DNA of 64,000 bases, taken from positions 7,688,001 to 7,752,000 of the forward strand of contig NZ_CP109467.1 of NCBI RefSeq assembly GCF_036227325.1, given 5' to 3'. The position numbers and the translations under genes are program-made. Under the pieces are notes generated by a model. It was not told where the DNA came from and made no database searches. It saw only the letters and a program-made list of their open reading frames with translations. Numbering within the stretch: position 1 is the first letter of the stretch; the number at the start of each line of letters is the position of its first letter. Shown here one piece after another: positions 1-64,000 of the stretch. The stretch comes from Streptomyces sp. NBC_01465 (GTDB lineage Bacteria > Actinomycetota > Actinomycetes > Streptomycetales > Streptomycetaceae).

Positions 1-281
1 AGGAGCTCCGCAAGGACGCGCGGTACGTGCTGCTCGGCGAGGAACCGGCCGAGGACGTCTCCGACCGCGATGCCGCTCTGGTGGCCCTGGCCGCGGCGGG
101 TGAACTGCGCACCTTCGCCTCCGGCAAGGAGCGCAGGCAGCACCGGGCACGGATCGAGGAGCTCACGGAGCGCAGCGGTGCGACGGCGCCCGAGCTGAAG
201 AAGGTGATCAGAGAGGTACGCACCGCGATGACCGTCGCGATCACCGCGGCCAGTACGGGCGGCGGCACAGCGGGGTCGTGA
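1..281 (+). CDS. C-terminal part of a GPP34 (GOLPH3-like) family protein, 5' end outside window
   Basis: Only the last 93 codons or so are in the window; the reading frame is open from base 3 and stops with TGA at 279-281. The visible part is soluble and helical, with an Ala-rich LVALAAAGELRTF-type segment followed by a charged helix (GKERRQHRARIEEL) and a short hydrophobic tail. This resembles the C-terminal end of the GPP34/GOLPH3 family, which is common in Streptomyces and usually about 220 aa. The assignment rests on a short fragment, so it is tentative. It runs tail to tail with the next gene, two bases apart. An internal GTG at 27 is not a credible start because the frame and codon usage continue upstream. 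Confidence 0.55.
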   Translation, partial: ELRKDARYVLLGEEPAEDVSDRDAALVALAAAGELRTFASGKERRQHRARIEELTERSGATAPELKKVIREVRTAMTVAITAASTGGGTAGS

Positions 282-282
282 A

Positions 283-705
283 CTAGTGGGCGTCGCGCAG
301 GAGTCGGGCCACGTCCTGGTCGAGGTCGAGATGCAGATGCTCGCATCCGCGGGGGACCAGCGACTCGGCCCGGCCCAGGAAACGGCGCAGTTCGGGGGTG
401 CTCAGGTGCACCATCGCGACGCCTTCACCGGCATGGAACTCCAGCACGGTGCGGTCGTCGCCGTACGGGCGGATCCGTACGTCGCCGAGACCGGCCGGTG
501 CCCGGACGCCCGCTTCGAGCAGCTCGCGCGAGAAGGTCCAGCAGACCGCGGTGCCCGCGAGCGTGGCGGACGCGGGGAAGGCCATCTGCACGGCGAAGGG
601 GTCCCGGCGCGCATAGCGCAGCGTGGCAGGGACCGTCTCCATCCTGGGGGCGGATGCGATCATCCGGGCCCGGACGGCTTGTTCGACGACGGTGTCCGCA
701 GGCAT
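283..705 (-). CDS. SsgA family sporulation/cell division regulator
   Basis: A 140-aa protein of the SsgA-like (SALP) family, found only in sporulating actinomycetes. Family members guide septum placement, peptidoglycan maintenance and spore maturation, partly by helping FtsZ localise. The sequence shows the family pattern: a basic Arg-rich N-terminus, YARRDPFAV near residue 33, WTFSRELL near residue 57 followed by PAGLGDVR, a HAGEGVA segment, and L..FLGR near the C-terminus. Length is typical (about 135-145 aa). The frame is open further upstream, but the ATG at 705 is chosen because an AGGAGGG ribosome binding site sits about 9 bases before it. Which of the SALP paralogues (SsgA to SsgG) it is cannot be decided by eye. 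Confidence 0.88.
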   Translation of the reverse strand: MPADTVVEQAVRARMIASAPRMETVPATLRYARRDPFAVQMAFPASATLAGTAVCWTFSRELLEAGVRAPAGLGDVRIRPYGDDRTVLEFHAGEGVAMVHLSTPELRRFLGRAESLVPRGCEHLHLDLDQDVARLLRDAH

Positions 706-858
706 CTGTCCTGATCCCTCCTGATGGCTCGGTGCGCGGGGGCGGCACAAGGGGAGACGTCGGAACGGGCCGATCCGTGCACCGGAGCATCCCGTGACCT
801 CCATCACTCTTCGAGGCGCTCTGGACGGGCCCTTGCGGGTGGGCTAGCTTCCAGCGCC

Positions 859-1983
859 ATGAGGGGCATGGGGAACACGGGACGCATGAGCCGGACGATT
901 CGGACGATGACGCTGGGAGCGGGTGGTGCGGCGCTTGTCGCCGCCCTGGCAGCACCCGTGCAGGCGGCCGCGGAACCGGCGGGCAGCGGGCAGGCGGCTG
1001 GGCAGCTGCCCGGCTGGCAGCTCAAGGTCACCGGCACCGACGCACGCTTCCGCGGTCTGTCGGCGGTCAGCCGCGCCACCGCCTGGGTCGCCGGATCCAA
1101 GGGCACGGTGCTGCGCACCACCGACGGCGGTCGGAGCTGGAAGGACGTCTCGCCGCCGGGAGCGGCCGCCGAGGCGCTGGAGTTCAGGGACGTCGAGGCC
1201 TTCGACGCGCGGCGCGCGGTGGTCCTGGCGATCGGCGAGGGCGAGGCGTCGCGTGTGCTGCGTACCGAGGACGGCGGGGCGACCTGGACGGAGTCCTTCC
1301 GCAATACGGATGCCAAGGCGTTCTACGACTGCATCACCTTCTTCGATTCCCGCCACGGTCTGGCGATGAGCGACCCGGTGGACGGCAAGTACCGCATCCT
1401 GTCGACTTCGGACGGCGGCCGGAAGTGGAAGGTGCTGCCCAGCACGGGGATGCCGGCCGCGCTGCCGGGCGAGGCGGGATTCGCCGCGAGCGGTCAGTGC
1501 CTGGTGAGTTCGGGCCCGAGTGACGTCTGGCTGGCGACCGGCGGCGGTGCGACCGGCCGCGTCCTGCACTCCTCGGACCGCGGCCTCCACTGGACGGCCT
1601 CCGAGTCGACGATCCCGGCCGGCGACCCGGCGCGCGGTGTCTTCGGGCTCGCCTTCCGCGACCGTCACCATGGACTCGCGGTCGGCGGCGACTACCGGGC
1701 GGACCAGCCGTCCCCGCAGGCCGGCGCGGTGACCGGCGACGGGGGCCGGAGCTGGCGGCAGTCCGCGACCCCGCCGCCCGCCTACCGCTCGGGCGTCGCC
1801 TGGCTGCCGCACAGCCGCACGGTCGCGCTGGCCGTCGGCCCGACCGGCACCGACCTGACGGTGGACGGCGGCCGCACCTGGCGCACCGTCGACACAGGCT
1901 CGTACGACACCGTCGACTGCACGGCCGACTTCGGCTGCTGGGCATCGGGGGAGAAGGGGCGCGTGGCGCGGCTGGAGCCGTAG
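859..1983 (+). CDS. Secreted beta-propeller protein with BNR/Ycf48-type repeats
   Basis: A 374-aa exported protein. The N-terminus has basic residues followed by a hydrophobic run (LGAGGAALVAALAAP) and an A-x-A-like cleavage site near residue 40. The rest is made of repeated BNR/Asp-box units such as TTDGGRSW, TEDGGATW, TSDGGRKW, SSDRGLHW and TVDGGRTW. That predicts a six- or seven-bladed beta-propeller related to photosystem II assembly factor Ycf48 and to sialidase-type propellers. In actinomycete genomes such proteins are often labelled 'oxidoreductase' without biochemical support. The alternative ATGs at 868 and 886 cannot be excluded; the last leaves a more standard signal peptide. It lies directly upstream of the LacI regulator but ends before the operators. 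The GH74 enzyme in this window is also a BNR propeller, but this protein lacks the GH74 N-terminal TDxGG motif. Confidence 0.75.
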   Translation: MRGMGNTGRMSRTIRTMTLGAGGAALVAALAAPVQAAAEPAGSGQAAGQLPGWQLKVTGTDARFRGLSAVSRATAWVAGSKGTVLRTTDGGRSWKDVSPPGAAAEALEFRDVEAFDARRAVVLAIGEGEASRVLRTEDGGATWTESFRNTDAKAFYDCITFFDSRHGLAMSDPVDGKYRILSTSDGGRKWKVLPSTGMPAALPGEAGFAASGQCLVSSGPSDVWLATGGGATGRVLHSSDRGLHWTASESTIPAGDPARGVFGLAFRDRHHGLAVGGDYRADQPSPQAGAVTGDGGRSWRQSATPPPAYRSGVAWLPHSRTVALAVGPTGTDLTVDGGRTWRTVDTGSYDTVDCTADFGCWASGEKGRVARLEP

Positions 1984-2004
1984 CCGACACACCAAGTCAT
2001 CGAG

Positions 2005-2018
2005 TCGAAGCGCTTCGA
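2005..2018. promoter_or_regulatory. LacI-type operator, perfect palindrome TCGAAGCGCTTCGA
   Basis: A perfect 14-bp palindrome in the gap between the BNR gene and the LacI gene. The same 14 bases occur at 14613, 14782 and 20195, each upstream of a glycosidase or transport gene. The CGCTTCG-type centre is typical of LacI/GalR family operators in actinobacteria. I infer autoregulation of the LacI gene at 2130. Confidence 0.85.
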
Positions 2019-2093
2019 CATCGCTCTGGACACCGGATCGGCCTGCGTCTAGGGTCGAGTTTCCGATGCATGTCGCAGCGGCGGAACGCGCTG

Positions 2094-2107
2094 TCGAAGC
2101 GCTTCAC
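2094..2107. promoter_or_regulatory. Second, imperfect LacI-type operator before the LacI gene
   Basis: TCGAAGCGCTTC followed by AC instead of GA: 12 of 14 positions match the perfect operator. It ends 22 bases before the ATG of the regulator, where bound protein would block initiation or early elongation. Its centre is 89 bp from the first site. Confidence 0.75.
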
Positions 2108-2129
2108 ACGGTCTGTCTTGGAGAGCTGA

Positions 2130-3143
2130 ATGGTCACCCTAGCGGAGGTCGCCAAGCACGCCGGAGTCTCGGCCAGCACGGTGAGCTACGTCCTCAGCGG
2201 AAAGCGGACCATCTCCGCCTCCACCCGCGAACGCGTCGAACTCAGTATCAAGGAGCTCGGTTACCACCCCAACGCGGGCGCCCGCGCCCTGGCCAGCAGC
2301 CGCTCGAACATCATCGCGCTGATGGTGCCACTCCGCACAGACATGTACGTCCCCGTGATGATGGAGATCGCGATCGCCGTCGCCACCACGGCCCGTACGC
2401 ACGGATATGACGTCCTCCTGCTGACCGGCGAGGAGGGCCCGGAGGCGGTGCGCAGGATCGCGGGCAGCGCGCTCGCCGACGCCATGATCCTGATGGACGT
2501 CCAGCTCGACGACGAACGGCTGCCGCTGCTGCGCGAGTCCGAGACCCCGGCCGTCCTCATCGGACTGCCCGCCGATCCGGCCGGATTCACCTGCGTGGAC
2601 CTCGACTTCGCGGCCACCGGGGCCCTGTGCGTGGAGCATCTGGCCGGGCTCGGGCACCGCGAGATCGCCGTGATCGGCGAGGCGGCCGCCGTGTACGAGC
2701 GCCACACCGGGTTCGCCGAGCGGACGATGGAGGGCGTACGGAAGCGGGCGGGTGAGCTCGGCATACGGGTCCTGCACCGGCCCTGCGAGGGCGGGTTCGC
2801 CGCGATGGCCGCCACCCTGGCCCGGATCTTCGACGAGCGCCCCGGCACCACCGGTTTCGTCGTACAGAACGAGTCGGCCGTGGAGCCCCTGCTCAACCTG
2901 CTCCGCCAGCAGGGCCGCGCCGTCCCCGAGGACGTCTCGGTCGTCGCGGTCTGCCCCGAACAGGTCGCCGTCCAGGCCTCGGTACGGGTCACCTCCGTCG
3001 CGATCCCCGCGCAGGAGATGGGCCGCAGGGCGGTGGAGAAGGTCGTCGCCAAACTGGAGGGCCGGGGGGCGGAGGAGGCCGAACTCCTCAAGCCGGAACT
3101 CACGGTCCGCGCCAGCTCGGGCCCCGCACCCGCCACGGGCTGA
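2130..3143 (+). CDS. LacI family transcriptional regulator (inferred xyloglucan regulon repressor)
   Basis: A 337-aa LacI/GalR repressor. The N-terminal helix-turn-helix (VTLAEVAKHAGVSASTVSYVL, split over residues 2-22) and the hinge helix (about residues 46-58, ending ARALASS) are intact. The remaining residues form the periplasmic-binding-protein-like sensor domain. The ATG at 2130 is preceded by GGAGAG and sits 22 bases after an operator half-match. Two sites of the TCGAAGCGCTTCGA type precede the gene, so it is probably autoregulated. Identical palindromes precede the ABC transporter/glycosidase operon, the GH3 gene and the GH31 gene, which makes this the most likely regulator of the whole locus. 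The ligand is inferred to be a xyloglucan-derived oligosaccharide; nothing in the sequence proves that. Confidence 0.93.
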   Translation: MVTLAEVAKHAGVSASTVSYVLSGKRTISASTRERVELSIKELGYHPNAGARALASSRSNIIALMVPLRTDMYVPVMMEIAIAVATTARTHGYDVLLLTGEEGPEAVRRIAGSALADAMILMDVQLDDERLPLLRESETPAVLIGLPADPAGFTCVDLDFAATGALCVEHLAGLGHREIAVIGEAAAVYERHTGFAERTMEGVRKRAGELGIRVLHRPCEGGFAAMAATLARIFDERPGTTGFVVQNESAVEPLLNLLRQQGRAVPEDVSVVAVCPEQVAVQASVRVTSVAIPAQEMGRRAVEKVVAKLEGRGAEEAELLKPELTVRASSGPAPATG

Positions 3144-3151
3144 GGCGGCGG

Positions 3152-3424
3152 TCAGCGCCGGAAGCGCAGCAGGCCGGACCAGCGGCCCCGCTTGCCTGGG
3201 CCGTCGGGCGAATCGACCGGCGCTTTGCGTTCGGCCTGTGCACGGATCTCGTGGTGGGACTCGTGGGCCGTGACCCGGAAGGCTTCCTCGTACGAGGCCA
3301 GGGCCGCGGCGATGCCCGCTCCGGCCGTGCCACGGCGTCGGACGTGGGTTGCCAGCCAGGCGAAACAGCCCACGACCGCGACGAGGCCGACGGTCACCAG
3401 TACGAACGGAATCAGCTGTCCCAT
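3152..3424 (-). CDS. Small single-span membrane protein, unknown function
   Basis: A 90-aa protein with one N-terminal transmembrane helix (about residues 4-24, FVLVTVGLVAVVGCFAWLA), then RRR as a positive-inside stop signal. The hydrophilic tail includes an alpha-helical stretch (YEEAFRVTAHESHHEIRAQAERK) and a basic Pro/Gly/Arg-rich end. The ATG at 3424 is the first possible start. It follows the GH12 gene in the same direction but is separated from it by a terminator hairpin, and it converges on the LacI gene with an 8-bp gap. Codon usage is normal for the genome. I do not recognise a family beyond similar small membrane proteins in other Streptomyces. Confidence 0.75.
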   Translation of the reverse strand: MGQLIPFVLVTVGLVAVVGCFAWLATHVRRRGTAGAGIAAALASYEEAFRVTAHESHHEIRAQAERKAPVDSPDGPGKRGRWSGLLRFRR

Positions 3425-3451
3425 GCGGCAGAGCCTAGGTCACACTGCGGA

Positions 3452-3485
3452 GGGGCCGGTCCCGGTGTACTGCGGGACCGGCCCC
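3452..3485. terminator. Rho-independent-type hairpin after the GH12 gene
   Basis: A 13-bp perfect GC-rich inverted repeat (3452-3464 with 3473-3485, 8-base loop) placed 11 bases after the GH12 stop codon on the minus strand. Actinomycete terminators commonly lack a U-tract, as here. It would close the long glycosidase operon. Confidence 0.75.
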
Positions 3486-3496
3486 CTCGCGCTGGC

Positions 3497-4204
3497 TCAG
3501 CTGCTGGTGACGTTGAAGCTGTTGGTGTTGAAGTTCAGGCCGCCCGCCGACGAGGTGATCTCGTAGCCGAACTGGACGTCGCCGATCGTCGCGTTCCCGA
3601 TGTAACCCTTCGTGTCCTTCATCCACTTGAGGACCGCGAGGATGTCGACCGTGCCCGACGAGGAGTCCGAGGTGCGCAGGAACGAGTAGACGTTGTTGGC
3701 GCCGTTCGATCCGACGTACACGGTCCAGGTGTGGGCGCCGAGCGTGACGTTGCCGACCGAGGTGCCGAGCGGGCCGACCGCGCCGTTGTAGTTGACCCAG
3801 AGCATGATCTCGTTGGCGTGCCCGCTGTCCCAGATGTCGTACGACGTGTTGTACGCGCCGGACGACGGGACCGTGACGTTGTAGCTGCTCTTCAGCGAGG
3901 AGAGCGAGGAGATCGACTTGTTGATCACCTTCTTCGCGTCCGGGTAGGACTTGATGCCGCCGGTCGCGGGGTGGTCGGCCCAGACGCCCCAGTTGCTGGC
4001 GGAGTTGGCCCAGACGGTCTGCGAACCGGCTCCCGATCCCCAGATGTTGTTGTAGACCGTGTAGCCGTCCGAGGTGGTGTAGTTGCCCCACTGGTCGGAG
4101 GAGGACCAGACGGCGGCCTGGGCGGGGGACGCGGCGAAGCCGATCACGGTGAGGAGTGCCGCCGTGGGGGCGAGCATGATTCTGGCGAGCTTCTGATGTG
4201 CCAT
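3497..4204 (-). CDS. Secreted GH12 endoglucanase/xyloglucanase
   Basis: A 235-aa secreted glycoside hydrolase of family 12. GH12 enzymes are retaining endo-beta-1,4-glucanases; several prefer xyloglucan. A Sec signal peptide (hydrophobic core LAPTAALLTVIGFAASPAQA, predicted cut after residue 30) leaves a mature protein of about 205 aa, the normal size of a GH12 catalytic domain. There is no carbohydrate-binding module. The nucleophile glutamate is in NEIMLWVNYN and the acid/base glutamate in FGYEITSS near the C-terminus. The start at 4204 has GGAAGGGAC five to ten bases upstream; an in-frame ATG at 4219 lacks a good site. It is the last gene of the operon, 29 bases after the GH95 gene, and with GH74 it is one of the two exported depolymerases. 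Confidence 0.9.
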   Translation of the reverse strand: MAHQKLARIMLAPTAALLTVIGFAASPAQAAVWSSSDQWGNYTTSDGYTVYNNIWGSGAGSQTVWANSASNWGVWADHPATGGIKSYPDAKKVINKSISSLSSLKSSYNVTVPSSGAYNTSYDIWDSGHANEIMLWVNYNGAVGPLGTSVGNVTLGAHTWTVYVGSNGANNVYSFLRTSDSSSGTVDILAVLKWMKDTKGYIGNATIGDVQFGYEITSSAGGLNFNTNSFNVTSS

Positions 4205-4233
4205 GGGTGTCCCTTCCATGGTGGGGGGAAGTG

Positions 4234-6456
4234 CTACCGCGGCCTCAGGGTGAGGACGCGGTCCACGCCGGCTTCCAGCTGCAGTCGGGGGGTGCCGGCG
4301 GAGGATTCGGTGAGGGCCAGGCCCTCGCCCAGGCGCAGTTCGACGTCCGCGGTGCGCGTGGGATGCAGTACGGCGGTGGCGCGCCCCTCGGCCCAGCTCA
4401 GATCGAGCGAGGCGCCGAACCGGGTCCGGACGCCGTGCAGTTCGCCGCTTCCGTACGCGGCCGGGAGTGCGGGCAGCAGCACCAGGCGGCCGGGTGTGGA
4501 CTGCACGAGCATCTCGGCGAGCGCGGCGGGCAGGGCGTGTGCGGCGTCCGCGTTGTAGACATTGCGGTCCGGGTAGTGGGAGCTCATCAGGGAGGCGTGG
4601 AAGAAGTCCCCGGCGAGGACCGCGCCCAGTGCACCGGCGGCCCGCTCGCCGTCGCGCAGGCGCGCCGCGATCAGGGCGTGGTGGAGGTGGCCGTGCGCCG
4701 AGTCGTTCTCCGAGCCGCGCAGCTCCAGGGCGCGGTGGGCGGCGGCGGCGAGTTCCGGGGTGTCGTACGGATTGATCGTGGTCAGCGGCCAGACCGGGTA
4801 GAGGTGGCTGAGATGGCGGTGGTCGTACGATTCCGCAAGACCCGGCCAGGACCATTCGGCGAGCGCCCCGTCCTCGTTGACCAGGTAGTCGGGGAGCCGG
4901 GCGGCCAGGGCGCGCCAGGTGTCGGCGGACGGGTGGCCGGGGGAGTGGGCGGCGGCGGTGGTCAGCGCGTGGTGGGCCGCCGCGATGTCCATGGTGGCGT
5001 TGAGCGTGCCCCAGCTCGCGTTGGCGGGGCGGTTCTCCGGGGAGTAGGAGGGGACGATCGCGATGCGTCCTTCGGGCCCGGTCCGGGTGAGGAAGTCCTC
5101 GTAGAACAAGGCGACTTCGGTGAGCGCGGTGATGAGTGCGGGGTCGGTGGTGCCCGTCGTCTCGGCCTGTTCGACCAGCGGTGCGAGGAGCCAGTCGGCG
5201 CCCGCGGTCCAGAGGTGGAGCGGGTAGGCGCGCTGGAAGTGCTTGGTGTGCCCGGACTCGCCGTCGGTGTGGGACGGGGCGACGATGCCGCGCGCACCGA
5301 AGAGCGCGCGGGCGTTGTCGCGCCAGTCGTCCAACTGGCCCTGGATCAGGGCGGAGTGGGCGTCGGTGACCTCGGGCAGGGCGCAGGCGGCGGCCGAAGC
5401 GGTCTGGAGGTTGAGGTTGGCGTTGGTGGTGAACGCCCCGGACCAGGCGGTGTCCCAGTCGCCCGTCCACAGCCCGGTCAGGCGCGGCGGCAGCATCCCG
5501 CTCGACGACAGGAGGTGGTAGCGGCCGGCCGCGAAGAGGCGCTCCAGGAGGGCGGGGCTCTTGGGGCGGAGGATCAACTCGGAGCCGGGCAGGGCGCGTT
5601 CGGCGTCGTCCGCCTGGAGGGTGAGGGTGGTGCGGGCGAAGGCGGCCCGGTGCAGTGTGGTGTGGCGGTCAAGGAGCCGCGCGAAGCTGTCACGTCCGGA
5701 GGGCGACAGCAGCGCGCGCAGCGACGCGGCCTCCGCAGCCGTGTCGAGATCGCCGGTGTGGCGTCGCACCCGGGTCAGCAGAAGCAGGCCGCGCGCGCCC
5801 TCGACACGGATGCCCTCGCCGGCGAAGACCGTGGACCCGCCGTCCGCCAGGGCCACGGTCACGCCCGTGTACGCGCGGTCGCTGCCCGGGTATCCGATGC
5901 GCAGCGTCAGGTGCGCGCCGTCCGGGGCGAGGGCGGCCGAGCGGCCGACGCCCAGCCGGGCGGGGGCGCCGGGCAGGCGGTGGTCCAGAGCGATGTCGGC
6001 GGTGAGGGCGGGCCCGGCGACGTACTGGACGATCACGTCGTCGGCGCGCGAGACGAAGACCTGGCTCTGGTGGCCCTCGCCGGACGCGCTCACCACCCCC
6101 GTCGTGAAGTCGACCTCACGGCGATACCCGGGCGCGAGCGGTACCTCGCGGCGGATCCGGGTCTGGAAGGCCGGGTGGAAGGGCTGCACCCAGTGGAAGG
6201 CCTGTCCCGCACCGAAGCGTTCGGCGGCCGACGTGTCACCGGCGAGCAACGCGTCCTGGAGGCGCTCCAGTTGGTCGGCCAGGCGCGGGGGCCGCACGGA
6301 CTCGCTGCCGTTGGGACGCACCAGTGTGTGGTGGTTGACGATCACCCGGTCGTCGGCCGGGTCGCCGTAGACCATCGCGCCATGGATCCCGTTGCCGCTG
6401 AGGAAGGCGTCCTCCCAGCGCGCGGCGGGCTCCGGCTCCCAGGTCCCCCAGGTCAC
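4234..6456 (-). CDS. GH95 alpha-L-fucosidase, intracellular
   Basis: A 740-aa family 95 glycoside hydrolase. GH95 enzymes are inverting alpha-1,2-L-fucosidases, with some alpha-L-galactosidases, and remove the terminal fucose from fucosylated xyloglucan side chains. The N-terminal beta-sandwich starts near WEDAFLSGNGIHGAMVYGDP (residues 14-33). The (alpha/alpha)6 barrel includes SYSPENRPANASWGTLNATMD near residues 470-490 and RHLSHLYPVWPL (about residue 550). There is no signal peptide, so it acts in the cytoplasm. It starts at a GTG whose bases overlap the TGA of the GH42 gene (GTGA, 6453-6456), implying translational coupling. Length is close to the family norm of 740-800 aa. Together with GH31, GH74 and GH12 it fits processing of fucogalactoxyloglucan. 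Confidence 0.88.
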   Translation of the reverse strand: MTWGTWEPEPAARWEDAFLSGNGIHGAMVYGDPADDRVIVNHHTLVRPNGSESVRPPRLADQLERLQDALLAGDTSAAERFGAGQAFHWVQPFHPAFQTRIRREVPLAPGYRREVDFTTGVVSASGEGHQSQVFVSRADDVIVQYVAGPALTADIALDHRLPGAPARLGVGRSAALAPDGAHLTLRIGYPGSDRAYTGVTVALADGGSTVFAGEGIRVEGARGLLLLTRVRRHTGDLDTAAEAASLRALLSPSGRDSFARLLDRHTTLHRAAFARTTLTLQADDAERALPGSELILRPKSPALLERLFAAGRYHLLSSSGMLPPRLTGLWTGDWDTAWSGAFTTNANLNLQTASAAACALPEVTDAHSALIQGQLDDWRDNARALFGARGIVAPSHTDGESGHTKHFQRAYPLHLWTAGADWLLAPLVEQAETTGTTDPALITALTEVALFYEDFLTRTGPEGRIAIVPSYSPENRPANASWGTLNATMDIAAAHHALTTAAAHSPGHPSADTWRALAARLPDYLVNEDGALAEWSWPGLAESYDHRHLSHLYPVWPLTTINPYDTPELAAAAHRALELRGSENDSAHGHLHHALIAARLRDGERAAGALGAVLAGDFFHASLMSSHYPDRNVYNADAAHALPAALAEMLVQSTPGRLVLLPALPAAYGSGELHGVRTRFGASLDLSWAEGRATAVLHPTRTADVELRLGEGLALTESSAGTPRLQLEAGVDRVLTLRPR

Positions 6457-8429
6457 GGAGAGACCTCCCGCAGCACGGCCACGCCGAACCGGCCCAGGTC
6501 GACGGCGCCGTCCACGGTCGCGCCGGTGAGCAGGTCGTGGTGGCGGCCGGGGACCGGCACGGTGACCGTGTCCCGGCCGTGGTGCAGGAGGAAGAGCAGG
6601 TCTCCGCGGCGTACGGCCTCCACCGCGGTCGGCGCACCGGGCAGTACGGGAGCCGCCCCCGCCTCGTCGGCGATCAGTGCGAGGAGGGTGCGGAGCGCGT
6701 CGGGCTCGGGGAGCGTGGAGACGTACCAGGCACGGCCGTTGCGCAGGACCGCGGGCAGCCCGTCGAGCTCGCCGCCCTTGTACGAGGCGACGGTCTCGGC
6801 CTCCTCGGACGCGGTCAGCTCCTCCGACCAGAGCGTGGCCCGGAAGCCGTCGCAGTCGACCGTGGCGCCCGGGTCCAGCGGCCACCACTCCTGGAGCGTG
6901 GTGATGCCGAAGAGTGCGCGCAGCCGGGCGTCCATGCCGCCCGCCCTGATCCGGTCGTCCTCGTCGGCGGCGCCGGTGTGGAAGCCGCTGACCAGCATGC
7001 CTCCGCCGCGTACGTAGGCAAGGAGGTTGTCGATCGCCGCGTCGGTGAGGAGGTAGAGGTGGGGGATCACGACCAGCTTGTACGCACTCAAGTCATGGGT
7101 GGGGTGGGCGAAATCGGTGGTGCGGCCCCCCTCCCAGAGCGCCCGGTGCCAGGCGCGTACGACCTGCGGATGGTCGACCTCGGAGGAGATCCGGCCGTCC
7201 TGCTGGTCGGCCCACCAGGACTCCCAGTCGTGCAGGATCGCGACCTCGGCGGGCGTCGACGTGCCGGACGCCGACTCGGAGAGGGCCGTCAGTTCCGCGC
7301 CGAGCTGCTTGACCTCCTGGTACGTGCGCCCCTGCTCGCCCGCGTGGCTCAGCATCCCGGAGTGGAACTTCTCCGCGCCCTGACGGGACTGGCGCCACTG
7401 GAAGTAGCAGATCGCGTCGGCGCCCCGGGCCACCGACTGCAGCGACCAGAGGCGGTTGAGACCGCGCGGCTTGGGGTGGTTGACGCCCCGCCAGTTGACC
7501 GGCCCTGCCGCCTGCTCCATCAGCATCCACGGACCGCGCGCCTGCGAGCGGGTCATGTCGCCGATCATGGCGTTGTACTGGCCGCCCCACGGGTCGGCGG
7601 GGTCCGGATAGATGTCGACGGAGACGACGTCCTCGTGCTCCGCCCACTTCCAGGCGTCCTGGCCCGTCCAGAACGGCATGAAGTTGGTGGTCACAGGGAC
7701 GTGCGGCGTGTGCCGGGCGACGATGTCGCGCTCGGCGACGTAACACTCCAGGAGCGCGTCGGAGGTGAAGCGCTTGAAGTCCAGGACCTGGCCCGGGTTC
7801 TTCATGTACTGGGCGCGGCGGGGCGGGATGATCTCGGCCCAGTCGTCGTAGCGCTGGCTCCAGAAGGCCGTGCCCCAGGCCTCGTTGAGGGTGTCGAGGT
7901 CCGTGTACTTGGCGGTGAGCCAGCGGCGGAAGTGGGCTGCCGTCTCGTCGCACCAGCAGTGCGTGCAGTACTCGTTGTTGATGTGCCACATGCGCAGGGC
8001 CGGGTGGTCGCCGTAGCGCGCGGCGAGGTCCTCGGTGAGTGCGGCGGCGTACCGGCGGTAGACGGGAGAGGACGGGCAGAACTGCTGGCGCGAGCCGTAC
8101 CAGACGGTTTCGCCGTGCTCGTCGCGCGGGAGCGTCTCCGGGTGGAGGTGGCCCATCCACGGCGGCGGGGACGCGGTCGGGGTGGCCAGGACGACGCCGA
8201 TGGAGTGGGCGTGCATGAGGTCCATCAGCCGGTCGAGCCAGCCGAACTCCCGGGCACCGGGGCGCGGTTCGAGCTTCGCCCAGGAGAAGACGCCGAGCGT
8301 CACGGAGTTGACGCCCGCCTCCTTCATGAGGCGTACGTCCTCGGCCCAGACCTCTTCGGGCCACTGTTCGGGGTTGTAGTCGCCGCCGAAGAGGATCTGG
8401 CGTCCGGTGGCGTCGGAGAGGTTGGTCAT
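6453..8429 (-). CDS. GH42 beta-galactosidase, intracellular
   Basis: A 658-aa family 42 beta-galactosidase. The catalytic TIM barrel occupies about residues 10-390, starting at FGGDYNPEQW. The acid/base glutamate is in HINNEY and the nucleophile glutamate in LMEQAAGPVNW. A cysteine cluster right after the acid/base (YCTHCWCDE) matches the zinc-binding cysteines of many GH42 enzymes. A trimerisation domain and a small C-terminal beta domain follow. No signal peptide is present. Xyloglucan side chains contain beta-1,2-galactose, so in this operon the likely substrate is galactosylated xyloglucan oligosaccharides; in many known loci GH2 or GH35 enzymes do this job instead. The gene starts 8 bases after the GH74 stop and overlaps the GH95 start by four bases. 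Confidence 0.93.
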   Translation of the reverse strand: MTNLSDATGRQILFGGDYNPEQWPEEVWAEDVRLMKEAGVNSVTLGVFSWAKLEPRPGAREFGWLDRLMDLMHAHSIGVVLATPTASPPPWMGHLHPETLPRDEHGETVWYGSRQQFCPSSPVYRRYAAALTEDLAARYGDHPALRMWHINNEYCTHCWCDETAAHFRRWLTAKYTDLDTLNEAWGTAFWSQRYDDWAEIIPPRRAQYMKNPGQVLDFKRFTSDALLECYVAERDIVARHTPHVPVTTNFMPFWTGQDAWKWAEHEDVVSVDIYPDPADPWGGQYNAMIGDMTRSQARGPWMLMEQAAGPVNWRGVNHPKPRGLNRLWSLQSVARGADAICYFQWRQSRQGAEKFHSGMLSHAGEQGRTYQEVKQLGAELTALSESASGTSTPAEVAILHDWESWWADQQDGRISSEVDHPQVVRAWHRALWEGGRTTDFAHPTHDLSAYKLVVIPHLYLLTDAAIDNLLAYVRGGGMLVSGFHTGAADEDDRIRAGGMDARLRALFGITTLQEWWPLDPGATVDCDGFRATLWSEELTASEEAETVASYKGGELDGLPAVLRNGRAWYVSTLPEPDALRTLLALIADEAGAAPVLPGAPTAVEAVRRGDLLFLLHHGRDTVTVPVPGRHHDLLTGATVDGAVDLGRFGVAVLREVSP

Positions 8430-8437
8430 GGTGGCTC

Positions 8438-10648
8438 TCACTCGGGGTCGGCGTACTGGATGCCGCGGCCGTTGGTGGACAGATAGACGCGGCCGTGGAT
8501 GCGGGGGTCGCCGGTGACGGCTGCTCCGGTCCAGCCCCACTGGTGGGCGTCGTCGTTGATACGGGTCCAGCGCGCGCCCTCGTCGTCGGAGCGGTACACG
8601 GCAGTGATGGTCTCGGTGGACCCGACGAGATAGAGGGCGGGGTACCGGGCGCCCGGGGCGGCCTTGCCGAACCCGAGGGCATACGAGGCCGAGGCACTGG
8701 AGACCTTCGTGAAGGTGACGCCGCCGTCCCGCGAGCGGTAGAGGCCGTTCGACTTCGCCGAGAGCCAGAGGTCGCCGGAGCGTCCTGGAGCCGCGGCGAT
8801 ACGGAACTGGCTGTCACCGGAGGGGAGTCCGGTGGCCCGGGCGGTGAAGGAGGCGCCACTGTCAGTGCTGGCGGATACGGTTCCTGTGTCGGTGTCGTAG
8901 ACATAGAAACGGGTGGGATCGGCGGGGTCGGCGACAGGGACCCCGCCCTTGGGGAAGGAGGAGACCTCGGTCCAGGTGGCGCCGCCGTCGGTGGAGCGGT
9001 GGGCGGGGTATTTGGTGCCGTCCCAGTGGACGAACGACCAGAGCAGGGTGGCCCCGTCGGCACCGACCGCGATCGGCCCCGGCGCGGCGGACGCGATCTC
9101 GGGCTGCGCGGCAAAGGGGGTCCAGGTGCGGCCGCCGTCGGTGGACGACGCGCCGTTCTTTCCGGACGACCACCCGGTGCGGACCGTGTACGAGGGCTTC
9201 AGGGCTGCCTGGGCGAGGCCGGTGGCGGAGCCGAACACGGGGTTGGTGGCCATGCCGAGCGAGGGGGAGGAGGTGAGCGAGTCGTGGTACATCACGCCGA
9301 TGTCGCCGAGACCGCTGAGGAGATGGGCCTTGCCGGTGGGCGGGGAGAGAAGGAAGGTGACCGCGCTCTCCTCCAGTCCGCGGATCTGCGGCGCCCAGTG
9401 GACGAGGTCGCAGGTCGAGAACAGGGTCGCCCCCGTTCCGTACACGATGTGGCGCGAGTCGTACGGATCGATGCCGACGGTCTGGATCCACCAGCCGAAC
9501 TTCGCCTTCTCACCCCAGTTGAGATACGGCGTCTCCGTGACGTCGAGAACCGCGGAGTCCTTGAGGGAGACCCAGGTGCGGCCCCGGTCGGTGGAGCGGA
9601 AGAGCGTGTCGACGTCCGCCCAGCGGTTGTTGGTCGAGACGACCACGGTGCCGGGGCGGCGGGCGTCCACGGCCACACCGCCGTAGCCGAAGGTGTCCGC
9701 GGATCCGTCCGCCGTCGTGCCGCCCGGAGGCACCGGGGTCACCTCGGTCCAGGCGCCGGTGACGGTGTTCAGGCGGTGGACGGAGCCGGTGGTCTGGTTG
9801 TTGGGGCCGGGAGTGTTCGCGTAGGTGACATACAGGTCCCGGGCCCCGATGTCGTAGGCGCTGCGTACGGGAATCTTCGCCGCGTCGCCCGACGGCTGCC
9901 CCGCCACCGTCTGCCAGCGGCCACCGGTGTACTGGTACAGGCCGGCGTCACCGCCGTCGCCCCACCCGGCGTACAGCACGCGCTCGGCGGCGGCGAGGAA
10001 GGTGATGCCCTGGCCGGACGCGGACGGGGTGGCGGGGAAGTCGGCGGCGGCCCAAGTGGAGCCCCGGTCAGTGGACTTCAGGAGTCCGTCGTGCCGGGTG
10101 CCGAGCCACAGGGTGTCGCTGTCCCGCGGGTCCACCAGCAGCCGCTCCCCGGTGCCGCGCCCGTCCTCGTTGGCGCCGAGCCTGACGTTCAGATCGGTGC
10201 GGGCCCAGGTTGCGCCCCGGTCCTCCGAGCGGAGCACGGCCCCTGTGCCCGCCGAGGGCTGGGAGTAGGTGCCCAGCGCGAGGAAGAGCCGGTCGGGGTG
10301 GGCCGCGTCGACGGCCATCGCCTCGACGCCGGTCAGGTTCCAGTCGTCCCAGCCGATGTGGTCGAGAAGCGGCACCCACCGGGAGGTGGTTCTCTCCCAG
10401 CGGTACGCACCCCCGATGTCGGTCCTGGCATAGGCGAGCCCCTTGACGCGGGGGTGGAAGAGGACTCCGGTGACGAAGCCGGTCCCGCCGATGGAGGCGG
10501 TGCGCCAGCGGTGCGCCTGGACCGACGTGTCCGCAACGGCCCCTGCGGCAGCGGCGGTTGACGCCGGAGGCAGCACGACAGCGGCCGCCGCGACTCCGGC
10601 GCCGGCGAGCACCGTGCGGCGGCTGGGGCTGCGGAGAGGTCCGTACAT
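8438..10648 (-). CDS. Secreted GH74 xyloglucanase with Tat signal
   Basis: A 736-aa GH74 enzyme. This family is essentially xyloglucan-specific (endo-xyloglucanases and reducing-end-specific cellobiohydrolases) and folds as two seven-bladed propellers. The N-terminal signal carries a twin-arginine motif (SRRTVLAGAG) and a hydrophobic stretch, predicted cut near residue 35. The family hallmark GGTGFVTGVLFHP followed by ARTDIGGAYRW contains the conserved catalytic aspartate of the first propeller. LLDHIGWDDWN follows. BNR boxes (STDRGSTW, STDRGRTW, STDGGRTW, STDGGATW, RDGGVTF) recur to the end. There is no carbohydrate-binding module. The start at 10648 has GGAAGGTGATCGCC in front; the same frame is open far upstream but that part is only the shadow of the permease gene. 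This is the strongest single indicator that the operon targets xyloglucan. Confidence 0.92.
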   Translation of the reverse strand: MYGPLRSPSRRTVLAGAGVAAAAVVLPPASTAAAAGAVADTSVQAHRWRTASIGGTGFVTGVLFHPRVKGLAYARTDIGGAYRWERTTSRWVPLLDHIGWDDWNLTGVEAMAVDAAHPDRLFLALGTYSQPSAGTGAVLRSEDRGATWARTDLNVRLGANEDGRGTGERLLVDPRDSDTLWLGTRHDGLLKSTDRGSTWAAADFPATPSASGQGITFLAAAERVLYAGWGDGGDAGLYQYTGGRWQTVAGQPSGDAAKIPVRSAYDIGARDLYVTYANTPGPNNQTTGSVHRLNTVTGAWTEVTPVPPGGTTADGSADTFGYGGVAVDARRPGTVVVSTNNRWADVDTLFRSTDRGRTWVSLKDSAVLDVTETPYLNWGEKAKFGWWIQTVGIDPYDSRHIVYGTGATLFSTCDLVHWAPQIRGLEESAVTFLLSPPTGKAHLLSGLGDIGVMYHDSLTSSPSLGMATNPVFGSATGLAQAALKPSYTVRTGWSSGKNGASSTDGGRTWTPFAAQPEIASAAPGPIAVGADGATLLWSFVHWDGTKYPAHRSTDGGATWTEVSSFPKGGVPVADPADPTRFYVYDTDTGTVSASTDSGASFTARATGLPSGDSQFRIAAAPGRSGDLWLSAKSNGLYRSRDGGVTFTKVSSASASYALGFGKAAPGARYPALYLVGSTETITAVYRSDDEGARWTRINDDAHQWGWTGAAVTGDPRIHGRVYLSTNGRGIQYADPE

Positions 10649-10692
10649 GGCGATCACCTTCCGGTGGGGGACATGGGGGGCGGGACTGCGGG

Positions 10693-10736
10693 CCACCGTG
10701 CCCGGCGGAGGCTGTGAACGCGACCGGGCACGGTGG
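10693..10736. terminator. Intra-operon hairpin between permease and GH74 genes
   Basis: A perfect 13-bp inverted repeat, CCACCGTGCCCGG at 10693-10705 with its complement at 10724-10736 and an 18-base loop, in the 149-bp gap between the permease stop and the GH74 start. It may act as a partial terminator or an mRNA end-stabiliser that sets the ratio of transport to hydrolase expression. Confidence 0.6.
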
Positions 10737-10797
10737 AGCGGGAAGCCGTATGCGGGGAGGCATACGAAGGTGGCGGAGCGGGGCGGGGCGGAGCGGG

Positions 10798-11736
10798 TCA
10801 GCCCTTCACGGCGCCGGTGAGCATGCCCTTCTTGAAGTGCTTCTGGACGAAGGGGGAGAGGACTGCGACGGGCAGCAGCGCCAGCACCATGACGGCCATC
10901 TGGACGGACACCCGCGACAGAGATCCTGCCTTGACCACCTGGCCGAGTCCGAGCGGGATCTCCTGCTTCTGCACGAGCTGGATCAGCACGTTCTGCAGCG
11001 GCATCATGTTCTGGTCGCTGAGGTAGATCGAGGCGTTGAACCAGGCGCTCCAGTACCCGACCGCGTAGAAGAGCGTGATGACCGCGATCACCGCACGGGA
11101 CAGTGGCATCACGATCTGCCAGAGGATGCGGACATCCCCCGCCCCGTCGATGCGCGCACTGTCGATGAGTTCCGATGAGATGCCCATGAAGAATCCGCGC
11201 AGGACCAGGACGTTGAAGATGTTGATCGCGCTCGGCAGGATCAGCGCGAGATAGCTGTCCGTGAGGCCCAGCGTCTGCACCAGCAGATAGGTGGGGATCA
11301 TCCCGGCGCCGAAGAACATCGTCGCCATGAGCACCATCAGGATGAGCCGGTGGCCGAGTGAGCCTGGACGCGAAAGGCCGTAGGCGCACAGGATCGACAC
11401 GGTCATCGAGAACAGGGTGCCGACCAGCGTAACCAGGACGCTGATGACCGCGGCCCGCGTGACCTGGCCACCGCTGAGCAGCTCCTTGTACGCGATGAGC
11501 GTGAAGTCTCTCGGGACGATCACCAGACCGCCCGCATCGGAGATCGCCTCCTTCGAGGAGACGCTGGTGACGACCACGATCCACAGCGGGAACAGCACGG
11601 CGAGGCAGGCGAGCCCGAGCGCGGCGCCCTTCACCGTGAGCCCCGCCCTGCCAGGCGTCTCTTCCCACGGGGGCCGGGGCGGCGCCGACCAGCGCGAGGG
11701 CCGTGAGGTGCCGGGCTTGTCCATGACGGCGGTCAC
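10798..11736 (-). CDS. Carbohydrate ABC transporter permease, MalG/YtcP type
   Basis: A 312-aa inner-membrane permease of the CUT1 family. After a cytosolic N-terminal tail of about 35 residues there are six hydrophobic segments, beginning GAALGLACLAVLFPLWIVVV. The EAA loop that contacts the ATPase is recognisable as ELIDSARIDGAGDVRILWQIVMPLS (about residues 188-212). The C-terminus ends QKHFKKGMLTGAVKG, characteristic of LplC/YtcP-type permeases. It starts at a GTG overlapping the stop of the upstream permease (GTGA, 11733-11736); an internal ATG at 11724 is an alternative. No ATPase gene is present in the locus; Streptomyces CUT1 systems normally share the single ATPase MsiK encoded elsewhere. 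Confidence 0.92.
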   Translation of the reverse strand: MTAVMDKPGTSRPSRWSAPPRPPWEETPGRAGLTVKGAALGLACLAVLFPLWIVVVTSVSSKEAISDAGGLVIVPRDFTLIAYKELLSGGQVTRAAVISVLVTLVGTLFSMTVSILCAYGLSRPGSLGHRLILMVLMATMFFGAGMIPTYLLVQTLGLTDSYLALILPSAINIFNVLVLRGFFMGISSELIDSARIDGAGDVRILWQIVMPLSRAVIAVITLFYAVGYWSAWFNASIYLSDQNMMPLQNVLIQLVQKQEIPLGLGQVVKAGSLSRVSVQMAVMVLALLPVAVLSPFVQKHFKKGMLTGAVKG

Positions 11737-12770
11737 TTCTTGTACACCCCCTGCTCGCCCATGAGATGGGCGATCTTGTTCGCGGTGAGGACGAGCACGA
11801 TGCCGACGACCCCCTTGATGAGGCCGGCGGCGGCGGCGTAACTGAAGTCCTGGTTACGGATACCGGTCCACCACACGAAGGTGTCCAGGACCTCGGCGGC
11901 ACCGGGCCCCACCGCGTCCCGCTGGAGCAGCAGTTGCTCGAATCCGACGGTGAGCGCGTCGCCGACCCGCAGCACGAGCAGCAGGGCGATCACCGGGCGC
12001 AGCGCGGGCAGCGTGATGTGCCACATACGGCGCCAGCGGTTCGCGCCGTCCATCGCCGCGGCCTCGTACAGATCGGTGTTGACCGCCGCGAGCGCTGCGA
12101 GGAAGACGATGATTCCCCAGCCCGCGTCCTTCCAGATGCCTTCCGCTGTCACCAGGAATTTGAAGATCCCCGGGTCGGTCATCAGGTCGAAGCCCTCATG
12201 ACCGTGCTCGCGCAGTGTCTGCGCGATGACGCCGGCACCGCCGAAGATCTGCTGGAAGACGGCGACGACCAGGATCCATGAGAAGAAGTGCGGCAGATAC
12301 AGAACCGCCTGTGCGAAAGCCCGCACCCGGGGCCTGATCACGCTGTTGATGAGGAGCGCGAGTGCGATGGGCAGCGGAAAGAAGAGGACGAGCTGCAGGA
12401 AGAACAACACGAAGGTGTTCTGGACCGCGTCCCAGAACTTCGGGTCCTCGAAGACCCGTTGGAACTGCTCGAACCCCACCCACGGGCTGTGGGCCATCGC
12501 CGTGATGCCGTTGGTGGAGACGTACGGGTCGTAGTCCTGGAACGCGGTGATGTTGCCCAGGATCGGTATGTAGTTGAAGACCAGTACGAGGAGCAGCGCG
12601 GGCACGGTCATCAGGATCAGCGTGCGGTCGCGTCTGAAGCGCCTCCGCAGTGGGATCTTCGCGGAAGGCACCGTCTTGGCGCGCGTCCTCGACGGGGCGG
12701 GCGACTCGTCGGTCACGTCATTGCGGGGCGGCGACAAACTGGGGGTGTCCGCCGCCGTGTGGTGCGCCAC
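11733..12770 (-). CDS. Carbohydrate ABC transporter permease, MalF/LplB type
   Basis: A 345-aa CUT1 permease and partner of the adjacent MalG-type permease. A hydrophilic N-terminal tail of about 48 residues precedes six membrane segments (first LILMTVPALLLVLVFNYIPI). The EAA motif reads YEAAAMDGANRWRRMWHITLPAL near residues 232-254. The GTG start at 12770 is supported by GAGGAG about 6 bases upstream. LplB-type permeases paired with Tat-exported lipoprotein binding proteins are a common arrangement for oligosaccharide uptake in actinobacteria and firmicutes. The gene is 80 bases after the binding protein gene, with a hairpin in between, and is translationally coupled to the next gene. Confidence 0.92.
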   Translation of the reverse strand: MAHHTAADTPSLSPPRNDVTDESPAPSRTRAKTVPSAKIPLRRRFRRDRTLILMTVPALLLVLVFNYIPILGNITAFQDYDPYVSTNGITAMAHSPWVGFEQFQRVFEDPKFWDAVQNTFVLFFLQLVLFFPLPIALALLINSVIRPRVRAFAQAVLYLPHFFSWILVVAVFQQIFGGAGVIAQTLREHGHEGFDLMTDPGIFKFLVTAEGIWKDAGWGIIVFLAALAAVNTDLYEAAAMDGANRWRRMWHITLPALRPVIALLLVLRVGDALTVGFEQLLLQRDAVGPGAAEVLDTFVWWTGIRNQDFSYAAAAGLIKGVVGIVLVLTANKIAHLMGEQGVYKK

Positions 12771-12795
12771 GGTCTACTCCTCGGTGCGTGGCCCC

Positions 12796-12826
12796 GGGCC
12801 GGACGGCTTGGGCGCGCGTCCGGCCC
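12796..12826. terminator. Intra-operon hairpin after the binding-protein gene
   Basis: A 10-bp perfect inverted repeat (12796-12805 with 12817-12826), extended by further G-C pairs if one bulge is allowed. It lies in the 80-bp gap after the solute-binding protein. Such hairpins are common after binding-protein genes and let the binding protein be made in excess over the permeases. Confidence 0.6.
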
Positions 12827-12850
12827 CGGGAGTCATCAGGCGTCGGTTGG

Positions 12851-14530
12851 TCAGCCGGCGGACGAGCCGTTGTCGTCGAGCAGCTTCTTGTACCAGTCGC
12901 GGAGCTGGTCGCCGCCCTTGGACTTCCACTCCGAGACGGCCTGCTGCATGTCGCTGACCTTCTTGCGGCCGCGGACGATGTCCTTCTCCAGCTGCTCGAA
13001 GTCGTTCATCAGGTTCGTCCAGCGGCTCGGCTCGATGATCGTCAGGCCGTAGAAGGAGGACTTGGTGGTGAAGGTGCCCATGCGCTGCTGCCACTCGATC
13101 ATGTCTTTGGTGACGTCGGGCAGATCGGGGTGGGCGACGTAGGCGGAGGGCGCGCCGACGTAGCCCCAGGCCCCGTTGACCTCGATGTTGCCCTGGTCGG
13201 TCTTGACCGGACGTCCGTCGGTCATCTTGTAGTCGGTGCCCTCGACGCCGTAGTCGGCGAGCATCCGCTCCTTGGTGCCGTACGGCGCGGAGCAGAAGTT
13301 GGCGATCGCCAGGATGTCCTTGACGACCTGTTCGGAGGCGCTCTTGTTGACGAAGGCCCAGATGCCCGCCGGGTTGGTCGCCCACAGCTTCGGATTGCCG
13401 CCGGCATGTCCGGGGATGTCCATCGCCCCCATCGAGAACGACGGGTGCTTCGCGATCTGTTCGGCGGTCTTTCCGTACCAGCCCGACAGGTCGCCGTTGT
13501 AGATCAGGACTTCGCCGTCGGTGAACCGGACGCTGGCATCGCCCTGGTTCTGCGCCTTGGCGTCCGGGTGGACGACGCCGGCCGAGAACAGCTTGCGGGT
13601 CCACTCCAGGGCTTCGAGGTACTCGGCGGTCTCGATACGGTTGGTCATCTTGCCGTCGATCAGGTGCCAGCCCAGCGCCTTGTCACCGCCGTTGAGGACG
13701 CCGAACATGTTCCACGCTGTCCACGTCATGTCGTCGCAGGCCCACACTTTGGCCTTGGCGCTGGTGATCTCCTTGGCGAGCGAGAAGAACTCGTCCGCGC
13801 TCTTGGGGACCTGCCACCCCTTCGCCTCGAAGGTGTCCTTGCGGTAGAACGGCGCGATGTTCGTGACGTACGAGGCGGGCATCGGGATGCCCCGCAGCTT
13901 GCCGCCGAAGATGGAGCGTTGCCAGGCGTCGGTGGGGATGGCCGCAAGGTTCGGGTAGTCCTTGACCTTGTCGCCGGAGAGGTACGGGCCGAGGTCGGCG
14001 AACTTGGCGTTGATGGCGGTGGGGATCTTGCCGCCGAGGTTCCAGCCCGGGACGACGACCAGGTCCGGGACGTCGCTGGAGGCGAGCACCGCGCCCAGCT
14101 TCTGGTCGTAGGTGTTGCCGTCCTGGTTCTTCCAGGTCGTCTGGACGCCGATGGCGTCGTTCATCGCCGCGTAGTAGGGGTTGTTCTGGGCCGGCGGCGT
14201 GCCCCAGAACGGCGACATGACCGTGATCTTGCTGCCCTTGCCCAGCTTGGTCTCGACCGAGGCCTTGAGCTGGGCGGTGGCTATCGCCTGGGTGAAGCCG
14301 GCCGATGAGCCGTTCTTGGACGGGATGTCGGGGGTCACGACGTTCCGCGCCACATAGGCCGGGAGGATCTTCTGTGCGTTCTTCCCGGTGGTGGTGCCGT
14401 CCTTGCTGCCCGTGTTGCTGCTGCCGCAGGCCGCCAGCAGCGGCATTCCGCCGGCCACGGCGAACGCGGCGACCGCGGTGGAGGAGAGGAAGGTTCTCCG
14501 GCTGGGGGCAGAGGGGGTGTTCGGCGTCAT
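12851..14530 (-). CDS. Extracellular solute-binding lipoprotein, LipO/YtcQ type
   Basis: A 559-aa binding protein, first gene of the xyloglucan-locus operon. The N-terminus combines a twin-arginine motif (SRRTFLSST) with a lipobox (LLAAC, cysteine near residue 31), so it should be exported by Tat and anchored as a lipoprotein. The rest is a large family-1-type binding domain of the LipO/YtcQ size class, which partners LplB/YtcP permeases and binds oligosaccharides. The ATG at 14530 is preferred over one at 14545 because AAGGG lies 7-8 bases before it. Promoter-like elements and a perfect LacI operator lie 80-135 bases upstream. The ligand is inferred to be xyloglucan oligosaccharides. Confidence 0.92.
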   Translation of the reverse strand: MTPNTPSAPSRRTFLSSTAVAAFAVAGGMPLLAACGSSNTGSKDGTTTGKNAQKILPAYVARNVVTPDIPSKNGSSAGFTQAIATAQLKASVETKLGKGSKITVMSPFWGTPPAQNNPYYAAMNDAIGVQTTWKNQDGNTYDQKLGAVLASSDVPDLVVVPGWNLGGKIPTAINAKFADLGPYLSGDKVKDYPNLAAIPTDAWQRSIFGGKLRGIPMPASYVTNIAPFYRKDTFEAKGWQVPKSADEFFSLAKEITSAKAKVWACDDMTWTAWNMFGVLNGGDKALGWHLIDGKMTNRIETAEYLEALEWTRKLFSAGVVHPDAKAQNQGDASVRFTDGEVLIYNGDLSGWYGKTAEQIAKHPSFSMGAMDIPGHAGGNPKLWATNPAGIWAFVNKSASEQVVKDILAIANFCSAPYGTKERMLADYGVEGTDYKMTDGRPVKTDQGNIEVNGAWGYVGAPSAYVAHPDLPDVTKDMIEWQQRMGTFTTKSSFYGLTIIEPSRWTNLMNDFEQLEKDIVRGRKKVSDMQQAVSEWKSKGGDQLRDWYKKLLDDNGSSAG

Positions 14531-14612
14531 TGCGTAACCCTTCATGGCACACCAGGACACATGGCGGGACACCCGCCGGTCGGCTCCTGTGTCAGAGGTG
14601 GAGCGCTGTATG

Positions 14613-14626
14613 TCGAAGCGCTTCGA
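14613..14626. promoter_or_regulatory. LacI-type operator for the transporter/glycosidase operon
   Basis: Perfect TCGAAGCGCTTCGA palindrome 83 bases upstream of the binding-protein ATG. It begins 10 bases downstream of a -10-like element read on the minus strand, so a bound repressor would cover the transcription start. Confidence 0.88.
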
Positions 14627-14636
14627 TGTTGCTGCG

Positions 14637-14665
14637 ACATTAAGTGAACGGGTCTGACCGCACAA
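14637..14665 (-). promoter_or_regulatory. Candidate sigma70-type promoter of the transporter operon
   Basis: On the minus strand TTGTGC (14660-14665) and TAATGT (14637-14642) are separated by exactly 17 bases. The latter is close to the TAnnnT consensus of HrdB promoters, and the LacI operator follows directly. Sequence-only inference. Confidence 0.4.
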
Positions 14666-14752
14666 GAGTTGATTTCAAGAAACCTCGCCCATGTTTCTGA
14701 TCCATTTCGCTATGGGACGTACATAGCACTTGAGTTGTGACCCCTTCATGTC

Positions 14753-14781
14753 TTGACACTTGACTCTGCGGCGGCTCAGCA
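14753..14781 (+). promoter_or_regulatory. Candidate promoter of the GH3 gene
   Basis: TTGACA at 14753-14758 is a consensus -35 box. A weak -10 candidate lies around 14777-14782, overlapping the start of the operator at 14782. Overlap of operator and -10 region fits repression by LacI. The -10 assignment is uncertain. Confidence 0.35.
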
Positions 14782-14795
14782 TCGAAGCGCTTCGA
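14782..14795. promoter_or_regulatory. LacI-type operator for the GH3 gene
   Basis: Perfect TCGAAGCGCTTCGA palindrome 36 bases before the GTG start of the GH3 gene. Its centre is 169 bp from the operator of the divergent operon, close to 16 helical turns, so a tetrameric or paired repressor could bridge the two. That last point is inference. Confidence 0.88.
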
Positions 14796-14831
14796 ACGAT
14801 CAACCTCCGACCTCTGCAAGGGGATCAGCAC

Positions 14832-17648
14832 GTGACCGACCTCCAACAGCCCTTCCGTGACCCGCAGTTGTCGCAGGACAAGCGCATCGACGACCTCCTC
14901 GCGCGGCTCACGGCCGAGGAACGGATCGCGATGCTGCACCAGTTCGCACCCGCCGTGGAACGGCTCGGCGTGGCCGCGTTCCGCACCGGGCAGGAGGCGC
15001 TGCACGGCGTCGCCTGGATGGGCAGGGCGACGGTCTTCCCTCAGGCCGTGGGGCTCGGCGCCACCTGGAACGAGCAGCTCGTGCGGCGGGTGGGCGAGGC
15101 GGTGGGCACCGAGGTCCGTGCCCTGCGCGCGCAGGACGACCGGGTCGGCCTCAACGTATGGGCGCCGACTGTGAATCTGCTGAGAAACCCGCTGTGGGGG
15201 AGGGGCGAGGAGGGCTACTCCGAGGACCCCGCTCTGACCTCCGCCATCGCGGTGGCGTACACGCGCGGACTGCGCGGCGACCACCCGCGGTTCTGGCGCA
15301 CGGCCCCCGTGCTCAAGCACTGGCTCGCGCACAACAACGAGACACGCCGCGACACCACCTCGTCCTCCGTGCGCCCGCGCGTGCTGCACGAGTACGACCT
15401 GAGGGCGTTCCGCGACGCGGTCCGCGCGGGGGCGGTGGCTGGTGTCATGCCCGCGTACAACCTGGTCAACGGGCGCCCCAACCACGTCTCCCCGCTCCTC
15501 GGCGAGCACCTGCGCACCTGGACCGACCAGCCGCTGCTGGTCTGCTCGGACGCGGGCGCGCCCTCCAACCTGGTCGATTCCGAGAACTACTTCGACACCC
15601 ACGAGGAGGCCACCGCGGCCTCCCTCAAGGCCGGCGTCGACAGCTTCACCGACCACGGCACGGACTCCACCATCATGATCGGCCGGATCCGCGGCGCCCT
15701 GGAGCAGGGACTGATCACCCAGGACGACATCGACACGGCGGTGCGCAGGCAGCTGGCGGTGCGCTTCGGGCTCGGTGAGTTCGACCCCGGACTCGACCCG
15801 TACGCCGCGACGGCGGACTTCGACACCCCCGAACACCGGGCACTCGCCCAGGAAGCGGCGGAACAGGCGATCGTCCTCCTCAAGAACGACGGCCTGCTGC
15901 CGCTCGCCGCAGGGCAGCGGATCGCGGTGGTCGGACTGCTCGCCGACGAGTGCAAACTCGACTGGTACAGCGGCACCCTCATCCACCGCTCCACCCCGCT
16001 CGACGGCCTGCGGGCCCGCTTCGGCGCGGACGCGGTCGTCCACGCCGAGGGCGCCGACCGCGTACGGCTGAGGACGGCGGCCGGCTGGCTCCGGGTGCCG
16101 GAGTACGACGGCGAGGCCGAGACGCGCGGAGCCGAGGGCGCACTCGACCCGGCCCTGCTCGCGGGCCGCACCGACCTTCCGCCGCTGACCTGCGGCGACA
16201 CCGCGTCCGAACTGGCCCTGATCGACTGGGGCGACGGAGTTCTGACCTTGCGCGCGGCCGACGGAAGGTACCTGTCGGTCGCCGAGGACGGCTACGTACG
16301 GGCGTCCGCGGACGAGCCCGGAGGCTGGGTCGTCCAGGAGACGTTCACGCTGGAAGAGCACGACGGCGGGCACCTCCTCAGGCACACAGGGACGGGTCTC
16401 TGCGTCTCGGTTGCCGCCGGCGGCGCAAAGGTTGCCGAGTCGGGAGAAGTTTTTTCCGTCGAGGTGATCGAGCGCGGCGAGGACGCGGTGGCGCGGGCCG
16501 CGGCGGACGCGGACGTGGTGATCGTCGTCGCGGGCAACGACCCGCACATCAACGGCCGGGAGACCGAGGACCGTACGACGCTTTCTCTCCCGCCCCAGCA
16601 GGACAGACTGTGGCGTGCGGCCCGCGAGGCGAACCCGCGCACTGCGCTGGTGCTCACCTCGGCGTACCCCTACGCGGTCCCCGAGGCGCACGAAGAACTC
16701 CCCGCGCTGCTGTGGACCGCGCACGGCGGCCAGGCGGCGGGCACGGCACTGGCCCGCGTACTGGCGGGCGACGTCTCCCCAGCCGGCCGCCTCCCCCAGA
16801 CCTGGTACGCCTCCGACGCGGACCTGCCCGGCCTGCTGGACTACGACATCATCGGCTCGCGCCAGACGTACCTGTACTTCGACGGCACCCCGCTCTACGC
16901 CTTCGGCCACGGCCTGACCTACTCGACGTTCCGCTACGAGGGCCTGACCGCGGAACGCGACGGTGACCTGATGCGTGTGGCGTTCACGGTCACCAACACG
17001 GGGTCGGTGGCGTCCGACGAGGTGGCGCAGCTGTACGCACGCGCCGTGGACGCGTCGGTCCCGCGCGCGTCCCGCGAACTGGTTGCGCACCGGAGGCTGC
17101 ACCTGGCTCCGGGGGCGGCCGAGCGCGTCGCGTTCGACGTCCCGGTGTCCGCGCTGGGCCACTGGGACGTGGCGCACGGCCGCTGGACGGTCGAGTCGGG
17201 AACGTACGAACTCCTGGCCGGCGCGTCCAGTACGGACATCCGCCAGACGGAGTCGCTGACGGTGGAGGGCGACACACGCGGCCCGCGCCCCGTACGCGCG
17301 CAGGGTCTCGAGGCATCGGACTTCGACGAGCAGCGGGCTGCGGAACTGGTGGACCGGACGAAGGTCTCGGGAGACGCGGTGACGCCGGCGGAGGGGGCGG
17401 AGGCCGAACTGGTCTTCCGCGCCTGCGACTTCGGGGCGGGCGTCACCGGAGTGGTGGTGACGGCGTCCGGGGAGGGCTCGGTCGCCGTCGAGGTGGCGGG
17501 TACGACGGTACGGGTGGACGTCCCACCGACGGGGAGCCCGTACGCCTACACGACGCTGGACGCGGAACTCCAGGTGTCCGGAGTGCACGACGTCCACCTG
17601 AAGCTGCGCGGGTCGGTGAGGCTCGCGCACCTCGGCTTCTCCGGCTGA
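14832..17648 (+). CDS. GH3 beta-glucosidase/beta-xylosidase with inserted beta-trefoil-like domain
   Basis: A 938-aa family 3 glycoside hydrolase without signal peptide, hence intracellular. The N-terminal barrel (residues 15-340) contains RLGVAAFRTGQEALHGV, KHWLAHNNE and the nucleophile aspartate in LLVCSDAGAPSN. The C-terminal alpha/beta sandwich starts near residue 350 (AEQAIVLLKNDGLLPL) and is interrupted at about residues 455-550. The insert (LTLRAADGRYLSVAEDGYVRAS and what follows) looks like a fascin- or ricin-type beta-trefoil. The sandwich then resumes at DVVIVVAGNDPHINGRE. A fibronectin III-like domain covers about residues 700-800, and the last 120 residues resemble a CBM6-like beta-sandwich. 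GTG at 14832 has AAGGGG upstream. In this locus it should remove the backbone glucose after GH31 action; a beta-xylosidase activity is the alternative. Confidence 0.88.
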   Translation: MTDLQQPFRDPQLSQDKRIDDLLARLTAEERIAMLHQFAPAVERLGVAAFRTGQEALHGVAWMGRATVFPQAVGLGATWNEQLVRRVGEAVGTEVRALRAQDDRVGLNVWAPTVNLLRNPLWGRGEEGYSEDPALTSAIAVAYTRGLRGDHPRFWRTAPVLKHWLAHNNETRRDTTSSSVRPRVLHEYDLRAFRDAVRAGAVAGVMPAYNLVNGRPNHVSPLLGEHLRTWTDQPLLVCSDAGAPSNLVDSENYFDTHEEATAASLKAGVDSFTDHGTDSTIMIGRIRGALEQGLITQDDIDTAVRRQLAVRFGLGEFDPGLDPYAATADFDTPEHRALAQEAAEQAIVLLKNDGLLPLAAGQRIAVVGLLADECKLDWYSGTLIHRSTPLDGLRARFGADAVVHAEGADRVRLRTAAGWLRVPEYDGEAETRGAEGALDPALLAGRTDLPPLTCGDTASELALIDWGDGVLTLRAADGRYLSVAEDGYVRASADEPGGWVVQETFTLEEHDGGHLLRHTGTGLCVSVAAGGAKVAESGEVFSVEVIERGEDAVARAAADADVVIVVAGNDPHINGRETEDRTTLSLPPQQDRLWRAAREANPRTALVLTSAYPYAVPEAHEELPALLWTAHGGQAAGTALARVLAGDVSPAGRLPQTWYASDADLPGLLDYDIIGSRQTYLYFDGTPLYAFGHGLTYSTFRYEGLTAERDGDLMRVAFTVTNTGSVASDEVAQLYARAVDASVPRASRELVAHRRLHLAPGAAERVAFDVPVSALGHWDVAHGRWTVESGTYELLAGASSTDIRQTESLTVEGDTRGPRPVRAQGLEASDFDEQRAAELVDRTKVSGDAVTPAEGAEAELVFRACDFGAGVTGVVVTASGEGSVAVEVAGTTVRVDVPPTGSPYAYTTLDAELQVSGVHDVHLKLRGSVRLAHLGFSG

Positions 17649-17666
17649 GGGTCCGGGGGAGCCGAA

Positions 17667-17703
17667 CAGCGGCCCGGCACGGAATTATCGTGCCGGGCCG
17701 CTG
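17667..17703. terminator. Strong terminator hairpin after the GH3 gene
   Basis: A perfect 15-bp GC-rich inverted repeat (17667-17681 with 17689-17703) around the 7-base loop GAATTAT, 18 bases after the GH3 stop codon. The loop is A/T-rich, unusual for this genome. Confidence 0.85.
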
Positions 17704-17825
17704 CTCTGCCGTACGCGGCCTTCGGTCGGTGTCGCGTCCGAACGGACCGCAAGCGGCCATTGAGTAACCCCCACCCACGCCAACCACCTCCGCGAGAGCG
17801 GCGCCGGTTTAGGCGCAAAACCAGC

Positions 17826-17920
17826 GGTCCGGGGGCGGAGCCCCCGAATTGGGGGCCACGCACACCCGAGCCAGGGGGCCTGGGGCGCAGCCCCAGTTTC
17901 GGGAAGGGGCGGGATTGGGG
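17826..17920. repeat. Dispersed Streptomyces intergenic GC-rich repeat
   Basis: Tandem mini-hairpins between the convergent GH3 and GH31 genes: GGGGGC-GGA-GCCCCC (17831-17845) and CTGGGGC-GCA-GCCCCAG (17880-17896). They are followed by GGGAAGGGGCGGG at 17901-17913. The same modular vocabulary recurs at 44126-44232 in this window. Such elements sit between convergent genes across Streptomyces chromosomes. Confidence 0.7.
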
Positions 17921-17933
17921 ATACCCTCCGCCG

Positions 17934-20150
17934 TCACCCCAGCCGCACCGCAACCCCCTCCACCCCGTCCCCGGAGACCCGCACCGCACCCCCCACCCGC
18001 TCCACCCGGAACGTCGCAGCCACCGCCCCCGTCCGATCCGGAACGTTCACCACAACCGGGTCCTCCCCCAACTCGAACACCCGCAACGTCAGCCCCTCCA
18101 GCCACTCCCCGTCCGGCCGTTGATCATCCGCCCCCCACGGCAGCACCACCCCCGCCCGCACAAACAACGGCAGGCTGTCGAAGCCGTACGTCTCCCGCCG
18201 CCACACCGGCCCCGCGACCGTCTCCCCGCTCAGCAGATGCGTCCACACCCCCTCGGGCAGGTAGTACTCGACCTCCCCGTCCTCCGCGAACACCGGCGCG
18301 ACCAGCAGATCGGGCCCGAGCATGTACTGCCGGTCCAGCGTCCGCGCCGTCGGATCCCCGGGGAACTCCAGCAGCATCGGCCGCATCATCGGCACCCCCG
18401 TCCGGTGCGCCTCCGCCGCCACCCCGTACAGATACGGCATCAGCCGGTGCTTCAGCAGCGTGAACTGCCGCGTCACCTCCACCGCTTCCTCGCCGAACTC
18501 CCACGGCACGCGGTACGAGACGTTCCCGTGCAGCCTGCTGTGCGACGACAGCAGCCCGAACGCCAGCCACCGCTTGAAGACCGCCGGATCGGGCGTCCCC
18601 TCGAACCCCCCGATGTCATGGCTCCAGAACCCGAACCCCGACAGCGACAGCGACAGACCACCCCGCAACGACTCCGCCATCGCATTGAACGAGGCGAAAC
18701 AGTCACCGCCCCAGTGCACCGGGAACTGCTGCCCGCCCGCGGTCGCCGACCGCGCGAAGACGACAGCCTCCCCGTGCCCGCGCTCCTTCTCCAACAGATC
18801 AAAAACCGTCTTGTTGTAGAGGTGCGCGTAGTAGTTGTGCATCCGCTCCGGATCGGACCCGTCGTGCCAGACCACATCGGTCGGAATGCGCTCCCCGAAG
18901 TCCGTCTTGAAGCAGTCGACCCCCTGGCCGAGCAGGACCCGCAGCTTCCCCGCGTACCACTCCCGCGCCGCCGGATTCGTGAAGTCGACCAGCGCCATGC
19001 CGGGCTGCCACAGGTCCCACTGCCAGATGTCGCCATTGGGTCTCCGTACCAGAAAGCCCAGTTCAGCGGCCTCCGCGAAGAGTGCGGACTTCTGCGCGAT
19101 GTACGGGTTGATCCACATGCTGATCCGCAGCCCGCGCTCCTTCAGCCGCGCCAGCATGCCCTCCGGATCGGGGAAGACCTCCGGGTCCCAGGCGAAGTCC
19201 GACCACTGGTACTCGCGCATCCAGAAACAGTCGAAGTGGAAGACGGACAGCGGTATGTCCCGCTCCGCCATGCCGTCCACGAACGACGTGACGGTCGCCT
19301 CGTCGTACTCCGTGCAGAAGGACGTCGTCAGCCACAGCCCGAACGACCAGGCGGGCGGCAGCGCGGGCCGCCCCGTCAGCGCCGTGTAGCGCCGCAGCAC
19401 GTCCTTGGGCGTCGGACCGGCCACCACGAAGTACTCCAGCGACTGGTCCTCGACGCTGAACTGCACCTGCCCCACCGACTCCGAGCCGATCTCGAAGGAG
19501 ACCTTCCCCGGGTGGTTGACGAAGACGCCGTACCCCCGCGACGACATGTAGAAGGGGACGTTCTTGTACGCCTGCTCGCTGCTGGTGCCGCCGTCCGACT
19601 GCCAGATGTCGACCGTCTGGCCGTTCTTGACGTACGGGGTGAAGCGCTCCCCGAGCCCATAGACGGACTCGCCGACACCGAGCGCGAGTTGGGCGACCAT
19701 GTGATGGCTGCCGTCAGGGGCCGTGGCGAAGGCCGTGCCCCTGGGCTCGACGGCGGTCAGCTGACGCCCGTCCTCGTCGAGGAAGCGCAGCCCCCAGGGC
19801 CCCTCGCCGTCCATCCGCAGTGTGAGCGGACCGCTGACCAGCTCGGTGACCGCGCCTTCGCGCCGGGTCCGGGCGGCCGGCGTCGTGTCGGCGCCCGGAA
19901 GTTCGAAGTCCGGCCCGGGGCGGGACTTTCCGGCGTGATGCGTGGCCCGTACGCCGATGACGCCCTCCGCGGGGGAGTGGCATTCGACGGTGATCAGGGG
20001 GGAGTTGAGGGTGTCGCCGCGGGAGGCGACCTTGGTGACGGAGGCGTATGCGGTGAAGCGGCCCGGTCCGACCTGGAGGTCGCGTACTTCGGTCGCGTAC
20101 GAGGCGCGGACGCCCTCGCGCATGAGCCAGAAGCCGTTCGTGAACTTCAT
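17934..20150 (-). CDS. yicI: GH31 alpha-xylosidase (YicI type)
   Basis: A 738-aa family 31 enzyme closest in layout to E. coli YicI, an alpha-xylosidase acting on isoprimeverose and xyloglucan oligosaccharides. The N-terminal beta-sandwich starts MKFTNGFWLMREGV, a signature of the YicI group. The catalytic barrel contains FHFDCFWMREYQW (a YicI-like substrate-binding segment), the nucleophile aspartate in FKTDFGERIPTD, the acid/base aspartate in HWGGDCFASF, and FGFWSHDIGGFEG. No signal peptide. The start at 20150 has AGGAAC seven to twelve bases upstream. A perfect LacI operator lies 45 bases before the ATG. It converges on the GH3 gene. It would remove the alpha-1,6-xylose side residues that block GH3. 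Confidence 0.93.
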   Translation of the reverse strand: MKFTNGFWLMREGVRASYATEVRDLQVGPGRFTAYASVTKVASRGDTLNSPLITVECHSPAEGVIGVRATHHAGKSRPGPDFELPGADTTPAARTRREGAVTELVSGPLTLRMDGEGPWGLRFLDEDGRQLTAVEPRGTAFATAPDGSHHMVAQLALGVGESVYGLGERFTPYVKNGQTVDIWQSDGGTSSEQAYKNVPFYMSSRGYGVFVNHPGKVSFEIGSESVGQVQFSVEDQSLEYFVVAGPTPKDVLRRYTALTGRPALPPAWSFGLWLTTSFCTEYDEATVTSFVDGMAERDIPLSVFHFDCFWMREYQWSDFAWDPEVFPDPEGMLARLKERGLRISMWINPYIAQKSALFAEAAELGFLVRRPNGDIWQWDLWQPGMALVDFTNPAAREWYAGKLRVLLGQGVDCFKTDFGERIPTDVVWHDGSDPERMHNYYAHLYNKTVFDLLEKERGHGEAVVFARSATAGGQQFPVHWGGDCFASFNAMAESLRGGLSLSLSGFGFWSHDIGGFEGTPDPAVFKRWLAFGLLSSHSRLHGNVSYRVPWEFGEEAVEVTRQFTLLKHRLMPYLYGVAAEAHRTGVPMMRPMLLEFPGDPTARTLDRQYMLGPDLLVAPVFAEDGEVEYYLPEGVWTHLLSGETVAGPVWRRETYGFDSLPLFVRAGVVLPWGADDQRPDGEWLEGLTLRVFELGEDPVVVNVPDRTGAVAATFRVERVGGAVRVSGDGVEGVAVRLG

Positions 20151-20194
20151 AGAGGTTCCTTGCGTGGTGGATGCGCGAATCAAATTACGCGATG

Positions 20195-20208
20195 TCGAAG
20201 CGCTTCGA
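20195..20208. promoter_or_regulatory. LacI-type operator for the GH31 gene
   Basis: Perfect TCGAAGCGCTTCGA palindrome upstream of the GH31 ATG on the minus strand, identical to those at 2005, 14613 and 14782. I could not place convincing -35/-10 boxes next to it. Confidence 0.87.
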
Positions 20209-20276
20209 TAGAGGGTTCCGAGATCTGAGTACGAGTACGGATACCGACCCCGCCTCAAGATCGACAGAGTGGGTGC

Positions 20277-20411
20277 ATGACAACACCGCGCAGCTCTTCC
20301 ACCACCGCCGAACGCACCGTCCTGGCCATACTCGGCGTCGCCGCACTGGTTGCCGCCGTCTGGATCGGACTGATGGCCCTGACCATCGGGTCCTGGGCCC
20401 TCAGCGGCTGA
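20277..20411 (+). CDS. Small single-span membrane protein (44 aa)
   Basis: A 44-codon frame encoding a hydrophilic Ser/Thr-rich N-terminus (MTTPRSSSTTAERT) followed by one long hydrophobic helix (VLAILGVAALVAAVWIGLMA) and a short tail. Nearly every codon ends in G or C, which is the coding signature in this genome. The ribosome binding site is weak (GAGTGGG). It overlaps the 3' end of the convergent cupin gene by 11 bases. Function unknown; many Streptomyces carry comparable orphan one-helix proteins. Confidence 0.6.
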   Translation: MTTPRSSSTTAERTVLAILGVAALVAAVWIGLMALTIGSWALSG

Positions 20412-20883
20412 GCGCCTGCCCGCAGTTGCCGCAGAAGCGCGCGTCGCGCTCGGGGGCGAGCCGTCCGCACTCCGGGCAGACCCGGTCGAGCAGACAGGCC
20501 GCCTCGCCGCCCGTATCGGTCACCGCGCCCGCGATGGCCATGCCCGGCCGGCGGCGATGCGCCGTCAGATAGACGAGACCTTGCGCACCGGCCTCCAGTG
20601 ACCGGCGCGAGGTCCGGGGCAGCCAGACGACGGTGTGCCGTACGAGCTCCTGCCGGCCCTCGGGGGTGACGAGTTGCCCCTCCCCGTCCAGCACCACCAG
20701 AAGCACGTCGAGTACGTCGTCGCTGTGCTCGCCGACCACGGCGCCGGGACCGAGCCGTACGACATTGGCGTCGAGCCCGCGGCCGGGCTCGGCCAGCCGC
20801 CACAGCGCGCCCTGCCGCTGCTCGCCGAGCGCGAGGAGCCCGTCCAGGGTGGTCAGGGTGCGGGCGGCAGCGGGCGTTGTCAT
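20401..20883 (-). CDS. Cupin-like protein with C-terminal zinc ribbon
   Basis: A 160-aa protein. Residues 20-110 show a single-domain cupin pattern (ANVVRLGPGAVVGEHSDDVLDVLLVVLDGEGQL). The typical metal-binding histidines are mostly missing: only one His occurs in the first motif, and Asp/Glu replace the others. Residues 135-158 are a zinc ribbon with two CxxC pairs (CPECGRLAPERDARFCGNCG). Zinc ribbons at the C-terminus often mediate docking to proteins or nucleic acids. ATG at 20883 is preferred to a GTG at 20904 because AGGATCG precedes it. Function unknown; a small-molecule sensor or adaptor is the likeliest role. Confidence 0.72.
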   Translation of the reverse strand: MTTPAAARTLTTLDGLLALGEQRQGALWRLAEPGRGLDANVVRLGPGAVVGEHSDDVLDVLLVVLDGEGQLVTPEGRQELVRHTVVWLPRTSRRSLEAGAQGLVYLTAHRRRPGMAIAGAVTDTGGEAACLLDRVCPECGRLAPERDARFCGNCGQALSR

Positions 20884-21013
20884 GCGATCGATCCTAATTG
20901 GCACCCCCGTTCACCCTTTCGGGTAACGCGCGGAACCTTTGTCCCGGCGTGCGCCGGGGGCGGGTCTCTAATGAGTGCGCGGCGCCGGACGGGGCCGACG
21001 AGGGGCGGGGGCC

Positions 21014-21427
21014 ATGGGGTTTGTCGTTCTGGGAGCCTGGCTGCTGACGGCGTCGCTGGGTCTCTACTTGTTCATGATCTGGCTGCGTCACGGCGGTCTG
21101 CGGCAGCGGTCGGCGGGAGTCACGCGTCTGCCGGTCTGGCTGATCATGGGCCATGTGGGGCTGGCGGTGGCGGGTCTCGCCGCCTGGGCTCTCTACCTGT
21201 TCGGTCATATGAAGGCCTCTGCGTGGGCGGCCTGCGGGGTGGTGCTGGTCGTCGCCTCGTTCGGCGCGATGATGCTCTTCCGCTGGCTGCCCAGCCCGGG
21301 GCGGCATGCGCAGGGGAGCCAGAAGACCCCCGAACGGCACTTCCCCGTCAGGGGAGTTGTCGCCCACGGGGTCTGTGCGGCGGCCACGGTCCTGCTCGTG
21401 ATCGCGGTGGCCAGCCGCTCGGCCTGA
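21014..21427 (+). CDS. Four-span membrane protein, unknown function
   Basis: A 137-aa integral membrane protein with four hydrophobic helices: about residues 2-22 (GFVVLGAWLLTASLGLYLFM), 41-62, 69-89 and 117-135. The loops between them are short and basic. The ATG at 21014 follows an AGGGGCGGGG purine-rich stretch. It converges on the gene at 21446 with an 18-base gap. No family recognised; similar short four-helix proteins are widespread in actinobacteria. Confidence 0.75.
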   Translation: MGFVVLGAWLLTASLGLYLFMIWLRHGGLRQRSAGVTRLPVWLIMGHVGLAVAGLAAWALYLFGHMKASAWAACGVVLVVASFGAMMLFRWLPSPGRHAQGSQKTPERHFPVRGVVAHGVCAAATVLLVIAVASRSA

Positions 21428-21445
21428 CCCCGCCGGTATCCGCTC

Positions 21446-22618
21446 CTAGCGCGCGTCCGCCACCCGGAACCGCAGCCCGGCCGCCTGCAGCCGTCCCAGC
21501 AGCGCGTCGCCCATCGCCACGGCCGTCGTGACCTGCCCGGACGTGCTCGGGAGTTCGTCGAAGGCCAGGCTCAGGGCGGCCTCGGCGAACATCTTCGCCG
21601 TCTCGTCGTAACCGGGGTCCCCGCCCGACACCTCGGTGAAGACGCGGCGCCCGCCGCCCTCGCCCACGAAGCGCGTCACGAACCAGCTCCGGCTGCGCCG
21701 CTCCTGGCTCGGACCGCTGCCGGGCGCGACCCGGCTCATCAACCAGTCGCGTACGGGCGGGAGTTGGGCCAGCGCCAGCATCGCGCCCGCCCCGACCGGG
21801 GCGCCGAGCGCGGTCGGCAGCCGCTTGACGCCCGCGAAGTGCCGGTAGCGGAAGTCGGGCCCGTACCGGGGGAGCGCGGCCGCCGAACGGGCCACCACCT
21901 GCGGGTCGATGAGCGGCAGGGGCAGCGCCCACAGCCCCGTCTCCCGGCTGAAGTGCGGCGCCCCGACGGGGCCGCGGGCCCGCCGCCCCACCAGCCGCGC
22001 CTCGTGTCGGCGCCGGTCCTGCGCCGCCCTGAGCACCTGGGGGCCGCGGCTCATCGCGGTCAGTGCGGAGGCGAAGGTGCCGCCGGAGAAGGTCGCGTGC
22101 GTCGTCACGAAACCGTCGATGCGCAGCGGCACCCCCTCCGGGAGCTGCTGGACGGTGAAGTACACGCCGATGTCGTTGGGTACGGAGTCGAAGCCCGCCG
22201 CGTGCACCAGGCGCGCCCCGGTCTCACGGGCCCGCGCGTCGTGCCGTACGAACATCGCGTCGACGAACTCCGGCTCGCCCGTGAGGTCCACATAGTCGGT
22301 GCCCGCCTCCGCGCAGGCGGCGACAAGACCCTCGCCGTACCAGATGTACGGACCGACCGTCGTGGCCACCACCCGCGCCGACTCGGCGAGCGCCTGCAGC
22401 GAGAGGGGGTCCGAGGAGTCGGCTTCGACGAGCGGCAGCGTCGCGCAAGCGGGGTCGATCGCGACGAGACGCTCGCGCAGCGCCTTCAGCTTCTCCAGGT
22501 CGCGTCCCGCGAGCGCCCAGCGGCACTCGGCGGGCACGTGGGCGGCGAGATACTCCGCGGTCAGCGTGCCCACGAAGCCCGTCGCCCCGAAGAGCACGAT
22601 GTCGTACTGCCTCTCCAC
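21446..22618 (-). CDS. Trans-acting enoyl reductase / saccharopine dehydrogenase-like NADP-binding protein
   Basis: A 390-aa protein of the saccharopine-dehydrogenase NADP-binding family, in the subgroup of mycobacterial Rv2953-type trans-acting enoyl reductases. The Rossmann motif GATGFVG is at residues 10-16, followed by LAGRDLEKLKALRERL. ATTVGPYIWYGEGLVAACAEAGTDYVDLTGE (split here only by position, about residues 87-117) is the family core, and HAAGFDSVPNDIG follows. Mycobacterial members reduce enoyl intermediates during phthiocerol lipid synthesis; in Streptomyces the substrate is unknown. The GTG start at 22618 has GGAGGG close upstream. It lies 45 bases after the phosphatase gene on the same strand and may be co-transcribed. 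Confidence 0.85.
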   Translation of the reverse strand: MERQYDIVLFGATGFVGTLTAEYLAAHVPAECRWALAGRDLEKLKALRERLVAIDPACATLPLVEADSSDPLSLQALAESARVVATTVGPYIWYGEGLVAACAEAGTDYVDLTGEPEFVDAMFVRHDARARETGARLVHAAGFDSVPNDIGVYFTVQQLPEGVPLRIDGFVTTHATFSGGTFASALTAMSRGPQVLRAAQDRRRHEARLVGRRARGPVGAPHFSRETGLWALPLPLIDPQVVARSAAALPRYGPDFRYRHFAGVKRLPTALGAPVGAGAMLALAQLPPVRDWLMSRVAPGSGPSQERRSRSWFVTRFVGEGGGRRVFTEVSGGDPGYDETAKMFAEAALSLAFDELPSTSGQVTTAVAMGDALLGRLQAAGLRFRVADAR

Positions 22619-22663
22619 TGTGCCCTCCGCCGTTCCGTACCGCGTCGTTGTCGGTGGCTGAGG

Positions 22664-23395
22664 CTAGCGTGTGAGGAGCCGTGCCGACAGTGCGGAGATC
22701 AGCTCGTCGTCCACACCGAGCTGCTCCCGCGCGTAGCCGGTGAGGGATCCGTGGCGTGCGTTGATGCCGTCGAGGAAGAGCTGCATGATCTCGGCCGGGG
22801 CACGGCCGTATCCGGGCCAGACCGGCCGCCGTCCGTCGTGGTCGGCGATCCAGTCGGCGAGCAGCCGCTCCGAGGCCAGTTCGGTGAGGGCGAAGTCCTC
22901 GACGACGGTTTTCTCGTCGACCCCCACAAGGTCCAGGACCAGGGCGGCGATCAGCCCGGTGCGGTCCTTTCCTGACGCGCAGTGGAAGACCACCGGGCCC
23001 TCGGACGGGGCGGCGATCACATCGAGGACCTGCCGGATCTCCTTCACCCCGTCGTGTGCCACCTCGTCGAAGCGGTCGGCGAGATAGCGGCCGACGGGCA
23101 CATCGGCGCCGAGTGCCGCCTGGTCGTAGGGGCGGTGCTCGATGGAGAGGTTGTGGTACGTGAGCCCGGCGTGCCCGGGGACCCGGCCCTTGGCCTCGAT
23201 CTCCCACGGGTAGCGCAGATCGATCACGGTGCGGACGCCGAGTGCCAGATAGCGGTCCCAGTCGTCGTCGGCCAGCTTGCCGAGCGAGTCGGAGCGGTAG
23301 AGGAGGCCCGGCCGGACCGTCTGCCCGTCCGTGGTGCGGTAGCCGCCCAGGTCACGGAAGTTGTGCAGCCGGTCGAAGGCTATGTGTCTGCTCAT
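22664..23395 (-). CDS. Tyrosine/serine protein phosphatase (Y_phosphatase3 family)
   Basis: A 243-aa soluble phosphatase. The N-terminal signature FDRLHNFRDLGGYRT is typical of the Y_phosphatase3/IphP-like family, which includes mycobacterial PtpB. The CX5R catalytic loop is HCASGKDRTG near residue 140, with Cys as nucleophile. In actinobacteria such enzymes dephosphorylate tyrosine and in some cases phosphoinositides. The ATG at 23395 is preferred over an upstream in-frame start because homologous proteins begin just before the RxxNFRDLGG motif. It is divergent from the beta-oxidation operon and could share the regulatory region at 23396-23519. Confidence 0.88.
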   Translation of the reverse strand: MSRHIAFDRLHNFRDLGGYRTTDGQTVRPGLLYRSDSLGKLADDDWDRYLALGVRTVIDLRYPWEIEAKGRVPGHAGLTYHNLSIEHRPYDQAALGADVPVGRYLADRFDEVAHDGVKEIRQVLDVIAAPSEGPVVFHCASGKDRTGLIAALVLDLVGVDEKTVVEDFALTELASERLLADWIADHDGRRPVWPGYGRAPAEIMQLFLDGINARHGSLTGYAREQLGVDDELISALSARLLTR

Positions 23396-23480
23396 CTGCG
23401 GCACTCTAGGGGAGAGTGGAGAAACTGAGCGCTTGCTTGGCTCAGGGGCTTGTGCAGAGTGGAACACGTTCTTAGCATCA

Positions 23481-23495
23481 CTGATGTTACATCAG
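23481..23495. promoter_or_regulatory. Candidate operator, CTGATG-TTA-CATCAG palindrome
   Basis: A 6-bp inverted repeat with a 3-base spacer in the divergent promoter region, 25 bases before the ATG of the racemase-like gene. The surrounding sequence is AT-rich compared with the genome average. It could be the binding site of a TetR- or GntR-type regulator of the beta-oxidation operon, which is not encoded next door. Confidence 0.5.
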
Positions 23496-23519
23496 AAGTG
23501 TCATACAGCTGGGGGCTTG

Positions 23520-24653
23520 ATGGCAGCGACAGGGAACGGCCCGCTCGCCGGGGTACGCGTGGTCGAGCTGGCGGGTATCGGGCCCGGCCCGTTCGCCGCG
23601 ATGCTCCTCGCCGACCTCGGCGCCGACGTCGTACGGGTCGACCGGCCGGGCGGCGGTGGCCTCGCGGTGAATCCGGCGTACGACCTGACCAATCGCAACA
23701 AACGCTCGGTGCTGATCGACCTCAAGGCGGCGGACGGCCCTGACCGCGTCCTGGACCTGGTCGAGCGCGCCGACATCCTCGTCGAGGGGTTCAGACCCGG
23801 AGTGGCCGAGCGGCTCGGCGTGGGCCCCGACGCCTGCCTCGCCCGCAATCCGCGGCTGGTGTACGGGCGGATGACCGGCTGGGGCCAGGAAGGCCCCCTC
23901 GCCCAGCGGGCCGGCCACGACATCGCGTACATCGCGATCACCGGGACGCTCGGCATGATCGGCAAACCGGGCGAGCCGCCGACCGTACCGGCCAACCTCG
24001 TCGGGGACTACGCGGGCGGCTCGCTCTACCTCGTCGTCGGCGTCCTCGCCGCGCTCCAGCACGCCCGCTCCGAAGGCGGCACGGGCCAGGTCGTCGACGC
24101 GGCCATCGTCGACGGCGCCACGCATCTCGCCACGATGATCCACGGGATGATGGCGGCGGGCGGCTGGCAGGACCGCCGCGGCGCCAACCTCCTCGACGGG
24201 GGCTGCCCCTTCTACGGCACGTACGAGACCGCGGACGGCGCGTACATGGCCGTCGGCCCCCTGGAGCAGCAGTTCTACGACGAGTTCATCCGGCTGCTCG
24301 GCCTGGAGGGCCAGGCACCCGAGCGCAAGGACCTCACCCGCTGGGACGAACTGCGCACCGCCGTCACCGACCGCTTCAGGACGAAGAGCCGCGCGGAGTG
24401 GACCGAGATCTTCGAAGGCTCCGACGCCTGTGTGGCCCCCGTGCTCTCCCTGCGCGAAGCCCCCACCCACCCGCATCTCGCCGCGCGCGCCACCTTCGTG
24501 GAGCACAGCGGCATCACCCAGCCCGCCCCCGCGCCGCGCTTCTCCGCGACGCCGGGATCCGTACACCGGGGCCCGGCACAGCCCGGCGCCGACACCGCCG
24601 AGGTGGCCGCCGACTGGGACGTGCCCGGCCTCGCCAAGGAGGAACTCCGTTGA
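23520..24653 (+). CDS. Alpha-methylacyl-CoA racemase / class III CoA-transferase family protein
   Basis: A 377-aa class III CoA-transferase family enzyme. The start region GVRVVELAGIGPGPFAAMLLADLGADVVRVD is the family signature. The racemase-type catalytic pair is present: His in GHDIAY (about residue 137) and Asp in LVGDYAGG (about residue 165). This supports epimerisation of 2-methylacyl-CoAs rather than CoA transfer, in line with mycobacterial MCR (about 360 aa). It would let the (S)-specific acyl-CoA dehydrogenase encoded next use both stereoisomers of methyl-branched fatty acids. The ATG at 23520 is preceded by a GGGGG stretch. Its TGA overlaps the TTG start of the next gene. Confidence 0.88.
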   Translation: MAATGNGPLAGVRVVELAGIGPGPFAAMLLADLGADVVRVDRPGGGGLAVNPAYDLTNRNKRSVLIDLKAADGPDRVLDLVERADILVEGFRPGVAERLGVGPDACLARNPRLVYGRMTGWGQEGPLAQRAGHDIAYIAITGTLGMIGKPGEPPTVPANLVGDYAGGSLYLVVGVLAALQHARSEGGTGQVVDAAIVDGATHLATMIHGMMAAGGWQDRRGANLLDGGCPFYGTYETADGAYMAVGPLEQQFYDEFIRLLGLEGQAPERKDLTRWDELRTAVTDRFRTKSRAEWTEIFEGSDACVAPVLSLREAPTHPHLAARATFVEHSGITQPAPAPRFSATPGSVHRGPAQPGADTAEVAADWDVPGLAKEELR

Positions 24654-25792
24654 AGCGGCAGCTGTTCGACGCCGAGCACGACGCATTCCGCGAGACCGTG
24701 CGTGCATTCCTTGCCAAGGAGGTTCTGCCGCACTACGAGCAGTGGGAGAAAGGCGGCATCGTCTCGCGCGACGCCTGGCGGGCGGCGGGGAAGCAGGGCC
24801 TCCTCGGCCTCGCCGTCCCCGAGGAGTACGGCGGCGGCGGGAACGCCGATTTCCGCTACAGCGCCGTACTGGCCGAGGAGTTCACCCGCGCCGGTGCCGC
24901 AGGTCTCGCGCTCGGGCTGCACAACGACATCATCGGCCCGTACCTCACCGGCCTCGGAACGGACGAGCAGAAGCGGCGCTGGCTCCCCGGCTTCTGCAGC
25001 GGCGAGATCATCACGGCGATCGCGATGACGGAACCGGGTGCGGGCAGCGACCTCCAGGGGATCCGCACCAGCGCCGAGGACCGCGGCGACCACTGGCTGC
25101 TCAACGGCTCCAAGACCTTCATCTCCAACGGGATCCTCGCCGACCTGGTGATCGTCGTCGCCAAGACGTCCCCCGAGGGCGGCGCGAAGGGTCTGTCGCT
25201 GCTGGTCGTCGAGCGCGGCGCGGAAGGCTTCGAACGCGGCCGCAACCTGGACAAGATCGGGCAGAAGTCGCAGGACACCGCGGAGCTGTTCTTCAACGAC
25301 GTACGCGTCCCGAAGGAGAACCTCCTCGGCGAGCTCAACGGCGCCTTCGTCCACCTGATGACCAATCTGGCGCAGGAGCGGATGGGCATCGCGGTCGCCG
25401 GGATCGCCGCCGCCGAGTACCTCCTCGAGATCACCATGGAGTACGTCAAGGAGCGCGAGGCCTTCGGGCGGCCGCTCTCCAAGCTCCAGCACATCCGGTT
25501 CGAGATCGCGGAGATGGCCACCGAGTGCGCCGTCACCCGTACGTTCCTCGACCGGTGCATCGTCGATCACTCGAACGGGGAACTCGACGCGGTCCACGCC
25601 TCGATGGCGAAGTGGTGGGCCACCGAGCTCCAGAAGCGTGTCGCCGACCGGTGCCTGCAACTGCACGGCGGCTACGGATACATGACCGAGTACCGGGTCG
25701 CGAGAGCCTTCACCGACGGCCGTATCCAGACGATCTACGGCGGTACGACCGAGATCATGAAGGAGATCATCGGCCGCTCCCTCCTCGGCTGA
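24650..25792 (+). CDS. Acyl-CoA dehydrogenase
   Basis: A 380-aa flavoprotein catalysing alpha,beta-dehydrogenation of acyl-CoA, the first step of beta-oxidation. The family motifs are all present: FCSGEIITAIAMTEPGAGSDL (about residues 120-140), KTFISNG for FAD/substrate contact, ERMGIAVAG, and QLHGGYGYM. The catalytic base glutamate is in the C-terminal IYGGTTEIMKEIIGRSL segment. Length is standard. It starts at TTG, overlapping the previous stop (TTGA), with an excellent AAGGAGG ribosome binding site; this identifies the start despite the rare codon. Chain-length preference cannot be judged by eye. Confidence 0.94.
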   Translation: MKRQLFDAEHDAFRETVRAFLAKEVLPHYEQWEKGGIVSRDAWRAAGKQGLLGLAVPEEYGGGGNADFRYSAVLAEEFTRAGAAGLALGLHNDIIGPYLTGLGTDEQKRRWLPGFCSGEIITAIAMTEPGAGSDLQGIRTSAEDRGDHWLLNGSKTFISNGILADLVIVVAKTSPEGGAKGLSLLVVERGAEGFERGRNLDKIGQKSQDTAELFFNDVRVPKENLLGELNGAFVHLMTNLAQERMGIAVAGIAAAEYLLEITMEYVKEREAFGRPLSKLQHIRFEIAEMATECAVTRTFLDRCIVDHSNGELDAVHASMAKWWATELQKRVADRCLQLHGGYGYMTEYRVARAFTDGRIQTIYGGTTEIMKEIIGRSLLG

Positions 25793-25836
25793 CCAGCCCC
25801 CTCGTACCCCCCCGCACCCCTTGAAAGGCAGCTGTC

Positions 25837-27051
<1,215 letters not shown>

Positions 27052-27092
27052 CCCCCCGCCCTCATCCCTCCTCTCCCCGGAGCAGCCAGACC

Positions 27093-29258
27093 ATGAGCGA
27101 GAACACCACCATCCGCTGGGAACAGGACGAGAGCGGCGTCGTCACCCTCGTCCTCGACGATCCGAACCAGTCCGCCAACACCATGAACCAGGCGTTCAAG
27201 GACTCCATCGCGGCCGTCGCGGACCGCCTGGAGGCGGAGAAGGACAGCGTCCGCGGCATCGTCTTCACCTCCGCCAAGAAGACCTTCTTCGCGGGCGGCG
27301 ACCTCAAGGACATGATCCAGGTCGGCCCCGCCCAGGCCCAGCAGGCCTTCGACGCGGGCATGGCGATCAAGCACGCCCTGCGCCGCATCGAAACCCTCGG
27401 CAAGCCCGTCGTCGCCGCGATCAACGGGGCGGCGCTGGGCGGCGGTTACGAGATCGCCCTCGCCTGCCACCACCGCATCGCCCTCGACGCGCCCGGCTCC
27501 AAGATCGGCCTCCCCGAGGTCACGCTCGGCCTGCTTCCCGCGGGCGGCGGCGTGACCCGTACGGTACGGCTGATGGGCATCGCCGACGCCCTCCTGAAGG
27601 TCCTCCTCCAGGGCACCCAGTACAGCCCGCAGCGCGCCCTGGAGAACGGCCTGGTCCACGAAGTGGCCGCCTCCACCGAGGAGATGCTCGCGGCGGCCCG
27701 CGCCTTCATCGACGCGCACCCGGTCTCCCAGCAGCCCTGGGACGTCAAGGGGTACAAGATCCCCGGCGGCACCCCATCCAACCCGCGCTTCGCCGCCAAC
27801 CTCCCCGCCTTCCCCGCCAACCTGAAGAAGCAGATCAACGGCGCGAACTACCCGGCGCCGCGCAACATCCTGGCGGCCGCCGTCGAGGGCTCGCAGGTCG
27901 ACTTCGAGACCGCGCAGACCATCGAGGCCCGGTACTTCACGGAGCTGGTCACCGGCCAGGTCGCCAAGAACATGATCCAGGCGTTCTTCTTCGACCTGCA
28001 GGCCGTCAACTCCGGTGCCAGCCGCCCCCAGGGCATCGCACCGCGCCCCACCCGCAAGGTCGCCGTGCTCGGCGCCGGGATGATGGGCGCGGGCATCGCG
28101 TACTCCTGCGCCCGCGCCGGCATCGAGGTCGTCCTCAAGGACGTCACCCCGGAGGCGGCGGCCAAGGGCAAGGCGTACTCGGAGCAGATCCTGGCGAAGG
28201 CGCTCTCCCGGGGCCGTACGACCGAGGCCAAGCGCGACGCGCTCCTCGCCCTGATCAGGCCGACCGCCGACCCTGCCGACCTGGCGGGCTGCGACACGGT
28301 GATCGAGGCGGTCTTCGAGGACGTCTCCCTCAAGCACAAGGTGTTCCAGGAGATCCAGGACGTCGTCGGCCCCGACGCGCTCCTCTGCTCCAACACCTCC
28401 ACGCTCCCCATCACCCTTCTCTCCGAAGGGGTTTCGCGCCCGGCGGACTTCATCGGCCTGCACTTCTTCTCGCCGGTCGACAAGATGCCGCTGGTCGAGA
28501 TCATCAAGGGCGAGCGGACGGGTGACGAGGCGCTGGCCCGTGCCTTCGACCTCGTACGGCAGATCAAGAAGACCCCGATCGTCGTCAACGACTCGCGCGG
28601 CTTCTTCACTTCGCGTGTGATCGGCCAGTTCATCAACGAGGGCGTCGCGATGCTCGGCGAGGGCGCGGACCCCGCGTCCATCGAGCAGGCGGCGGCCCAG
28701 GCGGGCTACCCGGCGAAGGTGCTCTCCCTGATGGACGAGCTGACGCTCACCCTGCCGCGCAAGATCCGCAACGAGGCGCGGCGCGCGGTCGAGGAGGCGG
28801 GCGGCACCTGGGCCGGCCACCCCTCGGACGCGGTGATCGACCGGATGGTGGACGAGTTCGGCCGTACGGGACGCAGCGGCGGAGCAGGCTTCTACGAGTA
28901 CGTCGACGGCAAGCGGGCGGGCCTCTGGCCGGGCCTGCGCGAGCACTTCACGCAGCAGGGCACGGAGATCCCGTTCCTCGACATGCAGGAGCGGATGCTG
29001 TTCTCGGAGGCGCTGGACACGGTGCGCTGCTTCGAGGAGGGCGTGCTGATGACGGTGCCCGACGCCAACATCGGCTCGATCTTCGGCATCGGCTTCCCCG
29101 GCTGGACGGGCGGCGTCATCCAGTACATCAACGGCTACGAGGGCGGCCTGCCCGGCTTCGTAGCACGCTCCCGTGAACTGGCCGCCCGCTACGGCGAGCG
29201 CTTCACGCCGCCCGCGCTGCTGGTGGAGAAGGCGGAGAAGGGCGAGCGCTTCAGCTGA
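27093..29258 (+). CDS. fadB: Fatty-acid oxidation multienzyme: enoyl-CoA hydratase / 3-hydroxyacyl-CoA dehydrogenase
   Basis: A 721-aa bifunctional protein of the FadB/FadJ type. Residues 1-200 are the crotonase domain: the oxyanion-hole segment FFAGGDLKDM and the two catalytic glutamates in GGGYE and GLPE are present. Residues from about 322 start the NAD-binding 3-hydroxyacyl-CoA dehydrogenase domain (VAVLGAGMMGAGIAY), with SNTSTLPI and the catalytic His in GLHFFSPVDKMPLVEI. Two C-terminal helical domains follow. Together with the thiolase it forms a trifunctional complex. The ATG at 27093 follows a CCCGGAGCAG region. A frame fusing this gene to sequence inside the thiolase gene exists but is not coding there. 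Confidence 0.94.
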   Translation: MSENTTIRWEQDESGVVTLVLDDPNQSANTMNQAFKDSIAAVADRLEAEKDSVRGIVFTSAKKTFFAGGDLKDMIQVGPAQAQQAFDAGMAIKHALRRIETLGKPVVAAINGAALGGGYEIALACHHRIALDAPGSKIGLPEVTLGLLPAGGGVTRTVRLMGIADALLKVLLQGTQYSPQRALENGLVHEVAASTEEMLAAARAFIDAHPVSQQPWDVKGYKIPGGTPSNPRFAANLPAFPANLKKQINGANYPAPRNILAAAVEGSQVDFETAQTIEARYFTELVTGQVAKNMIQAFFFDLQAVNSGASRPQGIAPRPTRKVAVLGAGMMGAGIAYSCARAGIEVVLKDVTPEAAAKGKAYSEQILAKALSRGRTTEAKRDALLALIRPTADPADLAGCDTVIEAVFEDVSLKHKVFQEIQDVVGPDALLCSNTSTLPITLLSEGVSRPADFIGLHFFSPVDKMPLVEIIKGERTGDEALARAFDLVRQIKKTPIVVNDSRGFFTSRVIGQFINEGVAMLGEGADPASIEQAAAQAGYPAKVLSLMDELTLTLPRKIRNEARRAVEEAGGTWAGHPSDAVIDRMVDEFGRTGRSGGAGFYEYVDGKRAGLWPGLREHFTQQGTEIPFLDMQERMLFSEALDTVRCFEEGVLMTVPDANIGSIFGIGFPGWTGGVIQYINGYEGGLPGFVARSRELAARYGERFTPPALLVEKAEKGERFS

Positions 29259-29282
29259 TGCGGAGAGGCTCGCCCGGCGTGC

Positions 29283-29990
29283 TCAGCCCTTCCTGACCGC
29301 CTCGCCCACCTGTGCCGGTGAGGTGCGCCAGGGGGTGCCGTGGCCCGGGAGCACCCAGGACGCCTCCAGTGGGGCGATCCGGTCGAGGGAGGCGAGCGCC
29401 TCGGCCGGATCGTCGGTGAAGGGTGCGGGCTGCGGTCCGGTGCGACCGGTGAGGACGTGCCGGGTGGTGAGGGCGTCGCCGACGAAGACCGCGTCGGCGA
29501 CGGGGATGTGCACGGCCACGCTGCCCGGGGAGTGCCCCGGCATGCCCACGATCACGGGGCTCCCCGGCAGGTCCAGGACGTCGCCGTCGGCGATCTCGGT
29601 CACTTCGCCGACGTAGCGGGTGCGCAGGGCGTTCTTGCGGATGCCGTACCCGAAGAATGTGAGCGCCGGTCCCAGCCGCATTGGGCCGGTCGCGGTCTTG
29701 GGCTTCTCTCCCGTACGGGCGCGGTCCGCGTCGGCGGCGTGCACGAACACCGGTACGCCGTGCTCGCTGCGCAGGCGTTCGGCGAAGCCGATGTGGTCGG
29801 CGTCGCCGTGGGTCAGTACGAGGCCGCGGATGTCGTCCGCGGTCTTGCCCAGAGAGCTGAGTTCGCGCTGCAGATCCTTCCAGTGGCCGGGCATGCCCGC
29901 GTCGACGAGCGTGATGCCCTCGGGGGTGTCGATGAGGTAGCACGCCACCACGTCGTTGCCGAGGCGGTGCAGATGCGGTGCGAGTTTCAT
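29283..29990 (-). CDS. MBL-fold metallo-hydrolase
   Basis: A 235-aa metallo-beta-lactamase-fold hydrolase, cytosolic. The metal-binding loop reads THGDADHIG, so the second histidine of the HxHxDH signature is Asp; this is frequent in a subgroup of the family and need not abolish activity. The third-ligand region GMPGHSPGS and the bridging Asp in VFVGDALTT are present, and the last ligand is in LPGHGTPW. The substrate cannot be predicted. It is divergent from a TetR regulator with a short inverted repeat in the 95-bp gap, so it is probably the regulator's target. It converges on the multienzyme gene. Confidence 0.87.
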   Translation of the reverse strand: MKLAPHLHRLGNDVVACYLIDTPEGITLVDAGMPGHWKDLQRELSSLGKTADDIRGLVLTHGDADHIGFAERLRSEHGVPVFVHAADADRARTGEKPKTATGPMRLGPALTFFGYGIRKNALRTRYVGEVTEIADGDVLDLPGSPVIVGMPGHSPGSVAVHIPVADAVFVGDALTTRHVLTGRTGPQPAPFTDDPAEALASLDRIAPLEASWVLPGHGTPWRTSPAQVGEAVRKG

Positions 29991-30036
29991 CGTTCTCTCC
30001 CGGAGCCAGGACGGAGGTTGGTGATGGCTACGCTAC

Positions 30037-30053
30037 TTAGCTATGATGGCTAA
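30037..30053. promoter_or_regulatory. Candidate TetR operator, TTAGC-N7-GCTAA
   Basis: An inverted repeat with 5-bp arms in the 95-bp gap between the divergent MBL hydrolase and TetR genes. A longer imperfect repeat (AGCTAT at 30039 with ATAGCT at 30059) overlaps it. The region is AT-rich for this genome. Typical position for a TetR protein controlling its divergent neighbour and itself. Confidence 0.6.
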
Positions 30054-30085
30054 CGTCAATAGCTTTCAGTACGGAGAGACGGACG

Positions 30086-30616
30086 ATGCCGACCCCGGAG
30101 AAGACCTCGCTCAGCAGGATCGTGGCCACGGGCCGCGCTCTGCTGGAGGCAAGCGGCCAGCACGGGTTGACGATGCAGAGCGTCGCCGCGCGGGAGGGAG
30201 TGCGGGCCCCGTCGCTGTACAAGCACGTCGGCAATCGCGCGGCGCTGCTGGCAGCCGTGGCCGAGGCCACCGTCGACGACCTGACCGCCCGACTGGAGTC
30301 GACGGACGGCTCGCTCGAGGAACTGCTGCGCAGCTACCGGCAATTCGCCCGGTCCTGGCCCGAGGGGTTCCGGCTGATCCACTCCGCACACGCACCACCC
30401 CAGTCGCTCGCCCGCGCGGCCGGCCCGGTCCTGCGCGCCTCCAGGGAACTCGTGGGCGAGCGGGACGAGCTCGACGCGGCCCGCCTGGTGACGGCCTGGG
30501 CCACGGGATTCATCGAGATGGAGCTCAACGGCGCCTTCCAGCTCGGGGGCGACGTCGACCGCGCCTTCGAGTACGGACTGACCGGCATCCGCAGGGCACT
30601 CCAGCCCGAGGCGTGA
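30086..30616 (+). CDS. TetR/AcrR family transcriptional regulator
   Basis: A 176-aa TetR-family regulator. The N-terminal DNA-binding domain (about residues 9-55) contains ALLEASGQHGLTMQSVAAREGVRAPSLYKHVGNRAALLAAVAEA in pieces; the recognition-helix part is VRAPSLYKHVGN. The C-terminal domain of about 110 residues is a WHG-type ligand domain. The protein is at the short end of the family (typical 190-210 aa). The ATG at 30086 is preferred; an in-frame GTG-type extension upstream would run into the operator region. Likely represses the divergent MBL hydrolase gene. Confidence 0.9.
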   Translation: MPTPEKTSLSRIVATGRALLEASGQHGLTMQSVAAREGVRAPSLYKHVGNRAALLAAVAEATVDDLTARLESTDGSLEELLRSYRQFARSWPEGFRLIHSAHAPPQSLARAAGPVLRASRELVGERDELDAARLVTAWATGFIEMELNGAFQLGGDVDRAFEYGLTGIRRALQPEA

Positions 30617-30626
30617 GCCCCGGCGC

Positions 30627-31355
30627 TCACTCCCCGGCGTACCGGGCGCGCAACTCCTCCTTCAGGGAGCGCTGGAAGGCCGTCACCAGAGCCTGAACCA
30701 CCATCGGCTGCATATGGGCGGAGAGCGTCTTCATCGTCTCCACCGCCTCGGGGTTGTGCTCGCTCTCGCTGTACGGACCCCACACCTCGTCCTGGAAGAG
30801 CCGGGTCAGCTCCTTCGCGGTCTGCCGCGAGTGTTCGAGTACGACGTCGCGCGCGGCCAGCAGCGTGTCCAAGGAGATCGGAACCTGCAGGAGCTGTACG
30901 CCGAGCCGCAGCAGCCCGGGTTCGACCCGGAAGGTGTCCGGAGCGTCGCCCCGCTCCAGCACGTTCATCGCGGCGAGCCGGTCGATGTCCTTCTCCGACA
31001 GCGCCTGCCCGGCCCGCCGTTCCAGCTCGGCGCGCGTGGCCTCCTGGGCCGAGTCGGGGGCCCAAGAGGCCACCAGGGCACGGTGGATGGCGAGATCGTG
31101 GGCGCTGAGGTCGGCCGGCAACTGCGTCACGTAGCGCTCGATGGCCGACAGCGTCATCCCCTGGTGCTGCAACTCCTCGACGAGCGCGAGCCGGGAGAGG
31201 TGCTCGGGGCCGTAGTGCCCCACGCGCCGGGGCCCGATGACGGGCGGGGGCAGCAGTCCGCGGGTGCTGTAGAAACGGACGGTGCGCACGGTGACTCCGG
31301 CGCGGGCGGCCAGTTCGTCGACCGTGAGCGTCGGCTGCTCGGTCTCTGTGGCCAT
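30627..31355 (-). CDS. MerR family transcriptional regulator
   Basis: A 242-aa MerR-family protein. The winged helix covers residues 8-75 (LTVDELAARAGVTVRTVRFYSTRGLLPPP), and GHYGPEHLSRLALVEELQHQGMTLSAIERYV fills the wing and the start of the dimerisation helix (given by position, about 45-78). The C-terminal 150 residues are helical and lack the metal-binding cysteines of MerR/SoxR, so the signal is probably an organic molecule or protein. ATG at 31355 is supported by GAGGGG upstream; the frame is open for 23 more codons without a good start. It converges on the TetR gene (10-base gap). Divergent from the macro-domain gene. Confidence 0.88.
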   Translation of the reverse strand: MATETEQPTLTVDELAARAGVTVRTVRFYSTRGLLPPPVIGPRRVGHYGPEHLSRLALVEELQHQGMTLSAIERYVTQLPADLSAHDLAIHRALVASWAPDSAQEATRAELERRAGQALSEKDIDRLAAMNVLERGDAPDTFRVEPGLLRLGVQLLQVPISLDTLLAARDVVLEHSRQTAKELTRLFQDEVWGPYSESEHNPEAVETMKTLSAHMQPMVVQALVTAFQRSLKEELRARYAGE

Positions 31356-31384
31356 GGCTGCGCCCCTCGTTGTATGTCCTGTGG

Positions 31385-31401
31385 CACGGGATTGATCCGT
31401 G
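31385..31401. promoter_or_regulatory. Candidate inverted repeat in the MerR promoter region
   Basis: CACGG-N7-CCGTG, 5-bp arms, 30 bases upstream of the MerR ATG in the 131-bp divergent gap shared with the macro-domain gene. MerR proteins often bind such short dyads between -35 and -10 boxes; here I could not place the boxes with confidence. Confidence 0.3.
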
Positions 31402-31486
31402 GAACAGTATTGCTGTCTCACCACAGTTGCGAAAGCGCCTGCCGTTGTCCCACCGGATTGTCAGTGGCGGCTCGTAGCGTGGGGTC

Positions 31487-31963
31487 ATGACGGGGATCGA
31501 GTACGTACAAGGGGACGCCACCGCGCCGCAAGGCAAAGGTGTCAAGGTGATCGCGCACGTCTGCAACGACCTGGGCGGCTGGGGCAAGGGCTTCGTGCTG
31601 GCCGTCTCGCGCCGCTGGCCCGAGCCCGAGGCGGCCTACCGGCGCTGGCATCGCGAGCGCGCGGGCAACGACTTCGGGCTCGGCGCCGTGCAGTTCGTCG
31701 AAGTCGGCCCGTACATCCGGGTCGCGAACATGGTCGGCCAGCGCGGGATACGCACCGGCAGCAAGGGCGTGCCCGTGCGGTACGAGGCCATCGACACCGC
31801 GCTGGGCGCTGTGGCCGACAAGGCTGTCGAACTCGGCGCCTCGGTCCATATGCCGCGCATCGGCTGCGGGCTGGCCGGCGGGAAGTGGGCCCGCGTCGAA
31901 CCCTTCATAGCCGAGCGCCTCGTGGCACGCGGCCTCCGCGTCACGGTCTACGACCACGTGTGA
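31487..31963 (+). CDS. Macro-domain protein (ADP-ribose phosphatase/hydrolase type)
   Basis: A 158-aa single macro domain. The N-terminal YVQGDAT, the VIAHVCNDLGGWGKGFVLAVS loop (about residues 19-40) and the PRIGCGLAGGKW loop near residue 122 are the ADP-ribose binding motifs of the Poa1p-like/ALC1-like subgroup. Members hydrolyse ADP-ribose-1''-phosphate or remove ADP-ribose from glutamates or DNA bases. The GCGLAGGKW loop carrying the catalytic-type residues is intact. ATG at 31487. It stands alone: no ADP-ribosyltransferase is nearby, which argues for a housekeeping role rather than a toxin-antitoxin pair. Confidence 0.88.
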   Translation: MTGIEYVQGDATAPQGKGVKVIAHVCNDLGGWGKGFVLAVSRRWPEPEAAYRRWHRERAGNDFGLGAVQFVEVGPYIRVANMVGQRGIRTGSKGVPVRYEAIDTALGAVADKAVELGASVHMPRIGCGLAGGKWARVEPFIAERLVARGLRVTVYDHV

Positions 31964-32035
31964 GCTGCGTACGAAAACACAAGAGGTGTGTCCGGAGGGT
32001 GTCAAAGTCCGCTTGATTGCTGGTAGTTGGTAGGT

Positions 32036-32509
32036 ATGCAGAAGCTTGCCGTGGATCTGGGGCCGCTGAAGCCCGACAACACCCAACTGCTCTTCGGGGT
32101 CGTGCTGTTCGCCCTCCTCTACCTCGTCCTGGCCAAGGTCCTCCTCCCGCGTATCGCTCGCACCATCGCAGCCCGCGACGACGCCATCCACGGGCAGCAG
32201 GAGCGGGCCGAGGATCTGCGTGTGCAGGCGGAGGAGATCCACGCGGACTACCAGGCCGCGCTCGCCGACGCCCGGCACGAGGCCTCCCGCATCCGGCAGC
32301 AGGCCAAGGAGGAGGGGGCGGCCGCGATCGCCGAGGCCCGGGCCGAGGGGATACGGGAGAAGGAGGCCATTGTGGCCGAGGGGACCGTGGTGATCGAGGC
32401 CGAGCGCACGGCCGCCGAAGCCGAGCTCCGTACGCATGTCGAGGAGCTCGCGGTGGAGCTGGCCGAGCGGATCCTGGGCGAGCCGGTACGGCAGCGCAGC
32501 GTCGACTGA
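32036..32509 (+). CDS. Orphan F0F1 ATP synthase subunit b-like protein
   Basis: A 157-aa protein with the exact plan of ATP synthase subunit b. It has a short N-terminus, one membrane helix (LLFGVVLFALLYLVLAKVLLPRI, residues 17-39), then a continuous charged coiled coil (ARDDAIHGQQERAEDLRVQAEE onward). A LAVELAERILGEPV end matches the delta-binding tail of b subunits. The neighbours are not ATP synthase genes, and Streptomyces carries its b subunit in the atp operon, so this is a paralogue. It could exchange into the peripheral stalk or have become a membrane-anchored coiled-coil scaffold. The ATG at 32036 has only a weak GTAGG site upstream; a TTG at 32027 is an alternative. Confidence 0.8.
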   Translation: MQKLAVDLGPLKPDNTQLLFGVVLFALLYLVLAKVLLPRIARTIAARDDAIHGQQERAEDLRVQAEEIHADYQAALADARHEASRIRQQAKEEGAAAIAEARAEGIREKEAIVAEGTVVIEAERTAAEAELRTHVEELAVELAERILGEPVRQRSVD

Positions 32510-32552
32510 CCCCTCGGCACGGCCCTGACCAGGCTGATCGCATACTGGAGGG

Positions 32553-33440
32553 ATGAGCCCTCGCACCCCGGACCCGACACCGCCCCCGCCCGGCGGGGTC
32601 CTGTGGAGCGAGGCCGGCGACCTCCGGATGCTGCTCACCCTGCCCGCGGCCCTCGTCATGCAGGTCGCCCACCCGGCCGTCGGCGCCGGTGTCGACGAGC
32701 ACTCCGTCTTCCGCACAGACCCCTGGGGGCGCGGCGAACGCTCACTGCGGTCCGTACAGCTCTGGGTGTACGGCGGGGAGGCCGCGGCCGAGGAGGGCCG
32801 GCGGCTGCGCCGTATGCACCGCACCATCCAGGGCACCGACACCCGGGGCCGCAGCTACCACGCGCTCACCCCCGCCCACTACGCGTGGGTCCACGCCACC
32901 GGCTTCCCGGTCTTCCACCACGCGCGGAAGTACATAGGCCGCCCCTATACCGAGGCCCAGGAGCGACAGCTCTACGCGGAGTGGCTCCAGGTCGGCCGGA
33001 TCCTCGGCATCCACGACCGGGACATGCCGCAGACCATCGAGGACTTCTGGCCGTACTACTACAAGGTGCTGGCAGAGGAGATCGAGGCGACCCCGGTTGT
33101 GAAGGAGCTCCTCGCCACCGACACCGTCATCTCCGCCCCCGACCGCGGCCCGCTCCCGCTGCGCCTGCTGCTGCGCGTGCTCTGGCCCGTCCTGCTGCCC
33201 CCGATCGCCCGCTTCCGGCGCTTCGCCACCATCGGCTTCATGCCGCCCGAGGCGCGCGAGGTGCTCGGCCTGGAGTGGACGGAGGCCCAGGAGCGCAGAC
33301 TGCGCCGGTTCGGCCGCGTCGTCCGGGCCGTGGTGCCCGTACTGCCCGAGCGGCTGCGCTATCTCCCGCTGGCCCGCGAGGCCCGCGCCCGCCACCGCAG
33401 CCTCACGCGGAAGCCCTCCGCACCAGCTCCGTCTCCATGA
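32553..33440 (+). CDS. Oxygenase MpaB family protein (DUF2236)
   Basis: A 295-aa DUF2236/MpaB-type protein. The family includes heme-dependent latex-clearing-type oxygenases and the fungal MpaB; actinomycetes encode many uncharacterised members. Conserved positions visible are VMQVAHPAVGAGVDEHS near residue 35, with the conserved His, RMHRTIQGTD, YAWVHATGF (residues 108-116) and FPVFHHARKYIG. A hydrophobic segment near residues 195-210 (LLLRVLWPVLLPPI) may be membrane-associated. ATG at 32553. The last 38 bases overlap the 3' end of the convergent LacI gene. Confidence 0.85.
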   Translation: MSPRTPDPTPPPPGGVLWSEAGDLRMLLTLPAALVMQVAHPAVGAGVDEHSVFRTDPWGRGERSLRSVQLWVYGGEAAAEEGRRLRRMHRTIQGTDTRGRSYHALTPAHYAWVHATGFPVFHHARKYIGRPYTEAQERQLYAEWLQVGRILGIHDRDMPQTIEDFWPYYYKVLAEEIEATPVVKELLATDTVISAPDRGPLPLRLLLRVLWPVLLPPIARFRRFATIGFMPPEAREVLGLEWTEAQERRLRRFGRVVRAVVPVLPERLRYLPLAREARARHRSLTRKPSAPAPSP

Positions 33441-34428
33441 TCACCGAGTCCGCGGTCCCGTCGGCCCCGCTGTCCAGCCCGCTGATCAGCAGCCGCACCA
33501 TCAGTCGCCCCATCCCCTCGATGTCCTGGCGGACCGTGGTGAGCTGCGGATCCGTGGCTTCGACGACCGAGTCCATGTCGTCGAAGCCGACGACCGCGAC
33601 GTCCTCGGGAATCCGCCGACCCCGCTCCTGAAGGACCCGCAGCGCACCCTGGGCCATCAGGTCGTTCCCGGCGAAGACGGCGTCCAAGTCCGGGTGGCGG
33701 TCGAGGAGTTCGGCCATCGCCCGGGCCCCGCTGTCGGCGGTGAAGGCGCCCTGTGCGACGAGCGTGGGATCCTCGTCGCCCACCACGTCCCGGTAGCCGT
33801 CGAGCCGGTCGATACCGGACGTCTGGTCCTGCGGGCCCGCGATGTGCGCGATCCGCCGGCGCCCGAGCGAGGCCAGATGACGTACGGCGTCGCCCGCTCC
33901 GCCCCGGTTGTCGCAGTCGACGTACGGCACGGCCAGCTCGTCCGCCGCACCGGCGTGCACCGGGCGCCCGCCGAAGACCGTCGGGATGCCGACCTGGTGG
34001 GTGACGGCCGGGAGCCGGTCCTGGGTGTGCAGGGAGAAGGCGAGCGCGCCGTCGACATGGCCGCCCGCGAGATAGCGGGCGATCCGGTCGTAGTCCCCGC
34101 TGCCCTCCACCAGGAGCAGCACCAGCTGGGAGTCGTGCGCCGTCAACTCGCGGCTGATTCCGCGCAGTTGGAGGGAGAAGAACGGGTCGGAGAAGATCCG
34201 TATCTCCGGCTCGGCGATGATGACCGCCACCGCGCCGTTGCGCCGGGTGACCAGAGTCCTGGCCGCGTGGTTCGGTACGTAACCGAGCTCGTCGACCGCG
34301 AGGCGCACCCGCTCCACCAGAGGTGCCCGCACCCCCGCGCCGCCGTTGACGACGCGCGAGGCCGTCGCCCGGGAGACGCCGGCGTGGGCCGCGACGGCTT
34401 CAAGGGTGGGCCGGATTCGGTCGGGCAC
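33403..34428 (-). CDS. LacI family transcriptional regulator
   Basis: A 341-aa LacI/GalR regulator. The helix-turn-helix (TLEAVAAHAGVSRATASRVV, residues 8-27), hinge helix (about 50-60, NHAARTLVTRR) and a periplasmic-binding-protein-like effector domain are all complete. The RRNGAVAVIIAEPE segment begins the effector domain. The GTG start at 34428 has GAGGAG 5-10 bases upstream. No sugar gene is adjacent, and no palindrome like the xyloglucan operator lies before it, so its target is not evident. It sits downstream of the M1 peptidase gene behind a strong terminator and is probably transcribed alone. Confidence 0.92.
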   Translation of the reverse strand: MPDRIRPTLEAVAAHAGVSRATASRVVNGGAGVRAPLVERVRLAVDELGYVPNHAARTLVTRRNGAVAVIIAEPEIRIFSDPFFSLQLRGISRELTAHDSQLVLLLVEGSGDYDRIARYLAGGHVDGALAFSLHTQDRLPAVTHQVGIPTVFGGRPVHAGAADELAVPYVDCDNRGGAGDAVRHLASLGRRRIAHIAGPQDQTSGIDRLDGYRDVVGDEDPTLVAQGAFTADSGARAMAELLDRHPDLDAVFAGNDLMAQGALRVLQERGRRIPEDVAVVGFDDMDSVVEATDPQLTTVRQDIEGMGRLMVRLLISGLDSGADGTADSVIMETELVRRASA

Positions 34429-34445
34429 GCGTACTCCTCGGCGGG

Positions 34446-34490
34446 ACGTGACGGGCGGTGGACCTGCAGCGTATCCACCGCCCGTTACGT
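34446..34490. terminator. Terminator hairpin after the M1 peptidase gene
   Basis: A 17-bp stem (34446-34462 with 34474-34490, one G-T pair) and an 11-base loop, starting 15 bases after the peptidase stop on the minus strand. Confidence 0.82.
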
Positions 34491-34504
34491 GGTTGCCGCC
34501 GCCG

Positions 34505-35995
34505 TCAGTGGTCGTGGATCGTGTTCGTCGCGGCGATCTGCTTCCAGGACTTCGGCTGTGCGGGCACGGCCGAGGCGACGGCGATCCGCGCCTGGGCCTT
34601 CGCCGCCGAGGCGGGCTTCACCGGCTGGAACAGCCAGGTGTCGAAGAGCTCGGCGAGCGGCTTGCCGGAGATCTTCTCGGCGTACCGCTCGAAGTCCGCC
34701 ACCGAGGCGTTGCCGTAGGCGTGCTCCTTGGGCCAGCCCTTGAGGATCGCGAAGAAGGCGTCGTCGCCGATCTCGTTGCGCAGCGCCTGGATCGCGAGCG
34801 CGCCCCGGTCGTAGACGGGGAGTTCGAACTGGTTCTCCGCGCCCGGGTCACCGGGCTTGATGGTCCAGAACGGGTCGTCGGCCGGGTGCGAGGCGTACAC
34901 GTAGTCCGCGAGCTCCTGCGTGGTGCCCTCGCCCTCGCTGTCCGACCAGAGCCACTGGGCGTAGCGGGCGAAGCCCTCGTTGATCCAGATGTCCTTCCAG
35001 CCCTTGAGGGAGACGTCGTCGCCGTACCACTGGTGGGCGAGCTCATGGACGACGACCGAGACGTTCGAACCGTTCGCGAACTGCTTGGGGCTGTAGAACG
35101 GCCGGGTCTGCGTCTCCAGCGCGTACCCCGTCGTCGTGTTCGGGACGTAGCCGCCGAGCGCGCTGAAGGGGTAAGGACCGAAGTACCCGCTCAGCCAGTC
35201 GGCGACCTCGCCGGTCCGCTCGACGCTCGCCCGCGCCGCCCCGTCGTTGTCACCGAGGTCCTTGCTGTACGCGTTGACGACCGGGATGCCCGAGTCGGTC
35301 GTGCCGGTGGTGATGTCGAACTTCCCGACCGCGAGGGTCGTCAGGTATGTCGCCTGCGGCTTGTTGGAGCGCCAGTTGAAGGTGGTCTTCCCGAGCTTCG
35401 AACTCTGCGACTGGAGCGTGCCGTTGCTGATCGCCTGCGTGCCGTCGGGCACGGTCACCGAGACGTCGTACGTCGCCTTGTCGAGCGGGTGGTCGTTGCT
35501 CGGGTACCACCACCACGCTGATTCGGGCTCGTCGGCCGCGACCGCGCCGTCGGGGGTGCGGTGCCAGGTGGAGAAGCCGTACGCGGTCTTCGTGGACGGA
35601 ACCCCGCTGTAGCGGACGACGACTGTCACCGAGGTGCCCTTGGGCAGGGGCTTGGCCGGGGTGATCTCCAGCTCGTGCTGGCCGGAGGCGGCGAAGGACG
35701 CCTTGGCGCCGTTGACGCGCACCTCGCTCACATCGAGCAGGAAGTCCAGGTTGAAGCGCGACAGGTCCTCGGTGGTCTTCGCGAGGAGCGTCGCCGTGCC
35801 GTCCAGGCGGTCGCTGTCCGGCTGGTACCTGAGCCTGAGGTCGTAGTGCGAGACGTCGTATCCGCCGTTGCCGTACGCGGGGTAGTACGAGTCGCCGATG
35901 CCGGGGGCTCCGGGGTGGAAGTCCGCCGCGGATGCCGGGATCGCCAGCAGCAGCGAGGCGGCGAGCGCGCTCGGGACGATCAGTCTGCGGTGCAC
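34505..35995 (-). CDS. Secreted M1 family metallopeptidase
   Basis: A 496-aa exported zinc aminopeptidase of family M1. Sec signal peptide at residues 1-23 (LIVPSALAASLLLAIPASA). The exopeptidase-type motif preceding the zinc site is replaced here by GGYVPNTTTGYALETQTRP, which lacks the usual GAMEN box; this is common in the actinobacterial secreted subgroup. The zinc site is VVVHELAHQWYG with the third ligand in WINEGFARY 18 residues on. The protein is short (classical M1 enzymes are about 850 aa) and lacks the C-terminal helical domain. GTG start at 35995 with AGGAGC upstream. It is divergent from the Xaa-Pro peptidase gene (199-bp gap). Confidence 0.92.
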   Translation of the reverse strand: MHRRLIVPSALAASLLLAIPASAADFHPGAPGIGDSYYPAYGNGGYDVSHYDLRLRYQPDSDRLDGTATLLAKTTEDLSRFNLDFLLDVSEVRVNGAKASFAASGQHELEITPAKPLPKGTSVTVVVRYSGVPSTKTAYGFSTWHRTPDGAVAADEPESAWWWYPSNDHPLDKATYDVSVTVPDGTQAISNGTLQSQSSKLGKTTFNWRSNKPQATYLTTLAVGKFDITTGTTDSGIPVVNAYSKDLGDNDGAARASVERTGEVADWLSGYFGPYPFSALGGYVPNTTTGYALETQTRPFYSPKQFANGSNVSVVVHELAHQWYGDDVSLKGWKDIWINEGFARYAQWLWSDSEGEGTTQELADYVYASHPADDPFWTIKPGDPGAENQFELPVYDRGALAIQALRNEIGDDAFFAILKGWPKEHAYGNASVADFERYAEKISGKPLAELFDTWLFQPVKPASAAKAQARIAVASAVPAQPKSWKQIAATNTIHDH

Positions 35996-36194
35996 GAGTG
36001 CTCCTAGTCATGGGGACAGAAGATCTCCTGGACCCTATGCAGTGATCGGTGCATCAGTCATGGACATGGTGGGTGCTGTCACAGAATTGCCATTCCGCCG
36101 CCATGCACTCTGTCGCCCCTTGGGTGTCTTGGTCCGCTTTCAGGCGTCTACTGCCCCCTGTTGCACGGGAGTTGACCGGAGTACGTTCCCGGCC

Positions 36195-38150
36195 ATGCCG
36201 ATACGCAGAACACTGGTGGTGGGGGCGGTCGCCGCCCTGATGGCCGTGCTGGTCTCGCCCTCCGGAGCGCAGGCCGCCCCGGCCCGGGAGAGCAGACCCG
36301 TCTACTCGTACGACAACGCGATACGCGAATCCGTCTGGGTGGACACCGGACTCGACGGTGATGCGGACGGGAAGACCGACCGGGTCGCCGTCGACATCGT
36401 CCGGCCCAGGGAGCCCGCCCAGCAGGGCCGGAAGATACCCGTGATCATGGACGCCAGCCCGTACTACTCTTGCTGCGGGCGCGGCAACGAAAGCCAGTTG
36501 AAGACCTACGACGCCAACGGGAACGTCGTCCAGTTCCCGCTCTTCTACGACAACTACTTCGTACCCCGCGGCTACGCCTTCGTCGCCGTCGACCTCGCCG
36601 GAACCAACCGCTCCGACGGCTGCATCGACATCGGCGGCCGCTCCGACATCCAGTCCGCCAAGGCCGCCGTCGACTGGCTCAACGGCCGCGCCCGCGCCTA
36701 CACCACGCGTACCGGCGCCACCCGCGCGGCGAAGGCCGACTGGACCAACGGCAAGACCGGCATGATCGGCAAGAGCTGGGACGCCACCATCGCCAACGGC
36801 GTCGCGGCCACCGGAGTCGAGGGCCTCAAGACGATCGTCCCGATCTCCGGCATCTCCTCCTGGTACGACTACTACTTCCAGCAGGGCGCGCCGCTCTACG
36901 ACTCGGGCCCCGACTCCCTCGCCGAGTACGTCGACAGCCCCGAGCAGCTGGCCCGCTGCGCCGCCGTGCAGAAGAAGCTCGTCGACGGAGCCCCGCGCAC
37001 CGGCGACTGGACGAAGCTCTGGAGCGAGCGCGACTACGTTCCCGACGCCGGCAAGGTGAAGGCCAGCGTCTTCGCCGTCCACGGAATGCAGGACCTCAAC
37101 GTCCGCACCAAGCACCTCGGCCAGTGGTGGGACGCCCTCGCCAAGAACGGTGTCGAGCGCAAGATCTGGCTCTCCCAGACCGGCCACGTCGACCCCTTCG
37201 ACTACCGGCGCGGAGCCTGGGTGGACACCCTGCACCGCTGGTTCGACCACTACCTCCTCGGCTACGACAACGGCATCGACCACGAGCCCATGGCCGACAT
37301 CGAGCGCCACCCCGACCAGTGGTCCACCGACAAGGTCTGGCCGCCGCGCACCACCGACACCACCAAAGTCCGCCCCGCGAGCGGCAGTTCGGCCGGAGTG
37401 GGCACCCTCGGCCTGAAGGCCGCGAGGCCCGGATCGACCGAGACCTTCACCGACGACCCGGCGCAGGACGAGACCAACTGGGCATCCGCGATCGACACCT
37501 CGACGCCCGCCAAGACCGGCTTCACCACCAAGCCGCTCACCAAGGACCTCAGGCTCTCCGGCTCCTCGACGGTCACCGTCACCGCCACCCCGACCACGGC
37601 GACCGCCCATCTCTCGGCCGTCCTCGTCGACCTCGGCCCCGACACCATCAGGAACTACTCCGCCGGTGGGGAAGGCATCACCACACTCACCACCCGCAGC
37701 TGCTGGGGTGCGAGCACCGCCGGTGACAGCTCCTGCTTCCTCGACACCAAGGCGAAAACCGCGGCCGTCGACTACACCGTGTTCAGCCGCGGCTGGGCCG
37801 ACCTCGGCAACTACGCCTCCGACCACAAGGGCCGCACGCTCTCCCCGGGCAAGGCGTACACGATCACCATCGACCTGGCGGCGACCGACCACGTCGTGCC
37901 GGCGGGCCACCGCCTCGCCCTGATCGTCGCGGGTACGGACGCGGGCCTCATCGACCCGCCGAGCACCACACCCACCCTCACCGTCGACCTCTCGCGCACC
38001 TCGGCGAACCTGCCGCTCGTCGGCGGCACCAGGGCCTTCGCGCAGGCCACTTCGGGCACGGCCCACGCGGTCACCCCGTCCCGGCTCGACGGCCTGAAGG
38101 TGCCCGGCGCGATCCGCCCGTTCGCCGTACCCGGCGGTGCCGCCCGATGA
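36195..38150 (+). CDS. Secreted Xaa-Pro dipeptidyl-peptidase (S15-type)
   Basis: A 651-aa exported serine exopeptidase with an alpha/beta-hydrolase domain and a C-terminal jelly-roll (PepX_C) domain. Signal peptide at residues 1-28. The nucleophile serine is in [15 protein letters not shown] (about residue 193). The acid residue lies in VHGMQDLNV and the histidine in [15 protein letters not shown] near the start of the domain carries two adjacent cysteines. From about residue 410 the beta-rich PepX_C domain follows. Such enzymes release Xaa-Pro dipeptides from the N-terminus of peptides. The last four bases overlap the M14 gene (ATGA), so the two secreted peptidases are made together. Confidence 0.92.
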
Positions 38151-39433
38151 CGCCGGTCCCGCGCATCCGTCCGCTCGTGATCGGGGCCGCCGCTGCGGCC
38201 GCCGCGATGCCCCTGATCACGGCGCCCGCCCAGGCGACGTCCACCCCGCCGCGCACCGGTTTCGAGACGAGCAACGGCGCCGACTGGACGACCCAGCCCG
38301 AGGAGCAGAAGTTCCTGGCCGCCGTGGACCGGGGGAGCGACCGCGCCACGGTCCGCACCATCGGCACGACCCAGCAGGGCCGCCCGGTCCAGCTGGTACG
38401 GATCGGTACGCACCGCACCGCCGACGTCATGCTGCTCATCTGCTCGCAGCACGGCGACGAACCGTCCGGCCGCGAGGCGTGCCTGACGACGATCCGCAAT
38501 CTCGCGTACGCGAAGGACGCGGCGACCCGGCGCTTCCTGGACCGCACCACGGTCCTGGTCGTACCGACCGCCAACCCGGACGGCCGCGCCGCCGACACCA
38601 GGGGCAACTCGGACGGGGTGGACATCAACCGCGACCACCTCGCCCTCAAGACGGCCGAGGCGCGGGCGATGGCCGCCGTCATCCGCGACCAACACCCCGA
38701 TGTCATCTACGACTTGCACGAGTACGGCGCCACCGTGCCGTACTACGACAAGGACCTGATGGCGCTGTGGCCGCGCAACCTCAACACCAGCGACGGGGTT
38801 CACGCGGAGGCGAAGTCCCTCTCCGAGCAGTACGTCAGACCGGCGGCGGGCAAGGCGGGCTTCAGTAGCGGGATCTACGGGATCTGGACCGACCCGGTGA
38901 CCGGCGACCCGATCAAGCAGACCGCGGGGGACGGCCAGGAACGCATCCTGCGCAACATGGCAGGGGTCAAGCATGCTGCGGGCCTGCTCGTGGAGACCCG
39001 GGTCGACGCGCTCAGCGAGGCGGAGAAGGCGGACGCGTCGCTGAACCACCGCCGCCGGGTGAACACCCAACTGGCGGCGCTCAAAGGCGCGTTCACCTTC
39101 GTCGGCGAACACCGCGGCAGCCTCGAGGCCGCCACGAACGCCTCACGTGCGGCGGGCTTCAAGGATCGCGGCCCGATCTATCTCGGCGGCGCCGACAACG
39201 ACCCGGCGAAGGCGGACCAGATCCTCCAGGACCCGCCGTGCGGCTACCGGCTCACCCCCGCGCAGTACGCCGACGTGGGGGACGAACTCGCCCTGCACGG
39301 CGTCGAATCGAGGCCCGACGGAACCGGGGTGCTCGTACCGCTGCGGCAGTCGCAGCGCGCCCTGATCCCGCTGCTCCTCGACGAACGTGCCGCATATCAC
39401 CTCACGGAGGGAGAAGTCGCCGCAGAGTGTTGA
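38147..39433 (+). CDS. Secreted M14 family metallocarboxypeptidase
   Basis: A 428-aa exported zinc carboxypeptidase-like protein. Signal peptide about residues 1-30 ([21 protein letters not shown]). The zinc ligands are His and Glu in [13 protein letters not shown] (HxxE) and His in [16 protein letters not shown] and DINRDH are the conserved substrate-binding segments. A glutamate in LLVETRVD is the best candidate for the catalytic base. The C-terminal 100 residues are not typical of the family. Translational coupling to the Xaa-Pro peptidase suggests that they digest the same extracellular peptides from opposite ends. Confidence 0.9.
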
Positions 39434-39515
39434 TCTTGTCCCGTTGGGGTGGTGGATGATCATCAGCCACCCCCCTGACGGGTCCTCCGGGACCGGGACT
39501 TGGAGACAATCTGTG

Positions 39516-39800
39516 ATGCGACGTACGGCAACACTCGCCGCCACGGCCGCGCTGGCCGGCGGCCTTCTGCTGGCCGGGGCACCGGCCCAGGCGGCCACCG
39601 GCGCCCAGTCGGCCGCGGTGGCGCGCGGACCCATCACCTGCAACCCTGCGCAGCTGCGTCAGCAGGCCGCGGAGGCCGACCGCAAGGCGGCCGTGGCGAA
39701 GCGGGAAGGGTTCACGGCGGAGGCCACGAAGCAGAGCAAGCTGGCGGCCGCGTACCGCGCGAAGGCCAAGGCGTGCGAGGACGCGGACAACAACGCCTAG
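39516..39800 (+). CDS. Small secreted helical protein
   Basis: A 94-aa protein with a clear Sec signal peptide (LAATAALAGGLLLAGAPAQA, cut near residue 26). The mature part of about 68 residues contains a cysteine near each end (ITCNPAQ and AKACEDAD) that could form a disulfide. Between them is an Ala/Lys/Glu-rich helical segment (AAEADRKAAVAKREGF, then SKLAAAYRAKAK). The pattern suggests a helical hairpin. It follows the peptidase pair in the same direction with an 82-base gap. Function unknown. Confidence 0.75.
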   Translation: MRRTATLAATAALAGGLLLAGAPAQAATGAQSAAVARGPITCNPAQLRQQAAEADRKAAVAKREGFTAEATKQSKLAAAYRAKAKACEDADNNA

Positions 39801-39809
39801 TTTCACCCC

Positions 39810-39846
39810 GGTTGCCGGGCGGACGCGTCACGTCCGTCCGGCAACC
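39810..39846. terminator. Bidirectional terminator between small secreted protein and flavoprotein genes
   Basis: A 16-bp stem (39810-39825 with 39831-39846, one G-T pair) around the loop CGTCA. It lies 9 bases after the small-protein stop and overlaps the 3' end of the convergent flavoprotein gene. Confidence 0.82.
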
Positions 39847-40751
39847 AGCCGGGCAGCGGCGCCCGCGCAGCCCCAGGCCACCGTCACACCCGCGCCGCCG
39901 TGCCCGTAGTTGTGCACCAGCACGGACCGCCCCAGCTGCTCCCGCTCGATCCGCACGCTCGGCCGTACGGGCCGCAGACCGACCCGGTGATCCAGCACCT
40001 TCGCCTCCGCGATCTCCGGCCGGATCCGCGCGCACCGCGCCACGATCGCCTCCGCGACGGCCGGATCGGGCCGCAGGTCCCACACGTCCTCCTGCGCGGT
40101 GCCGCCGAGAATCAGCCCGCCCGGCTGCGGGAAGCAGTACGTGGTCTCGCTCGCCTCATGATCGACCGAGGTGAACCACTCCTCGATGCCCGGGTTTTCC
40201 ACGACCACCAACTGCCCGCGCATCGGCCGTACGTCGGGATCCGGTACGAGCTCACGCGCGCCCAGCCCGGTGCAGTTGACCACGACCTCTGCGGGCACCT
40301 CGTCCAGTCCGCTCACGGTCCGCTCCTCGACCGTGCCGCCGGCCGCCTCGAGCCGCGCCCGCAGCCACCCGAGATGCGCCGGCATGTCGATCAGCGGCAG
40401 CCGCGCCCACAGCCCCTCCGGCTCCTCCGTCAGCCCCGCCACGCTCCGAGCCCAGGACCCCAGCCCCGCGAGCCGCTCCCCGTACTGCACCCCACGGACC
40501 AACCGCACCCCGGTCGCCTCCGGATCGGCGGCCAACTCCTCGTAGACACGCAGTGATTGGAGCGACCAGTCGCCCACTAGTTGCTCCGGCTCGATGCGGT
40601 ACGGCCACCACAGCGCCCCGGCGACGGCCGACGTCGTCGCACCGGCCGGATCGCGGCTCCACACCCGCACCCGGTGCCCGCTCTCGGCGAGCACGATGCC
40701 CGTCGTCAGACCTATGACTCCGCCGCCCACCACGATCACTTCAGCGCTCAT
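39828..40751 (-). CDS. FAD-dependent oxidoreductase, D-amino-acid oxidase type
   Basis: A 307-aa flavoprotein of the DAO family. The N-terminal FAD-binding motif VIVVGGGVIGLTTGIVLAESGH is at residues 5-26. AGALWWPYRIEP fits the D-amino-acid oxidase active-site region. VVNCTGLGARELV and the C-terminal NYGHGGAGVTVAWGCA complete the FAD contacts. D-amino-acid oxidases deaminate D-amino acids to keto acids with release of hydrogen peroxide. The absence of a signal peptide places it in the cytosol. ATG at 40751. Divergent, with a 67-base gap, from a gene of unknown function. Glycine-oxidase-like specificity is the alternative. Confidence 0.88.
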   Translation of the reverse strand: MSAEVIVVGGGVIGLTTGIVLAESGHRVRVWSRDPAGATTSAVAGALWWPYRIEPEQLVGDWSLQSLRVYEELAADPEATGVRLVRGVQYGERLAGLGSWARSVAGLTEEPEGLWARLPLIDMPAHLGWLRARLEAAGGTVEERTVSGLDEVPAEVVVNCTGLGARELVPDPDVRPMRGQLVVVENPGIEEWFTSVDHEASETTYCFPQPGGLILGGTAQEDVWDLRPDPAVAEAIVARCARIRPEIAEAKVLDHRVGLRPVRPSVRIEREQLGRSVLVHNYGHGGAGVTVAWGCAGAAARLVAGRT

Positions 40752-40818
40752 CCACCGGACCGTAGCCGAATGTGCCGTGTGGTGCTCGCAGCGCCCTCAG
40801 GGTGGGGATACTCACCCC

Positions 40819-41829
40819 ATGTCTGCCGCATACGCGACGTTCGGTCTGGCCCCGGCCATGCGGGCCGGAGGAGTTCTGGCCGGTGGCGCCTACCAAGTGC
40901 ACCGGGACTTCCTGGACTTCATCGTCGACGGAAGACCGCTGCTCTTCCAGCTCTCCGACCTGGACGCGGTGTCCCCACTCGCCTCCGACGTGCCGCCCGC
41001 CATCTTCACCGCCCACGTACGCCGCCTGCTCCTCGAAGCGGAGGCGCCGCTGGACGGCGGCCGGTACGTCATCTACGGCTGCCCCGAGTGCGAAGGCCTC
41101 GAATGCGGTGCGGTGACCGCGGTCATCGAGGAGGACGAAGGGGACATCGTCTGGCGCGACTTCGCCTGGCAGACGACCCGGACGGCAGACCTGGACCTCA
41201 ACGGCTACCACGGCATCGGCCCGTTCCGCTTCCGCGCGGAGGAGTACCGCACCGAACTGGAACGCCTCCGCCCGCCCGAGCGCCGCCGCGTCCTGCTGAT
41301 CGGCGCGAGGGTGGCGATCCTGGCCCGACTGGCGGCGGCACTGCGCACGATCGGCATCGGCGCGGAGATCGCCGAGGACACGGCGTACGTACCGCACGAT
41401 GAACTGCGCACCTACGGGGCGGTGGCCTTCGGGAGGGCGGTGGGGGAGGAGAAACGCAGCGCCGTACGGGAGGCCTTCAGCAGGGCGGGAGCGGACGTGG
41501 CGTACGTGGACGGCCTGGCCCCGATCATTCCGCTCCTCGTGGCGCAGATCGAACACGCCCTGGACCGCAGCCCGTTGGAGCAGCGCAGGCTGACGGGCCT
41601 GCTGGTGGCGGAGGGTGAGGCGAGCGTGGAGGTGACGTCGACCTGCCGGGTACGGCTGACGGCGTACCGCGTGGACCGCCTCAACCGGGTCCGCGCCCAG
41701 GAGGTCTTCGACGCGGAACTGGGGCCGGGGACGCACCGAATTCCACTGGACGCCAGGGCGACGAAGGGGGAATCTTTCGTGGTGGCACGCACGACAGGAA
41801 GCGTGCTTGCTGTGGCCAAGGCACGCTGA
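40819..41829 (+). CDS. Conserved protein of unknown function with CxxCxxxxC motif
   Basis: A 336-aa soluble protein I do not recognise. Residues 25-130 look like one alpha/beta domain (FLDFIVDGRPLLFQLSDLDAVSPLA) that ends with a cysteine cluster, YGCPECEGLECGAVTAVI, of the form CxxCxxxxC. The middle part (RVLLIGARVAILARLAAALRTIGI, about residues 155-180) has the look of a nucleotide-binding beta-alpha unit but no classical P-loop. The C-terminal 110 residues are beta-rich. Similar proteins are often labelled 'oxidoreductase' in Streptomyces without evidence. ATG at 40819. No signal peptide. Confidence 0.75.
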   Translation: MSAAYATFGLAPAMRAGGVLAGGAYQVHRDFLDFIVDGRPLLFQLSDLDAVSPLASDVPPAIFTAHVRRLLLEAEAPLDGGRYVIYGCPECEGLECGAVTAVIEEDEGDIVWRDFAWQTTRTADLDLNGYHGIGPFRFRAEEYRTELERLRPPERRRVLLIGARVAILARLAAALRTIGIGAEIAEDTAYVPHDELRTYGAVAFGRAVGEEKRSAVREAFSRAGADVAYVDGLAPIIPLLVAQIEHALDRSPLEQRRLTGLLVAEGEASVEVTSTCRVRLTAYRVDRLNRVRAQEVFDAELGPGTHRIPLDARATKGESFVVARTTGSVLAVAKAR

Positions 41830-41931
41830 ACGTTCCCTGGCCCCGACGATGGCCCGGGCGAGCCGAGAATCGCCTCCGACGATGACACCGCAGACCCGCC
41901 CCACGCCCCGGAGGAACGCCTCCCCTCCCCG

Positions 41932-42447
41932 ATGAGCGGCATCCGCGCACGCACGCCCGACGAACTGCGCCGCTCCCGCCGCCCACGGGCCCACGCCTGC
42001 TGGGACCACCTCTACGCCGCCCCGCTCTGGCCCCTCCACGGCGCCAACCTTGGCACCCTCGCCCGGACCTGCGACGCGGTCGGCGCCTGTCTCACCGTGC
42101 CGCGATTCCCCTGGGTCCCCGAGGCGCTGGCTCGCGGCAACACCCTCCGCAAACCGCTCTGCGTCCACTGGACGGGCGACCCCCTCACCTGGCTGGCCAA
42201 GCAGGGCGAGCGCGGCGCCCGGATCGTCGGCGTGGAACTCGCCGACGAGGCGGTCCGTCTCGCGGACCTCCCGCCCGCCCGCGAACGTACGGTCATGGTC
42301 CTCGGCCACGAACAGCAGGGCATCCCGCCCGAGGCCCTGGACCTCCTCGACGTCTGCGTGGAGATCCCCATGATCGGAACCGGCGCCAGCCTCAACGTCG
42401 CCGTGGCCGGCTCCCTCGCCCTCTACAAGCTCGCGGGTCTCCTCTGA
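41932..42447 (+). CDS. SpoU/TrmH-family RNA methyltransferase
   Basis: A 171-aa SPOUT-fold RNA 2'-O-methyltransferase, at the short end of the family and with no separate RNA-binding domain. The three SPOUT motifs are visible: NLGTLARTCDAVG (motif 1, about residues 39-51), VMVLGHEQQGIP (motif 2) and IPMIGTGASLNVAVAGSLALY (motif 3), which form the AdoMet-binding knot. Substrate is probably tRNA or rRNA. It precedes the ABC-F gene by 28 bases, so the two translation-related genes may be co-transcribed. Confidence 0.9.
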   Translation: MSGIRARTPDELRRSRRPRAHACWDHLYAAPLWPLHGANLGTLARTCDAVGACLTVPRFPWVPEALARGNTLRKPLCVHWTGDPLTWLAKQGERGARIVGVELADEAVRLADLPPARERTVMVLGHEQQGIPPEALDLLDVCVEIPMIGTGASLNVAVAGSLALYKLAGLL

Positions 42448-42475
42448 GGCCGGCCCGATTAGGATCAGTGCCCTG

Positions 42476-44113
42476 ATGACTGCAACCCTCGTCGCCAAAG
42501 ACCTCGCCGCCGGCCACGGTGACCGCTCGCTCTTCTCCGGACTCGACCTCGTCGTGGCGCCCGGAGACGTGATCGGTCTCGTCGGAGTCAACGGTGCCGG
42601 AAAATCCACGCTCCTCCGTCTCCTCGCGGGCCTCGACACCCCCGAGGACGGCGAGCTGCGCCTCTCCCCGCCCACCGCCACCGTCGGTCACCTCCCGCAG
42701 GAGCCGGAGCGCCGCGAGGGCGAGACGATCCGTGCGTTCCTGGCCCGCCGCACCGGCGTCGCCGCCGCTCAGACCGCCATGGACGAGGCCACGCAGGGCC
42801 TCGTCGACGGCACCCCGGGCGCGGACGACGCGTACTCCGTCACCCTGGAACGCTGGCTCGACCTCGGCGGCGCGGACCTCGACGAGCGCGCCGACGAGGT
42901 GGCCGCGACCCTCGGCCTGACCGTGGGCCTCGACCAGCCCATGACGGCTCTGTCCGGCGGCCAGGCGGCCCGCGCGGGCCTGGCCTCCCTGCTTCTCTCC
43001 CGGTACGACGTGTTCCTCCTGGACGAGCCGACCAACGACCTGGACCTGGACGGCCTGGAGCGCCTCGAACGCTTTGTCACGGGCCTGCGCGCGGGCACGG
43101 TGGTCATCAGCCACGACCGCGAGTTCCTCACCCGCACCGTCACCAAGGTCCTCGAACTGGACCTCGCCCAGCAGCAGATCACGCTCTACGGAGGCGGCTA
43201 CGCGGCGTACCTCGAAGAGCGCGAGACGGCCCGCAGGCACGCCCGCGAGGAGTTCGACGAGTACGCCGACAAGAAGTCGGCCCTGGAGGGCCGCGCGCAG
43301 ATGCAGCGCGGCTGGATGGACAAGGGCGTCAGGAACGCCCGCCGCAAGGCGACCGACAACGACAAGATGAGCCGCAAGCTCCGCAGCGAGTCGAGCGAGA
43401 AGCAGGCCGCCAAGGCCCGCCAGACACAGCGCATGATCGAACGCCTCGACGTGGTCGAAGAGCCCCGCAAGGAGTGGGAACTCCACATGGAGATCGCGGC
43501 GGCACCCCGCTCGGGGGCGGTCGTGGCGACCCTGCGCGACGCGACGGTCCAACGCGGCGACTTCACTTTCGGCCCGGTCCACCTCCAGATCGACTGGGCG
43601 GACCGCGTGGCGATCACAGGAGCGAACGGCGCGGGCAAGTCGACGCTGCTTGGCGCGCTCCTGGGCCGCATCCCGCTGGACTCGGGCAATGCCGCACTCG
43701 GCCCGGGGGTGGTGGTCGGAGAGGTCGACCAGGCCCGAGGCCTCTTCTACGGTACGGAAACACTCCTGGCCGCATTCTGCGCGGCGGTCCCCGAGACCGA
43801 GCCGGCCGAAGTGCGCACGCTGCTGGCCAAGTTCGGCCTGAAGGCAGAGCACGTACTGCGCCCCGCGACGACACTCTCCCCGGGCGAGCGCACCCGCGCG
43901 GCCCTGGCGCTGCTCCAGGGCAGGGGAGTGAACCTCCTGGTCCTGGACGAGCCGACGAACCACCTGGACCTGCCGGCGATCGAGCAGCTGGAGTCGGCAC
44001 TCGACTCCTACGAGGGAACTCTGCTCCTGGTGACGCACGACCGCCGCATGCTGGACGCGGTCCACACGACGCGCCGCATCGAGGTGGCGGACGGCAAACT
44101 CACCGAACTCTGA
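42476..44113 (+). CDS. ABC-F family ATP-binding protein
   Basis: A 545-aa protein with two ABC ATPase domains and no membrane segment. Walker A motifs are GVNGAGKST (about residue 37) and GANGAGKST (about residue 380). The signature motifs are LSGGQAAR and the slightly degenerate LSPGERTR, and both Walker B motifs read LLDEPTNDLD/LDEPTNHLD. The charged linker between the domains (about residues 240-330, including GRAQMQRGWMDKG) is the interdomain linker that enters the ribosomal P-site region in this family. ABC-F proteins act on the ribosome as translation factors or antibiotic-protection factors; the housekeeping role is more likely here because it sits beside an RNA methyltransferase and tex. 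Confidence 0.93.
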   Translation: MTATLVAKDLAAGHGDRSLFSGLDLVVAPGDVIGLVGVNGAGKSTLLRLLAGLDTPEDGELRLSPPTATVGHLPQEPERREGETIRAFLARRTGVAAAQTAMDEATQGLVDGTPGADDAYSVTLERWLDLGGADLDERADEVAATLGLTVGLDQPMTALSGGQAARAGLASLLLSRYDVFLLDEPTNDLDLDGLERLERFVTGLRAGTVVISHDREFLTRTVTKVLELDLAQQQITLYGGGYAAYLEERETARRHAREEFDEYADKKSALEGRAQMQRGWMDKGVRNARRKATDNDKMSRKLRSESSEKQAAKARQTQRMIERLDVVEEPRKEWELHMEIAAAPRSGAVVATLRDATVQRGDFTFGPVHLQIDWADRVAITGANGAGKSTLLGALLGRIPLDSGNAALGPGVVVGEVDQARGLFYGTETLLAAFCAAVPETEPAEVRTLLAKFGLKAEHVLRPATTLSPGERTRAALALLQGRGVNLLVLDEPTNHLDLPAIEQLESALDSYEGTLLLVTHDRRMLDAVHTTRRIEVADGKLTEL

Positions 44114-44125
44114 GCAAGTTCAAGC

Positions 44126-44212
44126 AGTCCGGCGATTGAGGACCGGGGGCCCGGGGTCTGGGGCAGGAGCCCCCCACGCGGCGGAGCCGCAAAATGTCAC
44201 AGCCGGGAAGGG
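44126..44212. repeat. Dispersed Streptomyces intergenic GC-rich repeat
   Basis: Follows the ABC-F stop codon. It contains the familiar GGCGATTGAGGAC module, a GGGGCCC-type stretch, TCTGGGGCAGGAGCCCC, a GCGGC-GGA-GCCGC mini-hairpin (44179-44191) and GGGAAGGGGCGGGG (44205-44218). The last module and the GGA-loop hairpins are shared with the element at 17826-17920. Located between convergent genes. Confidence 0.68.
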
Positions 44213-44214
44213 GC

Positions 44215-44241
44215 GGGGTGGGGGAAAACTCCCCCCACCCC
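44215..44241. terminator. Bidirectional terminator between ABC-F and tex genes
   Basis: A 10-bp stem (44215-44224 with 44232-44241) around AAAACTC, 9 bases from the tex stop codon. Confidence 0.65.
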
Positions 44242-44249
44242 CGGCGCAC

Positions 44250-46652
44250 CTACCCGCGCCCGCCACCCCGCTTGGGATCCGTAAGCCCCGCCCTCCGCAA
44301 CGCATCAGCCATCGCACTGTTGGCCGGCGGCGGCGACGCCTGCCGATCCCGACCGCCACCCCCACCCTTCTGAGCCCGCTCGGGCCGCCCCTGCCGCTGC
44401 TGCGGAGGACGCCCGCCCTGCTGCTGCCCCCGCTCCCGCCGCGGCGAGCCCCCGCCCGCACCCTCCACCTCGTCGTCCAACCGAAGCGTCAACGAGATCC
44501 GCTTCCGCGGAATATCGACGTCCATGACCTTCACCCGCACGATGTCCCCCGGCTTCACCACATCCCGAGGGTCCTTCACAAACGTCTTGGACAGCGCCGA
44601 CACATGCACAAGCCCGTCCTGGTGCACGCCGACATCCACAAACGCCCCGAAGGCCGCCACATTCGTGACGACACCCTCCAGGATCATCCCGGCCGCCAGG
44701 TCACCGATCTTCTCGACGCCCTCCTTGAAGGTGGCCGTCTTGAACGCGGGCCGAGGGTCGCGCCCCGGCTTCTCCAGCTCCCGCAGAATGTCCGTCACGG
44801 TGGGAAGCCCGAACACATCGTTCACGAAATCCTCGGCCCGCAGCGACCGCAGCACACCCGCGTTCCCGATCAGCGTCGCGACCCCGCCCCCCGAGGCCTT
44901 CACCATCGTGCGCACGACGGGATACGCCTCCGGGTGGACACTCGACGCGTCCAGCGGGTCGTCCCCGCCCCGGATCCGCAGGAAGCCCGCGCACTGCTCG
45001 TACGCCTTCGGCCCCAGCCGGGCCACGTCCTTGAGTCCCTTCCGCGACCTGAAGGGCCCGTTCGCATCACGGTGCGCCACGATGTTCTCGGCAAGCCCGG
45101 AACTGATCCCCGAAACCCGCGAAAGCAGCGGCGCCGAGGCGGTGTTGACATCAACGCCCACCCCGTTCACACAGTCCTCGACGACCGCGTCCAGCGACCG
45201 CGAGAGCTTCACTTCCGAGAGATCGTGCTGGTACTGCCCGACCCCGATCGACTTGGGGTCGATCTTCACCAGTTCCGCGAGCGGATCCTGCAGCCGCCGG
45301 GCAATCGAAACGGCCCCCCGCAGCGACACATCCATGTCGGGAAGTTCCTGCGAAGCGAAAGCGGAAGCCGAGTAGACAGAAGCACCCGCCTCGGAAACCA
45401 TCACCTTCGTGAGCTTCAACTCCGGGTGCTTGTCGCACAGTTCACCCGCGAGCTTGTCGGTCTCCCGTGAAGCGGTCCCGTTGCCGATGGCGATGAGATC
45501 AACCGCATGCTCCTTCGCGAGCCGCCCCAGTTTCGCCAGCGACTCGTCCCACCGGTTGGCGGGCACATGCGGATGAATGACATCCGTGGCAACGACCTTC
45601 CCCGTCGCATCGACCACGGCGACCTTCACACCCGTACGGAACCCGGGGTCGAGCCCCAGCGTCGCCCGCGTCCCGGCAGGCGCGGCCAGCAGCAGGTCAC
45701 GCAGGTTGGAGGCGAAGACGCGAACCGCCTCGTCCTCCGCACCCGTACGCAGCCGCAGCCGCAGATCGATCCCGAGGTGCACGAGAATCCGGGTCCGCCA
45801 GGCCCACCGGACCGTGTCCCCGAGCCACTTGTCGCCCGGCCGCCCACGGTCGGCAACCCCGAACTTCCGGGCGATCATGCCCTCGTACGTGGAAGGCCCG
45901 GGCGTCTCCGACGGCTCCTCCGGCTCCAGCACCAGATCGAGCACGTCCTCCTTCTCGCCCCGCAGCATGGCGAGCACCCGGTGCGAGGGCAGTGCCGTGA
46001 AAGGCTCGGAGAAGTCGAAGTAGTCGGCGAACTTCGCGCCCGCCTCCTCCTTGCCGGAGCGCACCTTCGCCGCCAGCCGCCCGCGCGTCCACATGCGCTC
46101 GCGCAGCTCGCCGATCAGGTCGGCGTCCTCGCCGAAGCGCTCGGTGAGGATGGAGCGTGCCCCCTCCAGCGCGGCGGCGGCGTCCGCGACACCCTTGTCG
46201 CCGTCCACGAAGGCAGCGGCGGCCGCGAGCGGATCCACGGACGGATCGGCCAGCAGCCCCGTCGCCAGCGGCTCCAGCCCCGCCTCACGCGCGATCTGCG
46301 CCTTCGTACGCCGCTTCGGCTTGAACGGCAGATAGATGTCCTCGAGCCGCGCCTTGGTCTCCGCGCCCCGGATCTGCGCCTCCAGGGCGGTGTCCAGCTT
46401 GCCCTGTTCCCGTACGGACTCGAGGATCGCCGTCCGGCGCTCCTCCAGCTCCCGCAGGTAGCGCAGCCGCTCCTCGAGCGTGCGCAGCTGCGCATCGTCG
46501 AGCATCTCGGTCGCTTCCTTGCGGTAGCGCGCGATGAACGGGACGGTCGACCCGCCGTCGAGCAGCTCGACCGCCGCCCTGACCTGCCGCTCGCGTACGC
46601 CGAGTTCGTCCGCGATCCTGCCTTCGATGGATCCTGGGGTGGTCGTGGTCAC
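44250..46652 (-). CDS. tex: Tex family RNA-binding transcription accessory protein
   Basis: An 800-aa Tex protein. The order of domains is normal: N-terminal helical region with VRERQVRAAVELLDGGSTVPFIARYRKEAT in parts (about residues 17-47), YqgF-like RNase H-fold domain (LGLDPGFRTGVKVAVVD, about residues 330-346), helix-hairpin-helix repeats (SSGLAENIVAHRDANGPF near 510), and an S1 RNA-binding domain at about 640-715 (LEGVVTNVAAFGAFVDVGV). The last 70 residues form a Gly/Arg/Gln-rich basic tail (QQQGGRPPQQRQGR) that is an actinobacterial extension and probably adds nucleic-acid affinity. GTG start at 46652. Tex influences transcription, toxin gene expression and nucleic acid binding in other bacteria. 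Confidence 0.94.
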   Translation of the reverse strand: MTTTTPGSIEGRIADELGVRERQVRAAVELLDGGSTVPFIARYRKEATEMLDDAQLRTLEERLRYLRELEERRTAILESVREQGKLDTALEAQIRGAETKARLEDIYLPFKPKRRTKAQIAREAGLEPLATGLLADPSVDPLAAAAAFVDGDKGVADAAAALEGARSILTERFGEDADLIGELRERMWTRGRLAAKVRSGKEEAGAKFADYFDFSEPFTALPSHRVLAMLRGEKEDVLDLVLEPEEPSETPGPSTYEGMIARKFGVADRGRPGDKWLGDTVRWAWRTRILVHLGIDLRLRLRTGAEDEAVRVFASNLRDLLLAAPAGTRATLGLDPGFRTGVKVAVVDATGKVVATDVIHPHVPANRWDESLAKLGRLAKEHAVDLIAIGNGTASRETDKLAGELCDKHPELKLTKVMVSEAGASVYSASAFASQELPDMDVSLRGAVSIARRLQDPLAELVKIDPKSIGVGQYQHDLSEVKLSRSLDAVVEDCVNGVGVDVNTASAPLLSRVSGISSGLAENIVAHRDANGPFRSRKGLKDVARLGPKAYEQCAGFLRIRGGDDPLDASSVHPEAYPVVRTMVKASGGGVATLIGNAGVLRSLRAEDFVNDVFGLPTVTDILRELEKPGRDPRPAFKTATFKEGVEKIGDLAAGMILEGVVTNVAAFGAFVDVGVHQDGLVHVSALSKTFVKDPRDVVKPGDIVRVKVMDVDIPRKRISLTLRLDDEVEGAGGGSPRRERGQQQGGRPPQQRQGRPERAQKGGGGGRDRQASPPPANSAMADALRRAGLTDPKRGGGRG

Positions 46653-46732
46653 GATCCGGTACCGCCTTCTCGCTGAGCCTGAGCCAGCATTGTGGCAGGC
46701 GGCACCGACAGACCGGGATCACACCCTGCGGG

Positions 46733-47590
46733 TCAGCCGGTCAGATCGCCGGGGAAGGCCCCGGCCGCGAGCGCGGTCATCAGGAACCCGCGCGCCAGCT
46801 CGGTGAGCCGCTCGACGCCCTCCGCACCCAGGTGCTCGTACGGCGCCGCGTCCAGCCGGTCGGTCTCCGCCTCGATCTCCTGGCGCAGCTGCGTCCCGGC
46901 CTCCGTCAACTTGCCCTCGCCGTCCAGCAGTCCACGCGTACGCAGCCGCTCCACGGCCGCGTCCCAGTCCGACCGCCGCCAGCCGCGCGTGGCCAGGATC
47001 CAGCGGGGCGCCATGCCCTTGCCGGTCGCGGTGTGGCTGACCAGGGCCTCCAGCGGGTCCAGCTCCGCCGCGAGCAGCACGGCGAGGTGCGCGTCCCCGC
47101 GGTGCTCGCGCAGCAGCGTCGCCACGTGCCAGTAGGCGAGATGGGGCTGCTCGGGTACGGGGAGATCGGCATGGGCGGCGTACAGCGGCCGGGCGTGCCG
47201 GGTGCAGGCCTCCGCGGCGCGCAGGGCGAGTCCGGCCGCCTCCGTCATCTCCGCGGAGGCGACGGCGTCCTCGCCGAGCAGCCGGCGCAGGGTGGAGTCG
47301 ACGGCCCGCAGCCGCGCCTCGAGCACCTCTTCGGGCGTGGCGGACTGCCACACCGCAGGGACGTGCCTGGCGACGAGCTCATGGTTGAAGTTGTAGAACG
47401 TGGCGGTGATCGTCCCGGCTCCCACGGCCCCCATGGCCGCCCCGCGCGACGCGAAGTAGGCGGCGCTGGGGTCCGCGATCCCGACCCCGGCCAGCTCCTT
47501 CCCGAGGTCGGGGGAGAAGTAGACCGTCGAGTGGAGCGGGTTGACGGCGTTGTGGCAGCGTCGGCCGGCACGCGGCGGGAGCGAAGTCAT
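46733..47590 (-). CDS. SCO6745-like protein (winged-helix-type, function unknown)
   Basis: A 285-aa soluble protein that resembles the actinobacterial family named after S. coelicolor SCO6745. The N-terminal half is helical, with FASRGAAMGAVGAGTITATFYNFNHEL split near residues 47-72. The C-terminal part (TRGWRRSDWDAAVERLRTRGLLDGEGKLTEAG, about residues 204-235) has the look of a winged-helix DNA- or protein-binding domain. The name is from memory and the function unknown. ATG at 47590. It is divergent from the GlxA-type regulator with a candidate operator in the gap, and it follows tex in orientation with 80 bases between them. Confidence 0.75.
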   Translation of the reverse strand: MTSLPPRAGRRCHNAVNPLHSTVYFSPDLGKELAGVGIADPSAAYFASRGAAMGAVGAGTITATFYNFNHELVARHVPAVWQSATPEEVLEARLRAVDSTLRRLLGEDAVASAEMTEAAGLALRAAEACTRHARPLYAAHADLPVPEQPHLAYWHVATLLREHRGDAHLAVLLAAELDPLEALVSHTATGKGMAPRWILATRGWRRSDWDAAVERLRTRGLLDGEGKLTEAGTQLRQEIEAETDRLDAAPYEHLGAEGVERLTELARGFLMTALAAGAFPGDLTG

Positions 47591-47601
47591 GACCGGGATG
47601 T

Positions 47602-47617
47602 TACCGACTGGTTGGTA
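47602..47617. promoter_or_regulatory. Candidate operator TACCGACTGGTTGGTA
   Basis: An imperfect palindrome (TACC...GGTA; ACCGACTGGTTGGT resembles the ACCGACCGGTCGGT class of TetR sites). It lies only 12 bases before the ATG of the SCO6745-like gene, a position where binding would block initiation. No TetR gene is adjacent; the regulator could be the neighbouring protein itself. Confidence 0.45.
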
Positions 47618-47702
47618 CGCAGAGAACCCCCGGACCGCAGTGGCAGCAAAGGTGGGTTATTCGTCATTGCAGCCACCGCCTCCCTCGCGAACGATAAGAC
47701 CC

Positions 47703-48674
47703 ATGACGCAGCAGCGACCCGTGCTCGTCGTCCTCTTCGACGATGTGCAGAGCCTCGACGTGACCGGCCCGGTGGAGGTGTTCTCCGGAGCGAGCAAGGC
47801 CGGCGGCGACACGTATCCCATCCGCACCGCCTCCCTCGACGGCGCTCCCGTCCGTACGACGAGCGGCCTCACCCTCCTCCCGGACATTTCCCTGGCCGAA
47901 GCAGAAGCCGAGGCCGAGACGCCCCACACCCTGCTCGTCCCCGGCGGAGACGGCACCCGCCGCCCCGACCCCCGCCTGATCGACTGGCTGCGCGAGAACG
48001 CCCCGCGCGCCGAGCGCATCGTCTCCGTCTGCACGGGCGCCCTGCTCCTCGCTGACGCCGGCCTTCTCGACGGCCACCGGGCGACCACCCACTGGGTGGC
48101 GTGCGACCTGCTCGCCCGCAAGCACCCGGCCGTCCGCGTCGAACCGGACCCGATCTTCGTACGCGACGGGAAGATCGCCACCTCCGCCGGCGTCACCGCG
48201 GGCATCGACCTGGCACTCGCCCTGGTCGAGGAGGATCTCGGCAGGGAAGTGGCCCTCACCGTCGCCCGCCATCTCGTCGTCTTCCTCCGGCGCCCGGGAA
48301 ACCAGGCCCAGTTCAGCGCCCAGCTCGCCGCCCAGACCGCCCACCGCGAACCGCTGCGTGAGGTCCAGCAGTGGATCACCGAGCACCCCGCGGACGACCT
48401 CTCGGTCGAGGCGCTCGCGGACCGTGCCCGCCTCTCGCCGCGCCACTTCGCCCGCGCCTTCCAGTCCGAGACCGGCACGACCCCGGGCCGCTACGTCGAG
48501 CGCGTACGCATCGAGGCCGCCCGCCGACTGATCGAGGACACCACCGAGGGCCTGACCCAGATCTCCCGCACCTGCGGCTACGGCACCCCGGAAGCCATGC
48601 GCCGCGCCTTCCTCAAGACGCTCGGCACAGGTCCCGCCGAATACCGCCGCCGTTTCCACGCACCCGCCAACTGA
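47703..48674 (+). CDS. GlxA family transcriptional regulator (DJ-1/PfpI + AraC)
   Basis: A 323-aa regulator of the GlxA/ArgR-like type. Residues 8-170 are a class-I glutamine-amidotransferase/DJ-1-like sensor domain (VLVVLFDDVQSLDVTGPVEVF), including the cysteine nucleophile elbow IVSVCTGALLL. Residues 215-320 are an AraC-type pair of helix-turn-helix motifs (SVEALADRARLSPRHFARAFQSETGTTPGRYV in parts). ATG at 47703. The next gene, 15 bases later, encodes a stand-alone DJ-1/PfpI protein similar to the sensor domain, probably its metabolic partner and regulatory target. Confidence 0.93.
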   Translation: MTQQRPVLVVLFDDVQSLDVTGPVEVFSGASKAGGDTYPIRTASLDGAPVRTTSGLTLLPDISLAEAEAEAETPHTLLVPGGDGTRRPDPRLIDWLRENAPRAERIVSVCTGALLLADAGLLDGHRATTHWVACDLLARKHPAVRVEPDPIFVRDGKIATSAGVTAGIDLALALVEEDLGREVALTVARHLVVFLRRPGNQAQFSAQLAAQTAHREPLREVQQWITEHPADDLSVEALADRARLSPRHFARAFQSETGTTPGRYVERVRIEAARRLIEDTTEGLTQISRTCGYGTPEAMRRAFLKTLGTGPAEYRRRFHAPAN

Positions 48675-48688
48675 AGGGGAACACCACC

Positions 48689-49324
48689 ATGCAGATCGCC
48701 ATCGTCCTCTACGACCGCTTCACCGCCCTCGACGCCGTGGGCCCCTACGAGATGCTCTGCCGGACGCCCGGCGCCGACACGGTCTTCGTCGCCGAGGAGC
48801 GGGGCCCGGTACGCAACGACCGCGGCAGTCTCTCCCTGGTCGCGGACAGGACCCTCGACGAGGTCCCGCACCCCGACATCGTCGTCGTCCCCGGCGGCCC
48901 CGGGCAGACGGCCCAGATGGAGAACGAGAAGCTCCTGTCCTGGCTGCGCACGGCCGACGCCACCAGCACCTGGACGACCTCCGTCTGCTCGGGCTCGCTC
49001 CTGCTGGCCGCGGCAGGTCTCCTCAAGGGCCGCCGGACCACCTCGCACTGGCTCGCGCTCGACCAGTTCGCCGCCTTCGGCGCCGAGTCGACCGGCGAAC
49101 GCGTCGTCACCGACGGCAAGATCATGACCGCTGCAGGAGTCTCCGCGGGCATCGACATGGGTCTCACCCTGGTCGGAAAGATCGCCGGCGACGAACACGC
49201 CCAGGCCGTCCAACTGTTGACCGAGTACGACCCCCAGCCGCCCTACGACGCGGGCTCGCCGCAGAAGGCCCCGGCCCACCTCGTCGAGGAGTTCCGCACG
49301 AACAACCGCTTCATCCTTCAGTAG
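48689..49324 (+). CDS. DJ-1/PfpI family protein (isonitrile-hydratase-like)
   Basis: A 211-aa stand-alone DJ-1/PfpI domain. The N-terminal IVLYDRFTALDAVGPYEML and nucleophile elbow TSVCSGSLLLAAAGLL (Cys about residue 101), followed by TSHWLALDQF, match the isonitrile hydratase (InhA) subgroup. That enzyme converts isonitriles to N-formamides; other members are glyoxalases or have no known activity. AAGGGGAACACC precedes the ATG. It is downstream of the GlxA-type regulator in an evident two-gene operon. Its 3' end overlaps the convergent enoyl-CoA hydratase gene by 14 bases. Confidence 0.88.
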   Translation: MQIAIVLYDRFTALDAVGPYEMLCRTPGADTVFVAEERGPVRNDRGSLSLVADRTLDEVPHPDIVVVPGGPGQTAQMENEKLLSWLRTADATSTWTTSVCSGSLLLAAAGLLKGRRTTSHWLALDQFAAFGAESTGERVVTDGKIMTAAGVSAGIDMGLTLVGKIAGDEHAQAVQLLTEYDPQPPYDAGSPQKAPAHLVEEFRTNNRFILQ

Positions 49325-50069
49325 CCCCCGCGGCCCAGGTGAAGCGCGGCTCCCGCCGCTCCAGGAAGGCGGCGACCCCCTCCGCGGTGTCGCCGCTTCC
49401 GCGCGCCTGCTCGCTCCAGTACGCCACCCGGTCCCCGCGCCCGTCCGTGAACTCCTTCGCCGCAGCCTGCGTCAGCTGCGAGCGCGAGACGAGCACCCGG
49501 GTGAACTCGGCCACCCGCTTGTCCAGTTCGCCCACGGGCAGCAATTCATCGACCAGACCGGTCCGCAGCGCCCGCTCAACTCCGATCAACTCACCGGAGA
49601 ACAGCAGGTACTTGGCGGCGGCCGGCCCCACCAGGGCGGCCAGCCGCTGCGTGGAGGAGGCCGGATAGACGATCCCGAGCTTCGACGGCGTCACCCCGAA
49701 CGAGGCGCCCTCCTCCGCGAACCGCAGGTCGCAGGCGACGGCCAGCTGAGCCCCGCCGCCCACACAGAATCCGCGCACCGCGGCCAGCGTCGGCTTCGGA
49801 AAGGCGGCGAGGGCGTTCTCGGCCCGTACGGCAAGACCTTGCGGCCGCTGTCCGGGCTCCCGCAGCGTCGAGATGTCCGCGCCCGCGCAGAAGGTGTTCC
49901 CCGCCCCGGTCAGCACCAGCGCCCGTACGGCCGAATCGCCCGCAAGATCCTCCAGCAGCGGCGGCAGCGCCTCCCACATGCCCGTGGTCATGGCATTGCG
50001 CTTGGCCAGGTGGCTGATGACGACGGTGGCGACCCCGTCGGTGACGTTGTGCTCCAGCTGCGGCTCCAT
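49311..50069 (-). CDS. Enoyl-CoA hydratase/isomerase family protein
   Basis: A 252-aa crotonase-fold protein. The oxyanion-hole residues are in NTFCAGADISTLRE (about residue 60) and FCVGGGAQLAVACDLRFA (about residue 105). The catalytic glutamate of the first motif (GGGxE) is replaced by Gln (GGGAQ), which occurs in isomerases and other non-hydratase members; the second region reads FGVTPSKLGIVYPA without the usual Glu. A true hydratase role is therefore doubtful and an isomerase, lyase or hydrolase reaction is more likely. ATG at 50069 is chosen because the family N-terminus begins a few residues before VTDGVATVVI. No CoA genes flank it. Confidence 0.85.
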   Translation of the reverse strand: MEPQLEHNVTDGVATVVISHLAKRNAMTTGMWEALPPLLEDLAGDSAVRALVLTGAGNTFCAGADISTLREPGQRPQGLAVRAENALAAFPKPTLAAVRGFCVGGGAQLAVACDLRFAEEGASFGVTPSKLGIVYPASSTQRLAALVGPAAAKYLLFSGELIGVERALRTGLVDELLPVGELDKRVAEFTRVLVSRSQLTQAAAKEFTDGRGDRVAYWSEQARGSGDTAEGVAAFLERREPRFTWAAGATEG

Positions 50070-50146
50070 GTGCCGGATGCTAGCCGGAGCCCGCGAACCT
50101 ATGATCAACAAGGGGGCCGCGCAGCGAACACGACAAGGAGTCGCTC

Positions 50147-50806
50147 ATGGCCGACCCCACTCCCACCCAGTCCGTGCAACCGCAGGACACCCGCGAGGGC
50201 AAGAAACTGAAGCGCAGTTTCAGCTGGCTGGCGTTCCTCGGCGTGATCCTGGTGCTCGCCGGCCTCCTCGGGCTCATCTACACCGGGGTCGCGACCCTCA
50301 CCTCGATGCTGCTCTTCGGCTGGCTGCTGCTCATCGGCGGCATCGTGGGCCTGCTGCAGTCCATCCAGTCCCGCGACTCGAACTACTTCTGGCTCGGAGT
50401 CATCGTCGCCGCGCTGAACCTGGCCGCGGGCATCGTCGTCATCCGCCACCCCGAGGGCACCGCGGAGACCTTCACCATGTTCGCCGCCCTCCTCTTCCTG
50501 ACCGGCGGTGCCTTCCGTCTCGTCGGCAGTGTGGTCGTCCGCGGTCCGCAGTTCGGCTGGACCCTGCTCCAGGGCGCCTTCGGGATCCTGCTGGGTCTGC
50601 TGGTGCTCTTCGACTGGCCGCACAGCAGCATCTACGTGCTGGGCTGCTTCTTCTCGCTGGCGCTGCTCTTCGACGGACTCGGACTGCTGGCCATCGGAGT
50701 CGGCGGCCGGCGGATCGTCACGCTGGTCTCCGACCAGATGGCAACCGAACAGGAAAGTACGGTTTCATCCACGCAAGAAGAAGATCAGGATCAGTCGAAG
50801 ACCTGA
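50147..50806 (+). CDS. HdeD family membrane protein (DUF308)
   Basis: A 219-aa integral membrane protein with six hydrophobic helices (first FLGVILVLAGLLGLIYTGV, residues 28-46; last LFDGLGLLAIGVG). Glycine-rich helices and the pattern of two-by-three helices match the HdeD/DUF308 family. E. coli HdeD is involved in acid resistance at high cell density; actinobacterial members are uncharacterised. The N-terminal 25 residues and the last 25 (QESTVSSTQEEDQDQS) are hydrophilic, the tail being acidic. ATG at 50147. Confidence 0.85.
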   Translation: MADPTPTQSVQPQDTREGKKLKRSFSWLAFLGVILVLAGLLGLIYTGVATLTSMLLFGWLLLIGGIVGLLQSIQSRDSNYFWLGVIVAALNLAAGIVVIRHPEGTAETFTMFAALLFLTGGAFRLVGSVVVRGPQFGWTLLQGAFGILLGLLVLFDWPHSSIYVLGCFFSLALLFDGLGLLAIGVGGRRIVTLVSDQMATEQESTVSSTQEEDQDQSKT

Positions 50807-50935
50807 CGTCGACTTACGAACTCGGTCATTTTCCGTCGATAGGCGCTGACTTCTGTTCAGTGGCCCGGTACGGACCATCCCATTCCCAACACTCGTCGTG
50901 TGGTGACAATCGAGCGCGACGGCGGGAGCCGGAAT

Positions 50936-51436
50936 ATGGAGAGCCGCGGGAGCAACAGCCCGCCCGACCCGGCACAGGCCACTCAGCCCCTGCCGTACGA
51001 AGGCGTCTGGCGATTCACCGCTCCCGCGGTCGACGTCTCCGTCCCGCAGGCCCGTCACGCCGTACGGGATCTGCTGAACCGTCAGGGAGTGCCGGTCCAC
51101 GACGACACCGTGCAGGGCCTGCTGCTGATCGTCTCCGAGCTGGTGACCAACGCGGTGCGGCACGCGGCACTGCTCTCCCCGGAGGTCGCCGTCGAGGTGG
51201 CCATCGGTGCGGAGTGGATCCGGGTGTCCGTAGAGGACAACCACCCCTACCGCCCGAAGGCCCTGGAGCGGGACTACGCCACGACGGGCGGCCGGGGGCT
51301 CCTGCTCGTACGGGAGATCACCGTCGAGGCCGGCGGGGAGTGCGACGTGGAGCAGACCGCGAGCGGCGGCAAGGTCGTCTGGGCCGCACTGCCGCTCGCG
51401 CCCGGGGGAGTCACCAGCCCCCGGTCTCCCCTGTGA
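50936..51436 (+). CDS. ATP-binding protein, anti-sigma-factor-type HATPase
   Basis: A 166-aa protein with a GHKL/HATPase_c domain (about residues 25-150) of the RsbW/SpoIIAB-like type that is abundant in Streptomyces. The N box is LLLIVSELVTNAVRHA (Glu and Asn for Mg-ATP). The G1-like motif is SVEDNHP and the G2-like motif TGGRGLLLVREI. There is no sensor or dimerisation domain, so it is a serine kinase/anti-sigma candidate rather than a sensor kinase. ATG at 50936 is preceded by GGGAG; a longer version from GTG 50900 is possible. It converges with idi, overlapping by 26 bases. Confidence 0.85.
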   Translation: MESRGSNSPPDPAQATQPLPYEGVWRFTAPAVDVSVPQARHAVRDLLNRQGVPVHDDTVQGLLLIVSELVTNAVRHAALLSPEVAVEVAIGAEWIRVSVEDNHPYRPKALERDYATTGGRGLLLVREITVEAGGECDVEQTASGGKVVWAALPLAPGGVTSPRSPL

Positions 51437-51971
51437 GCTCCTTGACCGCGGGCCGCGCGGCGTCGAGCACGGTCATGAACCAGGAGGAGAACGGCGCCTG
51501 AGCGTGCCGCTCCGCCAGCTCCCCGGCCGTGACGAAAGCGGTGGCGCCGACCTCTGTCGGATCCGGCACCAGCTCCGCCTGGACCAGCCCCACGAAGAGA
51601 TGGTTGAACTCCTGCTCCACCAGGCCCGAGTCCGGGTCGGGGTGGTTGTAGCGCACCGTGCCCGCCTCCGCGAGCAGTGCGGGCGAGACACCCAGCTCCT
51701 CGTACGTACGGCGGGCGGCCGCCGCGAAAGGCGACTCACCCGGATACGGGTGGCCGCAGCAGGTGTTCGACCAGACGCCGGGGGAGTGGTACTTGCCCAG
51801 TGCACGCTGCTGGATCAGCAGCCGTCCCGAATCGTCGAAAAGGAAAACGGAGAACGCGCGGTGCAGCTGACCTGGCGCCTGATGTGCGGAAAGCTTCTCC
51901 GCGGTCCCGATGGTCTGGCCGGTCTCATCGACCAGTTCGAGCATGATTGCTTCTGCTGCGCCGTCCGTCAT
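51411..51971 (-). CDS. idi: Isopentenyl-diphosphate delta-isomerase type 1
   Basis: A 186-aa Nudix-fold enzyme that interconverts isopentenyl and dimethylallyl diphosphate, supplying the starter for isoprenoid synthesis. The catalytic Cys is in WSNTCCGHPYPGE (about residue 73) and the catalytic Glu in EQEFNHLFVG. The metal-binding His residues are in APGQLHRAFSVFLFD and CCGHP. Length is typical for type 1 Idi. ATG at 51971. It stands alone on its strand with a terminator-like dyad upstream belonging to the methyltransferase gene. Streptomyces uses the MEP pathway, where Idi balances the two isomers. Confidence 0.95.
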   Translation of the reverse strand: MTDGAAEAIMLELVDETGQTIGTAEKLSAHQAPGQLHRAFSVFLFDDSGRLLIQQRALGKYHSPGVWSNTCCGHPYPGESPFAAAARRTYEELGVSPALLAEAGTVRYNHPDPDSGLVEQEFNHLFVGLVQAELVPDPTEVGATAFVTAGELAERHAQAPFSSWFMTVLDAARPAVKELTGETGGW

Positions 51972-52021
51972 AACCGTCCTTCGCTCCGGGCGTCATTCTG
52001 CTCTTCAGTCTGCCGCACAAA

Positions 52022-52062
52022 TGTCACTGCCCCCGACGCGCCATGCGCCGGGGGCAGTGACA
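52022..52062. terminator. Terminator hairpin after the methyltransferase gene
   Basis: A perfect 13-bp inverted repeat (52022-52034 with 52050-52062). The 15-base loop holds a further GCGC/GCGC stem. It begins 11 bases past the stop codon read on the minus strand. Confidence 0.82.
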
Positions 52063-52072
52063 GAGCATCAGA

Positions 52073-52828
52073 TCATGAACGGCGACCGGGGACCGGCCTC
52101 AGGGCGAAGCCGGCGTACCCGTACTCCGCACCGTGCGCCCGGCGCATCGCCAGCTCCTCGCGGGTGCCCGCGATCGCCTGCGCCATGGCGGGACCGTCCG
52201 CGGTCGTGCCGTCCACCCGCTCGGCGAGCGGGACGTAGTACTCGTCCCAGTCGCTCTCCGGCTGGGCGAACATCCCGAGCACCTCGTACCCGCCGGCGAC
52301 GGCCGCCGCGGCGTCCTCGTCGGCCGTACGCAACGGGCACTCGGCCTCCCAGAACGCACGGCACTCCGCGGACGGTGCGTCGGTGGTCCACACGCAGTGG
52401 GTGAGCGCCAGGGAGCCGCCGGGCGCCAGCAGCCGCTTCCAACTGCTCAGCGCCTGGTCGAAGCCGATGATGTACGCGGAGCTCTCGGCCCAGACGAGGT
52501 CGAAAGAACCGTCGGCGTAAGGGAGTTCACCCATGCTGCCGTTGACGGTACGGACCGATTCGCCGAGCCCGCGTGCCTCGGCGGTCTTCCGCAGTTCGTC
52601 GAGGAAGGGCTGATGAGTGTCGACGGCGGTCACCTGGGCGCCGGTCTCGGCGGCGATCAGCAGTGCCGAGCGGCCGGGGCCGCAGCCCAGGTCGAGCACG
52701 CGCGGCCGCTCCGGCAGCGGACCGGTGAGAGCGAGAAGCCGGCGTGTGGTGTCGTCGGAGCCGGGGCCCTGACGGGGGAGCCCGTGGTGCAGGGCGAAGA
52801 AGGCGTCAATGAAGGAGCTGTCGGACAA
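52073..52828 (-). CDS. SAM-dependent methyltransferase, class I
   Basis: A 251-aa Rossmann-fold methyltransferase. Motif I is VLDLGCGPGRSALLIA (about residues 43-58). VTAVDTHQPFLDEL supplies the acidic residue that binds the ribose of AdoMet, SFDLVWAESSAYIIG is motif IV, and LLAPGGSLALT motif VI. It resembles small-molecule methyltransferases of the MT11/ubiE-like type; the substrate is unknown. The start is taken as TTG at 52828 because AGGAAC precedes it and the conserved SDSSFIDAFFALHHGLPR region begins there; an upstream GTG at 52873 would add 15 residues. Confidence 0.85.
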   Translation of the reverse strand: MSDSSFIDAFFALHHGLPRQGPGSDDTTRRLLALTGPLPERPRVLDLGCGPGRSALLIAAETGAQVTAVDTHQPFLDELRKTAEARGLGESVRTVNGSMGELPYADGSFDLVWAESSAYIIGFDQALSSWKRLLAPGGSLALTHCVWTTDAPSAECRAFWEAECPLRTADEDAAAAVAGGYEVLGMFAQPESDWDEYYVPLAERVDGTTADGPAMAQAIAGTREELAMRRAHGAEYGYAGFALRPVPGRRS

Positions 52829-52944
52829 CGTGGGGTTCCTTGTGTGAGAGATGGCTGAGGTCGGATCGGGCACCGCGCACCGCAGTGATCTCGGTGACAG
52901 TCATCAACCTCAGCTCCTTCTTCACATCAAAGACCGCCCGGAGG

Positions 52945-53082
52945 CTAACACTCGGCAGGCCACCACGTCCGCCGGATATCGCTGCGGATCTCGGGACGCT
53001 CGCGCGGACTGTCCTCCGGCTCGCGCTCCGGCCGGAGGACGTCGCGCTTCCCGACGGGCTTCTGGATCCTCACCTGGCGCAT
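52945..53082 (-). CDS. Small highly charged protein (45 aa), unknown function
   Basis: A 45-codon frame with an excellent ribosome binding site: GAGGAGG ends 6 bases before the ATG at 53082. The product is rich in Arg, Glu and Pro (starting MRQVRIQKPVGKRDVLRPER, ending RRTWWPAEC) with a conserved-looking C-terminal tryptophan pair and a single Cys. Third codon positions are almost all G or C. It has no signal or membrane segment. It lies between the methyltransferase and the cation transporter on the same strand. Not recognised; its size and composition are like small regulatory or ribosome-associated proteins. Confidence 0.68.
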   Translation of the reverse strand: MRQVRIQKPVGKRDVLRPEREPEDSPRERPEIRSDIRRTWWPAEC

Positions 53083-53174
53083 GGCGGCCTCCTCGTTGTC
53101 AGAGAGGGGATACCCCGTGAACGGGGGTCAAAGCTGCAGACCGTGTTAACAACTGGTACTCATCGGTGACCCGT

Positions 53175-54110
53175 TCAATGACAGAGCCCGGGCTCGTGCT
53201 GTGCATGCCCGCCGGGCTCCAGCTGGAAAGTGCAGTGCGCGACGTCGAAGTGGTCGCCGAGACAGTCCTGAAGGGCGTGGAGCATCTTCTCGTTGCCGAG
53301 CGAGTCCAGGACTCCCGGACTGACCACCACATGGGCGGAGAGCACCGGCATGCCCGAGGTGATGGTCCAGGCGTGCAGATCGTGTACGTCGTCCACGCCG
53401 GGCAGAGCGAGCAGATGGGCCCGGACCTCCGCCATGTCGACCCCCTTCGGAGCCGACTCGAGCAGCACATTGAGCGTCTCGCGCAACAGCTTCACCGTAC
53501 GCGGGACGATCATGAGCCCGATCACGATGGAGGCGACGGGGTCGGCGGCCTGCCAGCCGGTGGCCAGGATGATTCCGGCCGAGACGAGGACGGCGACCGA
53601 ACCCAGGGCGTCGGCGAGGACCTCCAGATAGGCGCCGCGGACATTGATGCTGTCCTTCTGACCGCGTACGAGCAGCGAGAGGGAGATCATGTTCGCGGCC
53701 AGACCGATCAGGCCGAAAACGATCGTCAGACCGCCCCGGGTGTCGGCCGGCGTGATGAACCGCTGGACAGCCTCGTAGAGGACATAACCGCCCACGCCGA
53801 GCAGCAGCAGACAGTTCGCCAGCGCCGCGAGGATCTCGGCCCGTGCATAGCCGAAGGTGCGGTTCTCGCTCGGCGGGCGATTGGCGAAGTGGATCGCCAG
53901 GAGCGCCAGCGCGAGCCCCAGCGCGTCCGTCGCCATGTGGGTGGCGTCGGCGATCAGCGCCAGCGAATCGGCGATCAGACCGCCGGCGATCTCGACGACC
54001 ATCACGGTCAGCGTGATGCCGAGCGCGATCCGCAGCCGCCCCTTGTAGGCGGCGGCCGCGGTGCCGGTCGGCGGCGGTCCCTGGTGCGTGTGGTCGTGCC
54101 CGGCCCCCAT
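53175..54110 (-). CDS. Cation diffusion facilitator family transporter
   Basis: A 311-aa CDF/ZnT-type exporter that moves Zn(II), Co(II) or Cd(II) out in exchange for protons. A His-rich N-terminus (GAGHDHTHQG) precedes six membrane helices (first LRIALGITLTVMVVEIAGG). The membrane metal site is formed by SLALIADATHMATDALG (helix II, with D and the HxxxD pattern) and YLEVLADALGS (helix V, Asp pair). The C-terminal 90 residues form the ferredoxin-like cytosolic domain (DVHDLHAWTITSG) with further His ligands. The HAQHEPGLCH end is also His-rich. ATG at 54110. Confidence 0.93.
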   Translation of the reverse strand: MGAGHDHTHQGPPPTGTAAAAYKGRLRIALGITLTVMVVEIAGGLIADSLALIADATHMATDALGLALALLAIHFANRPPSENRTFGYARAEILAALANCLLLLGVGGYVLYEAVQRFITPADTRGGLTIVFGLIGLAANMISLSLLVRGQKDSINVRGAYLEVLADALGSVAVLVSAGIILATGWQAADPVASIVIGLMIVPRTVKLLRETLNVLLESAPKGVDMAEVRAHLLALPGVDDVHDLHAWTITSGMPVLSAHVVVSPGVLDSLGNEKMLHALQDCLGDHFDVAHCTFQLEPGGHAQHEPGLCH

Positions 54111-54159
54111 GCGGTCCGCCTTCCGGTTCGGTGGATCCAGCCGTCCGGAAGCCAGTCAA

Positions 54160-55152
54160 CTACGGGTGGGGGGTATCGCGCGCCTCGGGATGGTGGTGGC
54201 ACCAGCCCTCCCAGGCCGATTCGACCATCTCGCGCATCGAGCGCGTGGCCGTCCAGCCCAGCTCCTTGGCGATCAGCTCGGCGGACGAGACGGCCTTGGC
54301 CGCATCCCCAGGACGGCGCGGCTCGACCACCACCGGGGTCGTGTTGCCGGTCACGTCGGCCACCAGATCCGCCAGCTCCCGCACCGAGACACCCTCGCCC
54401 CGGCCGATGTTGACCGTCAGGTCCCCGGCCTCCGTCTGGCCGGAAAGCTTGCGGGCGACCGCCAGATGGGCGTCGGCGAGGTCCGCGACATGGATGTAGT
54501 CCCGGATGCACGTGCCGTCGGGGGTCGGGTAGTCGTCGCCGAAGACCCGGGGCGCGTCACCCCGGGTGAGCCGGTCGAAGAACATCGGGACGACGTTGAA
54601 CACCCCGGTGTCGGCCAGCTCGGGACGGCCCGCGCCCGCCACGTTGAAGTAGCGCAGACAGGCGGTGGAGATCCCATACGCCTGCCCGGTCGCCCGCACC
54701 AGCCACTCTCCGGCCAGCTTCGTCTCCCCGTACGGATTGATGGGTGCGCAGGGGGTCGACTCGGTGATCAGCTCCACGTCCGGCACCCCGTAGACGGCGG
54801 CCGAGGACGAGAACAGGAACCGCTTCACGCCGGCCGCGGCGACGGCCTCCAGGAGCACCGTCAGACCGAACACGTTCTCGCGGTAGTAGTGCAGCGGCCG
54901 CTGCACGGACTCCCCGACCTGCTTCTTGCCCGCGAGATGGACCACACCGGTGATGCCGTGCCCGGTGATCGTCGTATCGAGCAGTTCGCGGTCGAGGACC
55001 GAGCCCCGGACGAGCTCCGTCCCCTCGGGAAGCCGCTCGGGCACCCCGCTGGAGAGGTCGTCCAGCACGACGACCCGCTCACCGGCCTCCTGCATCGCCC
55101 GCGCCACATGCGCCCCGATGTATCCCGCACCACCTGTGATCAGCCACGTCAT
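54160..55152 (-). CDS. galE: UDP-glucose 4-epimerase
   Basis: A 330-aa short-chain dehydrogenase-fold epimerase that interconverts UDP-glucose and UDP-galactose. NAD-binding GGAGYIGAHVARAM is at residues 7-20, DDLSSG at 36-41, the catalytic Ser in FSSSAAVYG and the YGETK motif (Tyr and Lys) follow. Length matches GalE. ATG at 55152. It is divergent from the CDP-alcohol/glycerol-phosphate cluster across a 198-bp gap. It could supply galactose donors for the glycosyltransferase in that cluster or work with galactose released by the GH42 enzyme; both are inference. Confidence 0.93.
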   Translation of the reverse strand: MTWLITGGAGYIGAHVARAMQEAGERVVVLDDLSSGVPERLPEGTELVRGSVLDRELLDTTITGHGITGVVHLAGKKQVGESVQRPLHYYRENVFGLTVLLEAVAAAGVKRFLFSSSAAVYGVPDVELITESTPCAPINPYGETKLAGEWLVRATGQAYGISTACLRYFNVAGAGRPELADTGVFNVVPMFFDRLTRGDAPRVFGDDYPTPDGTCIRDYIHVADLADAHLAVARKLSGQTEAGDLTVNIGRGEGVSVRELADLVADVTGNTTPVVVEPRRPGDAAKAVSSAELIAKELGWTATRSMREMVESAWEGWCHHHPEARDTPHP

Positions 55153-55350
55153 GCCCGCAACCCTAGGGGGTGCCCGTCCGCGGTTTGTGGGGTACGCCCT
55201 TGATCGACGATGATCGTCATGGGCAACCGACAGGGTTGCCCGGCCCGAGCAGGGCGTAAACAGGCGATGAACTTCCGCTTGAGTTCATCCGATAGCCTCT
55301 GCCGACGTGCCGCCCGGCCCCCAGTGGGGCCAAGGCGCAGGCCACCAGCC

Positions 55351-57192
55351 ATGCCAGCTCCAAGGAGTGAGTCCGTCCTGTCGACCGCAATCCTCACCGG
55401 TGCTCCGGTACCCGGGTCGCCGCTCGAAGGCGATCTGCGGTCGCTGGGCTTCGACGTCCGCATCGCCGCCTTCGGCACCGAGGACGCGGCGTCGCTGCTC
55501 GCCTCCGTGCCCGCGGGCGACCGGGTCGCTGTCGTCGACCCTCGCTTCGTAGGACATCTGCACACGCTGCGCCTGGCCCTCACCGACCCCCGCTTTCCCG
55601 CGGCCGCGGTCCCCGGCGCCCTCACGGCCCAGCCCGAGGCCCGGGCCGCACTGGTGCGGGCGCTGACGACGGTGGACGCCCAGCAGCCCGCAACGGCAAG
55701 CAGCCAGTACGCCGCCGTGCTCCCCGACACCCTCGCCCAGGCGCTCGACGCCGAAGGCGTCGCCGTGCAGCGGCCCGAGCTCGGCTCGCTCGTGGCCTCC
55801 GTGCCCGGCGACCCGCAGGCCCGGCACGCGGCACGGGCCGCGGTCGCGGACGTCGACGACGAGGCCGTACGGCTGCGCAACGCCGTGAAGTCCCGCGACG
55901 GGTTCTTCACCACGTACTGCATCAGCCCCTACTCCCGCTACATCGCGCGCTGGTGCGCCCGCCGGGGCCTGACCCCGAACCAGGTCACCACCGCCTCGCT
56001 GATCACCGCGCTGATCGCGGCGGGCTGCGCGGCGACCGGCACCCGCGGCGGCTACGTCGCCGCAGGGCTCCTGCTGCTCTTCTCCTTCGTCCTGGACTGC
56101 ACGGACGGGCAGCTCGCCCGCTACTCGCTGCAGTACTCGACGCTCGGCGCCTGGCTGGACGCCACCTTCGACCGGGCCAAGGAGTACGCCTACTACGCGG
56201 GCCTCGCGCTCGGCGCGGCCCGCTCCGGCGACGACGTGTGGGCCCTCGCGCTCGGCGCGATGGTCCTGCAGACCTGCCGGCACGTCGTGGACTTCTCCTT
56301 CAACGAGGCGAACCACGACGCGACCGCCAACACCAGCCCCACGGCCGCCCTCTCCGACAAGCTCGACAGCGTCGGCTGGACGGTCTGGGTGCGCCGGATG
56401 ATAGTTCTGCCGATCGGCGAGCGGTGGGCCATGATTGCGGTGCTGACCGCGCTCACCACCCCGCGGATCGTCTTCTACGCCCTGCTCGTCGGCTGCGCCC
56501 TGGCCGCCTGCTACACCACCGCGGGCCGCGTACTGCGCTCGCTCACCCGCCGCGCCACCCGTACCGACCGGGCGGCCCAGGCACTGGCCGACCTCGCGGA
56601 CAGCGGCCCGATCGCCCAGCTCGTGGCGGCCCGCGCACCGAAGATCAAGAGCGGCTTCGCCGCACCGGTCGTCGCCGCGGTCGGCGCGGTGGCTCTCATC
56701 AGCGCGGCGCTCACGCAGCCGTTCGGCAGCCGCCAGATGATCATTGCCGCGGTCTTCTACGCGATCCTCTCCGGCGTAGCGATAGCCGCCCCCCTCAAGG
56801 GCGCGCTCGACTGGCTCGTCCCCCCGATATTCCGGGCGGCAGAGTACGTGACCGTCCTGGCCCTGGCCGCCCGCTCCGGCATCGACGGAGCCCTGCCCGC
56901 GGCCTTCGGGCTCGTGGCCGCGGTCGCCTACCATCACTACGACACGGTCTACCGCATCAAGGGCGGCACCGGTGCGCCCCCCGCGTGGCTCGTGCGCACG
57001 GTCGGCGGCCAGGAGGGCCGGGTTCTGCTGGTGGCCGTACTCGCCGCCGTACTGGGATCGGACAACACAGACTTCACGCTCGCGCTCACGGTGTTCGCCG
57101 TGGCCGTGGCTCTTGTGGTGCTCGCGGAGAGCATCCGCTTCTGGGTGTCCTCCGGGGCGCCCGCCGTACATGACGAAGGAGAAGCAGCATGA
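55351..57192 (+). CDS. CDP-alcohol phosphotransferase with N-terminal DUF5941-type domain
   Basis: A 613-aa membrane protein. Residues 1-180 form a soluble domain that looks like a degenerate nucleotidyltransferase (LSTAILTGAPVPGSPLEGDL at the start) but lacks the active-site Gly-rich loop. From about residue 185 comes the CDP-alcohol phosphotransferase domain with the full motif DCTDGQLAR-N8-GAWLDATFD, including all four aspartates. KSRDGFF and TPNQVTTAS just before it resemble the inositol-phosphate-phosphate synthase (DIPPS) group, in which a cytidylyltransferase domain is fused in the same order. Two further clusters of helices reach the C-terminus. ATG at 55351 is the only good in-frame start; AAGGAG at 55362 could alternatively serve a CTG start at 55378. 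Its stop overlaps the next gene (ATGA). Confidence 0.85.
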   Translation: MPAPRSESVLSTAILTGAPVPGSPLEGDLRSLGFDVRIAAFGTEDAASLLASVPAGDRVAVVDPRFVGHLHTLRLALTDPRFPAAAVPGALTAQPEARAALVRALTTVDAQQPATASSQYAAVLPDTLAQALDAEGVAVQRPELGSLVASVPGDPQARHAARAAVADVDDEAVRLRNAVKSRDGFFTTYCISPYSRYIARWCARRGLTPNQVTTASLITALIAAGCAATGTRGGYVAAGLLLLFSFVLDCTDGQLARYSLQYSTLGAWLDATFDRAKEYAYYAGLALGAARSGDDVWALALGAMVLQTCRHVVDFSFNEANHDATANTSPTAALSDKLDSVGWTVWVRRMIVLPIGERWAMIAVLTALTTPRIVFYALLVGCALAACYTTAGRVLRSLTRRATRTDRAAQALADLADSGPIAQLVAARAPKIKSGFAAPVVAAVGAVALISAALTQPFGSRQMIIAAVFYAILSGVAIAAPLKGALDWLVPPIFRAAEYVTVLALAARSGIDGALPAAFGLVAAVAYHHYDTVYRIKGGTGAPPAWLVRTVGGQEGRVLLVAVLAAVLGSDNTDFTLALTVFAVAVALVVLAESIRFWVSSGAPAVHDEGEAA

Positions 57193-57926
57193 TCGGCCTC
57201 GTACTGGCGGCCGGCGCCGGAAGGCGTCTGCGCCCCTACACCGACACGCTCCCCAAGGCACTGGTCCCCGTTGACGGCGAGACCACTGTTCTCGATCTGA
57301 CGCTGGGCAACTTCGCGGAGGTCGGACTCACCGAGGTCGCGATCGTCGTCGGCTACCGCAAGGAAGCCGTCTACGCCCGCAAGGCCGAGCTCGAGGCGAA
57401 GTACGGCGTCAAGCTGACCCTCATCGACAACGACAAGGCCGAGGAGTGGAACAACGCCTACTCCCTGTGGTGCGCCCGTGAGGTCCTGAAGCAGGGCGTC
57501 ATCCTCGCCAACGGCGACACCGTCCACCCGGTCTCCGTCGAGCAGACGCTGCTCGCCGCCCGCGGCCAGGGCCAGAAGATCATCCTCGCCCTCGACACGG
57601 TGAAGAACCTCGCCGACGAGGAGATGAAGGTCATCACCGACGGCGACAAGGGAGTTCGGCGCATCACGAAGCTGATGGACCCGGCCACCGCCACCGGCGA
57701 GTACATCGGTGTCACCCTCATCGAGCCCGAGGCCGCCGAGGAGCTCGCCGACGCCCTGAAGACGACCTTCGAGCGCGACCCCGACCTCTACTACGAGGAC
57801 GGCTACCAGGAGCTGGTCAACCGCGGCTTCCAGATCGACGTGGCCCCGATCGGCGACCTCAAGTGGGTCGAGATCGACAACCACGACGACCTCGCGAAGG
57901 GCCGTGAGATCGCGTGCCTGTACTGA
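57189..57926 (+). CDS. LicC-like nucleotidyltransferase (CTP:alcohol-phosphate type inferred)
   Basis: A 245-aa nucleotidyltransferase. The P-loop-like GLVLAAGAGRRLRPYTDTLPKALVPV starts at residue 3. EEWNNAYSLWCARE (about residue 80) is typical of LicC/inositol-phosphate cytidylyltransferases, whose substrate is an alcohol phosphate rather than a sugar. GVILANGDT carries the metal-binding Asp. Short C-terminal region without a left-handed beta-helix. Translation is coupled to the genes on both sides: ATGA with the upstream gene and a 13-base overlap with the downstream dehydrogenase-like gene. I infer that it activates the polyol phosphate made by the next gene; nucleotide choice (CTP) is inferred from the partner enzymes. 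Confidence 0.85.
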   Translation: MIGLVLAAGAGRRLRPYTDTLPKALVPVDGETTVLDLTLGNFAEVGLTEVAIVVGYRKEAVYARKAELEAKYGVKLTLIDNDKAEEWNNAYSLWCAREVLKQGVILANGDTVHPVSVEQTLLAARGQGQKIILALDTVKNLADEEMKVITDGDKGVRRITKLMDPATATGEYIGVTLIEPEAAEELADALKTTFERDPDLYYEDGYQELVNRGFQIDVAPIGDLKWVEIDNHDDLAKGREIACLY

Positions 57927-58981
57927 CCCGGCTGATGCCGAGCCCGGTTGTCGTCGACATCCGGGCCGGCGCGCTGGACGACCTGGCCACGATCCTGACC
58001 GACCAGCGCATCGCCCCCACCGGCAGGCTCGCCTTCGCGATCAGCAGCGGTGGATCCGGCAAGGCGCTGAAGGAGAGGTTCGCACCGGCCTTCCCCGACG
58101 CGCAGTGGTTCGACGACGCCGACGGCACCATCGACGGCGCCGTCAAGCTCGCCGACTCCATCAAGCGCGCCGGCCGGTACGACGCCGTGGTCTCGCTCGG
58201 CGGCGGCAAGGTCGTCGACTGTGCGAAGTACGCCGCGGCCAGGGTCGGCCTGCCGCTGGTCGCCGTGGCGACGAACCTCGCCCACGACGGTCTGTGCTCG
58301 CCGGTCGCCACGCTCGACAACGACGCAGGCCGCGGTTCGTACGGCGTACCGTCCCCGATCGGCGTCGTCATCGACCTGGACGTCATCCGCGATGCCCCGG
58401 CCCGCTTCGTCCGGGCCGGCGTCGGCGACGTCATCTGCAAGATCTCCGCCGTCGCGGACTGGGAGCTCTCGCACCAGGTCAACGGCGAGCAGATCGACGG
58501 CCTCGCCGCGGCCATGGCCCGCCAGGCCGCCCACGCGGTGCTGCGGCACCCGGGCAGCATCGGCGACGACTCCTTCCTCAGCGTGCTCGCCGAGTCCCTC
58601 GTGATGTGCGGTCTCGCGATGTCCGTGGCCGGCGACTCGAGGCCCGCCTCCGGTGCCTGCCACGAGATCTGCCACGCCTTCGACCTGCTCTTCCCCAAGC
58701 GCAACGCGCAGCACGGAGAGCAGTGCGGGTTCGGCGGAGCGTTCGCCACGTTCCTGCGCGGCGATCTCGACACGGTGAAAGAGATGACCGCGACGCTGCG
58801 CCGCCACGGGCTGCCGGTCCTCGCCGAGGAGATGGGCTTCAGCGACCAGGACCTGGTGGACGCGGTGCTCTTCGCCCCGCAGACCCGTCCCGGCCGCTAC
58901 ACCATCCTTGAGCACCTCAACCTCAACCCCGACCAGATCAAGGACGCTTACGCCGACTATGCAAAAGCCATCGGTAGCTGA
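57914..58981 (+). CDS. Glycerol-1-phosphate dehydrogenase-like protein (EgsA/AraM family)
   Basis: A 355-aa member of the iron-containing alcohol dehydrogenase superfamily, Fe-ADH_2 subgroup. The NAD-binding SLGGGKVVDCAKY (about residues 94-106), TNLAHDGLCSPVA with the conserved His-Asp-Gly, SRPASGACHEICHAF (two metal-ligand candidates) and AQHGEQ resemble archaeal and Bacillus AraM glycerol-1-phosphate dehydrogenases, which reduce DHAP to sn-glycerol 1-phosphate. GTG start at 57914, overlapping the previous gene by 13 bases; the next gene starts inside its last 23 bases. A 2-deoxy-scyllo-inosose-synthase-like or other polyol dehydrogenase activity is the alternative. Confidence 0.85.
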   Translation: MPVLTRLMPSPVVVDIRAGALDDLATILTDQRIAPTGRLAFAISSGGSGKALKERFAPAFPDAQWFDDADGTIDGAVKLADSIKRAGRYDAVVSLGGGKVVDCAKYAAARVGLPLVAVATNLAHDGLCSPVATLDNDAGRGSYGVPSPIGVVIDLDVIRDAPARFVRAGVGDVICKISAVADWELSHQVNGEQIDGLAAAMARQAAHAVLRHPGSIGDDSFLSVLAESLVMCGLAMSVAGDSRPASGACHEICHAFDLLFPKRNAQHGEQCGFGGAFATFLRGDLDTVKEMTATLRRHGLPVLAEEMGFSDQDLVDAVLFAPQTRPGRYTILEHLNLNPDQIKDAYADYAKAIGS

Positions 58982-59738
58982 ACTCCGCCCGGTCGTGCAC
59001 CCTCCGGGCGTCAAGGACCGGCGGAGCGGCGAGCACTGGGGCGGCCGGCTCTACATGCGCGAGATCTCGCTGCGTGTCGACCGGCACCTGGTGACCACGA
59101 AGATCACGCCCAACCAGCTGACCTACGTGATGACCGTTGCCGCCGCCTTCGCCGCCCCGGCCCTCCTGGTGCCCGGGATCTGGGGTGCGGTGCTCGGTGT
59201 GCTGATGGCTCAGCTCTACCTGCTTCTCGACTGCGTCGACGGCGAGGTCGCCCGCTGGAAGAAGCAGTACTCGATGGTCGGCGTCTACGTGGACCGCGTG
59301 GCCGCCTATGTGCTCGACGCCGCGGTGCTCGTCGGCTTCGGTCTGCGCGCCGCCGACATCTGGGGCTCGGGGCGGATCGACTGGCTGTGGGCCTTCCTCG
59401 GCACGCTCGCCGCCCTCGGCGCCATCCTGATCAAGTCGGAGACCGACCTGGTCGGCGTCGCCCGTCACCAGCAGGGCATGCCCCCGGTCAAGGAGACGGC
59501 CTCCGAGCCGCGTACCTCCGGCATGGCGCTGGCCCGCAGGGCCGCAGGGGCGCTGAAGTTCCACCGGCTCGTCATGGGGATCGAAGCGACCCTGCTGATC
59601 CTTCTTCTCGCGATCCTCGACGCGGTCAGGGGCGACCTGTTCTTCTCCCGGCTCGGCGTCGCCGTGCTGGCGGGCATCGCGCTCCTGCAGTCCGTGCTCC
59701 ACCTCGTGTCCATCCTCGCGTCGAGCAGGCTGAAGTGA
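58959..59738 (+). CDS. Second CDP-alcohol phosphotransferase, final motif Asp replaced by Ala
   Basis: A 259-aa integral membrane protein of the CDP-alcohol phosphatidyltransferase family. The core is LLLDCVDGEVAR-N8-GVYVDRVAAY: D1, D2 and D3 are present but the fourth aspartate (the catalytic base in structurally studied members) is Ala. TTKITPNQLTY precedes it and at least five hydrophobic helices follow. Residues 1-45 are hydrophilic (VKDRRSGEHWGGRLYMREISL). ATG at 58959 lies inside the preceding gene (23-base overlap) and has AAGGA upstream. The next gene starts on its stop (GTGA). The altered motif suggests either an inactive partner of the DUF5941 enzyme or another catalytic base, for example the Asp five residues on. 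Confidence 0.85.
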   Translation: MQKPSVAELRPVVHPPGVKDRRSGEHWGGRLYMREISLRVDRHLVTTKITPNQLTYVMTVAAAFAAPALLVPGIWGAVLGVLMAQLYLLLDCVDGEVARWKKQYSMVGVYVDRVAAYVLDAAVLVGFGLRAADIWGSGRIDWLWAFLGTLAALGAILIKSETDLVGVARHQQGMPPVKETASEPRTSGMALARRAAGALKFHRLVMGIEATLLILLLAILDAVRGDLFFSRLGVAVLAGIALLQSVLHLVSILASSRLK

Positions 59739-60619
59739 GTACTCCCATGAAGGTCGGCGCGGTGATCATCACCATGGGCAACCGCCCCGACGAACTGCGC
59801 GCCCTGCTCGACTCGGTCACCAAGCAGGACGGCGACCGCATCGAGGTCGTCGTGGTCGGCAACGGCGCACCCGTGCCGGACGTCCCCGCAGGCGTACGGA
59901 CCGTCGAACTGCCCGAGAACCTGGGCATCCCCGGCGGCCGCAACGTCGGCATCGAGGCGTTCGGCCCCTCGGGCGCCGACGTCGACGTGCTCCTCTTCCT
60001 CGACGACGACGGTCTGCTGCCGAACAACGACACGGCCGAGCTGTGCCGCCAGGCCTTCACCGCCGACCAGAAGCTGGGCATCATCAGCTTCCGGATCGCC
60101 GACCCGGAGACCGGCGTCACCCAGCGCCGCCACGTGCCCAGGCTGCGCGCCGCGGACCCGATGCGCTCCTCGCGGGTGACGACGTTCCTCGGCGGCGCCA
60201 ATGCCGTACGTACGCAGGTCATCGCCGAGGTCGGCGGACTCCCGGACGAGTTCTTCTACGCCCACGAGGAGACCGACCTGGCCTGGCGGGCCCTCGACGC
60301 AGGCTGGATGATCGACTACCGCGCGGACATGGTCCTCCACCACCCGACGACCGCACCCTCGCGGCACGCGGTCTACCACCGGATGGTGGCCCGCAACCGC
60401 GTCTGGCTCGCCCGCCGCAATCTGCCCGCGCTCCTGGTCCCGGTCTACCTCGGGATCTGGATGCTCCTCACGCTGGCCCGTCGCCCGTCCGGTCCTGCCC
60501 TCAAGGCCTGGTTCGGCGGCTTCAAGGAAGGCTGGTCGACGCCCTGCGGACCCCGCCGCCCGATGAAATGGCGTACGGTCTGGCGCCTGACAAGGCTGGG
60601 CCGACCTCCTGTCATCTGA
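59735..60619 (+). CDS. Glycosyltransferase family 2
   Basis: A 294-aa GT-A-fold glycosyltransferase. VGAVIITMGNRPDELRALLDSV is the start of the nucleotide-binding domain. The metal-binding loop is LFLDDDGLL, FLGGANAVR and EFFYAHEETDLAWRAL are acceptor-side and ED-type motifs of the rhamnosyl/galactofuranosyl-type GT2 proteins. There is one hydrophobic segment (about residues 240-256, ALLVPVYLGIWMLLTLA), so it associates with the membrane. The start GTG at 59735 overlaps the previous stop; ATG at 59747 is the alternative. Donor and acceptor are unknown; from context the acceptor is probably the polyol-phosphate lipid made by the upstream genes. Confidence 0.88.
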   Translation: MSTPMKVGAVIITMGNRPDELRALLDSVTKQDGDRIEVVVVGNGAPVPDVPAGVRTVELPENLGIPGGRNVGIEAFGPSGADVDVLLFLDDDGLLPNNDTAELCRQAFTADQKLGIISFRIADPETGVTQRRHVPRLRAADPMRSSRVTTFLGGANAVRTQVIAEVGGLPDEFFYAHEETDLAWRALDAGWMIDYRADMVLHHPTTAPSRHAVYHRMVARNRVWLARRNLPALLVPVYLGIWMLLTLARRPSGPALKAWFGGFKEGWSTPCGPRRPMKWRTVWRLTRLGRPPVI

Positions 60620-60700
60620 CAGGCTCTGGTCTGAGAGCATCAGGGGTACTTCACCTGCACCCGGTCAGGCTGCACATCTTGAACACGAAAGTTTCAACCT

Positions 60701-61630
60701 GTGAGTGACACAACCCATGACGGAGCGGTCTCGCTGAGCGCCCCGCCATCTCCCGACGACGGTCTGCCCCCGGCGGCGCTCGCCGCCAAGTACGGCCTGT
60801 CGGTGAGCGGTGCCCGGCCCGGCCTCATCGAGTACGTACGGCAGATGTGGGGCCGGCGCCACTTCATCATGGCCTTCTCCCAGGCCAAGCTGATGTCGCA
60901 GTACAGCCAGGCCAAGCTGGGCCAGGTCTGGCAGGTGGCGACCCCTCTGCTCAACGCCGCGGTCTACTACTTCATCTTCGGCGTGATCATGAACTCGGGA
61001 CGGGGGATGTCCAAGGAAGTCTTCATCCCCTTCCTGGTCACGGGTGTCTTCGTCTTCACCTTCACGCAGAGTTCGGTGATGGCAGGCGTACGCGCGATCT
61101 CCGGCAACCTGGGCCTGGTGCGGGCACTGCACTTCCCGCGCGCCTCACTGCCGATCTCCTTCGCGCTCCAGCAGCTCCAGCAACTGCTGTTCTCGATGAT
61201 CGTGCTGGTGATCGTCGCGGTGGTCTTCGGCAGCTACCCCTCGCTCTCCTGGCTGCTGGTGGTGCCCGCGCTGACCATGCAGTTCGTGTTCAACACCGGC
61301 ATGGCGCTGATCATGGCCCGCCTCGGCAGCAAGACCCCCGACCTCGCCCAGCTGATGCCCTTCATCATGCGGACCTGGATGTACGCGTCGGGCGTCATGT
61401 TCTCGATCACGGTCATGCTCGCGGACAAGCCGTCCTGGATCGCCGACACGCTGCAGTACAACCCGGCGGCGATCTACATGGACCTGATCCGCTTCGCGCT
61501 GATCGACGGTTACGGCGCGTCGAACCTCCCCGACCACGTATGGGTCGCCGCCCTGATCTGGGCGATCCTCGTCGGCTGTGCGGGCTTTGTGTACTTCTGG
61601 AAGGCAGAGGAACGGTACGGCCGTGGCTGA
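60701..61630 (+). CDS. ABC-2 type permease, teichoic acid/polysaccharide exporter subunit
   Basis: A 309-aa permease of the TagG/Wzm/RfbA type. A cytosolic N-terminus of about 65 residues (with LIEYVRQMWGRRHFIMAFSQAKL, the amphipathic connecting helix, about residues 46-68) is followed by six membrane helices, beginning ATPLLNAAVYYFIFGVIM. GTG start at 60701; the 81-base gap to the glycosyltransferase gene has no clear terminator. Partner ATPase follows with an 8-base overlap. Exports lipid-linked glycans in this family. With the upstream genes it suggests flipping of a glycosylated polyol-phosphate lipid. Confidence 0.9.
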   Translation: MSDTTHDGAVSLSAPPSPDDGLPPAALAAKYGLSVSGARPGLIEYVRQMWGRRHFIMAFSQAKLMSQYSQAKLGQVWQVATPLLNAAVYYFIFGVIMNSGRGMSKEVFIPFLVTGVFVFTFTQSSVMAGVRAISGNLGLVRALHFPRASLPISFALQQLQQLLFSMIVLVIVAVVFGSYPSLSWLLVVPALTMQFVFNTGMALIMARLGSKTPDLAQLMPFIMRTWMYASGVMFSITVMLADKPSWIADTLQYNPAAIYMDLIRFALIDGYGASNLPDHVWVAALIWAILVGCAGFVYFWKAEERYGRG

Positions 61631-62411
61631 GGACAAGATCGAGGGGCGGGTCCCCACCGTCATCGCCGACGATGTGCACATCGTCTACCGGGTGAACGGC
61701 GCAGGCGGCGGCAAGGGCAGCGCCACCGCCGCGCTCAGCCGCATGGTCCGCAGGAACAAGACCGGCGAGTCGCGCGGTGTCCGCAAGGTCCACGCCGTAC
61801 GCGGCGTCTCCTTCACGGCGTACCGCGGCGAGGCCATCGGCCTCATCGGCACCAACGGCTCCGGCAAGTCCACCCTGTTGCGCGCCATCGCCGGACTGCT
61901 GCCGACGGAGAGCGGCAAGGTCTACACCGACGGCCAGCCCTCTCTGCTCGGCGTGAACGCGGCGCTGATGAACGACCTCACGGGCGAACGCAACGTCATC
62001 CTCGGCGGCCTCGCCATGGGCATGTCCCGCGAGGAGATCCGCGAGCGCTACCAGGGCATCGTCGACTTCTCCGGCATCAACGAGAAGGGCGACTTCATCA
62101 CCCTGCCGATGCGCACCTACTCGTCCGGCATGGCGGCCAGGCTCCGCTTCTCCATCGCGGCCGCCAAGAACCACGACGTGCTGATGATCGACGAGGCGCT
62201 CGCCACCGGTGACCGCAAGTTCCAGATCCGCTCCGAGCAGCGCATCCGCGAACTGCGCAAGGAGGCGGGCACCGTCTTCCTCGTCAGCCACAGCAACAAG
62301 TCGATCAGGGACACCTGCGACCGCGTCCTGTGGCTGGAGAAGGGCGAGCTCCTGATGGACGGCCCGACCGACGAGGTCATCAAGGCGTACGAGAAGGAGA
62401 CCGGACGCTAG
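61623..62411 (+). CDS. ABC transporter ATPase, TagH/Wzt type
   Basis: A 262-aa ATPase. The N-terminal Gly/Ser-rich insertion (YRVNGAGGGKGSATAALSR, about residues 20-38) and the Walker A GTNGSGKST (about residue 80) are characteristic of teichoic acid/O-antigen exporters. The signature motif is YSSGM rather than LSGGQ, as in TagH and Wzt, and Walker B is LMIDEALATGD. There is no C-terminal glycan-binding domain (about 140 aa absent), so chain-length or modification control by that domain is not expected. GTG start at 61623 overlaps the permease by 8 bases. Last gene of the cluster; a strong terminator follows. Confidence 0.92.
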   Translation: MAEDKIEGRVPTVIADDVHIVYRVNGAGGGKGSATAALSRMVRRNKTGESRGVRKVHAVRGVSFTAYRGEAIGLIGTNGSGKSTLLRAIAGLLPTESGKVYTDGQPSLLGVNAALMNDLTGERNVILGGLAMGMSREEIRERYQGIVDFSGINEKGDFITLPMRTYSSGMAARLRFSIAAAKNHDVLMIDEALATGDRKFQIRSEQRIRELRKEAGTVFLVSHSNKSIRDTCDRVLWLEKGELLMDGPTDEVIKAYEKETGR

Positions 62412-62428
62412 TCCGGCCGACTCCGCGA

Positions 62429-62470
62429 AGAGGCCCCCGCAGGACCCGAATCGGTCCTGCGGGGGCCTCT
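62429..62470. terminator. Strong bidirectional terminator after the exporter genes
   Basis: A perfect 18-bp inverted repeat (62429-62446 with 62453-62470), 6-base loop, followed by TTT on the plus strand. It separates the ABC exporter cluster from the convergent MmpL-family gene. Confidence 0.93.
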
Positions 62471-62488
62471 TTCCGTACGCGGCCTGCC

Positions 62489-64000
62489 TCACACCCCGGC
62501 GGGCTGCTTCACCTCCGGTGCCTCGGCCAGCCCCACCCGCCCGTGCAGCCTGCGCAGCAACGGCGGTGCGTACCAGGCACGGTCGCCCAGGACCCGCATG
62601 GCGGCCGGCACCAGGATCCCGCGCACGGCCACCGCGTCGATGACGATGGCGAGCCCGCTGCCGATGCCGAACATCTGCAGGAAGCTGATCGAGCTCGTGC
62701 CGAAGGCGAAGAAGCTCACCGCGAGCAGCCCGGCCGCCATCGAGACGATCCGCCCGGTCCGCGCGAGCCCCTGCGTCACGACGGTCGAGCGGTCGGCCCC
62801 CGCGTCGTGCAGCTCCTTCATCCGGCTGGTCACGAAGACCTCGTAGTCCATCGAGAGTCCGAAGGTGACACAGAACAGCAGCACGGTCATCGAGGTGTCC
62901 AACGGCTGCGGTGTGAAGCCGAGGAGAGAGGCGAGATGCCCGTCCTGGAAGATCCACACCATCACGCCCACGGAGGCCGACAGGCTCACCGCGTTGAGCA
63001 GCAGGGCACGCAGCGGCTGCACGACGCTGCCGGTGAAGAGGAAGAGCAGTACGAAGGTCGTCACCGCGATCAGCCCTGCGGCCAGGGGAAGCCTGATCCC
63101 GATCGAGTGCTTGGAGTCGACCAGCCGCGCGTCGTCCCCGCCGACGAGTGTGGTCGTGCCCGACGGACCCGGGAGCGCCCGGATCTCGCGTACGAGGTCC
63201 TGCGCATCCCCCGACTTGGGCGTGAACGCGGAGACGACCTCGATCCGCTGGGCGTCCGAGCGCCCCAGCGCGGCGCTCGCGGGACCGGCGGGCTGGGCCT
63301 GCCCCTTCGTGTACGTACCCGAACTCGCGTCGACCCGGACGACTCCGTCGAGCCGCGAAAGACGCTGCGCGTACGTACTCAGCGCCCCGGGCTGCACGCC
63401 CCCTTCGGTCACCACCTGCACGGAACCGGTGTCGTTGGCGCGGAAGTCCTCCCGCAGTGCGGTGGCCACCTGGCGGGCGGCCGCCGACTCCGGCAGCACG
63501 CGCTCGTCCGGAGTGCCGAAGGTGACGCCGAGCAGTGGGCTCGCGGCCAGCAGCAGGACGGCGAGGACGGGCAGCGCGGTCAGCGCGGGCCGGCGCATGA
63601 CCGTACCGGCGAGCCTGCCCCAGAACGGTGCGTCGGCGCGCCGTACGGCCGAGGCCCACGGCAGGCGCCCCTTGTTGACGCGGTGCCCGAGCACCGCGAG
63701 GAGCGGCGGCACGACGAAGAGCGCACCGAGTACGGCGATGGCCACCACCCCGATGCCCGCGTAGGCGAACGAGCGCAGGAAGAACTGCGGGAAGACCAGC
63801 AGTGCGGCAAGCGCCGCCGCCACGGTCGCGGCGGAGAAGACGATCGTGCGCCCGGCCGTTGTCACGGTCGTCCGCAGCGCGTCGGGTACCGCTGCCCCGG
63901 CGGCCAGTTGCTCGCGGAAACGGCTGACGAGCAGCAGCGCGTAGTCGATGCCGAGCCCGAGTCCGAGGGCGGTGGTCAGATTGATGGAGAAGACGGAGAC
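62489..64000 (-). CDS. MmpL/RND family transporter, C-terminal part (start outside window)
   Basis: The last 503 or so codons of an MMPL-family membrane transporter; the frame is open to the window edge. The segment visible first (INLTTALGLGLGIDYALLLVSRF) is the conserved helix carrying the proton-relay Asp-Tyr pair, so about 200 residues of the N-terminal half are missing. A second such helix reads FGLSMDYEVFVTSRMKEL. Between them lies an extracytoplasmic porter domain with DLVREIRALPGP. MmpL proteins export lipids or hydrophobic small molecules. It converges on the exporter cluster across the terminator, so it is in a separate transcription unit. Confidence 0.9.
   Translation of the reverse strand, partial: VSVFSINLTTALGLGLGIDYALLLVSRFREQLAAGAAVPDALRTTVTTAGRTIVFSAATVAAALAALLVFPQFFLRSFAYAGIGVVAIAVLGALFVVPPLLAVLGHRVNKGRLPWASAVRRADAPFWGRLAGTVMRRPALTALPVLAVLLLAASPLLGVTFGTPDERVLPESAAARQVATALREDFRANDTGSVQVVTEGGVQPGALSTYAQRLSRLDGVVRVDASSGTYTKGQAQPAGPASAALGRSDAQRIEVVSAFTPKSGDAQDLVREIRALPGPSGTTTLVGGDDARLVDSKHSIGIRLPLAAGLIAVTTFVLLFLFTGSVVQPLRALLLNAVSLSASVGVMVWIFQDGHLASLLGFTPQPLDTSMTVLLFCVTFGLSMDYEVFVTSRMKELHDAGADRSTVVTQGLARTGRIVSMAAGLLAVSFFAFGTSSISFLQMFGIGSGLAIVIDAVAVRGILVPAAMRVLGDRAWYAPPLLRRLHGRVGLAEAPEVKQPAGV

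What the first reader, a model, noticed from the sequence alone, without database searches (positions are those of the whole stretch)
55351..62411. Possible undescribed polyol-phosphate glycolipid/polymer biosynthesis and export cluster
Seven closely spaced genes combine a DIPPS-like CDP-alcohol phosphotransferase, a LicC-like cytidylyltransferase, a glycerol-1-phosphate dehydrogenase-like enzyme, a second CDP-alcohol phosphotransferase, a GT2 and a TagGH-type exporter. Four junctions overlap by 4-23 bases. The logic is: make an alcohol phosphate (perhaps sn-glycerol 1-phosphate, the archaeal stereoisomer), activate it to a CDP-alcohol, transfer it to a membrane acceptor, glycosylate, export. 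It contains none of the classical TagF/TagB polymerases. I know no characterised product of such a cluster.
Basis: inference. Interest (0 to 1): 0.8.

Follow-up and report, generated by a model that had tools for sequence, protein, structure and literature searches.

The report
Streptomyces glycerol-phosphate surface polymer cluster
Seven neighbouring genes found in Streptomyces probably build a glycerol-phosphate lipid or polymer for the cell surface from the mirror-image glycerol phosphate usually linked with archaea, which could explain how these bacteria make such material without the known enzymes.

The parts
55351..57192 (+). Gene A: CDP-alcohol phosphotransferase with a degenerate cytidylyltransferase-fold N-domain (model residues 8-167), canonical CAP core (about 181-399) and DUF5941 membrane module (406-613)
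57189..57926 (+). Gene B: LicC/IPCT-type (COG1213) cytidylyltransferase, proposed CTP:glycerol-1-phosphate cytidylyltransferase
   Evidence: PF00483/PF12804; best PDB match LicC 1jyk; R13 and K23 invariant in 103 rows, N108 in 104, D230 in 105; D110 read in the window only; adjacent to C in 58 of 80 named loci
57914..58981 (+). Gene C: glycerol-1-phosphate dehydrogenase-like enzyme (EgsA/AraM family)
   Evidence: PF13685; PRK00843 235 bits, below the cut-off of 413; SRPASG motif and D172/H250/H267 (metal ligands by homology, recalled) shared with archaeal rows; SRPASG absent from E. coli GldA
58959..59738 (+). Gene D: second CDP-alcohol phosphotransferase-fold protein, divergent clade lacking the fourth signature Asp, with an EHWxGRLYMR N-terminal motif
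59735..60619 (+). Gene E: GT2 glycosyltransferase
   Evidence: PF00535 40.5 bits; one weak PDB match, 9jma, named as a glucosyltransferase acting on an undecaprenyl-linked glycan
60701..61630 (+). Gene F: TagG/Wzm-type ABC exporter permease
   Evidence: PF01061; best NCBIfam match a galactan export permease, below cut-off; PDB matches include TarG 6jbh; paralogue 62% identical beside PF04464 genes elsewhere in the genome
61578..62411 (+). Gene G: TagH/Wzt-type ABC exporter ATPase (start uncertain, 61578 or 61623)
   Evidence: PF00005; best NCBIfam match TagH PRK13546 173.6 bits, below cut-off 320; paralogue 68% identical over residues 6-120 (cut by the locus edge) beside PF04464 genes
54160..55152 (-). 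Divergent galE; a frequent neighbour in Streptomyces but not clearly part of the unit
   Evidence: TIGR01179 325.5 bits, above cut-off; in 5 of 5 long Streptomyces loci and in 26 of the 34 Streptomyces loci that reach that far (counted by eye; missing e.g. in L074, L088, L089)

Best explanation
The cluster makes and exports a glycerol-phosphate-containing surface glycolipid or teichoic-acid-like polymer by a CDP-glycerol route that starts from sn-glycerol 1-phosphate. (1) C reduces DHAP to G1P [inferred from family and motifs]. (2) B activates G1P with CTP to CDP-glycerol [inferred; supported by near-obligate pairing with C in actinobacteria and by PF04464 neighbours in some relatives]. (3) A transfers glycerophosphate from CDP-glycerol to a membrane acceptor, most likely a diacylglycerol or glycolipid hydroxyl, as cholinephosphotransferase does in the Kennedy pathway [inferred from predicted fold]. 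(4) D, a second CDP-alcohol-phosphotransferase-fold protein lacking the usual base, extends or modifies the product, or partners A [open]. (5) E glycosylates and F/G export [family-level inference]. Transfer of G1P from CDP-glycerol to DAG would give the natural configuration of phosphatidylglycerol and of Firmicutes lipoteichoic acid (established stereochemistry, recalled), which would explain the use of the 'archaeal' isomer. The specific proposal is that this is part of the LtaS-independent polyglycerolphosphate/lipoteichoic-acid pathway of Streptomyces.
Against: No activity is shown. C scores below the curated G1PDH cut-off (235 against 413 bits), and the single best PDB match of its profile, 3ce9 (266 bits), is named 'glycerol dehydrogenase' by its depositors. 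A lacks the Glu/His pair proposed as catalytic in CHPT1. In CEPT1 the acyl chains sit in TM2-6, so the extra helices are no proof of a lipid acceptor. PF04464 was found near these genes in only 6 loci (0 of 80, not beside B-C in G341 and G351, close relatives of G121), never in the Streptomyces locus itself. 69 of 101 Streptomyces have sub-threshold TagD-family matches (best 70 bits), so another CDP-glycerol source is possible in many. PMC3196553 itself favours LTA made by enzymes shared with TagB/TagF-type teichoic acid synthesis, and did not detect LTA in S. verticillus, whereas C was in all 199 Streptomyces genomes searched. No initiating (TagO-like) gene is among the seven.
Confidence: 0.58

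Rival explanations
1. The cluster makes a wall teichoic acid on an undecaprenyl-diphosphate carrier, bound to peptidoglycan. The CDP-alcohol phosphotransferases act as primase or polymerase in place of TagB/TagF, or the B-C pair feeds CDP-glycerol to the TagF proteins at 5.27-5.29 Mb.
For: F/G resemble TagGH and galactan exporters, which carry undecaprenyl-linked chains (recalled). E's one PDB match acts on an undecaprenyl-linked glycan. In G204 A sits in a TagG-TagH-A-TagF order on one strand, G777 is alike. The TagF locus of this genome has TagG/TagH 62/68% identical to F/G.
Against: No TagO-like or linkage-unit gene among the seven. Published Streptomyces wall polymers vary by species (recalled) while C was in every Streptomyces genome searched. 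A's ten-helix fold is so far known from enzymes with lipid acceptors.
Confidence: 0.25
2. The dehydrogenase and cytidylyltransferase act on another polyol (for example an inositol-, erythritol- or glycerate-related phosphate), giving a different CDP-alcohol and a different phosphoglycolipid.
For: COG1213 enzymes vary in substrate: LicC phosphocholine, IPCT inositol-1-P, CpgD phosphoglycerate, the last with no product from glycerol-1-phosphate (PMC12275187 passages). A scores best against inositol-phosphate-linked CAP models, below their cut-offs. C is below the curated G1PDH cut-off.
Against: C has the SRPxSG motif of the G1PDH rows. PF04464 and GDPD neighbours in some relatives point to glycerol phosphate.
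Confidence: 0.13
3. The cluster makes a soluble compatible solute such as glycerophosphoinositol or diglycerol phosphate, as DIPPS-type enzymes do in thermophiles.
For: A and D resemble AF2299 and IPCT-DIPPS.
Against: A GT2 and a TagGH-type exporter accompany the set in other classes and families; Streptomyces are mostly mesophiles (recalled).
Confidence: 0.04

Closest known systems
Teichoic-acid clusters TagB/TagF/TagD/TagGH (Firmicutes, and some actinobacteria)
   Same: TagGH-type exporter; inferred CDP-glycerol; in six relatives PF04464 lies near the same genes
   Different: No PF04464 or TagD here; the glycerol phosphate supply is a G1PDH-like enzyme plus a LicC-type cytidylyltransferase; transferases are CDP-alcohol phosphotransferases
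Bacillus AraM-PcrB pathway (heptaprenylglyceryl phosphate) and archaeal EgsA
   Same: Gene C is of the same dehydrogenase family
   Different: Here the gene is coupled to a cytidylyltransferase, and PcrB/GGGPS was found in 0 of 61 Streptomyces
Kennedy pathway enzymes CHPT1/CEPT1, and the Treponema LicC-CPT route (recalled)
   Different: A has an extra degenerate cytidylyltransferase domain and lacks the GExxDHxxD catalytic pair; glycerol in place of choline or ethanolamine is inferred
Archaeoglobus AF2299 and IPCT-DIPPS
   Same: Best PDB matches of A and D by sequence and by Foldseek, and of D by VIA; AF2299 binds CDP-glycerol
   Different: A adds the DUF5941 module; D has no N-domain and no fourth Asp; genomic setting is envelope export
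Lipoteichoic acid synthesis by LtaS
   Same: Polyglycerolphosphate LTA is known in Streptomyces (PMC3196553)
   Different: The five PF00884 proteins scanned here match sulfatase models best; the proposed precursor is cytosolic CDP-glycerol

Membership tests
Glycerol-1-phosphate dehydrogenase (EgsA/AraM) | SRP[AC]SG motif and the Asp/His/His positions (roles recalled) | tested here: met
   D172, H250, H267 and SRPASG in the window protein; SRP[AC]SG in the other five bacterial and six archaeal rows, ESGGLA in E. coli GldA
Glycerol-1-phosphate dehydrogenase (EgsA/AraM) | Score over the curated NCBIfam equivalog cut-off (PRK00843) | tested here: not met
   235 bits against a cut-off of 413
Glycerol-1-phosphate dehydrogenase (EgsA/AraM) | DHAP to sn-glycerol 1-phosphate activity | not testable with these tools
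   needs purified enzyme
LicC/IPCT-type (COG1213) cytidylyltransferase | GxGxR...PK loop and catalytic Asp residues | tested here: met
   R13, K23 (103 rows), D230 (105 rows) invariant; D110 present in the window, not counted; best PDB match LicC; R, K and D named as critical in PMC12275187
CDP-alcohol phosphotransferase (PF01066) | Complete signature D-xx-DG-xx-AR-x8-G-xxx-D-xxx-D, gene A | tested here: met
   complete in the window and in 50 of 62 rows; 12 rows had no motif in the aligned stretch, the six of them shown being alignments to the DUF5941 part
CDP-alcohol phosphotransferase (PF01066) | Complete signature including the fourth Asp (base), gene D | tested here: not met
   fourth position Ala in 50 and His in 17 of 67 rows, never Asp; some rows share a genome; D-to-N there nearly abolishes PIP synthase (PMC4634129)
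Class II CDP-alcohol phosphotransferase (CHPT1/CEPT1) | Ten-helix fold | tested here: met
Class II CDP-alcohol phosphotransferase (CHPT1/CEPT1) | Catalytic Glu/His in GExxDHxxD | tested here: not met
   gene A reads GAWLDATFD against the motif in PMC10182977
Teichoic-acid polymerase cluster (TagB/TagF) | PF04464 protein in the cluster | tested here: not met
   none among the seven genes; near homologues in six other genomes
TagGH exporter | ABC-2 permease plus TagH ATPase over the curated cut-off | tested here: not met
   PF01061 and PF00005 are met, but G scores 173.6 bits against the TagH cut-off of 320
LtaS-type lipoteichoic acid synthase | LtaS orthologue in the genome | tested here: inconclusive
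   five of six PF00884 proteins over the cut-off were scanned and match sulfatase models best, one of them over its cut-off; L173 was not scanned

The most novel reading that the evidence does not exclude
This is the missing LtaS-independent lipoteichoic-acid pathway of Actinomycetota. G1P-derived CDP-glycerol is transferred to a lipid anchor by a bacterial ten-helix, cholinephosphotransferase-like enzyme (CAP plus DUF5941) and extended in the cytosol with the help of a base-less or His-based CDP-alcohol phosphotransferase, then exported by TagGH. It would give a polymer with the same stereochemistry as Firmicutes LTA by a wholly different route.
Probability: 0.3. Interest if true: 0.9.

Novelty: new variant of a known kind. 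Interest (0 to 1): 0.68.

Why it matters
Polyglycerolphosphate LTA was described in Streptomyces in 2011 with no clear LtaS orthologue and only a hypothetical route (PMC3196553). This locus, whose dehydrogenase was found in all 199 Streptomyces genomes searched, gives a concrete, testable candidate. It also offers a role for bacterial G1P dehydrogenases other than ether lipids, so that the 'archaeal' glycerol phosphate would serve ordinary bacterial surface polymers. It proposes a function for DUF5941, and describes a clade of CDP-alcohol phosphotransferases that has lost the residue thought to be the catalytic base.

Tried and rejected
Archaeal-type ether lipids: rejected as the main use of G1P because PF01884 (PcrB/GGGPS) gave 0 of 61 Streptomyces genomes while B. 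subtilis and four archaeal controls rang.

DUF5941 as a second, sequence-detectable CDP-AP copy: profile comparison with the CAP half gave probability 0.5, so no sequence support; the fold match came only from the whole model. The N-domain of A against gene B (a single sequence) by profile also gave nothing (probability 1.7).

Which CAP is ancestral: the tree separates D (99/98) and A (84/91) but does not place the Micromonosporaceae-type protein and warns of long branches.

galE as part of the set: not kept, because 8 of 34 Streptomyces loci that reach that far show no galE match.

TagD absence as proof of the route: weakened, as 69 of 101 Streptomyces have sub-threshold matches.

Testing the LTA idea against named LTA producers (Thermobifida, Agromyces) failed: the last protein search listed mainly Actinomadura, Actinoallomurus and Spirillospora relatives and unnamed metagenome proteins among the top 120.

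In the Foldseek list for A all 13 matches at E <= 0.001 are CDP-alcohol phosphotransferases; the 50 VIA rows are these and nucleotidyltransferase folds.

Paper searches used to look for an earlier description. No paper in the held library was found that characterises this cluster; DUF5941 appears in none. Most subscription journals are not held.
Full report
Observation. Start and stop codons were checked: A 55351-57192, B 57189-57926, C 57914-58981, D 58959-59738, E 59735-60619, F 60701-61630, G 61578 or 61623 to 62411; overlaps of 4, 13, 23 and 4 nt at the first four junctions. The host is a Streptomyces by its nearest named relatives; its genome is one contig of 9.14 Mb.

A real, old unit. 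C was found (E <= 1e-60) in 199 of 199 Streptomyces genomes, against 32 of 296 genomes spread over the phylum at E <= 1e-40. Of 20 stretches fetched from that search, the five Streptomyces ones carry galE and A-G in one order; distant L042 has all seven (F and G about 5 kb off), L043 has A-E and L044 B-G. L169, from another class, has A, B, C, D, E, F, G in the same order at 27-59% identity. L202, L205 and L208 have F-G-A-B-C-D-E on one strand, A being seen there weakly (L202) or by its DUF5941 half only. In L073 (Micromonospora) and L041 (G204) a minimal B-C-CAP trio is found.

B and C belong together. In the 80 best named loci, B lies directly beside C in 58 (tblastn E 1e-5). The 22 others are 17 archaea, 3 WOR-3, L075 and L091. 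By title this is 36 of 36 Streptomyces, 21 of 23 other Actinomycetota, 1 of 1 Bacilli, and 0 of 20 archaea/WOR-3. The 36 Streptomyces are not independent. Archaea need G1P for lipids and, in these loci, do not pair the gene with this cytidylyltransferase.

Enzyme C. A profile of 16 actinobacterial homologues scores 231-238 bits with three PDB sequences named G1PDH (4rgq, 4rfl, 5fb3), 151 with a fourth (9h4x), and 85-100 with the sequences of the E. coli type of glycerol dehydrogenase. Its best match of all, 3ce9 (266 bits), is named glycerol dehydrogenase by its depositors, which counts against a clean assignment by name. SRP[AC]SG is shared by all six bacterial and six archaeal rows and is replaced in E. 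coli GldA; a C-terminal RxTIL-like motif is also shared, with variations. The NCBIfam equivalog cut-off is not reached (235 of 413 bits). PcrB/GGGPS was found in 0 of 61 Streptomyces.

Why CDP-glycerol. PF04464 (TagF-type glycerophosphotransferase) lies next to B-C in G121 (L052) and G391 (L167), in different arrangements, each with a GDPD phosphodiesterase within about 4 kb. In G204 (L143) the order on one strand is TagG-TagH-A-TagF, while its B-C-CAP trio is at another place in the same genome; G777 (L192) is alike by BLAST. G676 (L206) has A, D, TagG and PF04464, and G758 (L207) A, D, E, TagG, TagH and PF04464, the latter about 3.5 and 7 kb from A. Against this, TagF queries found nothing in the 80 loci, 1 of 7 (not in G341 and G351, close to G121) and 3 of 17; in the whole-genome search, 6 of 25 genomes had PF04464 at all. 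In G108 it is on the same contig but about 20 kb away. In the window's genome PF04464 genes at 5.27-5.29 Mb are next to a TagG 62% and a TagH 68% identical to F and G. TagD (TIGR01518) is over cut-off in 0 of 101 Streptomyces, and absent at E 0.001 from this genome, though 69 of the 101 have weaker matches.

Mechanism and product. C: DHAP to G1P. B: G1P plus CTP to CDP-glycerol. A: glycerophosphate to a membrane acceptor. D and E: extension or decoration. F/G: export. All steps are inference from families, motifs, neighbours and predicted folds. If the acceptor is DAG or a glycolipid, G1P gives the head-group configuration of ordinary phosphatidylglycerol and LTA (recalled). S. hygroscopicus, and by preliminary analysis S. 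coelicolor, contain polyglycerolphosphate LTA without a clear LtaS orthologue; the authors suggest an alternative route shared with TagB/TagF-type teichoic acid synthesis, not yet proved (PMC3196553 passages). Five of the six PF00884 proteins over the cut-off in this genome were scanned and match sulfatase models best. Against the LTA reading, LTA was not detected in S. verticillus, while C was in every Streptomyces genome searched.

Prior notice. PMC13118837 (2026; one passage read) lists a syntenic Streptomyces region with crtB, tagH, tagG, araM, a CDP-alcohol transferase, GT2 and a nucleotidyltransferase under teichoic acid biosynthesis; no function is tested in that passage. I found no characterisation in the held library (searches listed under Tried and rejected).

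Verdict. It is a new variant of known teichoic-acid and Kennedy-type chemistry, with a fair chance of being an important missing pathway.

Noticed in passing
L154:9724-11223 (G000 2.55 Mb): A 500-aa frame holding an IspD match (PF01128 156 bits) beside a nucleotidyltransferase-like gene, possibly a TarI-like fusion and a CDP-ribitol source; not scanned further.
   Followed up: no
L138, L139 (G000 5.262-5.299 Mb): Four strong PF04464 matches in frames of 708-1160 codons whose starts look GT2-like by eye, with a TagG/TagH pair 62/68% identical to the window's F/G.
   Followed up: partly
L047, L049 (family f9): Cytidylyltransferase-G1PDH pair followed by a type I phosphodiesterase-like protein (PF01663 scanned in L049), and a CAP gene a few kb away next to a GT2-looking frame.
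   Followed up: partly
L120:5172-6721, L135:643-2087: Glycerophosphodiester phosphodiesterase and an IspD homologue divergent from the cluster (Pfam scanned in L120; L135 by family clustering).
   Followed up: partly
L127:9911-11649: An uncultured Bacilli genome also pairs G1PDH with a LicC-like cytidylyltransferase, followed by large proteins of unknown kind.
   Followed up: no
window 51411-51971 (-): An ORF that I read as isopentenyl-diphosphate isomerase (identification recalled, no family search) is syntenic with the cluster in other Streptomyces.
   Followed up: no
window 62489-63865 (-): MMPL-family protein convergent with gene G, MmpL3-like by NCBIfam but far below its cut-off; it may run beyond the window.
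   Followed up: no
G000:C1:764824-766060: A second cytidylyltransferase-like domain in a long frame beside a CDP-alcohol transferase, without a dehydrogenase hit.
   Followed up: no
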